Positions 1 to 64,000 of a stretch of 64,000 bases of DNA are shown here, piece after piece; the stretch's first letter is position 1, and each line of letters begins with the position of its first letter. The notes beneath the pieces are model-generated. The model saw only the letters and a program-made list of their open reading frames with translations. It made no database searches and was not told the origin of the DNA. The position numbers were made by a program, and so were the translations under genes. This DNA is from Sulfurimonas sp. hsl 1-7 (GTDB taxonomy: Bacteria; Campylobacterota; Campylobacteria; Campylobacterales; Sulfurimonadaceae), in NCBI RefSeq assembly GCF_030577135.1, contig NZ_JAUIRR010000002.1, forward strand, positions 62,001 through 126,000, read 5' to 3'.

Positions 1-1276
1 TTTCCCGGACACGCTGTTCTAAATGCTCATTAAGATCTGCGAGTTCATTAGAGACGGTATTTGCTAAATTTGCTAGAACATGCTGTGTATTGATGATCTC
101 TGTTCTGTCAAAACTTTCATCTTGCAGTATAACATGATGATCAATTTGATGGCACGTTTCAGATAATGCAATAAAAGTCATCGTTTCATTTAAGAGTTGG
201 TTTTTATTTTGAAAATGAAAAAATTCCCCGTAAGTGAAAAAACCTGAGCTGCTTCCCAATTTAGCAAGTGTTTCTAATTCATGTGTAATATAATTCTCTA
301 AAAATCTTCTGCGTGCCATACAAGAGTAGATAAATACGGCTTCAGCTTGACACATGTTTTGATTTGCAAACGAATGTATAGCGTATGTACCGTTGTTGAG
401 AATTGCATCTATATCACCGACACCAAAAGAGACCATATCGTACTCATCAATATTCCCTGCAAATGTCATAGAGCCGTCATCATGTTTTACTAACGGTGCT
501 CTTCCCAAAGAGATCTCATCTTTTTCAAATATAAGAGGAAACTCAATACCGATCTGAGGGAGTTTATTTGCCAACTCCTGCCCCATATATTTTGCGTATA
601 CATCTACAACCGGTAAACCGTCAAGTTCATATACTCTGTTGTTGACAGCTTTTGTAACTCTCATTTTCTTACCGATCGGTTTCCAATCAAAGAGATAACT
701 TGTTGCTACGTTTAAATTAGGGTTTATCAACCCCACACCGACAGCCCCTGAGTTTGTTATTTCATAGTTGTCAAAAACATATGTCTCTTTTAACTCACCG
801 TTATCTCCGGACAACCCACCGGCTAAAACTGCATTTGGGACTACTGCTTCTATCCCTTTAACAAAATCTTCGCCGTTTGTATTTATCCCGTCTGCAAAAC
901 TTATGAGTGCTTTTAAATCTTCGTCTTGGATGTAAGAGGCTAAAAGTTTACCCGCGTCATAGATACAATGCTCACATTCGGCATACTTGATAAGTTTTGC
1001 TTGTAGTTTTGTAGATTCAAAGATAGAAAAAGAAGCTACATTTTTTGATTTATAATATACCGTACTTGAATCAATTACACCGTCTGTCGTAGTTCCTATT
1101 AAAACACAAGAGGGTAGTTTTTTTTGAATATATTTTTGAACACTCTTTATAAATATTAAATCAGTGCATGAACAGAACAACTGTATAAGCAGTTGTTTAC
1201 TATCTTCAATACTGTTTTCATTAATAAAAAGTTCTAGCTCTTCAATAGTACTAAATGGTAGATTGATATTTTTCAT
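1..1276 (-). CDS. FIST-domain sensory protein, 3' end beyond window
   Basis: This reading frame starts at the ATG at 1276 and runs off the left edge, so only the first 425 residues are visible. They match the FIST_N plus FIST_C small-ligand sensor pair: a GTTTDGVI motif near residue 70 (family form IGxxTxGE), LAGGLSGDNG about 100 residues later, and a second domain with CMARR and FFTYGE motifs typical of FIST_C. The visible end (NEHLEQRVRE) is a charged helical linker of the kind that joins FIST to a histidine kinase or GGDEF output domain, so an output domain probably lies off the window. There is no signal peptide or membrane segment, so sensing is probably cytoplasmic. It has its own promoter (a TAGAAT box 6 nt before the ATG) and is separate from the ruvX operon. 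The ligand is unknown; amino acids are the family's proposed ligands. Confidence 0.85.
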   Translation of the reverse strand, partial: MKNINLPFSTIEELELFINENSIEDSKQLLIQLFCSCTDLIFIKSVQKYIQKKLPSCVLIGTTTDGVIDSSTVYYKSKNVASFSIFESTKLQAKLIKYAECEHCIYDAGKLLASYIQDEDLKALISFADGINTNGEDFVKGIEAVVPNAVLAGGLSGDNGELKETYVFDNYEITNSGAVGVGLINPNLNVATSYLFDWKPIGKKMRVTKAVNNRVYELDGLPVVDVYAKYMGQELANKLPQIGIEFPLIFEKDEISLGRAPLVKHDDGSMTFAGNIDEYDMVSFGVGDIDAILNNGTYAIHSFANQNMCQAEAVFIYSCMARRRFLENYITHELETLAKLGSSSGFFTYGEFFHFQNKNQLLNETMTFIALSETCHQIDHHVILQDESFDRTEIINTQHVLANLANTVSNELADLNEHLEQRVRE

Positions 1277-1282
1277 CTAATC

Positions 1283-1288
1283 ATTCTA
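1283..1288 (-). promoter_or_regulatory. Probable -10 box of the FIST gene
   Basis: On the minus strand TAGAAT is followed by six bases and the ATG, with no Shine-Dalgarno sequence. This would start the transcript at or beside the start codon (leaderless). Inferred from sequence only. Confidence 0.4.
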
Positions 1289-1346
1289 GTATCATTTAGC
1301 TTAATAATTCTTTTCTATTTAAAATTGTTATCTTTTATCGAGCCTG

Positions 1347-1736
1347 TTAATTTGAAGACAGATACCTCTGCAATATAATCATAGCTGAGATAGAATCAAC
1401 ACGACCATCTCTAATATAACGCATGTCACCCTTCATTAAATCTTCGGCTTCAAGAGAGCTGTTTGCTTCATCTTGGAAGAACACTTCACCTTCAAACTCT
1501 ACAAGATTTAAAAAATGCTCTATCCGTCTTCGCATCTCATCTTCACTGCTGCCACCTAGCGGGATACCTACAACCAGAGCCTCAGCTTCCCACTCTTGAA
1601 GTACGTTTTTAAGTTCATTTGCAGCTTGATTTCTATTTTTTCGGATGATTGCAGGAAGCGGTGTAACGATATCTTTATGAGCCGAATAGGCTAAACCTAT
1701 CCTTTTAAGCCCAAGATCTATTGCAATATATTTCAA
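1347..1736 (-). CDS. ruvX: RuvX/YqgF-family Holliday junction resolvase-like nuclease
   Basis: Small (129 aa) RNase H-fold protein of the YqgF/RuvX family, which is linked to pre-16S rRNA 5'-end processing and named as a putative Holliday junction resolvase. The first strand carries the catalytic aspartate (AIDLGLKRIGLAYS, residues 5-18). The VVGIPLGG segment near residue 56 and the DEANSSLEAE segment near residue 90 match the family's GxP and DERxTTxEAE blocks, and the end (GRVDSISAMIILQRYL) carries the last acidic residue. Length is normal. It begins immediately after the mnmE stop codon, so it is the last gene of the rpmH-rnpA-yidD-yidC-jag-mnmE transcript. Which of the two roles applies cannot be read from sequence. 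Confidence 0.9.
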   Translation of the reverse strand: MKYIAIDLGLKRIGLAYSAHKDIVTPLPAIIRKNRNQAANELKNVLQEWEAEALVVGIPLGGSSEDEMRRRIEHFLNLVEFEGEVFFQDEANSSLEAEDLMKGDMRYIRDGRVDSISAMIILQRYLSSN

Positions 1737-3068
1737 CTATTTTCCTAAACAAAATGAGCCGAACATCTTATCTAACATCTCATCATTTTCAAACGGTCGT
1801 GTAATACTTGCCATCGCTTTTACAGCTTCGTTAAGATGAAATGAAAAAATTTCCAACTCTTGATCCTCTAGAGGGAAGAATGCTTCATCGATATTTTTCA
1901 TTGTCTCTTCTACAGCAGCTATTTGTCTTTGTGAGATCAGCATTATCTCTTCACTGCTGTTTGAGCGGTCCATTATGTTCTCTAGTTTTTTAATTAGAGG
2001 AGTTACATCATCTTTAGAGTTGAGTTCTATATCAAAATCTAAGGAAACATCGAGTTTCGTTTCCAAGTCAATCTTGTTTTTAATACTGATTTGTTGCTTT
2101 TTAGTTTTTTCCAAAAGTGAGATGATCTGCTTATCTTCTTCATCCAACTCTCTTGAGTTATCAAAAACAGAAACAACAATGTCGCTTTGCTCAATTGCTT
2201 CTAAACTTCTTTGTATCCCTATCTTTTCAATCTCATCACTTGCATCACGGATTCCTGCCGTATCTACGATACGGATTAGGTGTGTACCTATCTTCACCTG
2301 TTCTTCGATCGTATCACGAGTAGTTCCGGCTATGTCACTTACAATGGCACGGTTGTAGTTCAATAAACCGTTTAAAAGTGAACTCTTTCCAACATTGGGT
2401 TTTCCTACAATTGCCACACGGAATCCCTGCATTAAACCTGCACGTGATTTTGAAGCCTGTAATGTACGCTCTAGTTGTTTTTTAAGACCCTCTAGTTTTG
2501 CTTTTATCTGCTCTACAAGATCTTCTGGGAGATCCTCTTCCGCATAGTCGATACTCACTTCCGAATATGCCAATATATGTATAATCTCATCTCGAACATT
2601 TTCGATAAACTCTTTTAAAGAACCTTTTACCTGTTTAGCTAAAATCTTTGCAGCATCTTCACTTTTTGCTTCAATAAGTTGGGAGATAGCTTCCGCTTCT
2701 GAGAGATCGATTCTACCGTTAAAGAATGCACGTTTAGAAAATTCACCTGCATTTGCAACGCGGGCTCCTGCATCTAAACAGCTTTGTAGAATTGATTGTG
2801 CAACAATATATCCGCCGTGACATTGGATCTCAACAACATCTTCACCTGTAAAAGAGTGTGGATTTTTAAAATAGATGATGATCGTCTCATCTATCAATTC
2901 GTTATTTTTATCATATACGTTTGTGAGTGTTGCGTATCTCGGAGAAAAGTTTTCTTTTTGTGAAAGTGTTTTTGCGATGCTCAGTGCTTTATCACCACTG
3001 AGTCTTATAATTGCGATCGAGCCTATGCCATTTGCAGTGGCAATAGCTACTATAGTATCATTATCCAT
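1737..3068 (-). CDS. mnmE: tRNA uridine-5-carboxymethylaminomethyl modification GTPase MnmE
   Basis: GTPase which, with MnmG, builds the 5-carboxymethylaminomethyl group on wobble U34 of certain tRNAs. The N-terminal formyl-THF-binding domain (about 1-118, including GEDVVEIQCHGG) is followed by helices and an inserted G domain: GKPNVGKSSLL near 222, AGTTRDT, DTAGIRD and NKIDLE. The chain ends in FCLGK, where the cysteine of the family's C(I/L/V)GK tail is conserved. The 443 aa length is normal. The gene follows jag with one base between them and precedes ruvX directly, as in many Campylobacterota. Cytoplasmic. Confidence 0.97.
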   Translation of the reverse strand: MDNDTIVAIATANGIGSIAIIRLSGDKALSIAKTLSQKENFSPRYATLTNVYDKNNELIDETIIIYFKNPHSFTGEDVVEIQCHGGYIVAQSILQSCLDAGARVANAGEFSKRAFFNGRIDLSEAEAISQLIEAKSEDAAKILAKQVKGSLKEFIENVRDEIIHILAYSEVSIDYAEEDLPEDLVEQIKAKLEGLKKQLERTLQASKSRAGLMQGFRVAIVGKPNVGKSSLLNGLLNYNRAIVSDIAGTTRDTIEEQVKIGTHLIRIVDTAGIRDASDEIEKIGIQRSLEAIEQSDIVVSVFDNSRELDEEDKQIISLLEKTKKQQISIKNKIDLETKLDVSLDFDIELNSKDDVTPLIKKLENIMDRSNSSEEIMLISQRQIAAVEETMKNIDEAFFPLEDQELEIFSFHLNEAVKAMASITRPFENDEMLDKMFGSFCLGK

Positions 3069-3069
3069 T

Positions 3070-3900
3070 TTATACGTGATAATCGTTTACGATGATATAT
3101 TTTAATCCCTCTTTAGTAGAGCGGATAACAACATATTTGTCCGGATATCTATTACGAAGTTCTTTAAGTGCGATCTGAACCAGTACACCGTCAAGGATTT
3201 TTGTCTGAGCACGTCCGTCTCTCTCAATAATATCATACACACCCTCTAGGTATTTTGCAACAGCTTCCTCTTGGTTGTGTAAGAACTCTGCTATCTCTAA
3301 ACGGAGTTGCAGATCATATTTTGCATTAATCCAGTTAAATAGCATATAAGAGAGTGCTTTATATCTGTACCCTTCTTTTCCGATAAGAAGTGCAGCATCT
3401 TCCCCTTTGAACTCTATAAGTAAAGTTGTTTCATCGTATGCACTCACATCTATCTCTTCAATATCAAAACAGATTGTTTTGAAGAGTTGATTGATATCGT
3501 GTTTTACCTCTTCAACAATATCAGAGATGTCATTATGAATAGCTTCATCTTCATAATCTACTTCATCATACTCATCGTCATAATCAGCAGTATAGTCAAG
3601 ACCGCTTCCTAAATCTTCATCTAGGTCCTCTTCTTGATCACTTACAAAAGATTCCGGTAGTATTGTATCGTTTAAAACCGTAGGTGTTACGATTTTTTCT
3701 TTTTTTACTACTTTCTCTTTTGGAGCTTCTTTTGTAGTTTTCACAGTTGCAACAATTACTGCCTTCTTTTTAAAAAGTCCTAAAAAACCACTACTTGGTG
3801 CTTGTACGACTTCAACAACCAATTCAGTTACTGAACAATTAAGAGACTCTGCAGCCTCTTTATATGCTTGTTCTAAACTTATAGATTCTATCTTGATCAT
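3070..3900 (-). CDS. jag: Jag/KhpB-type RNA-binding protein
   Basis: RNA-binding protein that usually accompanies YidC. It has a Jag_N domain (about 1-50, ending in the SSGFLGLFKKKA motif), a strongly acidic low-complexity linker (roughly 88-130, rich in D, E and Y), a KH domain with a LIGKEGYRYKAL loop near 180, and an R3H-like C-terminus (ALKELRNRYPDKYVVIRS). The usual R3H histidine is not obvious, so nucleic-acid binding by that domain may differ. It lies between yidC (2-base gap) and mnmE (1-base gap). In Gram-positive bacteria the KhpB partner controls cell elongation; the role here is inferred only from position and domains. Confidence 0.9.
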   Translation of the reverse strand: MIKIESISLEQAYKEAAESLNCSVTELVVEVVQAPSSGFLGLFKKKAVIVATVKTTKEAPKEKVVKKEKIVTPTVLNDTILPESFVSDQEEDLDEDLGSGLDYTADYDDEYDEVDYEDEAIHNDISDIVEEVKHDINQLFKTICFDIEEIDVSAYDETTLLIEFKGEDAALLIGKEGYRYKALSYMLFNWINAKYDLQLRLEIAEFLHNQEEAVAKYLEGVYDIIERDGRAQTKILDGVLVQIALKELRNRYPDKYVVIRSTKEGLKYIIVNDYHV

Positions 3901-3902
3901 AT

Positions 3903-5495
3903 CTATTTCCCGCTTTTTTTCTCGACAGCCGCTTTCGCATCTTTTGCATTTTTAAATTGTTGGTTTACAACAAACTGTTGTGCAATAGAGAATAAGTTAT
4001 TTACAAACCAGTATAACACAAGTCCAGACGGGAATGTAATAAAGAAGAATGTAAAAATAACCGGAAGGTATTTAAACAGTTTCTCTTGCATTGGATCTGT
4101 AAAGTTGTTTGGTGTCAAATGTTGTTGATAGAACATTGAAGCACCCATTAAGATCGGTAAAATATAGTAAGGGTCCATACGTGAAAGATCATCGATCCAT
4201 AATATCCAAGATGCACCTTGCAGTTCCACTGCATTTAAAAGTACACGGTAAATTGCAAAGAATACCGGGATCTGTAATAGCATCGGTAAACATCCACCCA
4301 GTGGATTAGCCCCGTGTTTCTTATACATCTCCATAGTCGCTGCGTTCATACGCTGTGGATCTTTTCCATACTTCTCTTTGATCTCTTTAAGCTGTGGTGC
4401 CAGCTCTTTGATCTTTTGCATACTTGACATACCCTTATGAGTAAGTGGATACAGTACAGCTCTAATAATAGCAGTTAACGCAATAATTGCCCAACCCCAG
4501 TTTCCAAAGATTCCGTATAACCAAGAAAGTAGTGCAAATAAAGGCTTAGCAGCAAATGTAAACCAACCATATTCAATTGCATTTACTAAAACAGGGTTTA
4601 TCGCTTTTAAAACTTTATACTCTTTTGGTCCTATGTATCCGTGGAATTCACCATTGTTTTCAGCTTCAAAATATACTACAGGATTATTATCAAAACCACG
4701 TTCTACAATAACATTTGTATCCGCTTTAAATCCATACATAAGAGTTGCAGTATATTGATCAAACGCAGAAGCGAGTTCAACACCTGAAAAAACTTTACGC
4801 CCTTCAGCTTCGCCATCTTCTGTAATGTGTGCTACATCTTCGTTTGTGTAGATCATAGATCCAGCTACTGCCATAAGTTGTTTTGTAACTTGTGGACGAT
4901 CTCCGATATATACGTAATAGCGTACATCTTTAGATGTACTGATTTTTACATCGTAATGACCGTCAGCATAGAATTTTAGTTGTTTCGTAACTGTCAACTG
5001 AGGTAGATTTTGTGTTAAAGTCACTTCTACAGGTTTCTCTGCTGAAAGTTCTGCATTTGCGATACTTGCAACGTACGGAGTTTTTAGTGAGTTCTCGTTG
5101 ATCTCTTTATCTAAAAATCTAACAAAAAGCGGTTTTGTACCGTTTTGAGGAATAACTTGCGCATGAAGGTCTTCAGAATCTCTGAACTTTTCTTCAAGTA
5201 GTTCTTTTGACGATATACGGCCTAAAGAATCTATCTTTAATATAAATTTATCATTTTTTATAACAACAATATCGTTTGATCCGCTTGCATTTATCTTCTC
5301 TGATTCAGAGATTGTATGCCCACTCACTTTTTCAACAGAAACACTTTGAGTTTTTTCTACTACTTCTTGTGTATCTTTTTGTAGATTTTGTTTTGGTTCC
5401 TCTGGTGGAAATATTGCCGTATAGGCTACGAAAAAAATTATAGATATCAGTACTGCGACTAATAATCTCTGATTTGGTGTCATCTTGTCAAACAC
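3903..5495 (-). CDS. yidC: Membrane protein insertase YidC
   Basis: Inner-membrane insertase of the YidC/Oxa1/Alb3 family (530 aa), Gram-negative type. An N-terminal anchor (about 11-29) is followed by a large periplasmic beta domain (about 60-310) and the conserved five-helix core. The core arginine lies in the second membrane segment (IIRAVLYPLTHKGM), and the cytoplasmic coiled region with KYGKDPQRMNAATMEMYKK and the PLGGCLPMLLQIPVFFAIY hairpin are clear. The C-terminal tail is basic, which fits ribosome contact. It lies three bases after yidD and two before jag, so production is tied to L34 and RNase P. Confidence 0.98.
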   Translation of the reverse strand: MFDKMTPNQRLLVAVLISIIFFVAYTAIFPPEEPKQNLQKDTQEVVEKTQSVSVEKVSGHTISESEKINASGSNDIVVIKNDKFILKIDSLGRISSKELLEEKFRDSEDLHAQVIPQNGTKPLFVRFLDKEINENSLKTPYVASIANAELSAEKPVEVTLTQNLPQLTVTKQLKFYADGHYDVKISTSKDVRYYVYIGDRPQVTKQLMAVAGSMIYTNEDVAHITEDGEAEGRKVFSGVELASAFDQYTATLMYGFKADTNVIVERGFDNNPVVYFEAENNGEFHGYIGPKEYKVLKAINPVLVNAIEYGWFTFAAKPLFALLSWLYGIFGNWGWAIIALTAIIRAVLYPLTHKGMSSMQKIKELAPQLKEIKEKYGKDPQRMNAATMEMYKKHGANPLGGCLPMLLQIPVFFAIYRVLLNAVELQGASWILWIDDLSRMDPYYILPILMGASMFYQQHLTPNNFTDPMQEKLFKYLPVIFTFFFITFPSGLVLYWFVNNLFSIAQQFVVNQQFKNAKDAKAAVEKKSGK

Positions 5496-5498
5496 AAA

Positions 5499-5861
5499 TT
5501 ACCCTTTATATGAAAAATTTTTAATAATGTGATAACGGTTCTTTTTCTTGGGAACCAACCAATATTTTATAGAATCAAGCTCTAATTTTGAGGGTTTTAA
5601 CTCTAGTCTATCTAAGACAGGATAGTCGATACCGCCGTCAAAAAGTTGATTGCAACGTAGTATTCTAGTCAAAGAGTTATAAAAAGCACTTAAAAGTGAA
5701 TTATTTTCAAAATTTATTCTTGCGTACTCGCTACAACTTGGGTAGTATCGACACGAACCGTAACCGATGAGAGTAAAAAACTTCTGATAAAGCCATAAAA
5801 GCTTAAGCAATAGTTTTCGCACGATAGAGAACTTTTTTGAAGTCATTTTTGAAGTTTTCAT
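5499..5861 (-). CDS. yidD: Membrane protein insertion efficiency factor YidD
   Basis: Small amphipathic membrane-associated protein of the YidD family, thought to help YidC-dependent insertion. The signature YGSCRYYPSCSEYA with its cysteines sits about residue 40, after a hydrophobic helix (LLLKLLWLYQKFFTLIG). The frame is open to a TTG at 5873. I chose the ATG at 5861 (120 aa), but ATG 5846 is also possible and none has a good ribosome binding site. All choices overlap the end of rnpA by 44-71 bases, so translation is probably coupled to rnpA. The C-terminus is longer and more basic than in the E. coli protein. Confidence 0.92.
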   Translation of the reverse strand: MKTSKMTSKKFSIVRKLLLKLLWLYQKFFTLIGYGSCRYYPSCSEYARINFENNSLLSAFYNSLTRILRCNQLFDGGIDYPVLDRLELKPSKLELDSIKYWLVPKKKNRYHIIKNFSYKG

Positions 5862-6114
5862 GAGATGTATCAAAGAGAGCTATTTTTGCAACAAAAATAT
5901 AGATACCGTCTTTAAGATCTGGAGAAAATTCACAAAAGCATGCGCGCATTCTGCGCTTTGCACGGTTGCGCTTGACAGCATTACCCAATTTCTTGGTTGC
6001 TGTGAAGCCCACTTTGCGAATTCCATCTTGTGGGAGATAAAATAGCACTACACTACTTGTATGCTGATTTTTACCTTTTTTATAAACATACTGAAACTCT
6101 TTATGGAGTTTCAG
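5803..6114 (-). CDS. rnpA: Ribonuclease P protein component
   Basis: Protein subunit of RNase P, which matures tRNA 5' ends. The family signature RNRAKRRMRA (consensus RNxxKRxxR) and the preceding GFTATKKLGNAVKR are clear. The first GTG in frame (6048) would remove the conserved N-terminal part (LHKEFQYVYKKGK), and no ATG, GTG or TTG exists further up. The frame is open back to 6145. I place the start at CTG 6114 (103 aa, normal length) because AGGCGG lies about 9 bases upstream; an ATT at 6141 is the alternative. The CTG is also the first base of a perfect 9-bp hairpin (6091-6114). Fifteen bases downstream of rpmH and overlapping yidD. Confidence 0.85.
   Translation of the reverse strand: MKLHKEFQYVYKKGKNQHTSSVVLFYLPQDGIRKVGFTATKKLGNAVKRNRAKRRMRACFCEFSPDLKDGIYIFVAKIALFDTSHENFKNDFKKVLYRAKTIA
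6091..6114 (-). promoter_or_regulatory. Perfect hairpin at the rnpA start
   Basis: CTGAAACTC, a 6-base loop, then GAGTTTCAG: a perfect 9-bp stem in the rpmH-rnpA message that begins at the presumed CTG start codon of rnpA. No U-run follows, so it is not a standard terminator. A role in limiting rnpA translation relative to L34 is inference. Confidence 0.5.
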
Positions 6115-6128
6115 TGTGTTAAATCCGC

Positions 6129-6263
6129 CTAAACTGACAATTTTTTACGACCTTTTGCACGACGGCGGTTTAGAATATTACGACCATTTTTAGTAGCCAT
6201 TCTAGCTCTAAAACCGTGTGTTCTTTTTCTAGGTGTATTATGTGGTTGGTATGTTCTTTTCAT
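6129..6263 (-). CDS. rpmH: 50S ribosomal protein L34
   Basis: 44-residue, very basic protein that matches L34 from end to end: [20 protein letters not shown] at the start and a [12 protein letters not shown] tail. The ATG at 6263 is preceded by an AAGGA Shine-Dalgarno sequence. It is first in the operon that continues with rnpA, yidD, yidC, jag, mnmE and ruvX. The gene order rpmH-rnpA-yidD-yidC-jag-mnmE is widespread near the origin in bacteria; dnaA is not visible next to it here. Confidence 0.98.
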
Positions 6264-6295
6264 TTGGACATATCCTTATTTAATTTAAGAGCGAA

Positions 6296-6303
6296 ATTTT
6301 ACA
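6296..6303 (-). promoter_or_regulatory. Extended -10 promoter of the rpmH operon
   Basis: On the minus strand TGTAAAAT lies about 33 bases before the rpmH ATG, with an AT-rich stretch upstream and no evident -35 box, as is usual for sigma-70 promoters in this phylum. Confidence 0.4.
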
Positions 6304-6388
6304 AAAATATTACTTAAACACTCTTTAAGGTTACTTTTTACAAAGTTTTTCAGAAGAAAAACCCTTTAAAGCAGATCATATTACATTT

Positions 6389-6408
6389 ATGATATGATAC
6401 AATATCAT
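6389..6408 (+). promoter_or_regulatory. Inverted repeat over a -10 box before the secreted protein / barrel / GGDEF-EAL operon
   Basis: ATGATAT and ATATCAT are separated by six bases and overlap a possible extended -10 element (TGATACAAT, 6395-6403). The repeat could be an operator that blocks the promoter. The binding protein is unknown. Confidence 0.4.
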
Positions 6409-6456
6409 TTTATTACTTAAAATACTTACTAATCCTGCAGGGAGTTCACCATAATT

Positions 6457-6735
6457 TTGAAAAATTTTTTCATATCATTTATATTTACCACTATCTTGGT
6501 AACTCTTTTAAATGCAGAATCAAAACCTACAAACATAGAACTTTTAGCTAAAGAGCTGAATCTATACGGAGGTTCAAAAGCCTCTATACAGTGGAAAAGA
6601 GTCTTTTCATCACCCCGACATCTTAAGCGCTATAAACTTGAAAATCTCGATCAACATACAAGAGAGCAACTTGAGGAGTACCTCATTAAACATGCTGCCG
6701 ACTCTGAACAACCTATAGTACCAGGAATATTATAA
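6457..6735 (+). CDS. Small secreted protein of unknown function
   Basis: 92 residues starting at TTG 6457, with GGAG 12 bases upstream. Residues 1-20 form a signal peptide (FFISFIFTTILVTLLNA, with likely cleavage after NAES or NA), leaving a mature protein of about 72 residues that is mostly charged and helical, without cysteines. I do not recognise a family. Its stop overlaps the ATG of the outer-membrane gene (TAATG), and that gene overlaps the next in the same way, so all three are coupled. It may be a periplasmic partner of the barrel protein or an input to the periplasmic domain of the GGDEF-EAL protein; both ideas rest on position only. An ATT or ATA start a few codons upstream cannot be excluded. 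Confidence 0.75.
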   Translation: MKNFFISFIFTTILVTLLNAESKPTNIELLAKELNLYGGSKASIQWKRVFSSPRHLKRYKLENLDQHTREQLEEYLIKHAADSEQPIVPGIL

Positions 6736-8186
6736 TGAAACTACTAATCACTTTAATAACATTACCAATACTGCTCCTAGCATCTGAGGATCTATCACTT
6801 AAAGTCAAAAACTTAGAGGAACAACTTTTACAACTCAAAGAAGAGATGAAAACACACCAAGAAGACTTGGATGAACGTTTTCCTATTATTGAAAAGAATG
6901 AGAAACACGCGATCTTAGATAAACTTACTCTCTCACCGGAACTTTTAATACGTGTAGATAAAATGGATTATAAAACTGGACTTATTGGAGAAAACGGTGA
7001 TGCGACATTAATTAACGGCGGTCCATATGATGGAATGACACGTCGTGATAGATACTATAAAAGTTTTGAACCGGCCGGATATATTAGAATGCGCCTAAAT
7101 GTAAACGGTGATTTTGGTGATACAAAATTCCATAGCCGTTTATTATATGCAAACTCTTCTCAGTCGCATGAAAGACTTTGTATACTCTCTCGAGATATAA
7201 AATCAGCGAAGGGAGGCAGTGCTTTTGATCTCGATCGTGCATATATAGACTATACACCAAATCGATATAATGGAGGCAGCCTTACGTTTTCATTTGGGAT
7301 ACTGCCAACTAGCGGAGGGACACCTTCCCATTTTTCACAGAATAAACAACGCTCTTCAATGTTTCCTGCACTCGTGTTTGACATGAATACATATGGAGCA
7401 ATTCTTACAAAAAAATTTTATGACTCTCTGTATGTAAGAGCAATTGTGGCTAAAGCCTATACACTTAGAGAAAATTTCTACCCATATCAATGTAACCGTG
7501 AAAATATTGACAATGCAACCGTATATGGACTCTACAGTGACTTCTCATTTAACTTTTTGGGCAATTCTCTGCTCTCTTTTGGTGTAAATGTACTCGATGA
7601 TCTCAAAGCACATCCCTATTTAGGTCCAGATATTGATTCCTCACATGCACATGAACTTGGACGTATGTTTACTTACGGAGTCGGTTTAGATATAAATAAT
7701 TTTTTAAGTACTTCAAATATAGTTTTTGTTCATGCGGCAGCTTCAAGTCCTAATCCTAACGGGGCGATAGACGACTATAAAATCATCGCTCCAGTTACAG
7801 ATGAACTTACAGAAGGTGGCTACACAGGTTTTACCGTAGAAGACTATGCTAGCGGACCGATGATAGGAAAAATGGGATATTCATTCTACTTTGGCGGTAA
7901 ATACAACCTTATTCCTCAACTCTCTTTAGGTGCGGAGTTCAACTATGGAAGTAAATACTGGTTTGCAGCGACACAAGGTTCTGAAGATATATTTAATAAA
8001 CTTTCAATTCGCGGTCACGCTTTAGAAGTTTATGGTACATGGAACTTAAACCAATATCTCAATGCCAAATTAGGGTATTTACATATGAAAGAAGATTATA
8101 CTGGCAGTGGTTGGCACTTTGGCGAACCTGCTACAAAAGATGCAAAACAAAATATCTACTACCTTAGCTTAGAGGCACGCTTTTAA
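6735..8186 (+). CDS. Outer-membrane beta-barrel protein (DUF3373-like)
   Basis: 483 residues: a signal peptide (about 1-16, LLITLITLPILLLA), a short coiled coil (about 20-50, LKVKNLEEQLLQLKEEMKTH), then a beta-rich domain with alternating polar and hydrophobic strands ending in LSLEARF, a typical C-terminal barrel strand with terminal phenylalanine. The arrangement and the segment around residue 190 (SFGILPTSGG, then KQRSSMFPALVFDM) resemble the DUF3373 outer-membrane family of Campylobacterota. That name is from memory and not checked. It could be a pore or an adhesion barrel; substrate unknown. Translationally coupled to the genes on both sides. Confidence 0.75.
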   Translation: MKLLITLITLPILLLASEDLSLKVKNLEEQLLQLKEEMKTHQEDLDERFPIIEKNEKHAILDKLTLSPELLIRVDKMDYKTGLIGENGDATLINGGPYDGMTRRDRYYKSFEPAGYIRMRLNVNGDFGDTKFHSRLLYANSSQSHERLCILSRDIKSAKGGSAFDLDRAYIDYTPNRYNGGSLTFSFGILPTSGGTPSHFSQNKQRSSMFPALVFDMNTYGAILTKKFYDSLYVRAIVAKAYTLRENFYPYQCNRENIDNATVYGLYSDFSFNFLGNSLLSFGVNVLDDLKAHPYLGPDIDSSHAHELGRMFTYGVGLDINNFLSTSNIVFVHAAASSPNPNGAIDDYKIIAPVTDELTEGGYTGFTVEDYASGPMIGKMGYSFYFGGKYNLIPQLSLGAEFNYGSKYWFAATQGSEDIFNKLSIRGHALEVYGTWNLNQYLNAKLGYLHMKEDYTGSGWHFGEPATKDAKQNIYYLSLEARF

Positions 8187-10189
8187 TGAAATTAAAGTCG
8201 CAGCAATGGGTCTATTTTACACTTCTAATCAGCTTTGGTCTGCTGATGTACTCACTTCTTATCAGCTACAAAAATCTGCATAGAAGTAGTGCTCTTTTAA
8301 AAGACTTATCAACAGAGCAAGTAACTCTTAGTTACTATGCTAATCATCTTAACTATACCGTTAAAAAGAATCAATCGGATATTTTGCAATATCTCTCTTT
8401 ACATAACAATCTTGATCTGCTTAATATGCAAGAGTCTCAAAAAAAGATCCAAAAAGATATTAAAGAATTAAAACAACTTACATACCTCAAGCCAAACTTT
8501 TCAAAAAAACTCGAAAAAACATTGATCACAATTGAAAAAAGAGCAATTGGTTATAACCTGGTACAACAATCTCTTGTCACAGCTGTCAACTCTCACGATA
8601 CAGAAGATATTAAAGATGCTCTGATCGGCTTTGATATGATTACTAGTAAGTTCTCTCACGACATTTCAATTCTAATGGAAGAGGTAAGAACTTCACTTAC
8701 TCAGCAAATTACTATACTTCAAGAAACAAATAAACAAAACTCTTTAATTCTTGTTTTTTCATTTATTTTTGCCAGTTTTCTAATTATCATCTCAGTATAT
8801 AAATTTCACTCTGCAAATGTTAAAATCTCTAAACAACTTCAACTCAAAGAAAAAGCGCAAAACGGTTTAAAAAATGCACAAAAACAACTGCTTTTATATA
8901 ATGAAAATCTAGAGAATGAAATTACTAAAAAAACACAAGAGCTTCATAAAAAAATATATACAAACTTCTTAAGCGGTCTTCCAAATAGAAACAAACTCCT
9001 TGAAGACGGGAACGAATATAATTTTACAAAGATGGCTATTCTCAATATCGATAAATTTCAGTCTTTCAACGATGTATATGGTGAAGAGATTGGAAACGTA
9101 GCCTTAAAACAAACAGCACAGTGGCTTATAGAGCATGTTGACACTAAAGAGTACTCTTTGTACCATTTGGGTGGCGATGAGTTTGTAATAAGCTCTTTAG
9201 ATAGATATATTAACAATACAAAGTTTATAAACTACATTCAAAAACTTCTCAACGAATATAAAAACATATCTTTTCAATATGAAGATAAATCGTATCAGTT
9301 CATTATGAGTTCAGGAATTACATTCAGCGGTGAAAATAAAATGCTGGCATATGCAGATATGGCACTCAAAGATGCAAAAAAGAAAAACATCCCTTTCTCC
9401 GTATTTGAAGATGATAGAAATCTAGAACATACACATAAAGAGGATATGGAGATTCAGAAAAAACTGCTCTATGCACTCGAACATAATGGACTCACATCTT
9501 ATTTTCAGCCTATCATTCCTATTAAAGACACGACACAACCGATTAAATATGAGTCTTTAGTACGTCTTATCGATGAAGAGGGTAAAGTTATCCCACCTGT
9601 TAAGTTTTTAGATATTGCAAAGCAAAACCGTGTCTACTATAAGGTGACTAAAAAAGTTATTCATAACACATTAAGCACTATTGAGAAGTACCAAGTACCT
9701 TGTTCAATAAACCTTTCACTTACAGACATTAAAAATGAACGCACCATAAAATATCTCTATTCTGTTTTAGATGAGTTTGATTTAACGGAACTATTAACTA
9801 TAGAGCTTCTTGAAACTGAAGATTTTGATAATTATGAAGAGGTTTACTCATTTTGTATGAAAATTAGAACTTACGGGATTAAGATCGCACTTGACGACTT
9901 TGGAAGCGGATACTCCAACTTTACCCATATCCTTCATTTACCGGTTGATTATATTAAAATCGATTCATCACTTATCTCAAATATTGACAGGGATCTAAGC
10001 TCACAGATCATGGTTGAGACAATTGTTGTTTTAGCGAAAAAATTAAATGTTGAAACTATTGCAGAGTTTGTATCGTCAGAAGATATTTTAGATATGGTGA
10101 AATCTTTGGGAGTTGATTATGTGCAGGGCTTCCACATGGGGAAACCTCTGCCGATAGAGGATCAGTTAAGTATTACATCGATCGCTTGA
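8186..10189 (+). CDS. Membrane GGDEF-EAL c-di-GMP turnover protein
   Basis: 667 residues. Two membrane segments (about 9-28 and 185-205) enclose a helical periplasmic sensor domain, followed by a coiled linker, GGDEF (about 255-410) and EAL (about 430-660). The GGDEF motif is intact, but the RxxD inhibitory site is absent (TKEY in its place). In the EAL domain the signature reads ESL, while the other residues needed for phosphodiesterase activity are present: [25 protein letters not shown] and QGF. It is therefore probably a working phosphodiesterase with a possible cyclase. Coupled to the barrel and secreted-protein genes, which suggests periplasmic control of c-di-GMP. Its last 28 bases overlap the end of clpB on the other strand. 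Confidence 0.88.
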
Positions 10190-12741
10190 TCACGAACGAT
10201 AAACTCAACTTTACTTCCCTCTTTCACTTTACCTTCTAAGATAAGGTCAGCCAGTCTGTCTTCAACGATCTCGTAAAGAGCACGTTTTAAAGGTCTTGCC
10301 CCGTAAACAGGATCAAATCCCGCTTCAGCGATATACGCTTTTGCTTCATCGCTTAGAGAAAGTTCTATATCTCTGTCTTTGACTTTATTTTGAATCTCTT
10401 TAAAGAACAGGTCAACTATACCTCTAATTTGATCTTCGCCTAAAGCATTAAAGATTACTACATCATCAAGTCTGTTTAAAAACTCCGGTTTAAATGCCTG
10501 TTTCAGCTCACCCATTACCATAGATTCAAGTTCCGGAGATTCCGGATTGTTGATGATTTTATCAGATGCGATGTTTGATGTTAGAATAATAATAGTATTA
10601 CTAAAATCAACCGTTACACCTTTGTTGTCCGTTAAACGTCCGTCATCGAGTACTTGAAGCAGTACATTAAACACATCAGGATGCGCTTTTTCAACCTCGT
10701 CAAACAGAACTACCGAGTATGGTTTACGACGAACTGCTTCTGTTAGCTGTCCACCCTCTTCATACCCTACATAGCCAGGTGCTGCACCAACTAAACGGGA
10801 AACTGCATGTTTCTCCATATACTCACTCATATCGATTCTGATCATCGACTCTTCAGAGTCAAATAAGAACTTCGCTAAAGTTTTTGCAGTTTGTGTCTTA
10901 CCAACCCCTGTCGGACCTAAGAATAAAAAGCTTCCAATCGGAGAATTTGCAGAGCTAAGTCCCGCTTTATTTCTTTTAATAGCACGCGCAACTGCATGTG
11001 TTGCTTTACTCTGTCCAACAACATCACGGTTGAGTTCATCTTCAACATGTAGAATCTTCTCTTGTTCAGCCTGTAACATTTTATTTACAGGGATATGTGT
11101 CCAACGAGAAACTACAGAGGCAATAGATTCTTCATCTACAGAATTTTTCAAAAGCGTACCGCTCTCTTGCATCTGTTCCCATTGCTCATTCAGAGATTTT
11201 TCATCTTCAATAAGTTTTGGTATCTCACCGTATTCAATCTCAGCTGCTCTGTTAAAATCACTCTGTGTTTTCGCTTGGTCAGCTTCTCGGCGTTTTGCCT
11301 CAATCTCACCTTTGATCTTTGAGACTCTTTCAAAAACACCTCTCTCAGTTTCAAATTGAGATTCTAGCTTACGCAGCTCCTCTTTAACATCTGCTAACTC
11401 TTTTTCGATCTCACCTAAGCGTTTTTCATTTGATGGCGTTTTTTCCATCTTTAACGCCTCTTTTTCAACCATTAATTCACTTACTTTACGTTTTGCTGCA
11501 CTTAGCTCATGCGGTTCTGATTCGATCTGCATTTTCAGTTCAGCTGCCGCTTCATCAATTAAGTCGATCGCTTTATCCGGTAAAAATCTGTCCGCAATAT
11601 ATCTGTCACTCAAACGTGCTGCTGCAACAAGGGCACTATCTGTAATAGTTACATTATGGTGAGCCTCTAATCTCTCTTTAATTCCACGAAGAATTTGCAG
11701 TGACTGATTTACTGTCGGTTCATCTAAGTTAATCGGCAGGAAACGACGTTGCAGTGCTGCATCTTTTTCAAAATACTTTCTGTACTCTTTTAAAGTTGTT
11801 GCCCCGATAGTATGAAGTTCACCGCGAGCAAGAGCCGGTTTTAAAATGTTTGCCGCATCCATGCTTCCCTCTGATGCACCTGCTCCTACAATTGTATGGA
11901 TCTCATCGATAAAAAGAATAACATTTCCTGAACTTTTTACTTCATCAATTACCGCTTTTAATCTATCCTCAAACTCACCTCTATACTTAGCACCTGCAAC
12001 AAGTGAACTCATATCAAGAGCAATCACACGTTTATTTTGCAAAGATGTAGGAACTTCACCGTGATAAATTCTTTGTGCTAAACCTTCAACTAATGCAGTT
12101 TTACCAACCCCCGGTTCACCAAGTAACATTGGATTGTTTTTCGTTTTACGAATTAAGATCTGCATCATACGTGTGATCTCTTCATCACGTCCGATTACTG
12201 GTGAGAGTTTCCCCTCTGCCGCTTCTTTTGTAAGGTCTACTCCATACTTTGATAAAGACTCTAAAGTTTCATCAGCACTTTGTGAATCGATCTTTGCACC
12301 GCCACGAGATGCTTCTAACTCTTTTTCAAGTGCCATAACATCTAAATACTTTTTAAATAGCGTAGCGTAAGGTTCAGTTTTTAAGTTTGCTAAGATGTAT
12401 GTATCTACAGCTAAATAACTATCTCCGTTTTTCGTCATCAATCCTACACCGTTTTCAAGTGTTTGAACAAAAGAGTGTGAGAGACGGATATTCTCTTTAG
12501 ATACAGATGAAGATTTCGGAAATTTTTCAGTTAATGATTTTACATCTAACTCCATTGCTACTTTATCGATTCCCATCTTATTAAACATCTGATTTAATAC
12601 AGAATCATGGTTTGTCAATAATCCCCATAAAAAGTGTTCGGCAGTAACCTCTTGATTTTTATTGTGCAGTGCTAAAGAGAGTGCACTCTCAATCGCTTGT
12701 GTCATATTATGTGTTAGTTTCTCAAAAATATTATTACTCAT
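10162..12741 (-). CDS. clpB: ATP-dependent disaggregase ClpB
   Basis: Hsp100 chaperone that rescues aggregated proteins with DnaK. The frame opens at 12780, but the ATG at 12741 has AAGGA seven bases upstream and gives the standard N-terminus (859 aa). Order: N domain (1-140, with AEHFLWGLL), first ATPase ([13 protein letters not shown] near 205, FIDEIHT), coiled-coil middle domain (about 400-530, the feature that separates ClpB from ClpA and ClpC), second ATPase ([12 protein letters not shown] near 605, [12 protein letters not shown]) and YGARPLKR sensor 2. Two abutting palindromes sit at the promoter. In this phylum clpB is often under HspR, but I see no HAIR-type site. Confidence 0.97.
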
Positions 12742-12778
12742 TTTAAATTCCTTAATAGTGTTAATCCCTTTAACGAGC

Positions 12779-12806
12779 AAACATTATATAATGTTTTGCC
12801 GGCAAA
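12779..12806 (-). promoter_or_regulatory. Two abutting palindromes at the clpB promoter
   Basis: AAACATTATATAATGTTT (12779-12796) is a perfect 18-bp palindrome containing a TATAAT -10 box in the clpB direction. TTTGCCGGCAAA (12795-12806) is a perfect 12-bp palindrome directly beside it, upstream of the box. They lie 38-65 bases before the clpB ATG, a position suited to a repressor or activator dimer. The regulator is unknown. Confidence 0.5.
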
Positions 12807-12878
12807 GATTAGGATTTTCTCTGCCTTTTAATTGTTATGGGTATAAGTGTACACCATTTTTAGAAACTGCAATGCAAC

Positions 12879-13754
12879 TTATGTAGCATTGAACTTTTTT
12901 GCATACCGTGCAAGCATTGAGGCATTACCCGTAACGCCTCCGCTATGAATATACAAAATAGACTCTGTAGTTTGTTCAAGCAGTGTCTGCCACATTTGTG
13001 GAGCATAGAGTAAGTCAAACTCAATTCCCGAGTCTTTTAGCTTATTGTAGAGTTCATAAAACTCTTTATAGAGCTTTGCAAAGTGATACTTTCTTTTTGG
13101 TTCCAATATTTTTAGATTTTTTGGAAGCTCTTCAACCAATGAAAGCATTTGCGTTTGCAGATACTCCTTATCGCCTATGCTAGGAGTTGTATATATTGTG
13201 TATTCTGGAAGAGAGAGTGCCAAGAAGAGTGCAGTAGTTCCTGTTCCTGAGGGTGTTGCCAAGCTTCTGATTTTATTTTTTTCTAACAACTCTTTTTGAG
13301 CTTTTATCTCCTTAGCTAAGACCTCTAAACCGATTTGCGCATCTTTACCGGCACCCCCTTGATCGACAATGCAGGTTTTCTCATCCATATTGATTCTCAA
13401 AGAGGCTATAAAATCTTTATATAACTCCTGATCTATCTCGATATGTTTCATTCCAAGAGTTAAAGCTTCATAATAGTTACCTACTTGATTTTCTTTTTGT
13501 GCAGCACTTAAAGGTTTCGTATAGTAGATAAACTCCCAAGACTTTTTTTGGCATAATGCAGCAATAGCAAGCATAGCATTAGACTGTGTACCGCCGTAAG
13601 AGATGAGTTTATTGTATTTTTCTTTTGGAGTTTGAAGGAGTGTGTAGAGTTTTCTGTATTTATTACCGGCAAGATGTCGATCGATAAGATCGTCACGCTT
13701 AACGAAAAACTCTCTTCCCTCTAAAGAGATTTTAGAGATAGAAGAGTGTTCCAT
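12879..13754 (-). CDS. PLP-dependent ACC deaminase / D-cysteine desulfhydrase family protein
   Basis: Fold-type II PLP enzyme of the 1-aminocyclopropane-1-carboxylate deaminase / D-cysteine desulfhydrase family. KRDDL at 19-23 and LAGNKYRKL at 28-36 match the family start, with K32 (GNK) the expected Schiff-base lysine. SYGGTQSNAMLAIA near 53 is the substrate and phosphate region, and SGTGTTALFLAL near 170 the phosphate cup. At 291 aa it is shorter than characterised members (about 330), and the C-terminal part is compact. Likely substrates are D-cysteine or related D-amino acids; the real one cannot be read from sequence. Three bases separate it from the parvulin gene upstream. Confidence 0.85.
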   Translation of the reverse strand: MEHSSISKISLEGREFFVKRDDLIDRHLAGNKYRKLYTLLQTPKEKYNKLISYGGTQSNAMLAIAALCQKKSWEFIYYTKPLSAAQKENQVGNYYEALTLGMKHIEIDQELYKDFIASLRINMDEKTCIVDQGGAGKDAQIGLEVLAKEIKAQKELLEKNKIRSLATPSGTGTTALFLALSLPEYTIYTTPSIGDKEYLQTQMLSLVEELPKNLKILEPKRKYHFAKLYKEFYELYNKLKDSGIEFDLLYAPQMWQTLLEQTTESILYIHSGGVTGNASMLARYAKKFNAT

Positions 13755-13757
13755 TAT

Positions 13758-14588
13758 TTACTTGATAACTGCTTTTTTTTGTAAAGAGTCCATTTTTTTC
13801 TTCATAGTCTCTTTGAATTTTTCCATTTTAAGACGTTGATCGATAAATGCTTTTACTTCATCGAACTTTCTTGTCATTGCAGATTTTTTATCCTCTAGAT
13901 AGATAACGTGGTAACCAAACTGTGTTTTTACAGGTTCTGTTGTTACCGTACCTTTTTTCATAGAAAATACTTTATCGTTAAATGCAGGTACCATTTGACC
14001 CTCAGTAAAGTAACCTAAATCACCACCTTTAGGCCCACTAGGTCCAGTCGATTTTGCTTTTGCTTCTGTTATGAATTTATCTTTTAGTTTTTCACCGCTT
14101 AAAGATTTTAAACCGCTAATGATTTTTTTTGCTTCATCTTCAGTAGCTACAAGGATATGACGAGCATGTACACTTTTTGGTTCGTTAAATTCTTCTTTGT
14201 TTTGTTTATAATAGCTTTTTAGCTCTTTTTCTGAGATTTTGATCTCATCTAAAAGTTTCTTTTGCCATACTTGAATAGCCAGTTCTTCTTTCATACGCTC
14301 TTCAAGCTTTTTGTATTCTTCTTTATACTCTTTAGATTTTAAGATACCGTTTTTCTTAGCATCTTCAAAAATCAGTTCTTTGCCAATAAGTTGTTGCAGT
14401 ACTTGTTGTCTGAAAGCAGCTTGTTTTTCAGGTGGAACTTGATTAAATCTTCCCTGAGTAGCTCTCATCAGCTCACTATCAACATCCTCTTGCGTAATCG
14501 CTTTACCGTTTACTGTAACTAACGTTTGTGCTGAAGCAATTGTTCCAGCAAGAAGAACAACAGAAAGTAATTTTTTTGCCTTGTTCAT
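13758..14588 (-). CDS. Periplasmic parvulin-type peptidyl-prolyl isomerase (PEB4/Cbf2-like)
   Basis: Periplasmic folding factor of 276 aa: a signal peptide (about 1-20, LLSVVLLAGTIASAQ), an N-terminal SurA-like chaperone region (about 25-125) and one parvulin domain (about 128-235) with VHARHILV, GGDLGYFTEGQMVPAF and FGYHVIYLEDKK. Size and layout match Campylobacter PEB4/Cbf2, which helps outer-membrane protein biogenesis and adhesion. The ATG is preceded by AAGGA. It is probably co-transcribed with the PLP enzyme downstream (3-base gap). Confidence 0.92.
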   Translation of the reverse strand: MNKAKKLLSVVLLAGTIASAQTLVTVNGKAITQEDVDSELMRATQGRFNQVPPEKQAAFRQQVLQQLIGKELIFEDAKKNGILKSKEYKEEYKKLEERMKEELAIQVWQKKLLDEIKISEKELKSYYKQNKEEFNEPKSVHARHILVATEDEAKKIISGLKSLSGEKLKDKFITEAKAKSTGPSGPKGGDLGYFTEGQMVPAFNDKVFSMKKGTVTTEPVKTQFGYHVIYLEDKKSAMTRKFDEVKAFIDQRLKMEKFKETMKKKMDSLQKKAVIK

Positions 14589-14656
14589 TATATATCCTTA
14601 TAACATTTTGTATATAGAAAGTGTAATGAGAATTGGATAACGAATATTAAACGAAC

Positions 14657-16627
14657 CTATACATGTACTTTTAAATATTTTTCTAAAATTAGCTCTAATT
14701 TATCACGAGTTAACGGTTTAGAGAGGTAATCATCCAGTCCTTCACTAAGGATCATCTCTCTATCACCATCCATTGATAATGCTGTCAATGCGACTATAGG
14801 TGTTTTTTTCGCACCTAAAGACATCACCGCTTTTATCTCTTTTGTTGCTACTATACCGTTCATTTGCGGCATATCTATATCCATAAATACAATATCAAAA
14901 TTATGTTTTTTATATTGCTGTACAGCCTCTAAACCGTTTGCGGCAGTCTCTACATCAATATTATACCCTTGTAATAATAGTTTTATCAGTCTTTGATTGA
15001 TCATATTATCTTCAACTACAAGAGCTGTTATATTTTCATCTTTTATAGAAAATTCTTCTTTTTTCTCTGTATGCATCTCAATATTGTTCATTGCATAAAG
15101 ATGTTTTGCCATATAACTTGGAAGGAGTGGTTTGTTGATTACATCATCTACAAGATGTGTAAGTTTTGTTTGTAGTTTTTCGTTTTCATCAAGAAGTATT
15201 GAAACCGGTACTTTTTTAAAGTATGTTCCAAGTTCGAGAATCCATGAAGAATCATTTTGGTTTGCGACAATATACAACGCATCTACATCTTCATATACAT
15301 GTTCATCCAACTGGTTTGATTTGATAACATCCAAAGCAAAAGCACGAAGATAGATAGTTAAAAAGTTTGCCTCTTCTATTTTAGATTGATCAAGCAATAA
15401 AACTTTGACTTTTTTCTTCGGCATCATTTTATAATTTTGCCCGCTAGAGTTTTTGAAGTTTAAAACAAAGTTTACATATGTACCGCTACTGTCACTTGTA
15501 ATGCGCAGGTCTGAGCCAAGAAGCTTTACAAGCCCAGATGAGAGACTCAATCCCACACCGAGTCTCTCATCGGCCTGGTTTCCTGCAGTAAAAGGTTCAT
15601 TTATAAGCGCAATTTGCTCTTCAGATATCCCTTGTCCCGTATCTTTAACACTAAATCCTATACTACAATCGCCGTTTTGCTGACGTTTTAATAGTTTTAC
15701 CTCAATGATTACCTTTCCGCCGCGCGGTGTAAACTTGATTGCATTAGATGCCAAAGCATTAAGAACCTGCATAATTTTTTTGGAATCACTGTTGAGTTCA
15801 TGTGGCAGTTTAGGATCGACAAAACTCATAACTTTGATCCCTTTTTCTTTGCCTTGTTTACAAAAACTGTATGACAGCATCTCAACTAACGGTAAAAGGT
15901 TAAAAGGTTCATTTGAAAGTTCTAATCTGCCGCTTTGCAGTTGAGCAAGGTCTAAAAGTGTCTCAATATTTGTCATCAAACTTTTTGAAGAGCGATGGAT
16001 CATACTGATAAATTCACTCTGTTGCGCATCAAGATGGGTATGTTCAAGAAGATCCACAAAACCTAAAATTCCGTTCATAGGAGTTCTAAATTCATGCCCT
16101 ATATTTGCTAAAAATTTTGTTTTGAGTTTTTCAATCTCTTTTGTTTTTTGTTCAGCTTTATAGATATCTGTCACATCTTTTAGATGAAGCACGTAAACTC
16201 TACTGTTGAGTTTTGACTGATACGCTTTTGCATCGATCATTATCACATCGGAACTGTTTTTATCAAGTATACTGACACGATAACCATCTTTTTTATATTT
16301 TCTTATATAGTCCAGCCAAGACTTATCTGATTCTGTAAAGATCTCTTCACTTTCATTTAAAAAGATATCTCTGATACTCTCATTTTCTCTATTAAAGTCT
16401 GATATATCATGATAGTTCATTTTCTTTAAAAAAGTTGTATTTGCCCCTATCCAGCCTGTTCCTTGAAGGAAGTAAAGCAACATATCATCATTTTCATCTG
16501 CAAGTTCAACAAAAAACTCTCGCCCTAAACTGGCCTCAAGTCCACCATGCAATGTTTGTGGTGCACGTACAACATCTTTTTGTTCATTTGCAGTTTTATT
16601 TGATGAAAAAATAGAGAAGAAACCCAT
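14657..16627 (-). CDS. Soluble hybrid histidine kinase with a degenerate and an intact receiver
   Basis: 656 residues without membrane segments. A PAS-like input domain (about 30-150) leads to HisKA with the phospho-histidine in HEFRTPMNGILGF (about 178), then HATPase with N-box NAIKFTPRGG and G-box DTGQGI. The C-terminal half has two receiver-like domains. The last (about 530-652) is complete: acidic pair VVEDN, acceptor DIVFMDIDMPQMNG, TALS and KP. The one before it (about 395-515) has LLLDQSK in place of the acidic pair and no acceptor aspartate (DALYIVANQND), so it looks like a pseudo-receiver. There is no HPt domain, so a separate phosphotransfer partner is expected. A Shine-Dalgarno AAAGGG precedes the ATG. 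Confidence 0.9.
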   Translation of the reverse strand: MGFFSIFSSNKTANEQKDVVRAPQTLHGGLEASLGREFFVELADENDDMLLYFLQGTGWIGANTTFLKKMNYHDISDFNRENESIRDIFLNESEEIFTESDKSWLDYIRKYKKDGYRVSILDKNSSDVIMIDAKAYQSKLNSRVYVLHLKDVTDIYKAEQKTKEIEKLKTKFLANIGHEFRTPMNGILGFVDLLEHTHLDAQQSEFISMIHRSSKSLMTNIETLLDLAQLQSGRLELSNEPFNLLPLVEMLSYSFCKQGKEKGIKVMSFVDPKLPHELNSDSKKIMQVLNALASNAIKFTPRGGKVIIEVKLLKRQQNGDCSIGFSVKDTGQGISEEQIALINEPFTAGNQADERLGVGLSLSSGLVKLLGSDLRITSDSSGTYVNFVLNFKNSSGQNYKMMPKKKVKVLLLDQSKIEEANFLTIYLRAFALDVIKSNQLDEHVYEDVDALYIVANQNDSSWILELGTYFKKVPVSILLDENEKLQTKLTHLVDDVINKPLLPSYMAKHLYAMNNIEMHTEKKEEFSIKDENITALVVEDNMINQRLIKLLLQGYNIDVETAANGLEAVQQYKKHNFDIVFMDIDMPQMNGIVATKEIKAVMSLGAKKTPIVALTALSMDGDREMILSEGLDDYLSKPLTRDKLELILEKYLKVHV

Positions 16628-16705
16628 GAGCTACCCTTTAATAAAATTAAAATTTAACATAATCCATCGATTATACCATATAAATTAATCTTAATACAAG
16701 TTTGC

Positions 16706-16711
16706 TAAAAT
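16706..16711 (+). promoter_or_regulatory. Extended -10 box directly before nth
   Basis: TGC then TAAAAT ends six bases before the nth ATG, with no Shine-Dalgarno sequence between them, which suggests a leaderless transcript. Confidence 0.45.
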
Positions 16712-16717
16712 TAGCCC

Positions 16718-17359
16718 ATGAAAAAAGCAACGAAAAAAGAGATAGCTGAGATCCACAAACGTTTTGTAGAGAGATACAGCGATGCGGTAACGGAATTAGC
16801 ATACAAAAATGCTTATGAACTGGTTGTAGCAGTAGCCCTTTCGGCACAATGTACAGATAAAAGGGTAAATGTAATCACACCTGCACTTTTTGAAAAATAC
16901 CCATCTCCAAAAGAGCTTGCACAGGCAGATATTGAAGATGTAAAAGCGCTTATTAACACTTGTTCATTTTTTAATAATAAAGCTAAAAACATTATAGAGA
17001 TGGCAAAAAGAGTTGTAGAAGTGTATGATGGCGAGATTCCAATGAATGAAAAAGAGTTACAAACTCTTGCAGGTGTTGGGCAAAAAACTGCAAATGTTGT
17101 TATGATCGAATACACGGGTGCGAATTTAATGGCGGTTGATACGCACGTTTTTCGGGTTTCACATAGACTGGGCCTTAGTGATGACAAAACACCGATCGCT
17201 ACAGAAGCTACCCTTGTTAAAAAATTTAAAAACGATCTCCATGCACTGCATCAGGGGATGGTACTTTTTGGAAGATATATCTGTCGTGCCAAAAATCCAA
17301 AGTGTGAAGAGTGTTTTTTAACGGAATTTTGTAAGACAAAGGAAACTTTTAAAGTATAG
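16718..17359 (+). CDS. nth: Endonuclease III
   Basis: Base-excision-repair DNA glycosylase / AP lyase for oxidised pyrimidines (213 aa, normal length). The helix-hairpin-helix with catalytic lysine (LAGVGQKTANVV, about 108-119), the catalytic aspartate in AVDTHVFRVSHRLGL (about 137) and the C-terminal 4Fe-4S cluster in the classic C-x6-C-x2-C-x5-C spacing (CRAKNPKCEECFLTEFC) are all present. It is divergent from the hybrid kinase and shares a 90-base spacer with it. The lipoprotein gene downstream starts 26 bases after its stop. Confidence 0.97.
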   Translation: MKKATKKEIAEIHKRFVERYSDAVTELAYKNAYELVVAVALSAQCTDKRVNVITPALFEKYPSPKELAQADIEDVKALINTCSFFNNKAKNIIEMAKRVVEVYDGEIPMNEKELQTLAGVGQKTANVVMIEYTGANLMAVDTHVFRVSHRLGLSDDKTPIATEATLVKKFKNDLHALHQGMVLFGRYICRAKNPKCEECFLTEFCKTKETFKV

Positions 17360-17385
17360 GGAATACTCTTTGCTTAGATAGATGT

Positions 17386-17607
17386 ATGAAAAAAATCACT
17401 TTAACTTTTATTTTACTACTACTCTCATTTTCCGGCTGTGTAAATAAGCACGGCATCTCGGCGAAATATTACAGTGATTGTAAAGAGTATTACGATCTGC
17501 AAGGATATTATCATAAAGAGTGTGGAGAAGATGATATTGTAACTTATGAGCAGATGAAAAATGTCATCAAGAAAAAAGAGACACCTCCAAAAGGAAATGT
17601 CTGGTAG
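17386..17607 (+). CDS. Small lipoprotein of unknown function
   Basis: 73 residues with a lipoprotein signal peptide and lipobox (LLSFSGC, cysteine at about 18). The mature part is about 55 residues with two more cysteines (SDCKEYY and HKECGED), which could pair, and several tyrosines. No family recognised. It lies 26 bases after nth, probably on the same transcript, and one base separates its stop from the cmoA stop on the other strand, with no terminator between them. Confidence 0.7.
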   Translation: MKKITLTFILLLLSFSGCVNKHGISAKYYSDCKEYYDLQGYYHKECGEDDIVTYEQMKNVIKKKETPPKGNVW

Positions 17608-17608
17608 T

Positions 17609-18316
17609 TTATTTGATCGCTATAAACGTGGCAAAGTTTGCCCAGCGAAAAACAACTTCACAATGGGTAAAGCCGTTTTCTAACGCCATTTTAATATTTT
17701 CCTCTTCACTGTAAGGAACCAGTACGTTCTCTAGAGCTTCACGTTTTTGCATGATCTCATACTCACTGTACCCCTGCTCTTTTTTAAAGTCGTAATAACA
17801 TTCGATCAGGTCTTTATTGAGTTTTGGATGGTGAGAGATCACTTTTTCACTAAAGATAAACACGCCCTCTTTTTTTAGCGAATCAGCTATCTTTTTAATG
17901 AGTTTCTCTCTTACAAGCGGTCGGATAAACTGCAATGTATAGTTACTGATAAAAGCATCTGCTTCTTTGTAATCATACTCCAGTATATCAGCAAGTTTTA
18001 CCTCTATATCTGCGCCGAATGCTTCTATCTTTCTTTTTGCACGTGCAAGCATCGCTTCAGAGTTATCTAATCCTATAAGGTTAGCTTTACACTCTAAGTC
18101 TCTGTTTATATCCAATAATAAACTTGCAGTTGAACATCCAAGATCGTACACTATACCGTTTTCACTTAGATTTTTGAGCACAAAAAACTTTGTTATTTTT
18201 TGACTCTCTTTATAAAAAGGTACACTCCGTTCCAACATATCGTCAAAAACGGCAGCAACCTCTTCATCAAACTCAAACTGTTTTTTTATAGGTTTTGTAA
18301 ATACTTGATCGTTCAT
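17609..18316 (-). CDS. cmoA: Carboxy-S-adenosyl-L-methionine synthase CmoA
   Basis: SAM-dependent fold that converts SAM and prephenate to carboxy-SAM, the donor used by CmoB for 5-oxyacetyluridine at tRNA wobble position 34. The family start ([20 protein letters not shown]) and motif I ([15 protein letters not shown], about 56-70) are clear, as is [11 protein letters not shown]. Length (235 aa) is normal. It lies 15 bases after fbaA on the same strand and is probably co-transcribed with it. cmoB is not in this window. Confidence 0.94.
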
Positions 18317-18331
18317 AGGATTCTTTTAAAT

Positions 18332-19411
18332 TTAGTTTCTGTCCATTGCATTAAGATCTTTGAACGCTTCAATTACGCGCTCTACTAAACTCTCTTGACC
18401 TGCACGTAACCATTTTCTAGGATCGTAGTATTTTTTGTTTGGTTTATCTTCACCTTCTGGGTTTCCGATCTGACCTTGTAAGTAATCATGATTTTTAGCT
18501 ACATATTCTCTTACACCGTTCCAAGTAGCCCACTGTGTATCTGTATCGATGTTCATTTTAATAACACCGTATGAGATAGCTTCAGAGATCTCTTCAGGAA
18601 GTGATCCAGAACCACCGTGGAAAACAAAGTTTACAGGTTTTTCAGCAGTAGAAAATTTTTCCTGGATATATTTTTGTGAATTGTCTAAAATTTTTGGAGT
18701 TAAAACAACGTTCCCCGGTTTATATACACCGTGAACATTTCCAAATGAGGCTGCAATTGTAAAGTTTGGAGAGATTTTTCCTAACTCTTCATATGCGTAT
18801 GCAACTTCCTCTGGTTGTGTATATAGAAGTGCATTGTCAATATTTGTATTATCAACACCGTCTTCTTCACCACCCGTAACACCAAGCTCAATCTCGATGT
18901 GCATACCGATTTTACTCATACGCTCTAAGTAAGCTTTACAAGTAGCAATGTTTTCTTCTAAAGGCTCTTCTGAGAGGTCTAACATATGTGAAGAGAAAAG
19001 CGGCTTGCCGTATGCTTGGTAATGTACCTCACCAGTACTTAAAAGAGCGTCGATCCATGGAAGCAGTTTTCTTGCAGCATGGTCAGTGTGAAGAATAACA
19101 GCTACTCCGTAAGTTTCAGCCATCATGTGAACATACATAGCACCTGCAATAGTTCCGGCGATTGCAGCTTGTTCATTTTCATTACTTAAACCTTTTCCAG
19201 CAAAGTAAGAACCACCACCGTTACTAAATTGAATTATTACAGGAGAGTTTGCTTTGCTCGCAGCTTCTAAAACACCATTGATCGAATCTGTATTTACAAC
19301 ATTTACGGCCGGGATAGCAAATCCGTTCTTTTTTGCATGCTCATAAACTTTTGTAACATCATCACCAAATAACACACCAGGTTTTACAATATCTAATATA
19401 CCAGTACTCAT
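18332..19411 (-). CDS. fbaA: Class II fructose-bisphosphate aldolase
   Basis: Zinc-dependent aldolase for fructose 1,6-bisphosphate cleavage and synthesis, in glycolysis or, in an autotroph, gluconeogenesis. At 359 aa it is the longer class IIA type. Zinc and catalytic residues lie in VILHTDHAARK (about 104-114), GGEEDGVDN (about 180), NVHGVYKPGN (about 225) and FHGGSGS (about 265). The ATG has AGGGA upstream and a TATAAT box (19441-19446) ahead of that. cmoA follows 15 bases later. Confidence 0.97.
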   Translation of the reverse strand: MSTGILDIVKPGVLFGDDVTKVYEHAKKNGFAIPAVNVVNTDSINGVLEAASKANSPVIIQFSNGGGSYFAGKGLSNENEQAAIAGTIAGAMYVHMMAETYGVAVILHTDHAARKLLPWIDALLSTGEVHYQAYGKPLFSSHMLDLSEEPLEENIATCKAYLERMSKIGMHIEIELGVTGGEEDGVDNTNIDNALLYTQPEEVAYAYEELGKISPNFTIAASFGNVHGVYKPGNVVLTPKILDNSQKYIQEKFSTAEKPVNFVFHGGSGSLPEEISEAISYGVIKMNIDTDTQWATWNGVREYVAKNHDYLQGQIGNPEGEDKPNKKYYDPRKWLRAGQESLVERVIEAFKDLNAMDRN

Positions 19412-19440
19412 ACAATATCCCTAAAAAATTTAATTTCGAA

Positions 19441-19446
19441 ATTATA
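19441..19446 (-). promoter_or_regulatory. -10 box of fbaA
   Basis: TATAAT on the minus strand, 30 bases upstream of the fbaA ATG, giving a conventional leader of about 23 bases with an AGGGA ribosome binding site. Confidence 0.45.
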
Positions 19447-19476
19447 TAATACAGTTCATTTAAAACAACTTTATGT

Positions 19477-19482
19477 TACTAT
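19477..19482 (+). promoter_or_regulatory. Extended -10 box directly before the cyclase-homology gene
   Basis: TGT then TACTAT ends seven bases before the ATG at 19490, with no ribosome binding site, so a leaderless transcript is likely. Confidence 0.45.
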
Positions 19483-19489
19483 CTCATTC

Positions 19490-20122
19490 ATGAAACAAGA
19501 GATAATCACCGATATAATTTTAGTAGATATTATAAACTTTTCAACGCTCACTTCAAAACAACAATTGGAGATCATTACATTTTTAACAAAAAGTTATAAA
19601 CGTGTAATTGAGAAGATGTTGGTCAGTTCTAAAATGCCCCTTTCTACTCTTATACTTAGTTTTGTATCAACAGGGGACGGATTTTATTGTATCCTCGATC
19701 CAAAGCTTAAAGGGTATGGAACTTTTTTAGGTCTTAGTTTCAATCACTTTTCGGAACAAATCTCTAAAAAATATCCATATTTTCAGGGTATCAAGATAGC
19801 TGTTCATACTGGTGGAGTAAACCGCTTTATCGATATCTTGGGAAATGAAAACTATATTGGTGACGGACTTAATGACTGTTCACGCTACATTGAATTTAAA
19901 AACTTTACTATCTCGACGGTTATGATCTCTGAAACAGCCTATAATGAGTTAAAAAAATTTTTACGCTACCATCGGGATTTTGAGAAGATATTGATAGAGA
20001 GAGAATTTAAACGCTCCAAAGCATATACTTTCAATGATAAACACGGAAATGAAAAGAAAGGCTACTTAGTCTGGCTCAGAAAATCGGGTATAATTACCCC
20101 ACCAAAAATCGATTTTTTATAA
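19490..20122 (+). CDS. Stand-alone class III nucleotidyl-cyclase-homology protein
   Basis: 210 residues that follow the class III adenylate/guanylate cyclase fold from end to end with weak similarity. ILVDIINFSTLTSKQQ (about 10-25) corresponds to the first metal-aspartate block, LSFVSTGDGFYCILD (about 57-71) to the GD block, IKIAVHTGGV (about 100) to the parallel strand, and YIGDGLNDCSRYIEF (about 122-136) to the block carrying the conserved N and R of the transition-state loop. It has no sensor domain, signal peptide or membrane segment. Activity is uncertain because the purine-specifying residues cannot be assigned by eye. The next gene starts 17 bases downstream. Confidence 0.65.
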   Translation: MKQEIITDIILVDIINFSTLTSKQQLEIITFLTKSYKRVIEKMLVSSKMPLSTLILSFVSTGDGFYCILDPKLKGYGTFLGLSFNHFSEQISKKYPYFQGIKIAVHTGGVNRFIDILGNENYIGDGLNDCSRYIEFKNFTISTVMISETAYNELKKFLRYHRDFEKILIEREFKRSKAYTFNDKHGNEKKGYLVWLRKSGIITPPKIDFL

Positions 20123-20139
20123 CTAAATAAGGGAATATT

Positions 20140-20832
20140 ATGAGACTTACCTTAGATGAATATGCAAAACATTTCAAAATGTCTAAAGAGATGATAAACT
20201 CAAAACTCAGAACAAAAAAACTCAACTACATCATAGAAAACGGTGTTACATATATTATAGTGACTAGAAGTTCACTTGAACCGCAAAAACGTGAAGAGAT
20301 TCATCAGGAAAAAAAAGAGCAACAGGTACAACAAAAAAAACAAACTACTGCTAATAATACGCCTGTACCTGCAAAAACAAAAACTACAGTCTCGATGGTA
20401 ATCTCTCTTTATCAGAAAGAGAACCAACAACTCAAAGAGAAGATAAGTTACCTTGAAGCAAAAATTGACAAGCTGATCAATGATAAAGAGCAGATGCTTC
20501 GCGATGAGATGAATAAAATAGAGCAGGTATATAGTAAAAAAGATGAACAACTCAAAAACATTTTAGAACTCATCAATACTAAGCTTACTATTGAAAGAGA
20601 GAATGAAACTGTTCACGAAATTGAAACTATAACTCCTATCTCTCAAAAGAAAGAAGCAAAAATTGTAGAGCTTAAAGAATATCTTAAAAATCTAGATATT
20701 GAACCGCAACAAAGAAAAACGATTAAAAAAAGATTTTTAAGTGCTTACGGCAGCGATATAAGAATCATTAAACAAAATGGAAAAATCTATCTAGACTTCT
20801 CAAAATACGACTATTCAGATCTTCTAAACTAA
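20140..20832 (+). CDS. Helix-turn-helix / coiled-coil protein of unknown function
   Basis: 230 residues in three parts. About 1-45 reads as a small winged-helix, excisionase or MerR-type domain (TLDEYAKHFKMSKEMINSKL, then a YIIENGVTYIIV wing). A Q/K-rich linker (about 50-85) leads to a coiled coil (about 88-155). A compact C-terminal domain (about 175-230) contains PQQRKTIKKRFLSAYGSDIR. It may belong to a Campylobacterota-only family (DUF3972-like from memory, unchecked). The ATG has AAGGGA upstream. It follows the cyclase-homology gene by 17 bases and ends at a strong terminator, so the two form a transcription unit. Confidence 0.65.
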   Translation: MRLTLDEYAKHFKMSKEMINSKLRTKKLNYIIENGVTYIIVTRSSLEPQKREEIHQEKKEQQVQQKKQTTANNTPVPAKTKTTVSMVISLYQKENQQLKEKISYLEAKIDKLINDKEQMLRDEMNKIEQVYSKKDEQLKNILELINTKLTIERENETVHEIETITPISQKKEAKIVELKEYLKNLDIEPQQRKTIKKRFLSAYGSDIRIIKQNGKIYLDFSKYDYSDLLN

Positions 20833-20848
20833 TCTTTTAAAACTTTCA

Positions 20849-20885
20849 GCCTTCAAAGCACTCAACGCTTTGAAGGCTTTTTTTT
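20849..20885 (+). terminator. Rho-independent terminator
   Basis: GCCTTCAAAGC, a 7-base loop, GCTTTGAAGGC (perfect 11-bp stem) and a run of eight T. It ends the unit of the cyclase-homology and coiled-coil genes. Confidence 0.93.
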
Positions 20886-20890
20886 CCTCC

Positions 20891-20916
20891 ATATTATACG
20901 GTTTTCCGTATAATAT
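20891..20916. repeat. Perfect inverted repeat in the AT-rich spacer
   Basis: ATATTATACGG, TTTT, CCGTATAATAT: an 11-bp perfect repeat. Part of it (CGTATAAT) recurs at 21033-21040, at the -10 box of the HTH gene downstream, so it may be an operator for that gene product. The rest of the spacer to 21047 is almost pure A and T with T-tracts and repeats of TTTAAGTAT. Confidence 0.5.
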
Positions 20917-21034
20917 ATTCATTTTAATATATTTGATTGTATATTTATTTTATAAAAAATATTATTTACTGTATATAATATATATATTTAAGTATATTTA
21001 TATAAATTAAATGTGTATTTAAGTATTTAATACG

Positions 21035-21040
21035 TATAAT
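21035..21040 (+). promoter_or_regulatory. -10 box directly before the small HTH gene
   Basis: A consensus TATAAT, seven bases (CGTCGTT), then the ATG. There is no Shine-Dalgarno sequence. Upstream T-tracts recur at roughly helical spacing, the form that replaces a -35 box in this phylum. Leaderless transcript likely. Confidence 0.55.
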
Positions 21041-21047
21041 CGTCGTT

Positions 21048-21290
21048 ATGCAAATTGATGACTTGTTTAATATACTTCACAACTCGGTAGAATCACAAAA
21101 CAATGGACGTAAGATATCTCTTAAGGACATGGCAAACTCTTTAGGGCTATCTATGCGTACATACCAAGACTGGAAGCTTGGTCGTGCCAAACCTCAAGCG
21201 GCTGCAACCGTGATCAAAATGTTAGGTATGTTAGATGATGATGAGATTATTCGCGCTGTTAGAAAAATCAACAAACTAAAGGATAATTAA
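21048..21290 (+). CDS. Small helix-turn-helix DNA-binding protein
   Basis: 80 residues, nearly all taken by one XRE/Cro-like helix-turn-helix: ISLKDMANSLGLSMRTYQDW (about 23-42) followed by KLGRAKPQAAATVIKML. The short acidic tail (DDDEIIRAVRKINKLKDN) could dimerise. No partner or target is known. Its promoter carries half of the upstream 26-bp inverted repeat, so self-regulation is possible. Its stop overlaps the start of the next small gene (TAATG). Confidence 0.75.
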   Translation: MQIDDLFNILHNSVESQNNGRKISLKDMANSLGLSMRTYQDWKLGRAKPQAAATVIKMLGMLDDDEIIRAVRKINKLKDN

Positions 21291-21493
21291 TGGGAGCCTT
21301 GACAAAAAAAGAGAGAGAAGCTTTAGAGGATGTTTTCTTGTCTATTCACTCTAAAAATCGTTCCGAACAATTTTTTACATTAATACAAAAAACTAAGAAA
21401 AGAGTATTTACATATATTAAAATAACTACCCATAAGATGAAAAACAGCGCGTATTCTCTCTATCTTAAGAGTATAAGCAAACGCAATAAATAG
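21290..21493 (+). CDS. Small basic protein coupled to the HTH gene
   Basis: 67 residues. The first half is mixed (LTKKEREALEDVFLSIHSKN) and the second half strongly basic (KKTKKRVFTYIKI, then KMKNSAYSLYLKSISKRNK). No signal peptide, cysteine or known motif. TAATG overlap with the HTH gene makes translational coupling likely, which is the main reason to believe it is real. Nucleic-acid binding or a toxin/antidote role are both guesses. Confidence 0.55.
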   Translation: MGALTKKEREALEDVFLSIHSKNRSEQFFTLIQKTKKRVFTYIKITTHKMKNSAYSLYLKSISKRNK

Positions 21494-21521
21494 CTCTAGT
21501 TTCACTAAAAATGAGCTATTT
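21488..21521 (+). other. Stem-loop after the small HTH pair
   Basis: AAATAGCTC and GAGCTATTT pair as a 9-bp stem around a 16-base loop, overlapping the stop of the small basic gene. No U-run follows, so it is at best a weak terminator or a stabilising 3' structure. Confidence 0.35.
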
Positions 21522-21617
21522 AGGGTAAAAATTGCATATTTTTTCCTAAAAAAACGAAAAAAGAAGAAAAATTTAAGGAAATAAACTATAAAGTACTTTT
21601 AGCTGAATTATTTTGTG

Positions 21618-21640
21618 TATCCCCCTTTATTAGGAGGATA
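21618..21640 (+). other. Leader hairpin ahead of hup
   Basis: TATCCCCCT, TTATT, AGGAGGATA: 8 of 9 positions pair, and the 3' arm hides an AGGAGG. The hup ATG is 40 bases further on and has its own AAGGG site, so the purpose of the AGGAGG is unclear. Confidence 0.4.
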
Positions 21641-21679
21641 GGCAGAGATTCGGAAAAATTTTAAATCAAGGGTAAATTT

Positions 21680-21964
21680 ATGAATAAGGCACAATTCGTT
21701 GAATTAGTACAAGAATGTGGTAACTACAAAACTAAAGTAGAAGCAGAGGCAGCTATTAAAGCTTTCACTGAAGCTGTAACTGAAGCTTTAGTAAAAAAAG
21801 AGGATGTTTCTCTAGTAGGTTTTGGTAGTTTTGCTGCTGCATTACAAAAAGGTAAAAGTGGTACAGTTCCAGGTACTGACAAAACTTATACTACTCAAGA
21901 TAAAATGGTTCCTAAATTTAAAGCTGGTAAAGGTCTTAAAGACCGCATTGCAGCTGGTAAATAA
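21680..21964 (+). CDS. hup: DNA-binding protein HU
   Basis: Histone-like nucleoid protein (94 aa) of the HU/IHF family: N-terminal helices (MNKAQFVELVQECGNYKTKV), VGFGSFAAALQKGKSG and the DNA-binding arm region GTVPGTDKTYTT, then KFKAGKGLKDRI. The arm has VPGTDKT instead of the enteric RNPxTG, a form I recall as common in Campylobacterota HU. AAGGG precedes the ATG. A leader of possibly 80 bases with a hairpin lies upstream, and a GC-rich stem-loop follows the stop. Confidence 0.95.
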   Translation: MNKAQFVELVQECGNYKTKVEAEAAIKAFTEAVTEALVKKEDVSLVGFGSFAAALQKGKSGTVPGTDKTYTTQDKMVPKFKAGKGLKDRIAAGK

Positions 21965-21970
21965 TCTCTT

Positions 21971-21993
21971 TATATCGCCTTTACGGCGATATA
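21971..21993 (+). terminator. Stem-loop after hup, weak terminator or attenuator
   Basis: TATATCGCC, TTTAC, GGCGATATA: a perfect 9-bp stem right after the hup stop. Only a short T-rich tail follows, so part of the transcript probably reads through into the next gene, which starts at 22004. Confidence 0.55.
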
Positions 21994-22003
21994 TACTAAA
22001 TTT

Positions 22004-23506
22004 ATGAACTTTAATCTCTTCTCATTATTTCAAAAAAATAAATCAGACCTAGTCGTTCCCGATACAATCTTAGTAAAACGTATCAAATCTCTTGCAAAAA
22101 ATAGTGACTTAAAGGTATTTTCAAATGTAGATATTTATCTCCATAAACAAAGTTACAATATAGAACTTATGCTTTATGACAAAATACGCGGACTTTATCT
22201 TTTTGAAATAAAGAAATGGTCATTTGACGATCTCAAAAACTCTGTTATAGAAAAAGCTCAAAATCAAGAGCATGCTAACAATACACTCGCTTTCGATAAG
22301 ACACAAGAATTGATCAAAAGAAAGTATAATGAGATTAACCATACCGATGGACCAAAAATATATAATTATCTACTAATGGAAAATTTAAGTGCTGATGAAT
22401 ATGAGCATTTAGATGATTCATTTAAAACACTTCTGCCGAAAGAGAAGATCATATTTAGCGATTCTCTTACTTCCGATATTTTTAAAAAACTTGAGAGTGA
22501 AGATAAAGTCCCTGTAGGACAACGTGATAACACTGCCTTAGAAATACTCTTAACACAATATACTAAACTTGAAGATGACGGAAGCTTCACACTGTGTAAT
22601 GATCAAGAGATAGAGTTTTTAAATACTCCATTAAACGATTTTTCAAATCTTACGATAGATTTTCAAACCGGACAAACTTCCCTTTTACTTCTCAAAGCTA
22701 TCATTGAAGTGTTTAAACAACGACATAAAAAAATCATCTTAATAAAACCTACGACATTAGCACGTGATATTGCCTACAAAAAATTACTAGAGATCATAGA
22801 ACACGGCATCATAGAGTTCGATATGAATGCTATAGAACTTCTTACACCTCTTGAACTTATAAATAAACATCTGCAGAAGTTAAAAAAACCTATGATCAAA
22901 GATTTTTCCGAATTTGATACAAAACTATTGAAAAAGAGCTTTCAAATTGCCGACTTGGTCATATGTGATGATGCAAATCTTTTAGATGCTCAGTTTATCG
23001 GTTATATTAAAAATATTCAAAAAAATAAACCGGCAATATTTGTCAATCTTACAGATGAGCAAATAGCGACTCAATTTACATTACCGTCTGCTCTAGAAAC
23101 TAAAACATATCAATTTTTACAGACACACCCTTTAGCAAAAACGATGCAGTTGATTCAAAAACTTCTTGAGGAAAATCTGCCAAACGATATTCTTGTAGTT
23201 TCCAACCCTCAAAACCAACAAAAACTCAAAGATGATTTAGAACATTTTATAGAACATAATGCTTTAGATATTGAAGGTGGAAAAACACTTTTAGAGCAAA
23301 ATCTTGAGGAGTTAAGACTCGCAACATACAATGATATGTTTGAACTTTCTACAAAACACATTATATTGCTAGATTTATGTGAATATAATGAAAAACAGAT
23401 AGAATATGCTTTTAATTTAGCCACGAAAAGTGCTTACGTTCTCTATGATAATTCTTGTGAAATCATAGAGTTGTTAAAGGAAAAGTATGAAAGTAATCAA
23501 GAGTGA
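22004..23506 (+). CDS. NERD-like nuclease domain fused to a degenerate SF1-type helicase
   Basis: 500 residues. The N-terminal part (about 20-110) resembles a NERD nuclease-related domain: [22 protein letters not shown], shown here in part as IELMLY and LFEIKKW, has the ExK pair of PD-(D/E)XK folds. The middle resembles the start of a UvrD-type helicase, but the P-loop reads [12 protein letters not shown] (lysine replaced by glutamine and the glycine pattern lost) and the Walker B position reads [11 protein letters not shown]. The C-terminal half keeps Rossmann-like strands ([18 protein letters not shown]). It is thus probably not an ATP-driven helicase. Cytoplasmic; role unknown. It overlaps msrB by 20 bases. 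Confidence 0.6.
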
Positions 23507-23876
23507 ACAGGAATGGAAAAAACAACTAACTCCTGAAGCGTATTATGTGTGTAGAGAGCATGGAACCGAAGCACCTTTTTCCGGTAAATATTACGACTGT
23601 AAAGATGAAGGTGTTTACAAATGTGTATGTTGCGGGGCTCCACTTTTTGAATCTTCTACAAAATTTGACTCCGGAACCGGATGGCCAAGCTACTTTGAAC
23701 CGATTGAAGATGCTATAACTGAACATAAAGATATGACTCACGGAATGATCCGTATAGAGGTAAGATGTGCATCATGTGATGCTCATTTAGGACATGTTTT
23801 TCCTGATGGACCAGAACCGACTGGGATGAGATACTGCATCAACTCTGTATGCTTAACACTTGACGAGAACGAATAA
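23487..23876 (+). CDS. msrB: Peptide methionine (R)-S-oxide reductase MsrB
   Basis: Repairs methionine-R-sulfoxide in proteins. 129 residues with two zinc CxxC pairs ([10 protein letters not shown] near 48 and [11 protein letters not shown] near 92), the [10 protein letters not shown] substrate motif near 63 and the catalytic cysteine in [10 protein letters not shown] (about 115). No signal peptide, so cytoplasmic. It overlaps the NERD gene by 20 bases and touches the cyclophilin gene (TAATG), so the three are coupled. Confidence 0.96.
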
Positions 23877-24418
23877 TGAAAAACATAATTATTACACTGT
23901 TTTTACTTCTGTCGGCAACTATATTAAATGCCCAAAATCCACATGTTGTTTTAGAAACAAACCAGGGGAACATTGAACTAGAGCTCTATCCAGATGTAGC
24001 TCCTTTAGCTGTTGAAAACTTTACTACACATGTAAAAAACGGTTACTATGACAACCTAACATTTCACAGAATCATTAAAAACTTTATGATCCAAGGCGGT
24101 GATCCTACCGGAACAGGCCGTGGTGGAAAGTCTATCTGGGGTAAAGAGTTTAAAAACGAATATAAAGCAAATGTTGTTTTTGACGAGCCTGGTATATTAG
24201 CTATGGCAAATGCAGGACCAAATACAAACGGCAGCCAGTTTTTTATTACGGTTGCACCGACACCTTGGCTAAACGGTGGTTATACAATTTTTGGAAAAGT
24301 TGCGAACGAAGCTTCTATGAACGTAGTTCTTAAAATGAGTAATGTAGCAACAAACGGAAGATACGGGGGAGACAGACCTAACCAACCCCAAATTATTAAA
24401 AAAGCATACTTAAAATAG
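23876..24418 (+). CDS. Cyclophilin-type peptidyl-prolyl isomerase, exported
   Basis: 180 residues: a signal peptide (about 1-19, IIITLFLLLSATILNAQ) and then a complete cyclophilin domain with FHRIIKNFMIQGGDPTGTG (about 61-79; R63 is the catalytic arginine by family), GSQFFITVAPTPWLNG and FGKV. Export suggests a periplasmic folding role like PpiA. Its ATG overlaps the msrB stop, and it precedes the phosphate transporter by nine bases. Confidence 0.94.
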   Translation: MKNIIITLFLLLSATILNAQNPHVVLETNQGNIELELYPDVAPLAVENFTTHVKNGYYDNLTFHRIIKNFMIQGGDPTGTGRGGKSIWGKEFKNEYKANVVFDEPGILAMANAGPNTNGSQFFITVAPTPWLNGGYTIFGKVANEASMNVVLKMSNVATNGRYGGDRPNQPQIIKKAYLK

Positions 24419-24427
24419 AGAGATTAC

Positions 24428-26071
24428 ATGGATATAGAAACACTCAATAAACTAGAGAAAAAAGCACTTAAAAAAAGCGGAATGGACTTTACAAGATTAG
24501 GAGTTGCACTCTTTTTTGCAGTTGCAGTTTTAACTTTTAGTTTTGTGTCAAACGGTGGTGTTCCAAATAATATGTTCTTAGCAATTGCAGCTTTAATCGG
24601 TGCATATATGGCTATGAACATTGGTGCTAATGATGTAGCAAACAATGTAGGACCGGCTGTTGGTTCACGTGCTATGACTATGACTATGGCAATTGTTATT
24701 GCTGCTGTTTTTGAAGCCAGCGGTGCACTTATTGCCGGTGGAGATGTTGTTAAAACAATTAAAAAAGGGATCATTGATATCTCTGCTTTTGGAGGCAATG
24801 CCGATCCTTTTATCTGGGCTATGATGGCTGCACTTTTAGCTGCTGCACTTTGGCTAAACCTTGCTACTGCACTTAGAGCTCCTGTGTCTACTACACACTC
24901 TATTGTAGGTGGTGTAATGGGTGCAGGTATTGCAGCAGCAGGCTTTAGTATCGTATCATGGTCGACAATGGGAAAAATTGCAGCATCATGGGTAATCTCT
25001 CCTGTTTTAGGTGGAGTTATTGCTGCAGCATTTTTATTCTCTATTAAAAAAGCGATAGTATTTAAAAAGAACAAGATAGATGCCGCAAAAAAATATGTAC
25101 CAATCTATGTAGCTATTATGGCGTGGGCTTTTGTAACTTACTTAACACTCAAAGGGCTTAAAAAGATTTGGCCAAATATTATTGAAAAAATAAACTCTAT
25201 TTTTTCTCTTTCACTTGAAGTAAGTTCACATCCAAGTTTCACAACAGCATTAATTATGGGTGCTATCACGGCAGTAATTGTTTATATATACATTGCAAAT
25301 AAAATTAAAAACAAAGTATTTGATGATTCAAATGACGGTGTAAATACTCTTTTTACGATTCCATTGATTTTTTCTGCGGCACTTCTAAGTTTTGCTCACG
25401 GTGCGAATGACGTTGCAAATGCTGTAGGCCCATTAGCTGCTATTAGTGATGCAGTACTTAACGGCGGTGTATCAACAAAAGCATCTATCCCTCTTTGGGT
25501 TATGGCTGTGGGTGCTCTTGGTATTGCGCTAGGTCTTATGTTATATGGTCCAAAACTTATCAAAACTGTTGGTGCAGAGATCACTGAGCTCAACCAAATC
25601 AGAGCTTTCTCAATTGCAATGGCTGCGGCTATTACGGTTATTATAGCTTCTCAGCTTGGTCTTCCAGTAAGTTCTACTCATATCGCTATCGGTGGAGTTT
25701 TCGGTGTTGGTTTTTTAAGAGAATATCTCCATATCACTTCAAAAGAGACACATAGTGTTGAAGATGACTTACAGATTATCGAAGATGAAAAAGCTACAAT
25801 GAATGCTTATAAAGCTGAACTCACTACACTAGAGAAAAAAGATGATAAATCTAAAGCTGATTATGAAAGAGTTGTAGAACTTTACAAACTCATAGCTAAA
25901 GAGGAAGAGCTCTTAAAATCTACGAAAAAACATATTAAGAGAATTGAAAAAGTACAGTATGTAAAACGTGACACTGTGAAAAAGATAATCGCAGCTTGGA
26001 TCATTACGGTACCGGCTGCCGCAATTATTGCTGCAGTACTATTCTACGCTATTAAAGGGATTATGCTCTAA
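24428..26071 (+). CDS. PiT-family inorganic phosphate transporter
   Basis: 547-residue inner-membrane permease that moves phosphate (or metal-phosphate) with a cation. Both PiT signatures are present: GANDVANNVGPAVGSRAM (about 66-83) and GANDVANAVGPLAA (about 325-338), each starting one half of the inverted repeat. About a dozen hydrophobic segments are visible. A charged coiled-coil loop (about 440-510) lies before the last membrane helix. No PhoU-like partner gene lies beside it. A small stem-loop marks the end of the unit. Confidence 0.94.
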   Translation: MDIETLNKLEKKALKKSGMDFTRLGVALFFAVAVLTFSFVSNGGVPNNMFLAIAALIGAYMAMNIGANDVANNVGPAVGSRAMTMTMAIVIAAVFEASGALIAGGDVVKTIKKGIIDISAFGGNADPFIWAMMAALLAAALWLNLATALRAPVSTTHSIVGGVMGAGIAAAGFSIVSWSTMGKIAASWVISPVLGGVIAAAFLFSIKKAIVFKKNKIDAAKKYVPIYVAIMAWAFVTYLTLKGLKKIWPNIIEKINSIFSLSLEVSSHPSFTTALIMGAITAVIVYIYIANKIKNKVFDDSNDGVNTLFTIPLIFSAALLSFAHGANDVANAVGPLAAISDAVLNGGVSTKASIPLWVMAVGALGIALGLMLYGPKLIKTVGAEITELNQIRAFSIAMAAAITVIIASQLGLPVSSTHIAIGGVFGVGFLREYLHITSKETHSVEDDLQIIEDEKATMNAYKAELTTLEKKDDKSKADYERVVELYKLIAKEEELLKSTKKHIKRIEKVQYVKRDTVKKIIAAWIITVPAAAIIAAVLFYAIKGIML

Positions 26072-26081
26072 GTAAGCATAA
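26061..26081. other. Stem-loop between convergent genes
   Basis: TTATGCT, seven bases, AGCATAA, spanning the phosphate transporter stop. There is no T-run on either side, so termination by it alone is doubtful. Confidence 0.3.
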
Positions 26082-26084
26082 CCC

Positions 26085-27407
26085 TTACCACATAACTTTA
26101 TTTCTACCGGCAGATTTCGCTTTATAGAGCGCATCGTCGGCTTTTGCCACTACATCTTCTAGAAAAACTTTTTGAGATACTTCAGCTATACCGAAACTAG
26201 CAGTCACCTGACCAACTACATCGATTTGAAGTTGTTCTATCTTGCCTCTTATTTTTTCAGCGATACTGCATGCTTGTTCTAAGTCAACTGTTGGAAAAAG
26301 GATAATAAACTCTTCCCCACCCCATCGGCATACAATATCCACTTCTCTCGTTTCATTTTTTAGCAGTTCAGAAATTTTTCGTAATACATCATCTCCAACG
26401 TTATGCCCATACTGATCATTCACCTTTTTAAAAAAGTCTATATCCAAAAGAACTAAAGACATAACACCGGCTCTTTGAAGCATAGTTTCCAAAGAGGAAT
26501 TGAAAAGTTGTTTGAACTTATATCTATTATATAGTTTTGTAAGTGGATCGATTGAGGCCAACAGTTCATACTCTTGATTCTGAGCTTTTAAAATAGAGTT
26601 GATCTCCTGTAACTCCTCTTGATGCTCTTTCATCACTAATGCCCATCTATTATAGGTTAAAAGTATCAACTCTTTTTGTGTAATTATTCCTGTAAGTTTA
26701 CCCTCATCATCAGTAACTATTAAACGTTTATAGTGCTTTTGTTTTACAAACTCTAAAGCCTCTCTGACACTCGTTCTTTTGTGTACACAATCAACAGGTG
26801 AGTTCATATATGTTTTAATGGGTAGCTCAAGGTCTGCATTGTGTTTGATCAACTGTACTACATCTTTTGTTGTAAGTATACCTATGGGCTTTTGCCCCTC
26901 AACAACTATAACACTATCATTTTCCCCTGTATACATATGCGACAATACATCCGTAGTACTCATCTCTTTATCGATCCAGCGTACACGTCTTGTCAGTCTT
27001 AAAAAATCTTCAATAGTGTAGTTATCCATAATTATTTCAGGGTCTATATTGCTAGTAATATCTGTATGTGTTATCAATCCGTAAATAGTTTTATCATCAT
27101 TAACAACACAGATATATTCAGTTAACTCATCTAAAAATCTTAAAAGATTAAGAACGTTTGTATCTTTTTTAACTGCCGGAGTTCGTTTTAAAGTTAGATG
27201 GGAGATTGGGTCTGTAAGTTTTATAGTTGATTCGCGTAGTTTTAATACCTCTATTGCAGTCAGTACATAAAACAGATCATAATCCTGTACAATTATATCA
27301 CGATGATCGCTCTCGATCATCATATCTATAGCCTTACTAATAGGTTCACTGATATCTATTGAAACTACTTGCGTACTTGCTATATCACCTGCACTAGGAA
27401 ATTTCAT
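26085..27407 (-). CDS. CBS-domain diguanylate cyclase
   Basis: 440 residues, soluble. Four CBS repeats in two Bateman modules (about 1-125 and 135-255; motifs such as GILTTKDVVQLIKHN and LTGIITQKELILL) are followed by a helical linker and a GGDEF domain (about 280-440). The active motif is GGEEF, and REVD just ahead of it is the RxxD inhibitory site, so an active, product-inhibited cyclase is expected. CBS pairs usually bind adenine nucleotides, so cyclase activity may follow energy state. Two bases separate it from folP, so it rides on the rppH-lysC-hobA-holB-folP transcript. Confidence 0.92.
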   Translation of the reverse strand: MKFPSAGDIASTQVVSIDISEPISKAIDMMIESDHRDIIVQDYDLFYVLTAIEVLKLRESTIKLTDPISHLTLKRTPAVKKDTNVLNLLRFLDELTEYICVVNDDKTIYGLITHTDITSNIDPEIIMDNYTIEDFLRLTRRVRWIDKEMSTTDVLSHMYTGENDSVIVVEGQKPIGILTTKDVVQLIKHNADLELPIKTYMNSPVDCVHKRTSVREALEFVKQKHYKRLIVTDDEGKLTGIITQKELILLTYNRWALVMKEHQEELQEINSILKAQNQEYELLASIDPLTKLYNRYKFKQLFNSSLETMLQRAGVMSLVLLDIDFFKKVNDQYGHNVGDDVLRKISELLKNETREVDIVCRWGGEEFIILFPTVDLEQACSIAEKIRGKIEQLQIDVVGQVTASFGIAEVSQKVFLEDVVAKADDALYKAKSAGRNKVMW

Positions 27408-27409
27408 AT

Positions 27410-28552
27410 TTACACCTTTTGTATTTTTTTAAATACCTCTAAAGCCTGTTTATGTTCATATACATCGTGAGCTCGAATAATAGAAGCACCGTTTCTTATC
27501 GCTTCTAAATGAAGTACAAGTGTTCCGGCCAGCCTCTCTTCAATAGCTGAGGGGGTTATCTTGTCAATCATCGATTTTCTTGAAGCACCGATGAGCAACT
27601 GTTTGCCGAGTGAGCTAAAATGTTCTAAATGCTTCAACAGTTGAAGGTTATCATCCAGTGTTTTACCAAATCCGATTCCAACATCTAAGATAATATCTTG
27701 TACTCCAAAATCTTCTAGCTTTTGTGTCTGCATTTGTAGGTACTTATATACATCAAGAATAACATCACTATACTGAGGATTTGCTTGCATTGTTTGAGGA
27801 GTCCCTTGCATATGCATCACTACTGCACTTGCATTATATCCGGCAGTTAGTTTACATAGCGTATCGTTTTCAAAACCGGTAATGTCATTTACGATTTTAA
27901 AACCATTCTCTAGCGAATATTGAACAACGCTCGGAGTATAAGAATCTATACTAAACTTCACTTTTTCATACAGCTTGTTTTTCCCAATGGCATCAAGTAT
28001 AGGTTGTAATCTCTCTAGCTCCTCTTTAGCACTTACTTCAGGAGCATTGGGTCGTGATGAAACACCCCCGATATCTATAATGTCTGCCCCATCTTCGATC
28101 ATCTTCTCTATTCTAGCTACGGCAGCATCTCCAAAAAATCTTGAACCGCTAAAAAAGCTGTCGTCATTTGCATTGACAATTCCCATAATCTCAACATCAT
28201 GAGCTTTTCTTGTTTTTAGATAGTTTTGTAATTGAAGTGCTACCTCTTTAAGTCCAAAAGGTTGTGCCAGCTCTTTTTTTGCGAGTGTCTCGATCTGCTT
28301 TGTTGTAGCTATTAATATACAATCAACATGAGGTGTTTTTGCAATGACAGTCCCTCGTGGTACTGCAAGATCAGCACCTATTGAGAGCGCATCCTGCTTG
28401 AGAATGTTTGCCCCGCCTACTGCCAGGTCTTTGATATAAAAGACTTCAGTTTTTGCTTTTGATGCTAAGATTTTAACACCGCCGCTGTCAACACCTAGTT
28501 CGATTAAATATTTTTGAATATCGATCTCGTTGGAAAGTTTTTTAATCTCCAT
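27410..28552 (-). CDS. folP: Dihydropteroate synthase, long Campylobacterota form
   Basis: Joins p-aminobenzoate to the pterin pyrophosphate in folate synthesis and is the sulfonamide target. The TIM-barrel domain begins near residue 120 (IMGIVNANDDSFFSG), with GADIIDIGGVSSRP near 155, VNDITGF near 230 and GFGKT near 288. An extra N-terminal region of about 115 residues resembles the long form of H. pylori and Campylobacter. In IMGIVNANDDSF the family TPDSF is altered to NDDSF. It overlaps the stop of holB by one base (28552). Confidence 0.94.
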   Translation of the reverse strand: MEIKKLSNEIDIQKYLIELGVDSGGVKILASKAKTEVFYIKDLAVGGANILKQDALSIGADLAVPRGTVIAKTPHVDCILIATTKQIETLAKKELAQPFGLKEVALQLQNYLKTRKAHDVEIMGIVNANDDSFFSGSRFFGDAAVARIEKMIEDGADIIDIGGVSSRPNAPEVSAKEELERLQPILDAIGKNKLYEKVKFSIDSYTPSVVQYSLENGFKIVNDITGFENDTLCKLTAGYNASAVVMHMQGTPQTMQANPQYSDVILDVYKYLQMQTQKLEDFGVQDIILDVGIGFGKTLDDNLQLLKHLEHFSSLGKQLLIGASRKSMIDKITPSAIEERLAGTLVLHLEAIRNGASIIRAHDVYEHKQALEVFKKIQKV

Positions 28553-29169
28553 TAGCGCTCCTGAGTAAATCCCATTAATAGCATTGCAAAAACACTTTGT
28601 GGACGTGAATTCAGTTCCACTAGTCTATATGCTTTATCAAAGGTTTCAAGTTGTTTTTGAGAGAGGATAAGTTTTTCAACTACTACCGCTTTATAAAAAA
28701 GTGATTCAATCAACTCTTTTGCTTCATTTTTTGAGACTCTTGCATTTGCTTTTAAAAAGGAAAATATCTGATCATAGTCGAGTCTTGCCAAACTTATTTC
28801 AAGCTCTTTGATCTCATGTGAAGTATCCACTTTTAATATTGGCAGTCTTGAGCGAATCGTTGGAAGCAGTGTTGATTTTGTCGTTGTAATAATGACAAAC
28901 TCAATATTTGTAGGGGGTTCTTCTAAAAGCTTTAGAAGTGAATTTTGAGCGACATCCGTAAAATCGATCGCCGCTAAGATGATATATTTTGTCGTTGATT
29001 CACTTACATACGCAGCGGCCATCACCTCTTTTGCATGTTCAATTTTGAAAGTCTCTTCTATAAACTTTACTACGCGGTGCCCGCTTAAACGTCTCTCTAG
29101 TTGTTCTATCTCATTCTCAAGCTCTTTTGAGATGATAATATGACCCTTTAGAGACTCATTAGCTTGCAT
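28552..29169 (-). CDS. holB: DNA polymerase III delta-prime subunit (short form)
   Basis: Clamp-loader subunit. The 205-residue protein has the conserved IDFTDVAQNSLLKLLEEPP and TLLPTIRSRLPIL blocks (the SRC-like motif reads SRL) but no P-loop, as expected for the truncated Campylobacterota form. The frame opens at 29193, but ATG 29169 has GGAGAGG just upstream and a better start. That start overlaps the end of hobA by 11 bases. Position next to hobA and folP matches H. pylori HP1230-HP1232. Confidence 0.88.
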   Translation of the reverse strand: MQANESLKGHIIISKELENEIEQLERRLSGHRVVKFIEETFKIEHAKEVMAAAYVSESTTKYIILAAIDFTDVAQNSLLKLLEEPPTNIEFVIITTTKSTLLPTIRSRLPILKVDTSHEIKELEISLARLDYDQIFSFLKANARVSKNEAKELIESLFYKAVVVEKLILSQKQLETFDKAYRLVELNSRPQSVFAMLLMGFTQER

Positions 29170-29704
29170 CAACCTCTCCGAACATTGTTGCATTTAAAGA
29201 TGCATCAAAAAGTCTATAAAGCTGTAAAAGTTTTATATCTAATAGTGGATCGTAAGACTTTAGCGTAAATGCATTGTTAAAATCTTCATCAAATGTCCAG
29301 AAGTAGCTATTGTCTTTTCTTTTTGCTATATCACTTCTTTTATCATCACCTTTACCGATGTACCAGAAGAAATGATCATTTTTATACGAAAGGGAGATAA
29401 GGTCATCTACCATATCGATCATCTCTCCTCCACTGATATTGTTGTAGTGAGTATAAAGAGAATCTATCGTTACGATAGGGATAAGAGGTCTATCGATATC
29501 AACGCTGTTAATAGCATCTAAAATATAGCGCTCTAACCATTTTCTCTTTTGATCGGTAATTAAAATAACTGTCTTGCCGTTTAGAATTTGCTCCAGTGCG
29601 AATGCAGTTGTTTTAGACCATTCAAATCTATGTTCTTCAAGCCAGCTTAGAGACCCGCCCTCTTCACGAATAGCATCGAGACTCCACTGTGCAAAATCTA
29701 ACAT
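29159..29704 (-). CDS. hobA: DnaA-binding initiation factor HobA
   Basis: 181-residue, SIS-fold protein found only in Campylobacterota. In H. pylori HobA forms a tetramer that binds DnaA domain I and promotes orisome assembly, doing the work of E. coli DiaA. Similarity is judged from the overall sequence (start MLDFAQWSLDAIREEGGSLSW; middle DSLYTHYNNISGGEM) and from order: lysC before it, holB and folP after it. Ten bases separate it from lysC. Confidence 0.9.
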   Translation of the reverse strand: MLDFAQWSLDAIREEGGSLSWLEEHRFEWSKTTAFALEQILNGKTVILITDQKRKWLERYILDAINSVDIDRPLIPIVTIDSLYTHYNNISGGEMIDMVDDLISLSYKNDHFFWYIGKGDDKRSDIAKRKDNSYFWTFDEDFNNAFTLKSYDPLLDIKLLQLYRLFDASLNATMFGEVDAS

Positions 29705-29713
29705 AAAACTTGA

Positions 29714-30925
29714 CTACTTCTCTAACTCGTATGCATCATGTAAGCTTCTTACTGCTAACTCTGCATATTTTTCATCGATTACCATAGATACTTTAATCTC
29801 TGAAGTTGATATCATGTTGATGTTGATGTTGTTATCAGCCATTGTTGTGAAAGCTTTTGCAGCTACACCGGCATGAGATTTCATACCAACACCCACAACT
29901 GAAACTTTACAGATAGCTTCATTGTATGTGTCATCTTTAATCTCACCCTCTTGAACAAATGTGTCAACCACTGCTTTAGCATCATGAAGATCGCTTTTTG
30001 CAACCGTAAAATCAATGTTTGTAGTGTCGTCAACTGCTTTGTTTTGTACTATCATGTCAACATTTACTTCTGCACGTGCGAGTTTGTTGAAAATTTCACT
30101 TGCAATACCAGGTCTGTCTTTTACACCTAAAAGTGATATACGAGCTTGATTTTTATCTAAAGCAATTCCACTTACTAATGGTTTTTCCATAATGTTTTCC
30201 TCTTTTGTTATTAATGTTCCCTCTTCATCTGAAAAGCTTGATCTTGTTACTAAATTTACGTTTAATTTTTTTGCCATCTCTACCGAACGGTTTTGAAGAA
30301 CTTTTGCACCAAGGCTTGCTAACTCTAACATCTCGTCATAAGATATTTTGTCTAGTTTATGTGCCTTAGGCTCAATTCTAGGGTCCGTAGTAAAAATACC
30401 TGTAACATCTGTATAGATCTCACAAAGGTCGGCTTTTAATGCACCTGCAATCGCAACGGCACTTAAATCACTTCCACCGCGACCAAGTGTTGTTACGTCA
30501 CCATACTCGTTTACACCTTGGAAACCTGCGACAACTACAATTTTTCCCTCTTTTACAGCATCTTGCATCGATGTAGGATCGATATCCTCAATACGTGCTT
30601 TTGTGTGGCTGTTATCTGTAACTATTCCAGCTTTTCTACCACTCATTGCTGTTGCTTTATACCCCATCTCTTGAAGTGCAATAGAAAGCAGCGATGCAGT
30701 TACTCTTTCACCTGAACTAAGAAGCATATCCATCTCTGCACGAGCCGGAGTCTCTGAAAAGTGTTCAGCATAACTAACAAGTTTGTTTGTTTCACCACTC
30801 ATAGCAGAAACAACAACTACTACATCATTGCCAGCCTCTTTTGTTTTTGCAACACGATTTGCAACGTTTTGGATACGCTCCAAATCTCCAACACTAGTTC
30901 CACCGAACTTTTGAACAATTAACAT
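29714..30925 (-). CDS. lysC: Aspartate kinase
   Basis: First step of the aspartate family (lysine, threonine, methionine, diaminopimelate). The kinase domain begins QKFGGTSVGDLERIQNVA (about 5-22), with GRGGSDLSAVAIA near 150 and TDPRI near 185. Two ACT domains (about 255-403) fit feedback control by lysine and/or threonine. The 403 aa length is normal for a monofunctional enzyme. Its ATG shares one base with the rppH stop. Confidence 0.96.
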   Translation of the reverse strand: MLIVQKFGGTSVGDLERIQNVANRVAKTKEAGNDVVVVVSAMSGETNKLVSYAEHFSETPARAEMDMLLSSGERVTASLLSIALQEMGYKATAMSGRKAGIVTDNSHTKARIEDIDPTSMQDAVKEGKIVVVAGFQGVNEYGDVTTLGRGGSDLSAVAIAGALKADLCEIYTDVTGIFTTDPRIEPKAHKLDKISYDEMLELASLGAKVLQNRSVEMAKKLNVNLVTRSSFSDEEGTLITKEENIMEKPLVSGIALDKNQARISLLGVKDRPGIASEIFNKLARAEVNVDMIVQNKAVDDTTNIDFTVAKSDLHDAKAVVDTFVQEGEIKDDTYNEAICKVSVVGVGMKSHAGVAAKAFTTMADNNININMISTSEIKVSMVIDEKYAELAVRSLHDAYELEK

Positions 30926-31395
30926 TAAAGTAGTCCTTCATCTTTAAAATAATTTATTACGTTTTCATAAACAGGTTTTTTGAAATGTGCAGTGATATCC
31001 AGCACCTCATCAACATCGACAAACTTGTATGAAGAAAATTCCGGATGATGCGTTTCTAGATCAATCTTCGCATCTTTATCAAGTTTCACCAAAAAGTATC
31101 TTTGTGTCTGCCCTTTGTACGGCTTCATACTTTTAGCAATCTTTGCAGGAAAATCATACGATATCCATTCAGGGTATTCTGCAACGATTTCAGCTGCTGC
31201 TGTACCGATCTCCTCTTCCATCTCACGGAACAGTGCATCAAGTACCTCTTCGCCTTCATCGATTCCCCCTTGAGGAAACTGCCAAATATCTCCGAGGTCA
31301 TTTCTTTGTGCTATAAAAATATTTTTTTTCTGCGGATACTCATGTGACACGATGATCATAGCCACATTCGGACGATATTGTTCTTCTATTTTCAT
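30925..31395 (-). CDS. rppH: RNA 5'-pyrophosphohydrolase (Nudix)
   Basis: Nudix enzyme that removes pyrophosphate from mRNA 5' ends and also cleaves dinucleoside polyphosphates. The Nudix box GGIDEGEEVLDALFREMEEE, continued by IGT, fits G-x5-E-x7-REUxEExGU, and the RppH-type start YRPNVAMII and WQFPQGG are present. 156 aa, normal length. It heads the rppH-lysC-hobA-holB-folP transcript, the same order as HP1228-HP1232. A TATAAT box lies about 30 bases before the ATG. Confidence 0.94.
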   Translation of the reverse strand: MKIEEQYRPNVAMIIVSHEYPQKKNIFIAQRNDLGDIWQFPQGGIDEGEEVLDALFREMEEEIGTAAAEIVAEYPEWISYDFPAKIAKSMKPYKGQTQRYFLVKLDKDAKIDLETHHPEFSSYKFVDVDEVLDITAHFKKPVYENVINYFKDEGLL

Positions 31396-31456
31396 GTAAG
31401 CACCCCATTTAATAATTATCGGGATTATACAAAATTTCTAATTAAAATAATATAAT

Positions 31457-34066
31457 TTAAGCTAAAAATACTCTTTCAAACTCTTTGGCAGGAAGTGGTT
31501 TGGAATAGATATATCCCTGAATAAAGTCACACCCCATACTCGTTAATATCTCTTTTTGTTCCGCATTTTCAACACCTTCGGCAATCACCTGAATATCAAG
31601 CTTATGGGCCATTGCTATCATAGCTTCCGAAAGTACTTTGTCTTGTTGTGATGTTACTAAGTTATCTACAAAAGACTTGTCAATTTTAAGATAATCTATA
31701 TCAAATTTTTTCAGATATGATAAAGAGGAATAGCCTGTTCCAAAATCATCTATAGCTACCTCTATCCCTTTTTCTCTAAAAGTCAGAAGCTTCTCTTTTA
31801 CAAGTTCATCCTCTTCCATCAATATACTTTCGGTAACTTCAATAATGACACTTGTACCGTCTACTCCCGTTTCATCGATATGTGCCATCCATTCAGCCAA
31901 TGTTTGAGAAGTTTTAAACTGTATCGGTGATTTATTTATGCTCACTTTGAATTGAGGGTCATACAGCTCCCTCCATCTTGCAACTTGTAAGACAGCTGTT
32001 TTATATATCCAGCCTCCGATCTCAACTATTAGCCCGCTCTCTTCTGCTAAAGGTATAAACTCTCCGGGACTGACTAAACCGTTTTGAGGATGATTCCATC
32101 TCACCAATGCTTCTGCCTTAACAACTTTACCGCTTAAAGTATCAACTATCGGTTGATAATACACTTCAAATTGTTTTTCTTTAATCGCATTATGCATATC
32201 ATTAAGCATCGTATGACGTTTTTGAGCCAACTCTTGCATATGACTGGTAAAATAATTAAATTTACTTCGTCCACTATGCTTTGCCTGGTACATCGCCTGA
32301 TCAGCATTTCTTAACAAACTTAGATTATCTCTTCCATCATCCGGATAAAGTGTAATACCGATACTTGCAGAGAGGTGAAGTGTTCTCTCCTGAACTTCAA
32401 ACGGTTTTTTTATGCTGTCTATAATATTTTGCGCAATTCGATCGATTACCGTTGTATTTTTAATGTTTGAAAGTAACAAAGTAAACTCGTCACCGCCAAA
32501 CCTTGAGAGCACGTCTGTATCTCTTATCTCTTTTTTAATTCTGGATGCGACTTGAATTAAGATAGAATCCCCTACAACATGCCCTAAAGTATCATTAATG
32601 TCTTTAAAATGATCAAGATCTATAAAAAGTACCGCAAACGGAAGTTTATTTCTGTTTGACAAACTAATCGCTTCTAAAAGACGCTTCTCAAACATTCTGC
32701 GATTTTCCAGATCGGTTAATGGGTCAAAATTGGCTTGTTTTACTATAAGGTCTTCCGATTTTTTCTTTTCACTGATATCTGAAAAAAGTCCCACATAATG
32801 GTCAATCAGCCCCTGAGGATTTTTTACTACATTGATGTTCAGCTCTTGAATGTAGAGTTCCCCGTCTTTTCGCCTGTTAATAACCTCACCCGACCAACTG
32901 TCGTGCTTAAAAAGATCTGACCACATTCTTTGATAAAACTCTTCATCAAGCTCACCCGAAGCCAAGATATTCGGATCTTTTCCGATGACATCTTCAAGTT
33001 TGTATTGTGTTATCTCTGTAAATGCAGGATTGATACTAATGATTTTATTATTCTGATCACAGATAAACATCGCCTGAGAACTGTTTTGATAGATAATAGA
33101 TGAGAGTTCACGTTCAGTAATATCGCTATGGATACCGATGATTCTCTCTGCCATCCCCTCTTCATTCCGCTTGAGTACTTTCCCGCGACTCAATATCCAG
33201 TTCCAGCTTCCATCTTTTCGCAGTACTCTGTGCTTATTGTAATAAAATTCCGTTTCCCCTTTGAGATGGGCTAAAAAGTCTTTTCTTACCCTTTCTATAT
33301 CATCAGGGTGAATTTGTGAAAAATTATCAAACTGATCGAGAGAGTTAGTTATAACTTTATCAAGCACTGAACCCTCTTGAGAGATACAAGCCTGATCTTT
33401 TTGCAGATCACAGTCCCAAATACTTTCATCACTGTTATCGAGTATGAACTTCCACTTCTCTTCACTTTTTTGCAGCGCTTTTTCTGCTTTTATTCTAAGT
33501 GCTTTTTCACGCATCAAATCAAGTGTACGTGTCGAGATATCGCTGTACATTTTAAGGACTGTATCGATGAGTGTTTTTATAGAACCGTTCATAAACTCAT
33601 TGGAGTGTTTTTTCGCATCTTCCAAAGAGCGTCCCGCTTCAATCTCTAAAACAACTTTTGCCATCCTTTTGTCAGTGTCGAGGATATGGTACGCCAACCA
33701 TTGTGCCAGGAAAAGGACAATCTCATAAATAACCTCGTCAAATGCTTTGTGCTTTTTATTTTCTTTGATCGCTACCACTTCATCCAGAAAAGAGCCGTGT
33801 GTCTTTTCATGCTCAGTAAACCATTTGTCATTTTCAAAGTATTGACTCCAGACACCCTCTTCCGTTTTAAAGTGATAATCTGCATAATTTGCAAGCTCAT
33901 CAAAAATATCGTTTAATTCATCTATATTTGAATGACTCGCTAGGTGTGCAGCCAGGCGGTTTAAAATCTCTACAAGTTTTTTGTGTTGCTCATCAATTTT
34001 TTCTATTCCCGTTTCAAAGTTACTGTCCCACGGGAATATCTCAAATATATCTATATTCTTATTCAT
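31457..34066 (-). CDS. Hemerythrin-PAS-PAS-GGDEF-EAL protein
   Basis: 869 residues, soluble. A bacteriohemerythrin domain (about 10-140) keeps its di-iron ligands: DEQHKKL, HFKTE (HxxxE), HEKTH (HxxxH) and HILDTD (HxxxxD). After a coiled coil come two PAS domains (about 205-320 and 325-440), GGDEF (about 445-605) with RDTD inhibitory site and intact GGDEF, and EAL (about 615-865) with EALVRW, EVTES, DDFGTGYSS and AEGVE intact. Both output domains look active. Oxygen or redox state bound at the di-iron site probably sets c-di-GMP level. Single gene; a TATGAT box six bases before the ATG suggests a leaderless message. Confidence 0.94.
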   Translation of the reverse strand: MNKNIDIFEIFPWDSNFETGIEKIDEQHKKLVEILNRLAAHLASHSNIDELNDIFDELANYADYHFKTEEGVWSQYFENDKWFTEHEKTHGSFLDEVVAIKENKKHKAFDEVIYEIVLFLAQWLAYHILDTDKRMAKVVLEIEAGRSLEDAKKHSNEFMNGSIKTLIDTVLKMYSDISTRTLDLMREKALRIKAEKALQKSEEKWKFILDNSDESIWDCDLQKDQACISQEGSVLDKVITNSLDQFDNFSQIHPDDIERVRKDFLAHLKGETEFYYNKHRVLRKDGSWNWILSRGKVLKRNEEGMAERIIGIHSDITERELSSIIYQNSSQAMFICDQNNKIISINPAFTEITQYKLEDVIGKDPNILASGELDEEFYQRMWSDLFKHDSWSGEVINRRKDGELYIQELNINVVKNPQGLIDHYVGLFSDISEKKKSEDLIVKQANFDPLTDLENRRMFEKRLLEAISLSNRNKLPFAVLFIDLDHFKDINDTLGHVVGDSILIQVASRIKKEIRDTDVLSRFGGDEFTLLLSNIKNTTVIDRIAQNIIDSIKKPFEVQERTLHLSASIGITLYPDDGRDNLSLLRNADQAMYQAKHSGRSKFNYFTSHMQELAQKRHTMLNDMHNAIKEKQFEVYYQPIVDTLSGKVVKAEALVRWNHPQNGLVSPGEFIPLAEESGLIVEIGGWIYKTAVLQVARWRELYDPQFKVSINKSPIQFKTSQTLAEWMAHIDETGVDGTSVIIEVTESILMEEDELVKEKLLTFREKGIEVAIDDFGTGYSSLSYLKKFDIDYLKIDKSFVDNLVTSQQDKVLSEAMIAMAHKLDIQVIAEGVENAEQKEILTSMGCDFIQGYIYSKPLPAKEFERVFLA

Positions 34067-34072
34067 CTGAAT

Positions 34073-34078
34073 ATCATA
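34073..34078 (-). promoter_or_regulatory. Possible -10 box of the hemerythrin gene
   Basis: TATGAT on the minus strand, six bases before the ATG at 34066, without a Shine-Dalgarno sequence. Weaker than the other cases of this layout. Confidence 0.35.
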
Positions 34079-34158
34079 TCTTAGCTGCTATAACAAATTT
34101 CTTAAAGTAAATCTTAATATAATACGCAATATTAAACTTCAATCTCCAGAGGAATCCA

Positions 34159-35214
34159 ATGCTCATCTATTTTCATATCCCCTTTTGCGATTCCAAATGT
34201 TCTTATTGTGCTTTTAACTCTTATGTAGATAAGTTTCATCTCAAGCAGGAGTATATGAAAGCCTTAAAAAAACAGCTAATTTATGAGATAGAAAGATCCA
34301 AACCTCAAAAACAAAGTATCAAATCTGTTTTTATAGGCGGAGGGACACCTTCAACAGTTGCACCAGAGCTTTATAAAGAGGTATTTGAGCTTATCTCCCC
34401 TTATTTAAAAGAGGATGTTGAGATAACAAGTGAGGCAAATCCAAACAGTGCGACATTCGAGTGGCTTACAGGGATGAAAGCACTTGGAGTAAACCGTATT
34501 AGTTTTGGTGTGCAGAGTTTTGATGAGAAAAAACTCAAACTCCTCAACCGTGCCCATAATCCAGCACAAGCGCTTGAAGCTGTCAACAATGCAAAAAAAG
34601 CGGGCTTTGAAAATATCTCTCTTGATCTTATCTATGCGACACTCGGAGATACGAAGGAGTTACTGCAAAACGATTTAGAACTCGCTTTTTCACTTCCGAT
34701 CAACCATTTGAGTGCTTACGCTTTAACGATCGAAGAGGGGACTGCGTTTGAGAATAAACCCCAAATGTCAAAAGAGCAGCTGGAAATTACACAATGGCTT
34801 TTTGAGGAGATCGAAAAAAGAGGCTTTTCTCAGTATGAGATCAGTAACTTCGGAACATACAGGTCTGTTCACAACATTGGATACTGGGAGTATGAAGAGT
34901 ATCTGGGTGTCGGTGCCGGTGCAGTCGGCAGAATAGCAAACAAACGTTATTACCCGCAACCCGATATAGAAAAATATATACAAAATCCGCTCGATATTAG
35001 AGATGAGGAGTTAAATGACGAGGATATGAAGATAGAAAAGATCTTTTTAGGACTTCGATCACTTGTGGGAATTGATAAAAATATTTTAGATAAACAAGAG
35101 ATTCAAAAAGCGGACTTGTTAGTCCAAGAAGAAAAGTTAATTTTTCAAGAGGAAAAATATTTTAATAAAGAGTATCTCTTAAGTGACGAGATAGCTCTTT
35201 ATCTAACATCTTAG
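34159..35214 (+). CDS. hemW: Radical SAM heme chaperone HemW
   Basis: Radical SAM protein long confused with coproporphyrinogen dehydrogenase HemN; the HemW class binds and delivers heme. The cluster motif is C10-x3-C14-x2-C17 followed by AF, the HemW form, and the N-terminal extension that marks HemN is lacking. FIGGGTPS near 58, EANPNS near 93 and GVNRISFGVQSF near 111 are typical. 351 aa. AGAGGA precedes the ATG and a TATAAT box lies about 40 bases upstream. Its stop overlaps a small gene on the other strand by four bases. Confidence 0.93.
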   Translation: MLIYFHIPFCDSKCSYCAFNSYVDKFHLKQEYMKALKKQLIYEIERSKPQKQSIKSVFIGGGTPSTVAPELYKEVFELISPYLKEDVEITSEANPNSATFEWLTGMKALGVNRISFGVQSFDEKKLKLLNRAHNPAQALEAVNNAKKAGFENISLDLIYATLGDTKELLQNDLELAFSLPINHLSAYALTIEEGTAFENKPQMSKEQLEITQWLFEEIEKRGFSQYEISNFGTYRSVHNIGYWEYEEYLGVGAGAVGRIANKRYYPQPDIEKYIQNPLDIRDEELNDEDMKIEKIFLGLRSLVGIDKNILDKQEIQKADLLVQEEKLIFQEEKYFNKEYLLSDEIALYLTS

Positions 35215-35414
35215 TTCATATCTACTTTGATAACGATGTCGTCACCGTTTTCTACAGCTTGGAAAACATGTTTTTTACAAAATACATCGTTCATATCTTT
35301 TGCGATCTCTAAAGCCTGTGTTAAAGCTTCCTCTTTTGTTGCATACTCTACATTGTTTTGATAATCACTTCTTTTGAAACAACCACACTCTTTTTCAATA
35401 ATTACACGACTCAT
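35211..35414 (-). CDS. Small cysteine-containing protein of unknown function
   Basis: 67 residues: MSRVIIEKECGCFKRSDYQN at the start, with C10, C12 and a later cysteine (VFCKKH, about 47), and an ATKEEALTQALEIAKDMN helix. It looks like a small beta-alpha-beta domain with a possible metal or redox site. GGAG precedes the ATG at normal spacing. It is divergent from tatB and meets hemW tail to tail. No family recognised. Confidence 0.7.
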   Translation of the reverse strand: MSRVIIEKECGCFKRSDYQNNVEYATKEEALTQALEIAKDMNDVFCKKHVFQAVENGDDIVIKVDMN

Positions 35415-35546
35415 ATATTTCTCCTAATTTTTTCCGAATTTTATATATTTATGCTTTATTTGAATTGAATTTTTTATTCTTGAAGATTTTTTAACCATTC
35501 TTTAGATAAAATCACGCCAACTATAATTTTTAAAGGCACTTATATT

Positions 35547-35927
35547 ATGTTTGGTATGGGTTTTACAGAGATACTTATCATCGCCATTATTGCTGTTTTA
35601 TTTTTAGGGCCCGATAAGCTCCCTAGCACAATGGTAGAGATAGCTAAATTTTTCAGAAGCATGAAAAACACGTTAGGTACTATGAAAAGTACTATAGAAG
35701 AAGAGATGCATGTTGCAGATATTAAACAAGAAGCACTTGCATATAAACAAGAGTTAGAACGTGCATCACACAATGTTTCAAAGGCTGCTAATATCAATTC
35801 TCATATAGATAATCTATTAGATGATGAACCGCAACCCGAAACTAAAAAAGCTTCTAGTGAACCTGAAGAAGTGACTTTTAAGAAAAAGAAAAAAAAGAAA
35901 ACTGAAGAAGAAAATATAGATGTTTGA
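35547..35927 (+). CDS. tatB: Sec-independent translocase protein TatB
   Basis: Twin-arginine translocase subunit for folded proteins. The single N-terminal membrane helix, the FLGPDKLP hinge (about 20-27) and the amphipathic helix VEIAKFFRSMKNTLG (about 31-45) identify the TatA/B family. The E in GFTEILIIA near the start of the helix, the 126-residue length with a long charged tail (ending in KKKKKKK-type repeats) and the position directly before tatC point to TatB. TATAAT at 35522 and AAAGG upstream of the ATG. Confidence 0.92.
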   Translation: MFGMGFTEILIIAIIAVLFLGPDKLPSTMVEIAKFFRSMKNTLGTMKSTIEEEMHVADIKQEALAYKQELERASHNVSKAANINSHIDNLLDDEPQPETKKASSEPEEVTFKKKKKKKTEEENIDV

Positions 35928-36711
35928 AGAGATTAGACCCCATTTAGTTGAGCTGAGAAAAAGATTAGGTATTTCTGTCGGAAGCCTGATTGTTTTGTTT
36001 TTTGTAATGTTTTACTTCCACGAACCGATCCTAGACTGGATGGTTACACCCTTAAATGATGCCTTGATCGAAGTTGGTAAAAAGTCGGTGCATGCAGCTG
36101 ACGGTATGGTTACGACAAGTCAAGTGGGCGGTGCATTCTTCGTAGCGTTAAAAGTTTCGTTTTTTGCAGCAATTTTAGGAGCATTACCTATTATTCTTTC
36201 TCAAATCTGGATGTTTATAGCACCGGGCTTATATTCACATGAAAAAAAGATGATCATTCCCTTTATTGTAGGTGGAACGTTTATGTTTTTAGTCGGCGTT
36301 TTGTTTGCCTACTACATCGTTACCCCTTTTGGTTTTGACTTCTTGATCACATTTGGTTCTTTTAAATTTACGCCGCTTATCAACATTGAAGATTATGTAG
36401 GTTTTTTTACAAAGATCATGTTTGGTTTCGGTCTTGCATTTGAGCTTCCTGTATTTGCTTACTTTTTAGCACTTTTAGGTTTGGTTGACGATAGACAAAT
36501 GACAGCATTTTTCAAATATGCCATTGTTATTATCTTTATCGTTGCCGCACTTCTTACACCGCCGGATGTTTTAACACAGCTGCTTATGGCCGGTCCGCTT
36601 ATTATCCTTTACGGCTTCTCTATCTTGATAGTTAAAGTAGTAAACCCTGCGCCGCCTCTTGAAGAGGAAGATGACGAAGAAGATGAAAAAGAGGAAGAAA
36701 GTGCAAGATAA
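35920..36711 (+). CDS. tatC: Sec-independent translocase protein TatC
   Basis: Six-helix core of the twin-arginine translocase, which binds the RR signal peptide. The conserved start FEEIRPHLVELRKRL (about 2-16) with the HLxELR motif, and the FAAILGALPIILSQIWMFIA and FGFGLAFELPVF blocks are all clear. The C-terminus is very acidic (EEEDDEEDEKEEE). It overlaps tatB by eight bases. tatA is not in this window. Confidence 0.97.
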   Translation: MFEEIRPHLVELRKRLGISVGSLIVLFFVMFYFHEPILDWMVTPLNDALIEVGKKSVHAADGMVTTSQVGGAFFVALKVSFFAAILGALPIILSQIWMFIAPGLYSHEKKMIIPFIVGGTFMFLVGVLFAYYIVTPFGFDFLITFGSFKFTPLINIEDYVGFFTKIMFGFGLAFELPVFAYFLALLGLVDDRQMTAFFKYAIVIIFIVAALLTPPDVLTQLLMAGPLIILYGFSILIVKVVNPAPPLEEEDDEEDEKEEESAR

Positions 36712-37729
36712 AGCACTTCTGACTTCAAGCTATGATTTTCATCTCCCGGATGAACTCATTGCGACACACCCTGCCAGTCCAAGAGATCACGCAAAACTTC
36801 TAGTATATGATCGTAAATCCGACACTATTACCCATGCACACTTTTACGATCTTGAAAAGTTTATCCCCAAAGATTGTGCCCTTATTTTTAACGATACAAA
36901 AGTTATAAAGGCGAGACTTTACGGTCATAAGCCAAGCGGCGGGAAAATAGAACTGCTTATCAACCGTGCATTAAATGCAAACGATGTCCATGTATATATC
37001 CGCGGGCGTGTAAAAGAAGCTCAAGAGATACTCTTTGATGAGAATCTCAAAGCAGTTATAAAAGAGCTAAAAGATGACGGTACACGTATTGTAAACTTCT
37101 TTTTAGATGATCAACTACTTCGTTTTGAAGATCTTTTGCCGATCATAGATAAAATCGGGCATATTCCTCTTCCTCCATATATTCAAAGAGAAGATAACGA
37201 AGAGGATGCAAATGAGTACCAAAGCGTTTTTGCACAGAATGAAGGTGCAGTCGCAGCACCCACAGCCTCGCTTCACTTCACGCCAGAGCAGCACAAAAGA
37301 GTATGTAAGAACTATAAACACGCCTACGTTACATTACATGTAGGCAGCGGAACATTTAAACCTGTTGAAGCGGATGTAATTACAGAGCACCCTATGCACT
37401 CTGAGTTTTATGAGATCTCTGAGCAGGCAAAAGAGATTTTAGACTCTGCACAGCCGATTTTAAGTGTAGGGACAACCTCAACAAGAACCGTAGAGTTTTA
37501 TGCAAGACATAAAAACCAAACTAGCGGTGAAGCGAATCTTTTCCTTCACCCAAACAATAAACCGCTTCGGGTAAATCACCTGCTGACAAACTTCCATTTG
37601 CCAAAATCAACACTCATTATGCTGGTAGCCTCTTTTGTAGGACTTGAAAAAACTTTAGAGTTGTATGAGGAAGCTATTAAAAATAAATACCGTTTTTATT
37701 CTTACGGTGATGCGATGCTTATCATCTAA
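36701..37729 (+). CDS. queA: S-adenosylmethionine:tRNA ribosyltransferase-isomerase QueA
   Basis: Adds the ribosyl part of SAM to preQ1 at position 34 of queuosine tRNAs. The frame opens at 36659, but the conserved start (YDFHLPDELIATHPASPRDHAKLL) is reached from GTG 36701, which has GAGGAA upstream; this gives 342 aa and an 11-base overlap with tatC. Motifs AAPTASLHFT (about 205), VTLHVGSGTFKPV and TNFHLPKSTLIMLVA are typical. Confidence 0.95.
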   Translation: MQDKALLTSSYDFHLPDELIATHPASPRDHAKLLVYDRKSDTITHAHFYDLEKFIPKDCALIFNDTKVIKARLYGHKPSGGKIELLINRALNANDVHVYIRGRVKEAQEILFDENLKAVIKELKDDGTRIVNFFLDDQLLRFEDLLPIIDKIGHIPLPPYIQREDNEEDANEYQSVFAQNEGAVAAPTASLHFTPEQHKRVCKNYKHAYVTLHVGSGTFKPVEADVITEHPMHSEFYEISEQAKEILDSAQPILSVGTTSTRTVEFYARHKNQTSGEANLFLHPNNKPLRVNHLLTNFHLPKSTLIMLVASFVGLEKTLELYEEAIKNKYRFYSYGDAMLII

Positions 37730-37735
37730 ATCTGT

Positions 37736-37741
37736 TATAAT
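37736..37741 (+). promoter_or_regulatory. Extended -10 box directly before the ABC permease gene
   Basis: TGT then a consensus TATAAT, seven bases, and the ATG at 37749. The box starts seven bases after the queA stop. No Shine-Dalgarno sequence, so a leaderless message is likely. Confidence 0.5.
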
Positions 37742-37748
37742 CATCCCT

Positions 37749-38708
37749 ATGAAAATATTACTGAAAAAACTTTCTTATATTTTTGGGATGTTACTACTAA
37801 TCTCAATCATCTCATTTTTAGCGATCCACGCAGCACCTAACAGCTTTTTTGGAGCGGGTGAACTCAATCCCAATATGACACCCGAAGCAATAGAAAAGCT
37901 CAAAGCCGTTTATGGTTTAGATAAACCTCTACTGACTCAATATACCGACTGGGTAGGCAATATGGTACAGCTTAACTTCGGTATCTCTTTTGTGAGCGGA
38001 GCAGATGTAGCTTCTGAAATCTTAAAACGACTTCCCATTACACTTACTATCAACATCACTTCACTCGTGTTTGTGTTTATTCTCTCTTTATATTTAGGGA
38101 TAAAAGCGGCTCTGAGTTATGAGAAAAAATCGGACTTGGCGATTAGACAACTCTCTCTTTTATCGTTTTCAATGCCCTCTTTTTATTTGGCCCTGCTTCT
38201 GATCATAATTTTTTCGGTGAACTTCAAACTCTTTCCTATTGCGGGTTTACACTCTGTAGATATTGAGGGTGAGGGTTTACATTATTATCTCGATATGCTT
38301 TGGCATTTGGTACTGCCTATCTCTATTATGATCTTTGGGGGACTTGGAAGTATGATCATCTATATCCGTTCACTGACATTAGAGATACTTAAAAGTGATT
38401 ATTACTATTTTGCACGCTCACGCGGACTTTCAAATAAACAACTACTGCGATACTATATTTTGCCGAATCTCTTACCGCCTATCGTGACGTTACTTGGTCT
38501 TTCATTGCCAGCTTTAATCGGTGGGAGTGTTATTTTAGAATCGATCTTTGGAATAGACGGGATGGGACAGTTTTTTTATATAAGTGCACTTTCACGCGAT
38601 TACCCGACTATTATGGGGATTCTTATGATAAGTGCTTTTTTAACGCTTCTTGGAAACGTGATAGCGGATTTAATCCTTTTAAGATTAAACCCTTATATGC
38701 ACAAGTAA
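37749..38708 (+). CDS. DppB/OppB-type ABC transporter permease
   Basis: 319 residues from the ATG at 37749; the frame opens earlier (37665) inside queA, but the residues before this ATG do not resemble the family. Six membrane segments. The family start (YIFGMLLLISIISFLAIHAA and PNSFF), NFGISFVSG and the EAA-type cytoplasmic loop ARSRGLSNKQLLRYYILPN (about 235-253) identify the peptide/nickel transporter permease class. No second permease, ATPase or binding protein lies next to it, which is unusual, so its partners must be elsewhere. Substrate unknown. Confidence 0.88.
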   Translation: MKILLKKLSYIFGMLLLISIISFLAIHAAPNSFFGAGELNPNMTPEAIEKLKAVYGLDKPLLTQYTDWVGNMVQLNFGISFVSGADVASEILKRLPITLTINITSLVFVFILSLYLGIKAALSYEKKSDLAIRQLSLLSFSMPSFYLALLLIIIFSVNFKLFPIAGLHSVDIEGEGLHYYLDMLWHLVLPISIMIFGGLGSMIIYIRSLTLEILKSDYYYFARSRGLSNKQLLRYYILPNLLPPIVTLLGLSLPALIGGSVILESIFGIDGMGQFFYISALSRDYPTIMGILMISAFLTLLGNVIADLILLRLNPYMHK

Positions 38709-38727
38709 GTTCGTTTATGAACTTACT
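38704..38727. other. Hairpin between the ABC permease and nusA
   Basis: AGTAAGTTC, six bases, GAACTTACT: a perfect 9-bp stem spanning the permease stop, between convergent genes. There is no T-run on either strand, so it is only a possible bidirectional 3' element. Confidence 0.4.
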
Positions 38728-38742
38728 AAGATTTAACGGATT

Positions 38743-39879
38743 CTAGTTAAATAACGCCTCTAGTGCATCTACGCCGTCTTTTTCTTCCTCTTGCTCAACG
38801 CTGCTTTCCGGACTCATAGAATCGTTTTCAATCAACTCGATATCCATACCGCATAACATAGAAGCAAGACGGATATTTATACCGCTTTTTCCAATCGCTT
38901 TAGATTTTTGGTCACTTGGAAGAGTTACGATAGCTTTTTCGTTTTCACCCTCTTCATTTTTTACGATCTCAACATGAGAGATAATTGCCGGACTCATCGC
39001 ACGAGATATAAAAAGTTCAGGAATGTTTGTATATTCGATACAGTCAATATTTTCACCGATAAGCTCTTCACTTACAGCATTAATACGTACACCTTTAACA
39101 CCAACAGTAGCACCTACTGCATCAACTTGCGGGTGTGTAGAGTAGATAGCAATTTTTGCTCTCTCACCAGGGATACGAGCTGATTTTTCAATAACAACAC
39201 TTCCATCTTCGATCTCAGGTACTTCAAGTTCTAAAAGTGCTTCAAGGAATTTTGGAGATGTACGTGAAAGTTCAATATGGATACCTGTTTCTTTATCCAT
39301 ATTTACACGGCGAACTACAGCTTTAAGTACATCACCTACTTTAAACACTTCACCTTTAATACGGCTTTTCATAGGAAGTACTGCACGGATCTCATCTACT
39401 TCGATATATGTTGAATTATTTGAATCAACACGTGTAACACGTCCGTTTACGATAGTTCCGATTTTTGATTTATATTTAGTAAATACTTCATCTTCTACCA
39501 TTCTTTGGATGTGATACTCAATCTCACGGTGAAGTTGTGAAGCGGCAGTTCTACCGTAGTCTTCTAGATCATGTTCTTCTTGAAGTTGGTCACCGAGTTC
39601 CACTTGGTCATCGTAACTTCTTGCATCACTGATCGCCATATATGCAGGTGCAGTTTCTTCATCTTTTAATTTTGCGTCATCATCTGCTACAACTGTAATT
39701 GTTTGAATAATTTTAATTTTTTTATTTACTTCGTCTATTTGTGCTTCAAAAGCAAAATTTGGATTGATTACTCTCTTTGCAGTTTGTACAAAAGCTGTTT
39801 TTAACGCTTCTAAAACTTTTTCGGGCTGTAAACCTTTTTCATTTGCAATAGCTTCTGCGATATCTAATATTTTTTCCAC
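38743..39879 (-). CDS. nusA: Transcription elongation/termination factor NusA
   Basis: RNA polymerase-binding factor. N-terminal domain (about 1-130), S1 domain (about 135-200, GTIVNGRVTRVDSNNSTYIE), then KH1 and KH2 (about 230-345; VGATVGVKGVRINAVSEEL and AIGKSGINIRLASML). At 378 aa it lacks the acidic C-terminal repeats of E. coli NusA, as is usual in this phylum. The start is GTG 39879 with AAGGAT seven bases before it. Not linked to rbfA or infB here. Confidence 0.95.
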   Translation of the reverse strand: MEKILDIAEAIANEKGLQPEKVLEALKTAFVQTAKRVINPNFAFEAQIDEVNKKIKIIQTITVVADDDAKLKDEETAPAYMAISDARSYDDQVELGDQLQEEHDLEDYGRTAASQLHREIEYHIQRMVEDEVFTKYKSKIGTIVNGRVTRVDSNNSTYIEVDEIRAVLPMKSRIKGEVFKVGDVLKAVVRRVNMDKETGIHIELSRTSPKFLEALLELEVPEIEDGSVVIEKSARIPGERAKIAIYSTHPQVDAVGATVGVKGVRINAVSEELIGENIDCIEYTNIPELFISRAMSPAIISHVEIVKNEEGENEKAIVTLPSDQKSKAIGKSGINIRLASMLCGMDIELIENDSMSPESSVEQEEEKDGVDALEALFN

Positions 39880-39898
39880 AGTAATATCCTTTGTTTTT

Positions 39899-39941
39899 TA
39901 AGAAATCTGACAATGATAAGTAATAATTGGGGGATTTCTTA
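39899..39941 (-). promoter_or_regulatory. Inverted repeat in the nusA leader/promoter region
   Basis: TAAGAAATC and GATTTCTTA, 25 bases apart, 20 bases before the nusA GTG. It may fold in the leader RNA or bind protein. NusA genes are autoregulated in other bacteria; whether this does that is unknown. Confidence 0.3.
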
Positions 39942-40011
39942 TTTGATAGTGTGAAATTGTACCGAAGTAGTTATAAAAACATCTTTAATCGGACTTTTAT
40001 TACAAATAAAG

Positions 40012-40017
40012 TATAAT
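40012..40017 (+). promoter_or_regulatory. -10 box of the HP0268-like / miaB unit
   Basis: TATAAT 34 bases before the ATG at 40052, with AAGGAAAA as ribosome binding site in between. A normal leadered promoter. Confidence 0.45.
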
Positions 40018-40051
40018 TCAAGACTTTCAAAAGACTATATAAGGAAAAGTT

Positions 40052-40297
40052 ATGGATTTAAAGCTTGTAAGAATGGAGCTAGACGCTAAACCAAAGAAAA
40101 TAGACTTAGCAAAAATCGAATCTTTAGTTGAAAAAGAGAAAAGTGTAATTCTTTATTTCGATAGAGAAAACTCACACAAAGATCTTTTAGCATTACAAGA
40201 TCACTTCGAAGCTGAAGGAAAAAGCTTCTATATGAACGAAGTAAAATACGCATTAAGCGATAACGATTACATGTACCAAGTACATATAATGGCGTAA
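40052..40297 (+). CDS. HP0268-like small nuclease-family protein
   Basis: 81 residues. The central [20 protein letters not shown] and the position directly before miaB match my recollection of H. pylori HP0268 (next to HP0269, miaB), a small Smr-like fold reported to nick DNA and cleave RNA. That activity is from memory of the family and is not shown by the sequence. No cysteine, signal peptide or membrane segment. Thirteen bases separate it from miaB, so they are probably co-transcribed. Confidence 0.75.
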
Positions 40298-40310
40298 ACA
40301 GAGAGAAAAT

Positions 40311-41615
40311 ATGAGTAAAAAGTTATTTATTGAAACATTAGGTTGTGCGATGAATACTCGTGATTCAGAGCATATGATAGCGCAGCTTAAAGAGCGTGAA
40401 GGGTATGATACAACAACAGATCTTAAAGAGGCTGACCTAATTTTAATAAATACATGTTCAGTACGTGAAAAACCTGTACAAAAACTTTTTTCGGAGCTTG
40501 GAGCTTTTAACAAAAAGAAAAAAGAGGGAGCAAAGATAGGTGTATGTGGTTGTACCGCTTCACATCTAGGTGATGAGATCATCAAACGTGCCCCTTATGT
40601 GAGTTTTGTTTTGGGTGCTAGAAATGTTTCTAAAATCTCTGAAGTACTTCACAAAGACAAAGCGGTTGAGATCGATATCAACTACGATGAGAGTGAATTT
40701 GCTTTTGATGATTTTCGTACATCTCCGTACAAAGCATACATCAACATCTCAATCGGATGTGATAAGCAATGTACATTTTGTATCGTTCCTAAAACTCGCG
40801 GTGAAGAGATCTCTATTCCGGATGAGTTGATTATCAACGAAGCGAAAAAAGCTGTTGACAACGGTGCAAAAGAGATCTTCTTACTTGGACAAAATGTTAA
40901 CAACTACGGAAGAAGATTCTCAGATTCTGAACACGAAAAAGTAAACTTTACGGAACTGCTACGCCGTCTTTCTAAGATAGAAGGTTTAGAGCGTATCCGT
41001 TTTACGTCACCTCACCCTTTCCATATGGATGATGAGTTTATCGAAGAGTTTGCTAAAAACCCTAAGATCTGTAAATCTATGCACATGCCGCTTCAATCAG
41101 GTTCAACAAAAGTTCTCAAAGATATGAAACGCGGATACACAAAGGAGTGGTTTTTAAACAGAGTTGAAAAACTGCGCAAAGAGTGTCCTGATGTGAGTAT
41201 CTCCACAGATATCATCGTTGCTTTCCCTGGTGAGAGTGAAGAGGATTTTGAAGATACATTAGATGTTATGAAACAGGTGGAGTTTGATCAAATATTCAGC
41301 TTTAAATATTCAGCTCGTCCACACACCGAAGCAGAACACTTTACAAATACAGTTGATGAAGAGATAGGTTCAGCTAGACTTTCTCATCTTCAATCAATGC
41401 AAACAGAAATAATAGATAAAAATATGCAGAAACACCTAGACAAAACATATAAGGTTTACTTTGAAGACCTTAACCGTGACAACTATGTTTCAGGTCGTAC
41501 AAATGCTAACCTTGTTGTTAAGGTAAAAGGTTCTGAAGAGCTTCTTGGCAAATTTAAAAACGTTAAAATTACACAGATTGGACGTACAATCTGTACGGGG
41601 GAGATAGTTGAGTAA
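40311..41615 (+). CDS. miaB: tRNA 2-methylthio-N6-isopentenyladenosine synthase MiaB
   Basis: Methylthiotransferase acting on i6A37 of tRNA. The N-terminal UPF0004 domain has its three cluster cysteines ([10 protein letters not shown] about 12, [10 protein letters not shown] about 48, GVCGCTAS about 80). The radical SAM motif is CDKQCTFC (C-x3-C-x2-C, about 151), then IPxTRG-like [13 protein letters not shown] domain closes the 434-residue chain. CSVREK at the second cysteine separates MiaB from RimO. Confidence 0.96.
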
Positions 41616-42231
41616 AAAACTATCTCGCTTTTTAGCGCTGGTATTTGTTCCACTTTTAGGATCTCTCCTGATCCGTTTTTTATACCGTACCAATAAAAAA
41701 GTTTACCACTCTCCCGAAACAATTTCAGAAAACCCTATTATATTTGCCTGTTGGCACGGTGAGCTTTTAATGCTTCCGTATCTTTACAGCCATTACAGAA
41801 AAAAACCGCATGCTAAAGTTTTAATTTCACCCCATTTTGACGGAAAACTGATCTCTAAAACGATCTCCTACTTTGGTCTGGGTACACTTGCCGGTTCAAG
41901 CGATAAATCTCCTGCAAAAGTACTGATCCAAGCAATTAAGACTTTAAAAGAGGGTTATGACATAGGGATCACACCCGATGGTCCTAAAGGTCCCCGCCAT
42001 GAAGTAGCCGATGGTATTATCGTGATGGCACAAAAAGCAAAAGCAAAAATAGTACTTGTAGAGATCAAACCTACGAAATATTGGCAGTTTAATTCTTGGG
42101 ACCGCTTTACAGTTCCTAAACCTTTTGGTACAATACATTACTACTCCACACAAGAGATAGATATTTGTGGGATGGAACTTGAAGCTGCAAGGGCTCTAAT
42201 AAAAGAAGGTTTACTCAAACATGAACATTAA
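41608..42231 (+). CDS. DUF374 lysophospholipid-acyltransferase-like protein
   Basis: 207 residues starting at TTG 41608, overlapping the miaB stop by eight bases. One N-terminal membrane segment ([18 protein letters not shown]), then the DUF374 hallmarks: [15 protein letters not shown] (about 47-61), [24 protein letters not shown] (about 115-128). The family is placed with lysophospholipid and lipid A acyltransferases by fold, although the classic HxxxxD motif is changed. Probably acts on an envelope lipid at the inner membrane. Overlaps the next gene by 11 bases. Confidence 0.88.
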
Positions 42232-42676
42232 AAATCTCTTTATTTTTATAGCTGTTTTTATTGTCTCTTTCATGATACTCTTCTTTGTAACAAATCCCTC
42301 TTACGAAAAATCTCTTGAAGCAAAATATTACTACGAAATGGGTGATTACAACACAGCTTATGCACTTGCAAATGAAGCTTTTTCAGAAGATATATATAAT
42401 AGAATGGCCTCAACAATCATGGCACAATCTAAAACATCTATGAAGTATGAAAAATATATCAAAGAAGCAAGAAAATATCTTAGAGAGATCAATGAAATGG
42501 TTGCACAAGACAGTATAGATGATGCACAAAGAGCGAGAATAAAACTTATGAGTGAAATCATGGTTGAGAGTTATGTAAAACTTGCTCCTAGTGTCATTAC
42601 AAATAAAGAGCTTGTCAGTGAAGCGGCAAAATACCATGAACAGTTTGAGAAAATCCTTGAAAAAGTTGATAGATGA
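42221..42676 (+). CDS. Membrane-anchored helical protein of unknown function
   Basis: 151 residues: an N-terminal membrane helix ([21 protein letters not shown]), then a charged helical domain rich in A, K and E (YEMGDYNTAYALANEAFSED about 38-57 resembles one TPR-like helix pair). No cysteine or catalytic motif. Overlaps the acyltransferase gene by 11 bases and the start of xerH, so all four genes from miaB to xerH may be translated in a chain. Function unknown. Confidence 0.75.
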   Translation: MNIKNLFIFIAVFIVSFMILFFVTNPSYEKSLEAKYYYEMGDYNTAYALANEAFSEDIYNRMASTIMAQSKTSMKYEKYIKEARKYLREINEMVAQDSIDDAQRARIKLMSEIMVESYVKLAPSVITNKELVSEAAKYHEQFEKILEKVDR

Positions 42677-43493
42677 GTACAAACTCAAGTTTTTAGACCA
42701 TCTAAAAACCTACAAAGGTTACTCTGACCTTACTATAAAGACCTATAAAGAGGCTTTAGATGAAGCCCTTGATATTATAGAGATTGTTAAAGAGGATGAC
42801 CATATCCTTTTTAATTTGATGCCTTACCGTATCCACATCTCAGAACTCCAGTCTAAAACTATCAGTAAAAAACTCAGTGCTGTTCGAAGCTTTGGCGAAT
42901 ACCTCAAAGAGATGCAAATCAAAGTAATACTCAAAGCTGATGAGAGTGTTAAAGTCGCTAAAACACTCCCCAAACCTATTGCACATAAACATATTGTTGA
43001 AGCGTTGCAACACGCTGATTTGCAAGAGAGACTAATTATAACCGTTCTTTATACTATGGGTCTTCGTATTTCAGAACTTTCGAATCTACAATTAAATGAT
43101 ATATCCCCGCAATGGGTACGCGTTATCGGGAAGGGAAACAAACAAAGAGATATTCCGGTAATAGAATCGACAAAAAAAATTTTAGAGGAGTATTTACGAG
43201 ATTTTTCGCCAAAAAAATTTCTTTTTGAAAAAAATGGCGAAAAATTAAGCGAAAATAGTCTAAGATATATCATAAATAAAGTTTTTGCTAGAATATCATT
43301 AAAAGTAACACCTCATCAACTGCGTCACTCGTATGCGACATCTCTTTTAAACGGTGGAGCCCCTATTGTAGATGTAAGTGAACTTTTAGGTCATTCTTCG
43401 ATGGCAACAACGCAAATCTATACGAAATTAGGTAGTGCCTTGAAAAAACAAAACTATGACAAAGCACATCCATTATGTGGGGTTAGTTCTTAG
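42636..43493 (+). CDS. xerH: Tyrosine recombinase XerH
   Basis: Single Xer recombinase of Campylobacterota, which resolves chromosome dimers at difH. The N-terminal SAM-like core-binding domain (about 10-100) is followed by the catalytic domain: R in TMGLRISELSNL (about 144), K in VIGKGNKQRDIP (about 170), HQLRHSYATSLLNGG (about 240), LLGHSSMATTQIYTKL with the nucleophilic tyrosine (about 272). The frame opens at 42582; ATG 42636 (285 aa) is my choice, TTG 42666 the alternative, since neither has a good ribosome binding site. The arrangement does not suggest an integrase of a mobile element. Confidence 0.9.
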   Translation: MNSLRKSLKKLIDEYKLKFLDHLKTYKGYSDLTIKTYKEALDEALDIIEIVKEDDHILFNLMPYRIHISELQSKTISKKLSAVRSFGEYLKEMQIKVILKADESVKVAKTLPKPIAHKHIVEALQHADLQERLIITVLYTMGLRISELSNLQLNDISPQWVRVIGKGNKQRDIPVIESTKKILEEYLRDFSPKKFLFEKNGEKLSENSLRYIINKVFARISLKVTPHQLRHSYATSLLNGGAPIVDVSELLGHSSMATTQIYTKLGSALKKQNYDKAHPLCGVSS

Positions 43494-44524
43494 TGCTAAG
43501 TAAAATACTGGAGTCTTTGTACTTAAAAGTTTTTATTAACATTATTGTTGAAAGATCTAGCACAACAATCCATGTGGAGGTACACTCAAAAACACATGAG
43601 GTATCACACTATGAGCATGTATTTCACTCTACAAAACTAACTGAAGAGATATATGAATACATCACTAGTCATACAAATGAATCTCCATACTATTACATCT
43701 CGTTTTTAGATACATCTGCCCAACAAGGGGCTCTCCCTTCATGTGATAAAAATAAACTTGCACAGTATCAGGATCTTTCCACTACCGAGTACAAATGTGT
43801 TAACAACAGCTGGACAACGTACACATCTAAAACAGATCTTTATGAGCTGGAAAAAAAATATGAAGATATAGGGATAGACTTTATATTTTCCCCTTTTGTA
43901 GTGTTAACGAAGTTCTTTAAAGATAAAATCGATAAAAACCTGGCAATGTTTGTACTTATCGAAGACAGCTCTTTATCTTTAGCTATTTTTGAAAATTCTG
44001 AACTTCTTTTTGCAGAATATCTTGATATGGAGGTCGATCTAGAATCGGAAAATATGGCTTTAGACGATCTTGAAGATGAAAAAGATTTTGAACTTGACCT
44101 GGATGATGAAGGGATAGTTCTTGATGATATGGACGTTGATGATGAGCTTGAAGATTTTTCCGACATTGAAGATCTTGACTCATTAGAGGATATTGATGAG
44201 TTCTCTGAAGGAAAAGACCTTGAAGAGGAACTTTATGAAAATGAAGCTCAGGAACACGCAACAGAGATATCAGAAAGTGAAGATTCACATTTCAATGAAG
44301 ACTACCAACGATTCTCTTTGATACAAAATGCGATCAACCATTTTTATAAAGATACACGCTATGAGAGTAAGTTCATTGAGAACATCTATATTGCAGATAA
44401 TACGCAAGTGAGTAATGACCTAAAACGTTACCTTGAAGAGGAGATGTTTTTAAATACATACATCAGAACTGTCGATCTAGGAGCAGAGATTTGTGAACTT
44501 GCAAAAGAGGAGCTTGGTGTATGA
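43493..44524 (+). CDS. PilM-like protein with a large acidic insert
   Basis: 343 residues from a GTG that shares one base with the xerH stop. Residues 148-180 (AMFVLIEDSSLSLAIFENSE and on) resemble the central strands of the actin-like PilM fold, and 280-343 (IYIADN near 298, then TYIRTVDLGAEI) the PilM end. Between them lies an acidic stretch, about 178-270, in which 36 of the 70 residues from 181 to 250 are D or E. The nucleotide-binding motifs at the N-terminus are not recognisable. The two genes after it look like PilN and PilO. No signal peptide. The family call is fold-level inference. Confidence 0.5.
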   Translation: MLSKILESLYLKVFINIIVERSSTTIHVEVHSKTHEVSHYEHVFHSTKLTEEIYEYITSHTNESPYYYISFLDTSAQQGALPSCDKNKLAQYQDLSTTEYKCVNNSWTTYTSKTDLYELEKKYEDIGIDFIFSPFVVLTKFFKDKIDKNLAMFVLIEDSSLSLAIFENSELLFAEYLDMEVDLESENMALDDLEDEKDFELDLDDEGIVLDDMDVDDELEDFSDIEDLDSLEDIDEFSEGKDLEEELYENEAQEHATEISESEDSHFNEDYQRFSLIQNAINHFYKDTRYESKFIENIYIADNTQVSNDLKRYLEEEMFLNTYIRTVDLGAEICELAKEELGV

Positions 44525-45051
44525 AATACAGTTATATAAAACCAAGAAAGAAAACTCCTTTTACCCAAGAACTCAAACTCTTAGTGACTTTTTTTTCAAT
44601 GACACTCATTATGATCTTTTCCACTTTTATATTTTTGGTATACAAAGACTACAGTTTCCAAAAACAGAAAGCTGAAACTATCGAAGCAAGACTAGAGTTG
44701 CAAAAAGATATAGAAAATATGAAAAACCAAATAACATATATTAAAAAACAAAAAGATCTCTCCGAAAGAATTTTTACAAAAAACAGTGTCTTAAAAGACT
44801 CTATTACAAATCTCTTTGACCTTGTTCCCGAGCGTATAACACTCTCTCAGGCAGAACTGCTGCAAAACGGATTAATTCTTTACGGTATTACACCAAATAA
44901 AGATGTGTACAACTTTATGTTACAAGCACCTCTACGCTCGATTTTCCATAAAACATATAGCAGTTTTTATCCTGCAGGAAACGGTTGGTTGCGATTTGTA
45001 TCTACAAACTACATTGATGAAATGGATGCGGAGTTAGAAAATGAAAATTAG
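44521..45051 (+). CDS. PilN-like inner-membrane assembly protein
   Basis: 176 residues: a basic cytoplasmic N-terminus (MKYSYIKPRKKTPFTQELKL), one membrane helix (about 24-42, LVTFFSMTLIMIFSTFIFLVY in part), a periplasmic coiled coil (about 45-85) and a small alpha-beta domain (about 95-176, RITLSQAELLQNGLILYGIT). This is the PilN/GspL-C layout. Its ATG overlaps the stop of the PilM-like gene (ATGA), and it overlaps the PilO-like gene by 11 bases. Assignment is from topology and order, not from direct similarity. Confidence 0.55.
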   Translation: MKYSYIKPRKKTPFTQELKLLVTFFSMTLIMIFSTFIFLVYKDYSFQKQKAETIEARLELQKDIENMKNQITYIKKQKDLSERIFTKNSVLKDSITNLFDLVPERITLSQAELLQNGLILYGITPNKDVYNFMLQAPLRSIFHKTYSSFYPAGNGWLRFVSTNYIDEMDAELENEN

Positions 45052-45598
45052 TATCCCTCGTCACTATCTCTATCTGACATTAATATCGATAGTACTGCTT
45101 ATCTTTGTGATTGTATTTTCTTTTTCGGTACTTATCCCTAAAGGGAAAGAGTATCGAATCGAAAGACTCTCTTTTAAAACAGAACTCAATGAGTATGCTA
45201 AATATCAAGAGTTTTATGATGAGACACTCGATGTGCTAAAAGATCTCCAAAGTAAAAATAGACACATCATCCAAGCATTTGATAAACCTTTTAATCCTCA
45301 AAGATTTGAGAAGCAGCATAAAACTTACTTTTCCGATCTAAAGATCTCTAAAGTTGATCGAGCAAAAGATGATGAAGGTTTTGCAGTGTATGAAGTAAAT
45401 ACCACTTCAAAGATAAGTTCACCTACTAATTTTTACGACTTTTTAGATGCAATCAATAAAGCTGATTGGATCATCGCTGTGAACTTTCCTATAGTTTTTA
45501 AAAGAGAAGGCGAGATGATCAACTCTTCTTTTACTATGAGAGTTTACTCTAACAATAACGATACAAACTCAAGTGCTTCAACATCCGAGGCTAAATAA
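45041..45598 (+). CDS. PilO-like inner-membrane assembly protein
   Basis: 185 residues: a short cytoplasmic start, one membrane helix (about 10-30, ISIVLLIFVIVFSFSVLI), a coiled coil (about 40-80) and a periplasmic ferredoxin-like domain (NFYDFLDAINKADWIIAVNF about 130-149) as in PilO/GspM. Third member of the PilM/N/O-like set. A secretin or ATPase gene is not nearby. In Campylobacter a comparable set belongs to the DNA-uptake system, so competence is one possibility. Its last 55 bases overlap the end of tilS on the other strand. Confidence 0.55.
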   Translation: MKISIPRHYLYLTLISIVLLIFVIVFSFSVLIPKGKEYRIERLSFKTELNEYAKYQEFYDETLDVLKDLQSKNRHIIQAFDKPFNPQRFEKQHKTYFSDLKISKVDRAKDDEGFAVYEVNTTSKISSPTNFYDFLDAINKADWIIAVNFPIVFKREGEMINSSFTMRVYSNNNDTNSSASTSEAK

Positions 45599-46533
45599 CC
45601 TCGAAGTTTTACGGGAACTTCCAGCACACGGAACTTCTCTTTTAACTTTTTTTCTAGACCCGTCGCCTGAACATAGGGTGCTATAAATACGTTTTTAGTA
45701 TCTTGTGTAACGATATATTTACGCCCGATTACAACACTTTCATGCTTCAAAAGCTCTTGTTTCTCATTCGCCGTTATCAATTCTCCGCAAGATTTTAAAT
45801 ATTTGTCTATATAAACAAGATTCGTTCTTCTGTCTTTTGATTCAAAATGTGCCAACTGATTTACGACTTTAACTTCAGTCTCTTCTATTAAAGAATCTAC
45901 ATCCTGATCTATATAGGCAAAACTTTTTTCAATCCCGCTTTTATACTTTTGAAGAAGCGGTTCAGAGAAGTTATGACGAAAATAGTTTCTTTGATAACTC
46001 TCATCACTGTTTGTTTCATCTTCAAAATAATCTATCTCTTTGGAGTTCAGATACCCTAATAACTCCTGCTTATCTAAATGGAGCAACGGTCTTACAAGAT
46101 TATAGTTCTCTCTTTTTTCAACAGTTTTCATCCCTGAAAGTTCGACACACCCTGCACCTTTACATAACTGCATCAAAAACCATTCCAGTCTATCGCCCAA
46201 ATGGTGTGCAGTTAAAAGGTTCTCATATCTATACTCTTCGATCAACTCTTCAAAAAAACCGTATCGTAATGAACGAGCTTCAGCTTCAAAGTTTTTCGTA
46301 ATTTCCTGAGCTGCTTTTTCATAACAACTAAATCCATACTTAGCTGCCAATTCTCTTGCATAAGCAATTTCATCTTTACTCTGTTCACGAATACCGTAAT
46401 CAACAATAGCAATGTCAAATTTGATCTCATTTTCTAAAAGAAGAAATAATAGTGCAGTAGAATCACCTCCGGCTGAAAATGCCAGAAGGTTTTTAGAGTC
46501 TTGTAAGAGCTCTTTAGTTGTTTGAAGGAGCAT
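45544..46533 (-). CDS. tilS: tRNA(Ile)-lysidine synthase TilS
   Basis: Changes C34 of the CAU-anticodon tRNA-Ile to lysidine using ATP and lysine, which sets AUA decoding. The P-loop pyrophosphatase motif reads LLAFSAGGDSTALLFLL (about 16-32; first glycine of SGGxDS replaced by alanine). LTAHHLGDRLEWFLMQLCKGAG near 108 and RPLL are typical. 329 aa, short form with a small C-terminal part. It overlaps rimO by 20 bases upstream. Confidence 0.93.
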   Translation of the reverse strand: MLLQTTKELLQDSKNLLAFSAGGDSTALLFLLLENEIKFDIAIVDYGIREQSKDEIAYARELAAKYGFSCYEKAAQEITKNFEAEARSLRYGFFEELIEEYRYENLLTAHHLGDRLEWFLMQLCKGAGCVELSGMKTVEKRENYNLVRPLLHLDKQELLGYLNSKEIDYFEDETNSDESYQRNYFRHNFSEPLLQKYKSGIEKSFAYIDQDVDSLIEETEVKVVNQLAHFESKDRRTNLVYIDKYLKSCGELITANEKQELLKHESVVIGRKYIVTQDTKNVFIAPYVQATGLEKKLKEKFRVLEVPVKLRGYLASDVEALEFVSLLLE

Positions 46534-47845
46534 TGTCCACTGTTGCCATTAAAATATCACCGGCAATACCTGTGATTTTCGCTTTGTACGGTTTCCCGAA
46601 AACAATTTCGGCATCCTCATCTGTTCTGTCGTTAACAAAGATCTCACCGTCAATATCTCTATCCCAAAGAATCTCACGTGCACTTAAAAGGTACTCATGC
46701 TCGTCGCTCTCACCGTCAATTACGATATCAACCTCTTTGCCGATCTCAGCCTCTAGTGATTCAAGGCTCACCTCTTTTACGATTTCACCTAAAATCTCTG
46801 CACGTTTTGCAATAGTCTCTTCATCGATCTTATCTGCTACCATATCGTAAGCAGATGTCGTTTCCTCATCGCTATATGCAAAAACATTTACGCGATCGAA
46901 TCCAAAACTTTTAGTAAATTCACACATCTCATCAAACATCTCCTGTGTTTCACCAGGATGTCCAACAATAAAGCTTGTTCTTACAAAAGAGTTTGGCATA
47001 TTTCTCATATAGTTTAATAGCTCTAATGTTTTCTCTTTGCCGAAACCTCTTTTCATAATGCGTAACATATCATCGTTTATATGTTGAATAGGCATATCAA
47101 AATAGTTATGGAACACTTCACTTTTCTCTATACGTTTAAGAAGGTTCAGTGATGTAGTTGATGGATATAGATAAAGAATTCTTGCGCTTTTCACACCTTC
47201 GATAAGTTCAATTCTCTCAATCAACAATGAAAGTCCATCTTTTACATTTTTATCTCTTAGGTATGAACTAGAGTCTTGCGATACAAATGAGAAATCCCAG
47301 TATCCTTTAGCTACTAAACTTTCAACCTCTTTTGCAATTGAATCAAGCTCACGAGAGTTAAGTTTTCCTTTGAAACTTGGAATAGCACAAAATGAACACT
47401 GTTGATTACACCCTTCACTCAGTTTTACATATGCATGATATGTTGAACCTGTAACTACCCTTTCAGCACCATCTATCAGATATACTTCATCACTAAATCT
47501 ACTTTTTTTCTGTGCTAAAAGCTCATCGATCTTGTCATAGTCACCAACACCAGTAAAGATATCAACTTCCGGGATCTGCTCTTGGAGCTCCTCTTGGTAT
47601 CTTTCACTTAAACATCCTGCCATTACTAAAACAGAATCTTCTTTTCTTGCTTCATCTAAAGAAAGAACTGTGTTAATAGACTCTTCTTTTGCAGCATCAA
47701 TGAATCCACAAGTGTTTACAATGATTACATCTGCATCTTCATTGTTGTCTGTTAATTCAAAATTTTTGAGTCGTCCCATCATAACTTCAGTATCTACAAG
47801 ATTTTTTGTACATCCCAATGAGACTATATGTAGTTTGTTTGCCAT
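46514..47845 (-). CDS. rimO: Ribosomal protein S12 methylthiotransferase RimO
   Basis: Radical SAM methylthiotransferase acting on an aspartate of ribosomal protein S12. First domain with SLGCTKNLVDTE (about 9-20), NTCGFIDAAKEESI (about 45) and MAGCLSERY; radical SAM cluster CNQQCSFCAIPSFKG (about 146); C-terminal TRAM. GFIDAAKEES after the second cysteine is the RimO mark that separates it from MiaB, also in this window. 443 aa. AGGG precedes the ATG. tilS follows with a 20-base overlap. Confidence 0.96.
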   Translation of the reverse strand: MANKLHIVSLGCTKNLVDTEVMMGRLKNFELTDNNEDADVIIVNTCGFIDAAKEESINTVLSLDEARKEDSVLVMAGCLSERYQEELQEQIPEVDIFTGVGDYDKIDELLAQKKSRFSDEVYLIDGAERVVTGSTYHAYVKLSEGCNQQCSFCAIPSFKGKLNSRELDSIAKEVESLVAKGYWDFSFVSQDSSSYLRDKNVKDGLSLLIERIELIEGVKSARILYLYPSTTSLNLLKRIEKSEVFHNYFDMPIQHINDDMLRIMKRGFGKEKTLELLNYMRNMPNSFVRTSFIVGHPGETQEMFDEMCEFTKSFGFDRVNVFAYSDEETTSAYDMVADKIDEETIAKRAEILGEIVKEVSLESLEAEIGKEVDIVIDGESDEHEYLLSAREILWDRDIDGEIFVNDRTDEDAEIVFGKPYKAKITGIAGDILMATVDNAPSNN

Positions 47846-47900
47846 TACCCTACTTTGTATTTTATTTATGAAATTATAGCTAATTTTAGTCCGCTAAAGT

Positions 47901-47906
47901 TATAAT
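47901..47906 (+). promoter_or_regulatory. -10 box directly before the flavoprotein gene
   Basis: A consensus TATAAT, seven bases (TGCATTT), then the ATG at 47914, with no ribosome binding site. Leaderless message likely. Confidence 0.5.
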
Positions 47907-47913
47907 TGCATTT

Positions 47914-48960
47914 ATGAAAAACTATGATGTACTTATTTTAGGGGCTGGCGCTTCGGGACTGATGTGTGGAGCGAACTTACCCAAAAAACTCTCTGTTGCA
48001 ATTGTTGATGGAAATGACAAAGTTGCAAAAAAACTCAAAATTTCTGGTGGCGGAAAATGTAATATCACAAATGTAAGTGTAAAACCAAATAATTTTGACG
48101 GTAACAAAGAGCTCATCAAACAAGTTTTTAAAAAGTTCAATAAAGAGAAACTAGTTCGTTTTTTAGATCGTAACCATATTGATCTTGAATTGCGTAAAGA
48201 GCGTTACTATTTTTGTAAACACTCTTCGGATGATATTATAAACCTCCTAGTACAGCTCAATGAGCAACACCATTTTTACCTTAACCACAAAATCATCTCC
48301 CTTACAAAAGAGGACGATCTTTTTATACTCAAAACAGACAAACAATATATAAAAGCAAAAAATGTAGTTGTAGCAACAGGTGGAAAAAGTTTTGCAAATC
48401 TTGGTGCGAGTGATATAGGTCTTGAAATCGCTAAAAGTTTTGGTCTTGAAGTAAAAGAATTTACACCTGCCCTTGTTGGACTAACCGTACAAAAAGAACA
48501 GTTTTGGATGAAAGAGTTAAGTGGTCTGAGCACCTATGTCAACATAAAAGTTGGAGATAAACTTCTCAAAGAGGAACTTCTTTTTACACACAAAGGTCTC
48601 AGTGGTCCAGCCGTGTTATCTGCATCATTGTATTGGAATAAAGGTGATATTAGTGTTAATTTCATCCCTGAAGAGAAAAAAGAGAGTCTTCCAAAACGTC
48701 TTAGTAATATGATGAAAGACAAATCTCTCACTAACTACAAATTTTCTCCTGCAGGAAACTATGGATTTACAAAAGCAGAGGTCTCTCGCGGCGGTATAAT
48801 GGCAGATGAGTTAGATTTTAAAACTTTAGAGGCAAAAAAAGTAAAAGGGCTTTACTTTATAGGTGAAGTTGTCGATGTTACTGGGGAACTTGGTGGTTAT
48901 AATTTTCAATGGGCTTTTTCTAGTGCATATTTTTGTGCCAAATGTATAAAAGTGTCATAG
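47914..48960 (+). CDS. FAD-dependent oxidoreductase of the HI0933/BaiN family
   Basis: 348-residue flavoprotein (COG2081-type). FAD-binding LILGAGASGLMCGANL (about 6-21), the family-specific KKLKISGGGKCNITN (about 40-54), VVVATGGKSFANLGASDIG (about 150-168) and the C-terminal FIGEVVDVTGELGGYNFQWAFSSAYF (motif at about 312-337, FAD ring region). Members are annotated as aminoacetone oxidase or dehydrogenase, but the true substrate is unknown in most bacteria. About 50 residues shorter than typical members. Confidence 0.9.
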   Translation: MKNYDVLILGAGASGLMCGANLPKKLSVAIVDGNDKVAKKLKISGGGKCNITNVSVKPNNFDGNKELIKQVFKKFNKEKLVRFLDRNHIDLELRKERYYFCKHSSDDIINLLVQLNEQHHFYLNHKIISLTKEDDLFILKTDKQYIKAKNVVVATGGKSFANLGASDIGLEIAKSFGLEVKEFTPALVGLTVQKEQFWMKELSGLSTYVNIKVGDKLLKEELLFTHKGLSGPAVLSASLYWNKGDISVNFIPEEKKESLPKRLSNMMKDKSLTNYKFSPAGNYGFTKAEVSRGGIMADELDFKTLEAKKVKGLYFIGEVVDVTGELGGYNFQWAFSSAYFCAKCIKVS

Positions 48961-49019
48961 TTTAAAGATACCATAAAAGAGTATGATGTATAATCATCTA
49001 TTATGCGAAAGGGAAAAAT

Positions 49020-49607
49020 ATGAAAAATAGTTTAACGAAATTAGCTTTAGCTACTTCTATCGCGGCTATGCCTTTAATGGCTGACTACACTTTCAATACA
49101 AAATCATTATTTGCTATTGAAGGTGGTTACAGTGACCTAGGTGCCAATGTGTACGATTCTGGAGTCGGTATCTCTAACCTAGGTAAAGAAAACGGCGGAA
49201 TGGGAACTATCGGTCTTAAAGTAGGTGCACAAACTGAAAATTACAGAATTTTCATTAGTGCAAGACATTATGATGCAGATAAGTTAAGTAGGTTAAATAC
49301 TTATGGCGCTGAAGCACAATATATGTTTAACTTTTCAGAACCTGTTAACTTCTTCGTAGGTATCAATGGTGGTATCGCTAACCTTAGAGTTACCGGAACA
49401 ACTACATATGATACAGCCTATGAGAACTTAAACTATATTGGTGGTGATTTAGGTTTTAATTACCATGCAACTGAACTTGTTGATGTAGAGCTTGGATATA
49501 GATTTATGACATTTAAAGATGACATAGAGCGTTCAACTTACACTTATCAACTTGATAGACTACAAACATTCTATGTAAGTGCTATCATTAAATGGGATAT
49601 GGATTAA
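49020..49607 (+). CDS. Small outer-membrane beta-barrel protein
   Basis: 195 residues: a signal peptide (about 1-21, LALATSIAAMPLMA), then a fold of about eight strands in alternating pattern (FAIEGGYSDLG, GTIGLKVGAQTENYRIFISA, VELGYRFMTF, TFYVSAIIKWDMD). It resembles the OmpA-like or opacity-type eight-strand barrels. The AAGGGAAAA site and a TATAAT box at 48989 give a normal leadered start. No partner genes; function unknown. Confidence 0.75.
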   Translation: MKNSLTKLALATSIAAMPLMADYTFNTKSLFAIEGGYSDLGANVYDSGVGISNLGKENGGMGTIGLKVGAQTENYRIFISARHYDADKLSRLNTYGAEAQYMFNFSEPVNFFVGINGGIANLRVTGTTTYDTAYENLNYIGGDLGFNYHATELVDVELGYRFMTFKDDIERSTYTYQLDRLQTFYVSAIIKWDMD

Positions 49608-49732
49608 TTTCCTATCTCATTATCCTTTCTTTTTTAATCTTCCAATAATCATAATTTAATTCATAAAAATTAAACTATTATCATATAAATATAAATTTAG
49701 TAAAGTAAAAATAAATGATTTTTAATGAGTAG

Positions 49733-49764
49733 AAAAAAAGTTTCAACTCCAAAAAGGAGTTGAA
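49733..49764 (-). terminator. Rho-independent terminator of the major porin gene
   Basis: On the minus strand TTCAACTCC, TTTTT, GGAGTTGAA (perfect 9-bp stem) is followed by a run of seven T, 18 bases after the porin stop. The rest of the 174-base spacer (49608-49781) is AT-rich and empty. Confidence 0.9.
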
Positions 49765-49781
49765 TTTAAGAAAGTAATTTC

Positions 49782-51149
49782 TTAGAAGTTAAGAGTTAAG
49801 TATGCTTGAGCAACACTATGTCTTTTAAGATTACCAGTTTTTGCATTAATATATGCTACAGTAATATCTGCTGGACCATAAGATTTAGCAGCTGTTACAG
49901 TAACTTCAGATAAGTCATTATCACCAGCAGCTGTACTTTGATCAGCTTCAGTATAGTAAATACCAAGGTCAAATAAACCATTTACTGGAGATTCAATAGT
50001 TACATTATAAGAATCTGTATCTTGTTGTGTGATGTAACCATAGTTCCACCATGCTTCAGTATATAGTTTAGATTGTGCTGTACCACCTACAAAATCAGTT
50101 GCAGTATTTTGACCAGCTGAATGATCTTTTCCAATTTGAGAGTAAGATACTTTAATAGTAGCCATATCTTTCATCTCATATCCAAGCATTACTGCAAGTG
50201 CATCAGAATCAACTTTAGCAGCTGCTGTACTACCATCATTATGAATTTTATCAGATGTAGAATCAATATCTAAACCTGTGTACTGAACACCTGCTAATAA
50301 ACCAGGAATTTTTTGACATGCTAAATCTGCTTGTAACCAGTATGCAGTTGCAATTTGCGATACATTATAGTACCATGCTTGAACAGTTAATGGTTTAAAT
50401 GAGTTATTAATAATACCCGCTGCATAAGCACCGTCTGAACCGTATGTTGCGAAGTCACCATTTGCATTTACTACAGCTCCTGCTGCATGTCCAAGTGTAA
50501 CAACATTACTTTGCATATTATTATTTGTTGGAACTGCTGCACCTGGTACAACATCTACCGTATTACTACCAGTACCAAATGTTTCTGTACCATTTCCGTT
50601 AGCTACCCATGCACCAACTAAAGTAGTATCTGGAATATCTTGATTAATTACAGCGATACCTTCAAATGTATTTTTTTCAATTGACCATTTTTCAGTAAAT
50701 GCTAATGGAGTATCTAATTCCATACGACCAAGTTTAAGAGTTGTTTTACCAGCAGTTGCAGCTATCCATAGTTCATTCATCCAAGATGCATTTTCAACTT
50801 TAGCACCACCTAATCCACTCGCAAAGTTATTACCCGTTCCAGCAGTTGCAGTATGTGCACCACCCCATACATTTGATACTAAGTTATTTTCTAACCCAAG
50901 TGTAGTAAGAATAGTATATCCAGCACCAGCACTTAAAGTAACCATATCATTTTTTGCTAAATCAGCAGTAATGTTTAGGTTTAAAGAAGCATCAGCAGCT
51001 GAAGAATCTTTATCAAAAAGATCAGCATCACCTTGATTACTTGTCATATAAAAAAGATTAGCATCTCCACTAACTTTTACGTTATCAACAGCGAATGCAG
51101 CTGAACCAGCAAGTAATGCAGCTACTAAACTTAATTTTGTAAATTTCAT
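49782..51149 (-). CDS. Campylobacter-type major outer-membrane porin
   Basis: 455 residues from ATG 51149: a signal peptide (about 1-20, LSLVAALLAGSAAFA) and a beta-barrel. The NELWIAATAGKTTLKLGRME block (about 145-165) with LDTPLAFTEKWSIEKNTFEG after it resembles the Campylobacter MOMP family. The chain ends in AQAYLTLNF, with the usual terminal phenylalanine. The frame extends to an ATG at 51179, but AAGGAG stands before 51149 and the TATACT promoter box lies only four bases before 51179, so the shorter start is right. Likely the abundant general porin: strong promoter, strong terminator, single gene. Confidence 0.88.
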   Translation of the reverse strand: MKFTKLSLVAALLAGSAAFAVDNVKVSGDANLFYMTSNQGDADLFDKDSSAADASLNLNITADLAKNDMVTLSAGAGYTILTTLGLENNLVSNVWGGAHTATAGTGNNFASGLGGAKVENASWMNELWIAATAGKTTLKLGRMELDTPLAFTEKWSIEKNTFEGIAVINQDIPDTTLVGAWVANGNGTETFGTGSNTVDVVPGAAVPTNNNMQSNVVTLGHAAGAVVNANGDFATYGSDGAYAAGIINNSFKPLTVQAWYYNVSQIATAYWLQADLACQKIPGLLAGVQYTGLDIDSTSDKIHNDGSTAAAKVDSDALAVMLGYEMKDMATIKVSYSQIGKDHSAGQNTATDFVGGTAQSKLYTEAWWNYGYITQQDTDSYNVTIESPVNGLFDLGIYYTEADQSTAAGDNDLSEVTVTAAKSYGPADITVAYINAKTGNLKRHSVAQAYLTLNF

Positions 51150-51183
51150 ATATTCTCCTTGTTTCTTTACAAATTTCATATGC

Positions 51184-51189
51184 AGTATA
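51184..51189 (-). promoter_or_regulatory. Extended -10 box of the major porin gene
   Basis: TGC then TATACT on the minus strand, giving a leader of about 28 bases to the ATG at 51149. Confidence 0.45.
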
Positions 51190-51245
51190 GCACACCCTAT
51201 TCTTAATTTATGATTAAAACTGTTTATTATTTACTTATCTTTAGT

Positions 51246-51251
51246 TAAAAT
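51246..51251 (+). promoter_or_regulatory. -10 box directly before the lipoprotein gene
   Basis: TAAAAT, six bases (GACAAT), then the ATG at 51258, with no Shine-Dalgarno sequence. Leaderless message likely. Confidence 0.4.
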
Positions 51252-51257
51252 GACAAT

Positions 51258-51683
51258 ATGAAACAAAAAGTAAATATCACAATAATCTCGTTTATCACAT
51301 TAATATCACTAAGTGGATGTACCTCAAATGGGGGTGTAACGCCCACTACAAACAATGAGTTAAATAGTGTGAGTCCAACAACAAGCAACAAAAAAGCCGG
51401 TTTTATGCAGAACTCTTTAGATAATTGGCTTAAGAATGATTGGTCTCCAGCGGTGGAGCAAGATCCGGAAATTCAAAAAAAGTATATGACAAAAGAGGTA
51501 GTAACAAAAAAAGAGGATCAAAATCTTACTACACAAGAAGTTAAGTATACTGAAAGCAAAACAAAAGGATTTACACTACAAGAGTATGTAGATAAGATTG
51601 GAGCATATCAAAAGGCAAAGCCTAGTGATGAAAACAGTTCCCATCTTAAACAGATGGAAAGTTTACCTGCTATAGGGAAGTGA
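51258..51683 (+). CDS. Lipoprotein of unknown function
   Basis: 141 residues with a lipoprotein signal peptide (IISFITLISLSGC, cysteine at about 21), then an S/T/N-rich spacer and a conserved-looking segment AGFMQNSLDNWLKNDWSPAV (about 50-69). The remainder is polar, with QEVKYTESKTKGFTLQEYVD. No cysteines beyond the lipid-bearing one. Family not recognised; probably an inner- or outer-membrane surface lipoprotein. Divergent from the porin gene; its stop is two bases from the end of fabI on the other strand. Confidence 0.72.
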   Translation: MKQKVNITIISFITLISLSGCTSNGGVTPTTNNELNSVSPTTSNKKAGFMQNSLDNWLKNDWSPAVEQDPEIQKKYMTKEVVTKKEDQNLTTQEVKYTESKTKGFTLQEYVDKIGAYQKAKPSDENSSHLKQMESLPAIGK

Positions 51684-51685
51684 AA

Positions 51686-52531
<846 letters not shown>

Positions 52532-53242
52532 TTACTTGTTTTCTAGTTCTTGTGCAAACATAACCATTTGACAAAAATCTTCCACTTTTAATGCTGCACT
52601 ACCGACTAAAATACCATCGACATTCTTAAGTGCCATAATCTCTTTTGCATTATTTACTTTTACGCTTCCACCGTATAATAATGGTGCAGGTGATTTTTTC
52701 TTCAACTCTCGATGAATTGCTATAATATCTTCATTTGTAGGAGTAAGTCCCGTACCAATCGCCCATACAGGTTCATAAGCGATGATCAGCTTTTCATAAG
52801 ATGTATCGATCCCTTTGTATTGTGAATCGATGTACTCCATCATTTCAGATACACCGGCTTCACGTTTTTCTAACGGTTCACCTACACAATATACTATCGT
52901 GTATCCAAGTGCTTTAAAGTAATCAAACTTTTGCGATATTACCTCTTGTGTCTCACCTAAAATATGACGACGTTCACTGTGGCCTATCAAAATAGTTTTC
53001 AAACCGAATTCATCTAGATGGTCAACACCTATCTCACCGGTAAATGCTCCGTTTTGTACAGGATAAGCATTTTGTGCACCGATAGTTACATCTGTATCAA
53101 AACTATCTAAAGAGGATGTAGCAGGGAAAACAAAACTTTCTTGATCTATATGATTTGTTTTTATAAAATCATCAAGCGTCTCTATATATTCTTTTGTTTG
53201 TTTTCTTGTCAGGTTTGTTTTTAAATTAGCTGCTACTATCAT
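52532..53242 (-). CDS. tpiA: Triose-phosphate isomerase
   Basis: TIM-barrel enzyme interconverting DHAP and glyceraldehyde 3-phosphate. AANLKTN (about 4-10; K7 binds phosphate), IGHSERR (about 88, catalytic His), AYEPVWAIGTG (about 155-165, catalytic Glu) and LLYGGSVKVNNA (about 195). 236 aa, a little shorter than the usual 250, as common in this phylum. Eleven bases after pgk. Confidence 0.97.
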   Translation of the reverse strand: MIVAANLKTNLTRKQTKEYIETLDDFIKTNHIDQESFVFPATSSLDSFDTDVTIGAQNAYPVQNGAFTGEIGVDHLDEFGLKTILIGHSERRHILGETQEVISQKFDYFKALGYTIVYCVGEPLEKREAGVSEMMEYIDSQYKGIDTSYEKLIIAYEPVWAIGTGLTPTNEDIIAIHRELKKKSPAPLLYGGSVKVNNAKEIMALKNVDGILVGSAALKVEDFCQMVMFAQELENK

Positions 53243-53253
53243 ACCACTTCCAA

Positions 53254-54447
53254 TTATGCTTTTACAAGTGCTTCTACACCAGGTAAAACTTTACCTTCTA
53301 AAAGTTCAAGTGAAGCTCCGCCACCTGTTGAAATAAATGTGATCTCATTTCCTACATTTACACGCTGTACAAGGTCAGCCGTATCACCGCCGCCAACAAC
53401 AGTAGTTGCATAGCTGTCTGCAACGAAGTGTGCTATTTTAGAACTACCTCTTGCAAATTTCTCCATCTCATACACACCCATTGGACCATTCCAGAGTACT
53501 GTTTGAACATCATTAAGACCTTCACGGTAAAGTCTAACAGTAGCAGGTCCAATATCAAGACCCATCCAGCCATTTGGAATCTCTTGAGCAGTTACAATTT
53601 TACTTACGGCATCGGCAGAAAATTTTTCAGCTGCGATCACATCTACAGGAAGATAGAATTTTACACCTAACTCTTTTGCTTTATCCATAATCTTTTGTGC
53701 TTCTTCAAGAAGATCATCTTCAACAAGTGATGCACCAATGTCGTATCCTAATTGTTTTAGGAACGTAAACGCCATACCGCCACCAACAAAAACTTTATCC
53801 ACTTTAGGAAGTAAGTTTACTAGTGCTTCTAGTTTTCCTGAAACCTTAGAACCACCTACGATTGCAGCAAATGGACGAACTGGGTTGTCAATTAAATTAG
53901 CGAAAAAGTTAATCTCTTTTTCAAGTAAGAAACCGGCTGCTTTGTGCGCATCATCAAAATATTTTGTAATACCATGAACTGAAGCGTGTGCACGGTGAGA
54001 TACACCAAATGCATCATTGATGTAAAACTCTGCCATAGATGCAAGTTTTTTAGATAACTCTTCATCGTTTTCCGTCTCACCTTTTTCAAAACGAAGGTTT
54101 TCAAGAAGCATAACTTCGTGACGAGGCAACTCTGCTGCCATTTTGATCGCATCTTCACCAATAACACTAGGAGCAAGTTCTACATGACGCTTTAAAAGTT
54201 GCTGTAATCTACGAGCAACTGGTGCTAAAGAGTATTTTTCAACCACTTCACCTTTTGGGCGTCCAAGGTGAGAAGCAAGAATAACTGCACAATCTTCATC
54301 TAAACAATGATTGATAGTTGCAACTGCTGAACGGATACGTCTGTCATCCGTAATATTTCCAAATTCATCCATTGGAACATTAAAGTCACATCTGATAAAA
54401 ACTTTTTTATCTTTTAAATCTAAATCTTTTAAATGTAATAATTCCAT
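53254..54447 (-). CDS. pgk: Phosphoglycerate kinase
   Basis: Reversible phosphate transfer between 1,3-bisphosphoglycerate and ADP. Two-lobed protein of 397 aa: RCDFNVPMD (about 19-27) and SHLGRPKG (about 60) in the substrate lobe, and [12 protein letters not shown] (about 197), [10 protein letters not shown] (about 317) and GGGDTADLV (about 352) in the nucleotide lobe. Between gap and tpiA on the same transcript. Confidence 0.98.
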
Positions 54448-54467
54448 CTACTTCCTTGCCTGTATGA

Positions 54468-55469
54468 TTATTTACTAATGTGGATAGCCATATCGATTAG
54501 TCTCATAGAATAACCCCACTCATTATCGTACCAAGCCATAACTTTTACCATATTGCCGCCGATAACTTGTGTAAGGTCTTCTGCAACGATTGAACTGTAC
54601 TCACATCCTACGAAATCTTGAGAAACTCTCATCTCTTTATCTACTAAGATAAGTCCTTGGTGAGAACTTGCAGCTGCTGCATTAAATGCTGCATTTACTT
54701 CCTCTTTTGTAGTCTCTTTTCTTACAACTACGTTTAAGTCAACCATTGAAACATCCGGAGTCGGAACACGAACAGATTGACCGTGAAGTTTTCCTTCAAG
54801 TTGTGGAAGAACAAGGCTGATAGCTTTTGCAGCACCTGTAGTTGTCGGGATCATGTTAATAGCACCTGCACGAGCACGACGTTTATCTTTAGAGTGTTTT
54901 ACATCTAAGATATTTTGATCATTTGTGTATGAATGGATAGTTGTCATAAGACCTTTTTCAATTCCAAATGCATCATCTAAAACTTTTGCCACCGGACCTA
55001 AACAGTTTGTTGTACAAGAAGCATTTGATACGATCTTTTGACCATCATATTTATCTTCATTTACACCCATAACAAATGTTGGAGTATTTTTATCTTTTGC
55101 TGGAGCTGAGAAAAGTACTTTTTCAACACCGTTATCGATGTGTACTTGCGCACTCTCTTGTGTTAAGAATACACCTGTACACTCTAACACCATATCTGCA
55201 CCACAATCAGCAAATTTTAGATTTTTTGGATCTCTATCAGAAAAAACTCTGATTTTTTGCCCATCTATACTGATATTTTCTTCATCAACTTGTTCAACTT
55301 CACTTTGGAATGTACCGTGAACAGAATCGTTTTTAAGAAGATATAACATCATATCCATACTTGCCATATCATTGATAGCAACAACCTCTACATCATCTCT
55401 TTTTGCTGCTATTCTAGCAACACAACGACCGATTCTACCAAATCCATTAATTGCTATTTTAAGTGCCAT
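54468..55469 (-). CDS. gap: Type I glyceraldehyde-3-phosphate dehydrogenase
   Basis: Rossmann start INGFGRIGRCVAR (about 7-19), catalytic cysteine in SNASCTTNCLGP (about 149-160), IPTTTGAAKA, and WYDNEWGYS near the end. 333 aa. First gene of the gap-pgk-tpiA-fabI transcript, with AGGA before the ATG and a TAAAAT box at 55499-55504. Residues that set NAD versus NADP use were not resolved by eye. Confidence 0.98.
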   Translation of the reverse strand: MALKIAINGFGRIGRCVARIAAKRDDVEVVAINDMASMDMMLYLLKNDSVHGTFQSEVEQVDEENISIDGQKIRVFSDRDPKNLKFADCGADMVLECTGVFLTQESAQVHIDNGVEKVLFSAPAKDKNTPTFVMGVNEDKYDGQKIVSNASCTTNCLGPVAKVLDDAFGIEKGLMTTIHSYTNDQNILDVKHSKDKRRARAGAINMIPTTTGAAKAISLVLPQLEGKLHGQSVRVPTPDVSMVDLNVVVRKETTKEEVNAAFNAAAASSHQGLILVDKEMRVSQDFVGCEYSSIVAEDLTQVIGGNMVKVMAWYDNEWGYSMRLIDMAIHISK

Positions 55470-55516
55470 TTTATATCCTATAAAAATTAAATTCGGTTAT
55501 TTTATCCAAATTTAGT

Positions 55517-55522
55517 TATAAT
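55517..55522 (+). promoter_or_regulatory. -10 box of nadD
   Basis: Consensus TATAAT nine bases before the nadD ATG, so the leader would be two or three bases at most. Close to the leaderless layout seen at other genes here. Confidence 0.4.
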
Positions 55523-55531
55523 TCTAATTAA

Positions 55532-56074
55532 ATGAAAAATATAGCACTTTTTGGCGGCTCTTTTGATCCTCCACATTTAGGTCATATAAAAATAGTAGAG
55601 GCGTTAGAGAATTTAGATTTTATAGATAAAATCATAATTATGCCAACATACCTCAATCCGTTTAAATCAAAGTTTGTAGCAGATGCAGCTTTACGATTAG
55701 AATGGTTAAAAGATATATTTCAAGATGATCAGAATGTAGAAGTCAGCTCTTTTGAAGTCGATCAGGCTACAAAAGTTCCTACGATACAAACAGTAAAACA
55801 TCTTCAACAATATTATGATGTTATCTATCTTGTTATAGGCGCTGATAATTTAGCCTCTTTAGAAAAATGGTATAAATTTGATGAACTCAAAAACTTAGTA
55901 AAGTTTATAGTTGTAACTCGTGAAGCTGTTAGCATTCCGGACAACTATATAAAAATAGAAGTAGATGTTCCAGTATCGTCTACAAAATTACGAGAGAGTA
56001 TAGATATAAAATATCTTCCTCCAAAAATTGCACAAAAAATAGAAAATTATTATAAGGAACATAATGTTAAATAG
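55532..56074 (+). CDS. nadD: Nicotinate-nucleotide adenylyltransferase
   Basis: Makes deamido-NAD from nicotinate mononucleotide and ATP. The N-terminal nucleotidyltransferase motif FGGSFDPPHLGHIKI (about 7-21, with HxGH) and the C-terminal ISSTxIR-like VSSTKLRESI (about 150) are present. 180 aa. It overlaps rsfS by 11 bases; this pair is conserved in many bacteria. Confidence 0.96.
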   Translation: MKNIALFGGSFDPPHLGHIKIVEALENLDFIDKIIIMPTYLNPFKSKFVADAALRLEWLKDIFQDDQNVEVSSFEVDQATKVPTIQTVKHLQQYYDVIYLVIGADNLASLEKWYKFDELKNLVKFIVVTREAVSIPDNYIKIEVDVPVSSTKLRESIDIKYLPPKIAQKIENYYKEHNVK

Positions 56075-56387
56075 AATAGAAAAAATAACTTCTGTACTAG
56101 ATAAAAATAAAGCTGAAGCTATTGAGGTATTTGACCTACAGGGTAAAGACTATATCGTTGACTATGCGATCATTGCTTCATCACTTGGACCGAAACATAC
56201 TCTTGCTCTTTTAGATCACTTAAAAAAAGATTTAAAACCTGAGGAACATTTCAACAATGTTGATGAGAGCGGAGACTGGGTTGTTATAGACCTTGGAGAT
56301 ATCCTCATCCATATCATGACTCCTGAATATCGTGTTAAATACGATATGGAAACTTTTTTAGCAGAACTTTCTAAAGCTGGTGAGTAG
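56064..56387 (+). CDS. rsfS: Ribosomal silencing factor RsfS
   Basis: Binds L14 of the 50S subunit and blocks subunit joining under starvation. 107 residues in the Iojap family: [20 protein letters not shown] near 20-39 and [23 protein letters not shown] near 68-90 (tyrosine included). Coupled to nadD. Its last 17 bases overlap the end of mltF on the other strand. Confidence 0.95.
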
Positions 56388-57822
56388 TATTCTCATCTAG
56401 CTTTTTTTCTTGCTCTTCTTTCACTTTTTCATCTACCAACTTATCTAAAATAGACTTATAATTATAAATTGCCTCAACATACTTAACCGGCTCACTTCCT
56501 CTAGCATATCCGAACTTGAGAGTTTTATAATATTTTTTTTGCGATAGAAGCGGTAAAACAATTTTCATATCACTCCAGACATACTGATTAAGCCCCAGTT
56601 TTTTTGCTAACGACATAGCGTCTTGTATATGTCCGCCCCCTACATTGTATGCAGCGAGTGCAAACTTTAATCTGTCTTCACCCTCTACACCTTCAGGAAC
56701 ATTTTTGATCATCTGTTTTAAATGTCTCGTACCACCTACAATACTTTGTCTTGGATCGAGTCTGTTTTTAACACCTAACAGCCTTGCGGTATGACGTGTT
56801 AACATCATCATCCCTCTTACACCCGTAAAACTTTTTGCTTTAGGATTCCAGTGTGATTCTTGATACGATACGGCAGCTAAAAGTGTCCATGGAATTCCAA
56901 ATCTTGTTCCTGCATCTTTAAAATGTATTTCATATTTCGGTAGTCTTGCCCCTACTCTTTTATAAAACATCTTTGTGTTGTAATAATCAAAAAACAGAAC
57001 ATAAGAGTAGTAATGGTCCTTTAAGCGTGTCATCTTTCCGCTTTGAACAAAACTATTGAGCCAAGTGTACATATTTGTCTCTAACTTTGTAGAATTAGGC
57101 GGTAATATCCATGCAAGTTGTTCTCTTCCGCTAATTGCAAAAGCCATTGCAATATCTGGAAAATATTTTAGGTTAATTGAATAGATATTAGAATCGGCCA
57201 AGGTACAATCGATCTGATGATTCGATACCATCTCCAAAAGCTCTTCCGTAGAGTACTCCGATGTCACACTCACGTTTATGTCGAAACCGTCATCTATCAA
57301 AGATGCTATTGTTTCATAGTAACTTGTATTTTCCCCGACAACAATCTCTAATCCTTCCAGGTCTTCTACATCTCTTGGAAACTTTGAAGTGCCCAACATC
57401 CCGCGGTGACATACAACCTGTTCCTGTACTTCAAAATAGGATGGTCCAAAATTATACAACTCTTCCCTATGGGGTGTTTTTGTGAGTGATGCTGAAACAA
57501 GATCGATCCCGTCTTTGCCAATATATTCTAATGCTTCTTTTACAGTATGTGCGGCAGTGATATTAAGGTCAACTCCCAAACTTTTTGCATACGCATCTAA
57601 GAGTTCATATTCAAATCCGCTGGGACCGTCAGGTCCAATATAGTAAGTTGATGGGGCATTTAAGAGGACTACATTTAATGTTTTTCTCTCTTTTATGGTA
57701 TCTAAAATAGATTTTTTTTCTATACGTTTTCCAGGTTCATAAGCTGAATGACTAAACCAGCCAAAAAGGAAAAAAGAGGATGCAAAAAAAAGATACACAC
57801 CAATGTGGAGAAATTTATTCAT
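56371..57822 (-). CDS. mltF: Membrane-bound lytic murein transglycosylase F
   Basis: 483 residues: an N-terminal membrane anchor or signal (about 5-25, [16 protein letters not shown]), a periplasmic solute-binding-type domain (about 45-270, with [18 protein letters not shown]) and a lytic transglycosylase domain (about 295-450) with catalytic glutamate in [14 protein letters not shown] (about 322), GVRGMMMLT and [10 protein letters not shown]. This domain pair defines MltF. The C-terminal tail is charged. Acts on peptidoglycan in the periplasm. Confidence 0.95.
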
Positions 57823-57845
57823 TACAACAGTTTACATATTTAAAC

Positions 57846-59126
57846 TTACGCAAATATAAAACGATTTACCCCGTTTTCATACTCGTGTGCTAAAACTTTT
57901 CCATGCGCTTTTAAGATAGAATCAACAAGATACAAACCGAGTCCAAAACTGTTTTTCGACGGATTTTCTTTCGTAAACGGTTCAATATAATACTGCAGCG
58001 GATGTTTTAAACACTCCCCTTTACTCTCAAAACAGAGTTCATCTTTTTCATTGATAAGAATTTTTATATATGTATCATCAGAATATTTCATCCCGTTGTC
58101 GATCATGTTTTTTATGGCAGTAGTATAAAGTCTATAATTTACATCTACTTTTACATCGGTACTAATCATCACCCCTACTTTTTCTCTATCTACCATTGCC
58201 ATGTCGATTGCACCGTCAATTACATCTACTAAACGATACTCTTTAAACTCTGTAGTATCCCCAAGACTCGTAACCTCTTCAATTAGTGCAAACTCTTCAA
58301 CCAAAGTCTCTAAACGTTTAAAAATTGAAGTAAAACGATCACGCTGCTTTTTCTCTGCTAACATCTGTGTAACAATTGTCCCCTTTGCAATCGGTGTTTT
58401 TAACTCGTGCATAAGGTTTCTTAAAAAGAGTGTGCGTGACTCCAAGATAGTGTTGATCTTCTCTTTTGTGTTTTCAAGTTCGTTTGCAACGGAACCTATC
58501 TCGTCAATATTTTTCGTTTTAAAAGAGACATCCATATCTCCGTTTCCGTAGAGTGCTATCTTTCTTCTAAGTCTGATCAGCGGACGCAGTTTTTGCATTA
58601 CCAATACAAAAGAGAGTGAGATGATGATAAATACCATACTATAATAGTAAAGCATATTTATATGGCTGTAGGGTTTTAACACTTCATCTTTAATTAACAC
58701 TTCTGAATCAGGGCTTTCTATATAAAAATAGATCTGTTTTTTATACTTTAACATTGAAGCTTCAAGATTGGTCACGGTATTTTTAGTAAAGAGTCCCTGT
58801 TTATTAAGCATCAAAGAGGTCCCAAAACTTTTAAATCCCTCTTTTTTAAGCAGTTTCGCTTTTTCTAAAATCCCCTTCTTCTCTTTTTTATCTGTAATGA
58901 TAAAAAGATCATACACGGCAAGATTTGCTTCAAGCATAATTTCAGAAGAGCTTCTTTGCATATGCTCACGATAGATTTGTGCAATAACGGAATATTTTGT
59001 AAAAATGTGGTCTATATATTGTTGTTTATTGAGCTTGTAAAACTCCCAAAAGATTGCACTGACACTTATTAGTGAGACACTCAGTGCAAAAAGTATCGTG
59101 ATAAGTACTGCATTTCTTTTCATCAT
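57846..59126 (-). CDS. ArsS-like sensor histidine kinase
   Basis: 426 residues. Two membrane helices (about 8-28 and 155-177) enclose a periplasmic sensor of roughly 125 residues. A HAMP-like segment (about 180-230) leads to an H-box HELKTPIAKG (about 247) and a catalytic domain with NMIDNGMKYSDD and FGLGLYLVDSILKAHG (G2-type box near 395). The overall form resembles the Campylobacterota ArsS acid-response kinase class, but similarity to HP0165 is only a recollection. Its ATG overlaps the stop of the response regulator (TGATG). Signal unknown; the feo genes upstream suggest iron or envelope status. Confidence 0.88.
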   Translation of the reverse strand: MMKRNAVLITILFALSVSLISVSAIFWEFYKLNKQQYIDHIFTKYSVIAQIYREHMQRSSSEIMLEANLAVYDLFIITDKKEKKGILEKAKLLKKEGFKSFGTSLMLNKQGLFTKNTVTNLEASMLKYKKQIYFYIESPDSEVLIKDEVLKPYSHINMLYYYSMVFIIISLSFVLVMQKLRPLIRLRRKIALYGNGDMDVSFKTKNIDEIGSVANELENTKEKINTILESRTLFLRNLMHELKTPIAKGTIVTQMLAEKKQRDRFTSIFKRLETLVEEFALIEEVTSLGDTTEFKEYRLVDVIDGAIDMAMVDREKVGVMISTDVKVDVNYRLYTTAIKNMIDNGMKYSDDTYIKILINEKDELCFESKGECLKHPLQYYIEPFTKENPSKNSFGLGLYLVDSILKAHGKVLAHEYENGVNRFIFA

Positions 59127-59791
59127 TTAAGCAGTTTATATCCTACACCACGAACCGATTCGATAAGAGATTTATCACCCAACTTACTTCTGATACGTCC
59201 AACCATAACGTCAATAGACTTGTTGGAACTGTCTTCATTGATCGCATTTACATTATGGATAAGGTCTTCACGAGATACTACAAGACCGTGTTTTTGGATC
59301 ATATAAGCCAAAATACCGAACTCTGCATTTGTCAGATCGATATTTCGTCCTTTATATGTGATAGTCATTGTTTCTCTATCACATTTAAAATCACTTTTAT
59401 TTTCCGCTTTTGCTTCTGTTTTTGCAGCATAACGGCGAAGAACTGACTGAATTCTCGCTTCTAGTTCACGTGGATCGTAAGGTTTTGGCATATAATCATC
59501 AGCTCCGAGTTCCAGTGCTTTTACCTTATCTGTCACATCGCTTCTCGCTGAAGAGATAATGATAGGGATATCTTGACGTGCGCGTATAGCTTCACATACT
59601 TCAAGACCATCCATACCCGGAAGTGTCAAATCCAAAATAACAAGGTCAAAAGGCTCTAACTTTAAAATACTAACTGCTTTAAAGGGATCATCTTCAACAG
59701 TAATTGAATAATGAAACTGTTCAAGATACTCTGTTAAGATCTCGGCAAGTTCAAGATCATCTTCAATCATCAATATTTTATGTTGTGCCAT
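59123..59791 (-). CDS. OmpR-family response regulator
   Basis: 222 residues from ATG 59791 (the frame opens at 59851, but AAAAGG stands in front of 59791 and MAQHKILMIEDD is the normal start). Receiver with acidic pair EDD, acceptor D in VILDLTLPGMDG (about 51) and KPYDPRE (about 100). The winged-helix OmpR/PhoB domain (about 130-222) ends SVRGVGYKLLK. Partner of the kinase that follows. 49 bases separate it from feoB, so it may be on the feo transcript or have its own promoter. Confidence 0.93.
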   Translation of the reverse strand: MAQHKILMIEDDLELAEILTEYLEQFHYSITVEDDPFKAVSILKLEPFDLVILDLTLPGMDGLEVCEAIRARQDIPIIISSARSDVTDKVKALELGADDYMPKPYDPRELEARIQSVLRRYAAKTEAKAENKSDFKCDRETMTITYKGRNIDLTNAEFGILAYMIQKHGLVVSREDLIHNVNAINEDSSNKSIDVMVGRIRSKLGDKSLIESVRGVGYKLLK

Positions 59792-59840
59792 TATGTAAAC
59801 CTTTTCATTTTTCTCAATTATAACTTTATGAAAATAACAA

Positions 59841-61985
59841 TTAGCTAACACCCGTTAGCGCCAACGTTACTCTATAGGCAATAAATGCCATCACATATGC
59901 TGCTATCGAAGTGAAGGCAAAAAGGTAGAAAAAGTATTTAATACTACCCGCTTCACGTGTAAAAACGATAGAAGCTGCCAAACACGGTAAGTAGATCATC
60001 ACAACCACAATAAACGATACCGCAGATGCAAACGGAATGTTTTTGCTGATCTGATTGACCAAAGTTTGACTTTCAGCGTCCACATCATCCCCTAGCGAAT
60101 AAAGAACTCCAAGTGTTGAGACTACAACCTCTTTAGCTGCAAGACCCGTTTGAAGTGCTATATTCATCTTCCAGTCAAATCCAAGCGGTTCAAAAATAGG
60201 TTCAGTAAATTTCCCTATAGTTCCAAGATAACTCTGTTCTAAATGCTCCATTGCAAGTTTATTTTCAAGTTGAATAATCTCTTGTTCACTTTGCGCTTTT
60301 TGGATTTGAACCTCATACTCGGCTTCAAGTTCGCTATTGTGCGGATAAGTTGATAAAAACCAAATAAGCATTGATGCACCTGCGATAAACGTACCCGCTT
60401 TTTTCAAGTACATCATTGTTTTTGTTAAAACCGTATGCCAGATCAATTTTACACTCGGAAGTCTGTACTTCGGCATCTCCATAACAAACGGCTCATCAAC
60501 ACCTTTAAACGCAGTTAGTTTTAAGATTTTTGCCGCAATTAGCCCCAAGATCGCACCACTGATATAGATGGCAAATAAAACATTTCCAGCCATATCTTCA
60601 GGGAAAAATGCCCCTGCAAAAAGTACATATACAGGAAGTCTTGCACCACAAGACATGAAACCTATAATAAAAAGAGTTAAAAGTCTGTCACGGTCATTTT
60701 TTAAAACCCTTGCACTCATATATGCAGGGATTGAACATCCAAAACCGGTTACTAGCGGAATGAAACTTTGTCCGTGAAGCCCAAATTTATGGAAAAATCC
60801 ATCAAGTAGGAATGCAACCCTAGACATATATCCCGTACTCTCTAGCAAGGCAATACCGATAAAAAGAATCACGATATTTGGTATAAACAATACAACCGCA
60901 CCTACACCGGCGATGATCCCGTCCACCACAAGAGAGCGTATACTCTCGTTTGTAATAGTAGCTCCGATCACATCTCCGAACCAGCCGAAAAAGGCATCGA
61001 TATAATCCATAGGGATTGCACCTATCTCAAAAGTGAGCTGAAACAGCCCCCACATAAAAAAGAGGAATATCGGGATCCCTACAACAGGGTGAATAAGTAC
61101 AGAGTCTATCTTTTCCGTGAGTGTTTTTTTCTCTTCTCTTTTATCCTGTTTTACTACCTCGGCAACTATACCTCTGTTAAATGATGCATATTCTTCGGCA
61201 AAGGCTTCTTTTACATCATCCGTATCATGGTGTATCTCAATATGTCTTGAAGCTTCAATCAAAATTGGCTGTAATTCAGTCCAGATAGGATTGTCATGCA
61301 GTTTTTCATATGTCTTTTTATTGTTTTTTAGCAAATTGATTGCTATGTTTCTATACGAATTTACTGCATGGTATTTATGCTTTTTAAAATAACTTACAAG
61401 ATTACTGATCTCATCTTCGACACTTACTGAAAAAACAAGTTTCGGATCGACCTTTTCGTTTTCAAACTCTTTTACAACGCTATCGATCAGCTGATCGATA
61501 CCCAGTTTTGTAGCAGCTGAAACTTTTACACAAGGGATCCCCATCAGTTCCGTCATATACTCGGCATCTACCGAGATCCCCTCTTTTTCAGCTTCATCAC
61601 TCATATTAAGTGCAATCACCACTTTTTTACTCATAGTAAGAAGTTCAGATGTAAGTTGTAAATTTTTGAGTAAATTTGTTGAGTCTACCACATTAATAAT
61701 GATGTCGTACTCTTCGGCACAGAGATAATCGTGTGTTACCCGCTCTTCGATCGTATAATCTGTAAACGCATACGTCCCCGGAAGATCAACTACCGTAAAG
61801 TTGTACCCTTTATAGTCAAACAGGACTTCCGTTTTATCTACCGTTACACCCGAAAAGTTTCCCACATGCAAATGAGCATTGCTTACTGAGTTGATAAGCA
61901 TACTTTTGCCGACATTGGGCTGCCCGACAAGTGCTACTTTAATATGTTTTGCAGTAACGGGACAGGCTAGTGTCTCTTCATTCAT
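59841..61985 (-). CDS. feoB: Ferrous iron transport protein B
   Basis: Inner-membrane Fe(II) transporter, 714 aa. The G-protein domain has G1 GQPNVGKSMLINS (about 16-28), G2/G3 TVDKT and DLPGTYAF, and G4 LNMSD. A helical guanine-dissociation-inhibitor region follows, then the membrane part with two Gate domains (FGCSIPAYMSARVLKNDRDR about 420-439, including the conserved Cys). It overlaps feoA by four bases and lies in the porin-feoA-feoB set behind a Fur box. Confidence 0.97.
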   Translation of the reverse strand: MNEETLACPVTAKHIKVALVGQPNVGKSMLINSVSNAHLHVGNFSGVTVDKTEVLFDYKGYNFTVVDLPGTYAFTDYTIEERVTHDYLCAEEYDIIINVVDSTNLLKNLQLTSELLTMSKKVVIALNMSDEAEKEGISVDAEYMTELMGIPCVKVSAATKLGIDQLIDSVVKEFENEKVDPKLVFSVSVEDEISNLVSYFKKHKYHAVNSYRNIAINLLKNNKKTYEKLHDNPIWTELQPILIEASRHIEIHHDTDDVKEAFAEEYASFNRGIVAEVVKQDKREEKKTLTEKIDSVLIHPVVGIPIFLFFMWGLFQLTFEIGAIPMDYIDAFFGWFGDVIGATITNESIRSLVVDGIIAGVGAVVLFIPNIVILFIGIALLESTGYMSRVAFLLDGFFHKFGLHGQSFIPLVTGFGCSIPAYMSARVLKNDRDRLLTLFIIGFMSCGARLPVYVLFAGAFFPEDMAGNVLFAIYISGAILGLIAAKILKLTAFKGVDEPFVMEMPKYRLPSVKLIWHTVLTKTMMYLKKAGTFIAGASMLIWFLSTYPHNSELEAEYEVQIQKAQSEQEIIQLENKLAMEHLEQSYLGTIGKFTEPIFEPLGFDWKMNIALQTGLAAKEVVVSTLGVLYSLGDDVDAESQTLVNQISKNIPFASAVSFIVVVMIYLPCLAASIVFTREAGSIKYFFYLFAFTSIAAYVMAFIAYRVTLALTGVS

Positions 61986-62206
61986 ATCTCTTTTACCTCT
62001 ATCATTTCTGCTTCTTTGGCTCTTAATGCTACTTGCATATTTCCCACTTTAATCTCTATAGTTTTTTTTCTCGGTGCTTCACCTATAAACTCTATAAGGG
62101 CATGTTTCATAATTCCAAAAGATATCAGTCTGTGCTTTAACTCTTCATTTGCATAAAGCTTTAGCACTTCTAACTTTTGCCCCTTATTACACTCATTTAA
62201 TCTCAT
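61982..62206 (-). CDS. feoA: Ferrous iron transport protein A
   Basis: 74-residue SH3-like cytoplasmic protein needed for FeoB function. Typical FeoA features: LKLYANEELKHRLISFGIM (about 16-34) and a final beta-hairpin (MQVALRAKEAEMIEVKEI). It overlaps feoB by four bases and lies 10 bases after the porin gene. Confidence 0.93.
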   Translation of the reverse strand: MRLNECNKGQKLEVLKLYANEELKHRLISFGIMKHALIEFIGEAPRKKTIEIKVGNMQVALRAKEAEMIEVKEI

Positions 62207-62216
62207 GTAGCCTCTT

Positions 62217-63482
62217 TTAAAAATTATAATTTATCATTAACTGTGTTCTATCATAATCGTATTCTGTTTTTAAAACACTTTGTTTATCTTCACTCATAAT
62301 ATAGATAAACGCTACTAAAAACTCATCATTGATATTGTAATCAATATTAAAATTTTGCTCAACAATATGCGCTTTCTCACCTAAGCTGTTTGCTTTACCG
62401 GAGAAATCACCATAAGCATATAAAAGCGATATGGTATCGTGATTATACACCAAACCTGAAACGATTGCATCAACTTCTCTGTCTTTTGTAATATTATCCA
62501 TGATCATCATGTCCATATTGGTAAACAATGTCCCTCCGCCGGCACCGGAAAAACTCTCTTTATCTGTTTTTTTATCCGCGTGGTTGTATGCAAAATTAAC
62601 CCCTAAATCACCAAAAACGAATTCACACAATCCGCCGTAAATACTCGCCTCATATCCGCTGCTTTTCAACTCTTGTTCATTCAGATACTGTGCCATTATA
62701 TGCAGTGTAAAATCATCATTGAAAGGATATTCCACTCCAAAATCTATATAAAAAGCATTAGTTAGACCTGTAATATTGTAATACCATGATTGAAACTCCC
62801 ACATATCATAGTAACGTGCACCGGCAAAATTTACACCGTTGTCACCTAGCTTTTTCCAACCGTCATCAAGACCGTTTTCAAGATCAATCCCATGCCATGA
62901 CTGGATATTTCCTGCTTGGAGTTCCCAACCGTTTTTGATGTATGAAGCAACATACGCTTCAAACGTGTTTTGAATCATTCTAATATCATCACTGTCAGCT
63001 AAAGGTGTGTTAAGCACTTGACGACCAAGCCTCAAATTGAAGTTGTTATATTTATAATTAATATACGCTTCATTCATATCTTGGTCTTCACCCTCTGACG
63101 ATGAAAGTTCAGTATTTCTCTTCTCACCCTCACCGCTAAATGCTGGGATATCTTTTGCAGTATAAAAAGCAACACCGGCATTAAAACCCTTGTACTCAGC
63201 TAGTTCATACTTCAGTATCCCACCGATTGCCGTAGCATAAAGGTCAGGATCGCTGTTTTTGTTATTGTAACCGGCATAAACAACCCTTACCTGGCCGCTC
63301 ACCTCTCCATCTTTAAACATGTTTTTAAAATTATTAACAACAGATATCTCTTTTTCTTCAAGTTTTCCGATTTCAAAAGCAGACTCTCTAACAGAGTCTT
63401 TTCTTTTTAACTCTTCAATCCCTTCACAAAACAATTCAGTTGTTAAAGACATTAAACTTATTAATAGCAATAAACGCTTCAT
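62217..63482 (-). CDS. OprD-like outer-membrane porin in the feo operon
   Basis: 421 residues: a signal peptide (about 1-19, LLLLISLMSLTTELFC), a charged linker, then a barrel. NLRLGRQVLNTPLADSDD (about 148-165) with IRMIQNTFEAYV resembles the OprD-family GRQ block, and the chain ends in TQLMINYNF. It precedes feoA by 10 bases and has a Fur-type box 30-47 bases before its ATG. It is therefore probably iron-repressed and may let iron compounds cross the outer membrane. A general substrate such as small organic acids cannot be excluded. AAAGG precedes the ATG. Confidence 0.8.
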   Translation of the reverse strand: MKRLLLLISLMSLTTELFCEGIEELKRKDSVRESAFEIGKLEEKEISVVNNFKNMFKDGEVSGQVRVVYAGYNNKNSDPDLYATAIGGILKYELAEYKGFNAGVAFYTAKDIPAFSGEGEKRNTELSSSEGEDQDMNEAYINYKYNNFNLRLGRQVLNTPLADSDDIRMIQNTFEAYVASYIKNGWELQAGNIQSWHGIDLENGLDDGWKKLGDNGVNFAGARYYDMWEFQSWYYNITGLTNAFYIDFGVEYPFNDDFTLHIMAQYLNEQELKSSGYEASIYGGLCEFVFGDLGVNFAYNHADKKTDKESFSGAGGGTLFTNMDMMIMDNITKDREVDAIVSGLVYNHDTISLLYAYGDFSGKANSLGEKAHIVEQNFNIDYNINDEFLVAFIYIMSEDKQSVLKTEYDYDRTQLMINYNF

Positions 63483-63510
63483 AATTATACCTTTAAAAAA
63501 TTAACTTATT

Positions 63511-63529
63511 GAGAATGATAATCAAAGTT
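63511..63529 (-). promoter_or_regulatory. Fur-type box before the porin-feoAB genes
   Basis: The plus-strand sequence GAGAATGATAATCAAAGTT matches the Fur consensus GATAATGATAATCATTATC at 13 of the first 14 positions. It stands about 30 bases before the porin ATG, a location suited to iron-dependent repression. Confidence 0.65.
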
Positions 63530-63549
63530 TACTTATTAATATCTTAATA

Positions 63550-63566
63550 TTGATAATACTTATCAA
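63550..63566. promoter_or_regulatory. Second Fur-like palindrome
   Basis: TTGATAA, TAC, TTATCAA: a perfect 7-bp inverted repeat of the same kind, 20 bases beyond the first box. It could be a second Fur site serving the porin side, the pssA side or both. Confidence 0.5.
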
Positions 63567-63599
63567 TTTCATTACATAATTAATATTTCGATCTTCTGC

Positions 63600-63605
63600 T
63601 ATAAT
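63600..63605 (+). promoter_or_regulatory. Extended -10 box of pssA
   Basis: TGC then TATAAT, 29 bases before the pssA ATG; leader of about 22 bases with an AAGG site. Confidence 0.45.
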
Positions 63606-63634
63606 TTCAAAAAACTACAAGGCTTACTTTTATA

Positions 63635-64000
63635 ATGAAATTTCTATTTACACCTTCATCACATTTTAATCTTGCGAATATGTTTACATTTGTAAATATC
63701 ACAGCCGGTTTACTTGCAACTTATTTTATTACGCAGAACAATTTCTTTCTTGCTATTATCCTTGCTTGGATCGGTGGGGCATTTGATATATTTGATGGAA
63801 AAATTGCAAGAAAGTTCAATCTCTCTAACGAGTTTGGAATTCAACTTGACAGTTTTGCAGACTTTTTAAGTTTCGTACTTGTGCCGGTATTTTTAATCTT
63901 TCAGGCGACATATGCAACAAGTTTTGAAGGAATTTTTCTAATTGCGGCGGGTGTTATCAGTATCTATTACGTAATTTCAGGGCTTAGAAGATTGATTCAG
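63635..64000 (+). CDS. pssA: CDP-diacylglycerol-serine O-phosphatidyltransferase, 3' end beyond window
   Basis: The frame starts at ATG 63635 (AAGG upstream) and runs off the right edge, leaving 122 residues. They carry the CDP-alcohol phosphatidyltransferase motif DxxDG-x2-AR-x8-G-x3-D-x3-D as FDIFDGKIARKFNLSNEFG then QLDSFADF (about 52-78), with membrane helices on both sides. The N-terminal sequence and the position of the motif favour the phosphatidylserine synthase PssA over PgsA. It makes phosphatidylserine for phosphatidylethanolamine at the inner membrane. Divergent from the porin-feo genes. Confidence 0.9.
   Translation, partial: MKFLFTPSSHFNLANMFTFVNITAGLLATYFITQNNFFLAIILAWIGGAFDIFDGKIARKFNLSNEFGIQLDSFADFLSFVLVPVFLIFQATYATSFEGIFLIAAGVISIYYVISGLRRLIQ

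Follow-up and report, generated by a model that had tools for sequence, protein, structure and literature searches.

Closest described systems

In a wide bacterial subgroup of cyclase-like domains, T-G-D-G and K-H motifs go together with Asn at the second of the two positions that select the base. In the class III enzymes that have been characterised, the base-selecting pair is given by the available text of PMC4886424 as Lys/Asp (or Lys/Thr) for adenylyl cyclases and Glu/Cys (or Glu/Gly) for guanylyl cyclases. Some class III cyclases use residues other than Lys/Asp or Glu/Cys, according to excerpts of PMC4886424 and PMC3770947. For pyrimidine cyclases, the excerpt of PMC11224242 names F100/R142/Q144 in the cytidylate cyclase EaPycC and F60/K104/F109 in the uridylate cyclase AnPycC as specificity residues.

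Here, we analysed a stretch of 64,000 nucleotides (the window) from Sulfurimonas sp. hsl 1-7, in which a small protein, called CYC below, had been proposed to be a class III cyclase-like domain standing alone without a sensor. CYC resembles the class III domains of soluble guanylate cyclase beta, Cya2, Rv1264 and Ma1120 in its predicted fold, its two metal aspartates and its transition-state Asn and Arg. It differs from them by an Ile/Val and Asn pair in place of Lys/Asp or Glu/Cys, by an identity of 11-19% among the matches listed, and by having neither sensor nor linker domain. With the PycC proteins of Pycsar systems (AnPycC 8jsz and EaPycC), it shares the fold and the architecture of a single soluble cyclase domain. 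When placed by their distance from the metal aspartates, the specificity positions described in the PMC11224242 excerpt correspond to L11, I/V59, T61 and Y/F66 of CYC, and of these six residues only F109 of AnPycC has an aromatic counterpart (Tyr in 49 sequences, Phe in 9). The PADLOC PycC models did not match CYC (0 families at E <= 5). Furthermore, Pycsar cyclases adjoin a cyclic-pyrimidine receptor with a TM or TIR effector, whereas the neighbours of CYC are fba and a gene for a DNA-binding type of protein, called HTHCC below, with no effector recognised.

Three other systems offer partial likenesses. The DUF2652 proteins, as presented in the available text of PMC4886424, are uncharacterised, mostly single-domain cytosolic proteins of 250 aa on average, whose likeness to cyclases shows only through remote homology. 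Their selecting pairs are given there as Lys/Glu or Glu/Lys-Arg and their transition-state Asn is replaced, whereas CYC retains both Asn and Arg; CYC has no Pfam match at E <= 5, in a library copy whose inclusion of the DUF2652 model is unconfirmed. XC_0250/XC_0249 of Xanthomonas campestris also link a cyclase with unusual active-site residues to a regulatory gene (PMC3770947, excerpt). There, however, the partner carries a cNMP-binding domain, of which Pfam shows none in the partner of CYC, and XC_0250 is described in that excerpt with tetratricopeptide repeats and without the transition-state Asn/Arg that CYC retains. Finally, OptS / mCpol of Panoptes is likewise small and sensor-less, a nucleotide synthase whose operon has two genes and whose production is constitutive (PMC12657218, excerpt). 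The same source describes a Cas10-like polymerase domain, cyclic dinucleotides and a membrane effector, whereas CYC has its fold matches among mononucleotide class III cyclases, and a partner of DNA-binding type. Among the titles and abstract openings searched, none names CYC.

The CYC gene and its operon-like arrangement with HTHCC

The CYC open reading frame has exactly the boundaries originally predicted (Table 1). The three blocks quoted in support of the assignment are also present as stated: LVDIINF, which holds D13, STGDGF, which holds D63, and GDGLNDCSR, which holds N128 and R132. As proposed, a gene for a protein with a predicted winged-helix-like part and a long helix follows on the same strand, after a gap of 17 bases (20123-20139), and the two genes share a terminator: a terminator-like hairpin lies after HTHCC, and our terminator scan found no such site on the + strand between them. 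The scan returned 3 terminator-like sites in the stretch searched, against a shuffle mean of 0.5, one of them on the - strand inside CYC. We thus confirm the observation as real. It is not a chance frame, because it has relatives in 97/200 genomes of the bacterial family, a dN/dS of 0.023-0.064 and a predicted fold that matches class III cyclases.

Table 1. Features of the CYC-HTHCC unit in window coordinates
Feature	Position	Strand	Remark
CYC, 210-aa stand-alone class III cyclase-like protein	19490..20122	+	ORF, ATG start
D13 codon, first metal aspartate	19526..19528	+	Invariant 58/58, also in P0003 and P0004
T61-G62-D63-G64-F65, second metal aspartate block	19670..19684	+	All five invariant 58/58
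N121 codon, second base-selecting position	19850..19852	+	Invariant 58/58
GDGLNDCSR block, transition-state N128 and R132	19859..19885	+	N128 and R132 invariant 58/58
D183-K184-H185 motif, K184 presumed triphosphate lysine	20036..20044	+	Invariant 58/58, also in P0003 and P0004
HTHCC, 230-aa winged-helix-like / coiled-coil protein with small C-terminal alpha/beta part	20140..20832	+	Co-directional partner of CYC
Intrinsic-terminator-like hairpin ending the CYC-HTHCC two-gene unit	20848..20878	+	12-pair stem, 7-base loop, T-run

Two further elements lie downstream. Directly after the terminator and upstream of a small HTH gene at 21048, an inverted repeat of 11 pairs (ATATTATACGG..CCGTATAATAT) at 20891-20916 looks like an operator or a second terminator. 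The small HTH gene overlaps at its end, by one base, with a 67-aa frame at 21290-21493 that is also seen in a number of relatives; none of its family matches is credible.

Fold and family assignment

No family of Pfam, NCBIfam or PADLOC matched CYC at E <= 5, nothing in PHROGs did at E <= 1, and a search of the PDB by sequence gave only chance-level matches. The Pfam cyclase model PF00211 reached E <= 1 in 11/58 CYC members, all of them sub-threshold (best E 0.016), and the CYC of the window scores under the model's own cut-off of 21.9 bits. The CYC profile met adenylyl cyclase 9 in the PDB at E about 1, and the same profile together with the remote relatives P0003 and P0004 (see below) met a fungal rhodopsin-cyclase at E 0.0046. 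Compared with a profile made from 20 ordinary cyclase domains found in the same bacterial family, the CYC profile gave a weak alignment (probability 46, E 2e-4) that lines up both aspartates and the N/R block.

Structure comparison gave a clearer picture. The AlphaFold2 model, built from the alignment of 58 sequences, has a pLDDT of 89.7 and a pTM of 0.87. The best 50 of its 139 Foldseek matches in the PDB (E <= 0.001) are all class III cyclases, whether adenylyl, guanylyl or uridylate cyclases, with a top E of 3.9e-8 and moderate TM-scores of 0.54-0.67 by query length. VIA agrees: the 50 matches listed are all class III cyclases, with Z from 14.9 to 18.0 over about residues 1-198, and they include the soluble guanylate cyclase beta chain 8hbf_B (Z 18.0, rmsd 2.5, 177 aligned residues), Rv1264 (1y11, Z 16.6) and the uridylate cyclase AnPycC (8jsz, Z 14.9 over 186 residues). 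A viral structure library yielded 7 matches at E <= 0.001, two of which are named guanylate-cyclase-domain proteins.

Of the two comparisons suggested with the original prediction, the search of the model libraries matched no family with the CYC of the window, and the structure comparison pointed to class III cyclases. The assignment is supported by predicted fold and motifs, on which the apparent homology rests. Since the structure matches cover about residues 1-198, the whole protein is cyclase domain, with no sensor part, as had been proposed. CYC is a real, conserved class III cyclase subfamily for which the libraries searched hold no model.

Catalytic residues and base pocket

Residue counts refer to 58 sequences, i.e., the CYC of the window and those of 57 loci from the 97 matched genomes, after exclusion of one copy truncated at the edge of a contig (L014) and one remnant (L064). 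D13, D63, N128, R132, K184, N121, T61 and L11 are invariant across this alignment, which bears out the presence of both metal aspartates. The roles of the catalytic residues are assigned by position, with mammalian adenylyl cyclase as the reference for numbering; K184, near the end of the domain, is presumed on this basis to bind the triphosphate.

The base-selecting positions tell a different story. Residue 59, which we paired with the Lys of ordinary cyclases by ignoring a six-column gap placed by the aligner before the second Gly-Asp, is Ile in 39 and Val in 19 sequences, and the column of N121 is Thr in the 20 ordinary cyclase domains of the family. Neither the adenylyl pair Lys/Asp (or Lys/Thr) nor the guanylyl pair Glu/Cys (or Glu/Gly) occurs in any of the 58 sequences, which have Ile/Val and Asn instead. 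The original prediction had named loss of metal or base-contact residues as what would count against it. The residues for the metals, the transition state and, presumably, the triphosphate are unchanged in 58/58 sequences, while the canonical base contacts are replaced by another conserved set. The putative pocket formed by Leu11, Ile/Val59, Thr61 and Asn121 is conserved and appears to fit neither the adenylyl nor the guanylyl set, nor the two published pyrimidine-cyclase sets. Because it matches none of them, the product of CYC cannot be read off from its sequence.

Distribution, selection and inheritance

Searches with CYC (P0001) gave matches in 97/200 genomes of the family, belonging to 10/18 genera. 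Three of the matches examined are remnants (G052, G117 and G181), two other genomes have an in-frame stop (G067 and G092), and in G184 the gene is split over two contigs. CYC is therefore dispensable, given the 103/200 genomes without a match and the three remnants. A profile search of the phylum found matches in 31/397 genomes: 26 in the family, two outside it (G393 and G238) and three probably due to chance. These three, in G300, G351 and G405 (E about 5e-4 to 6e-4, in 932-aa frames), we left out, and in the search of the family we took as chance the match in G108 (E 2e-4), which sits in a 638-aa frame that is presumably UvrC-like. The named-genome scan added one locus, 76% identical, from a metagenome-assembled Epsilonproteobacteria genome, apparently on the same contig as that of G157. 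Plasmids, phages and viral contigs held no CYC relatives.

CYC is under purifying selection. Its dN/dS is 0.023-0.064 in six close pairs, and that of HTHCC 0.017 to 0.106, as estimated by a simple Nei-Gojobori count; in several pairs the synonymous sites approach saturation, and the ratios are therefore rough. Mapped on a tree of 65 HTHCC rows (44 with CYC, 19 without and 2 remnants), CYC presence requires 10 changes, against a shuffle mean of 17.9, and at least 4 of them are forced by starred branches; the tree was made by a quick method and 24/62 of its inner branches are weak. Pairwise distances of CYC and HTHCC correlate (r 0.74 over 43 shared rows), and 0/999 permutations reached as high a value. 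These results fit an old gene that stays in one place, is inherited with its neighbour and has been lost many times, with gains also possible.

The partner HTHCC and the neighbourhood

HTHCC directly follows CYC in 68/68 loci with a CYC frame, some genomes being counted twice. In 66 measured records the gap ranges from -11 to +161 bases, and it is 58 or less in 65 of them. The reverse does not hold: HTHCC has matches in 196/200 genomes of the family at E <= 0.001 and in 180/200 at E <= 1e-30, the latter being the safer count because 16 best matches weaker than E 1e-30 may be only a paralogue. Such a distant paralogue of HTHCC lies in the window's own genome (contig C2, 466419-467042; L160, L161). 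Of 298 genomes of the phylum, 80 matched the HTHCC profile at E <= 1e-10, and 55 of these belong to other families. At least two profile matches, some of which may be pieces of one gene, occur in 23 of the 25 family genomes so matched, against one in the 55 from other families.

The AF2 model of HTHCC (pLDDT 82.5) has a pTM of 0.32, so the arrangement of its parts is unsure: a winged-helix-like part spans residues 1-45, a linker of low confidence follows, a helix runs from 84 to 155, and a small alpha/beta part occupies 175-220. The N-terminal part shows likeness to Xis and BldC at low scores in Foldseek and VIA. Foldseek gave no match at E <= 0.001, and the best VIA hit, with a Z of 6.7, was to a coiled coil, so that fold relations are weak. 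HTHCC matched no cyclic-nucleotide-binding family in Pfam, NCBIfam or PADLOC, and no TIR or TM effector in Pfam or PADLOC.

We also inspected 20 CYC-less genomes chosen among HTHCC holders. Most neighbours of the CYC locus are kept in them and the slot itself holds no CYC match, with chance-level matches (E 0.5-0.9) elsewhere in three. At thresholds of 85% versus under 50%, no HTHCC column is specific to the 59 CYC-plus or to the 23 CYC-minus rows, the latter including three remnant loci; the basic role of HTHCC therefore seems not to depend on CYC. The proposed pairing of the two genes thus stands as adjacency but is one-sided, since HTHCC persists, with the same conserved columns, in the 20 sampled genomes without CYC.

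Around the pair, fba lies divergently upstream of CYC in the genus of the window and a few others, and HTH80 and HU genes are often found downstream. Between HTHCC and the small HTH gene HTH80, 24/50 loci holding both markers have a frame of 485-559 aa (e.g., L041:8396-10051), absent from this slot in the window; the one tested was FapA_N-like below the cut-off. This frame was rejected as an explanation of CYC, as it occurs both with and without it.

Remote relatives outside the subfamily

The nearest relative found outside the CYC subfamily is P0003, a protein of 384 aa from G238 that exceeds the PF00211 cut-off (23.1 bits) and has in common with CYC T61-G-D-G, H106, N121, N128, R132 and D183-K-H. 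It is a class III cyclase whose C-terminal half has no assignment, and it lies 17 bases downstream of a ThsB_TIR-domain gene. The locus (L103:6470-8220) encodes the ThsB_TIR protein, then P0003, then a DUF2779 protein, and PADLOC detected the TIR part and not the cyclase. ThsB_TIR and P0003 may form a defence pair of TIR protein and cyclase. This hints at defence for P0003 and is no evidence for CYC, which sits in a stable chromosomal locus. A search of 101 genomes of its own family gave no match besides P0003, and plasmids and viral contigs held no relatives of it. The one full-length CYC relative found outside the family is P0004 (G393), which lies beside genes that look flagellar by eye, with no HTHCC alongside; its family comprises two genomes here, and the other has no match.

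Cyclic-nucleotide signalling in the lineage

The view that Campylobacterota generally lack cAMP signalling, on which the interest of the locus had partly been based, fails for this lineage. The window's own genome encodes two other proteins over the PF00211 cut-off, a 621-aa CHASE2 cyclase and a 203-aa cyclase-like protein, both of which match PADLOC PycC models, and PF00211 exceeds its cut-off in 42/101 genomes of the family, against 27/200 in a draw from the whole phylum. The 203-aa protein is itself a stand-alone one (L002:1432-2043, contig C2, around 197736-198164); besides PF00211 and the PycC models, it scores with GGDEF below the cut-off, and it lies near a frame that is caspase-like by eye.

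Potential receptors are also encoded, as the genome has five PF00027 proteins, some of them Crp-like by eye. Yet the receptor of CYC need not be a PF00027 cNMP-binding domain. One genome (G195, listed as 99% complete with 6% contamination) has a CYC frame without stops and no PF00027 match at E <= 0.001. By a hand tally of genomes of genus g1 listed as >= 95% complete, with the remnant genome G117 excluded, PF00027 counts are unrelated to CYC (mean 4.32 in 25 CYC-plus versus 4.37 in 35 CYC-minus genomes).

What CYC may be

From its modelled fold and conserved residues, CYC is probably an active, soluble, sensor-less class III nucleotidyl cyclase of a subfamily outside the searched model libraries. 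It would act as a head-to-tail homodimer, like its relatives, and would bind a nucleoside triphosphate with two divalent metal ions and cyclise it to a 3',5'-cyclic monophosphate, with the choice of product depending on the pocket of Leu11, Ile/Val59, Thr61 and Asn121. As there is no sensor domain, output could be set by expression, by the level of substrate or metal, or by a protein partner. The enzyme could also be an ordinary adenylyl or guanylyl cyclase that feeds Crp/Fnr-type proteins and whose odd pair holds the same base in another way, as the PF00027 proteins of the genome and the alternative residues of other class III cyclases (PMC4886424 and PMC3770947, excerpts) would allow. We consider this rather unlikely: Asn121 is invariant and residue 59 only Ile or Val, a conserved set unlike either pair, and neither G195 nor the nearly equal PF00027 means in genomes with and without CYC speak for such a receptor.

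A role without catalysis, in which CYC would bind a nucleotide or nothing and serve as partner or ligand-dependent modulator of HTHCC, would explain the constant adjacency of the two genes, the loss of canonical base contacts and a domain with no regulatory part of its own. It is nonetheless unlikely, because the residues for chemistry, and not only those for binding, are invariant, no HTHCC column distinguishes rows with and without CYC, and the full-length P0004 has no adjoining HTHCC. Membership of a phage-defence system of the Pycsar kind, pairing a cyclic pyrimidine with a killer effector, appears highly improbable despite the patchy presence of CYC, its fold match to AnPycC and the TIR gene beside P0003, which has T-G-D-G, N121 and D-K-H in common with CYC. 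Against it, CYC occupies across genera a single place in the chromosome, upstream of HTHCC and with HU genes following, is co-inherited with HTHCC by distance correlation, and is absent from the plasmids, phages and viral contigs searched. Moreover, it matches no PycC model, adjoins no recognised toxic or membrane effector and lacks the specificity residues of EaPycC and AnPycC given in the published excerpt. Finally, the product of CYC could be neither cAMP nor cGMP but another cyclic nucleotide, which would serve Campylobacterota as a standing signal unconnected with defence and be read by HTHCC or another non-PF00027 protein; this is quite improbable as a whole.

CYC is of moderate interest because its substrate cannot be predicted and yet lends itself to an easy test: a single soluble domain of 210 aa calls for no more than one purified protein and four nucleotides. 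If it is inactive, something other than catalysis has preserved an intact catalytic site in a cyclase domain, and this would itself be odd. If it is active, it represents a subfamily missed by the searched libraries, with a base pocket outside both textbook specificities. Should the product be a pyrimidine or otherwise unusual, such a signal would be found in a locus unlike phage defence, and if the standing-signal reading is true, CYC would define a new cyclase specificity class with a new kind of receptor.
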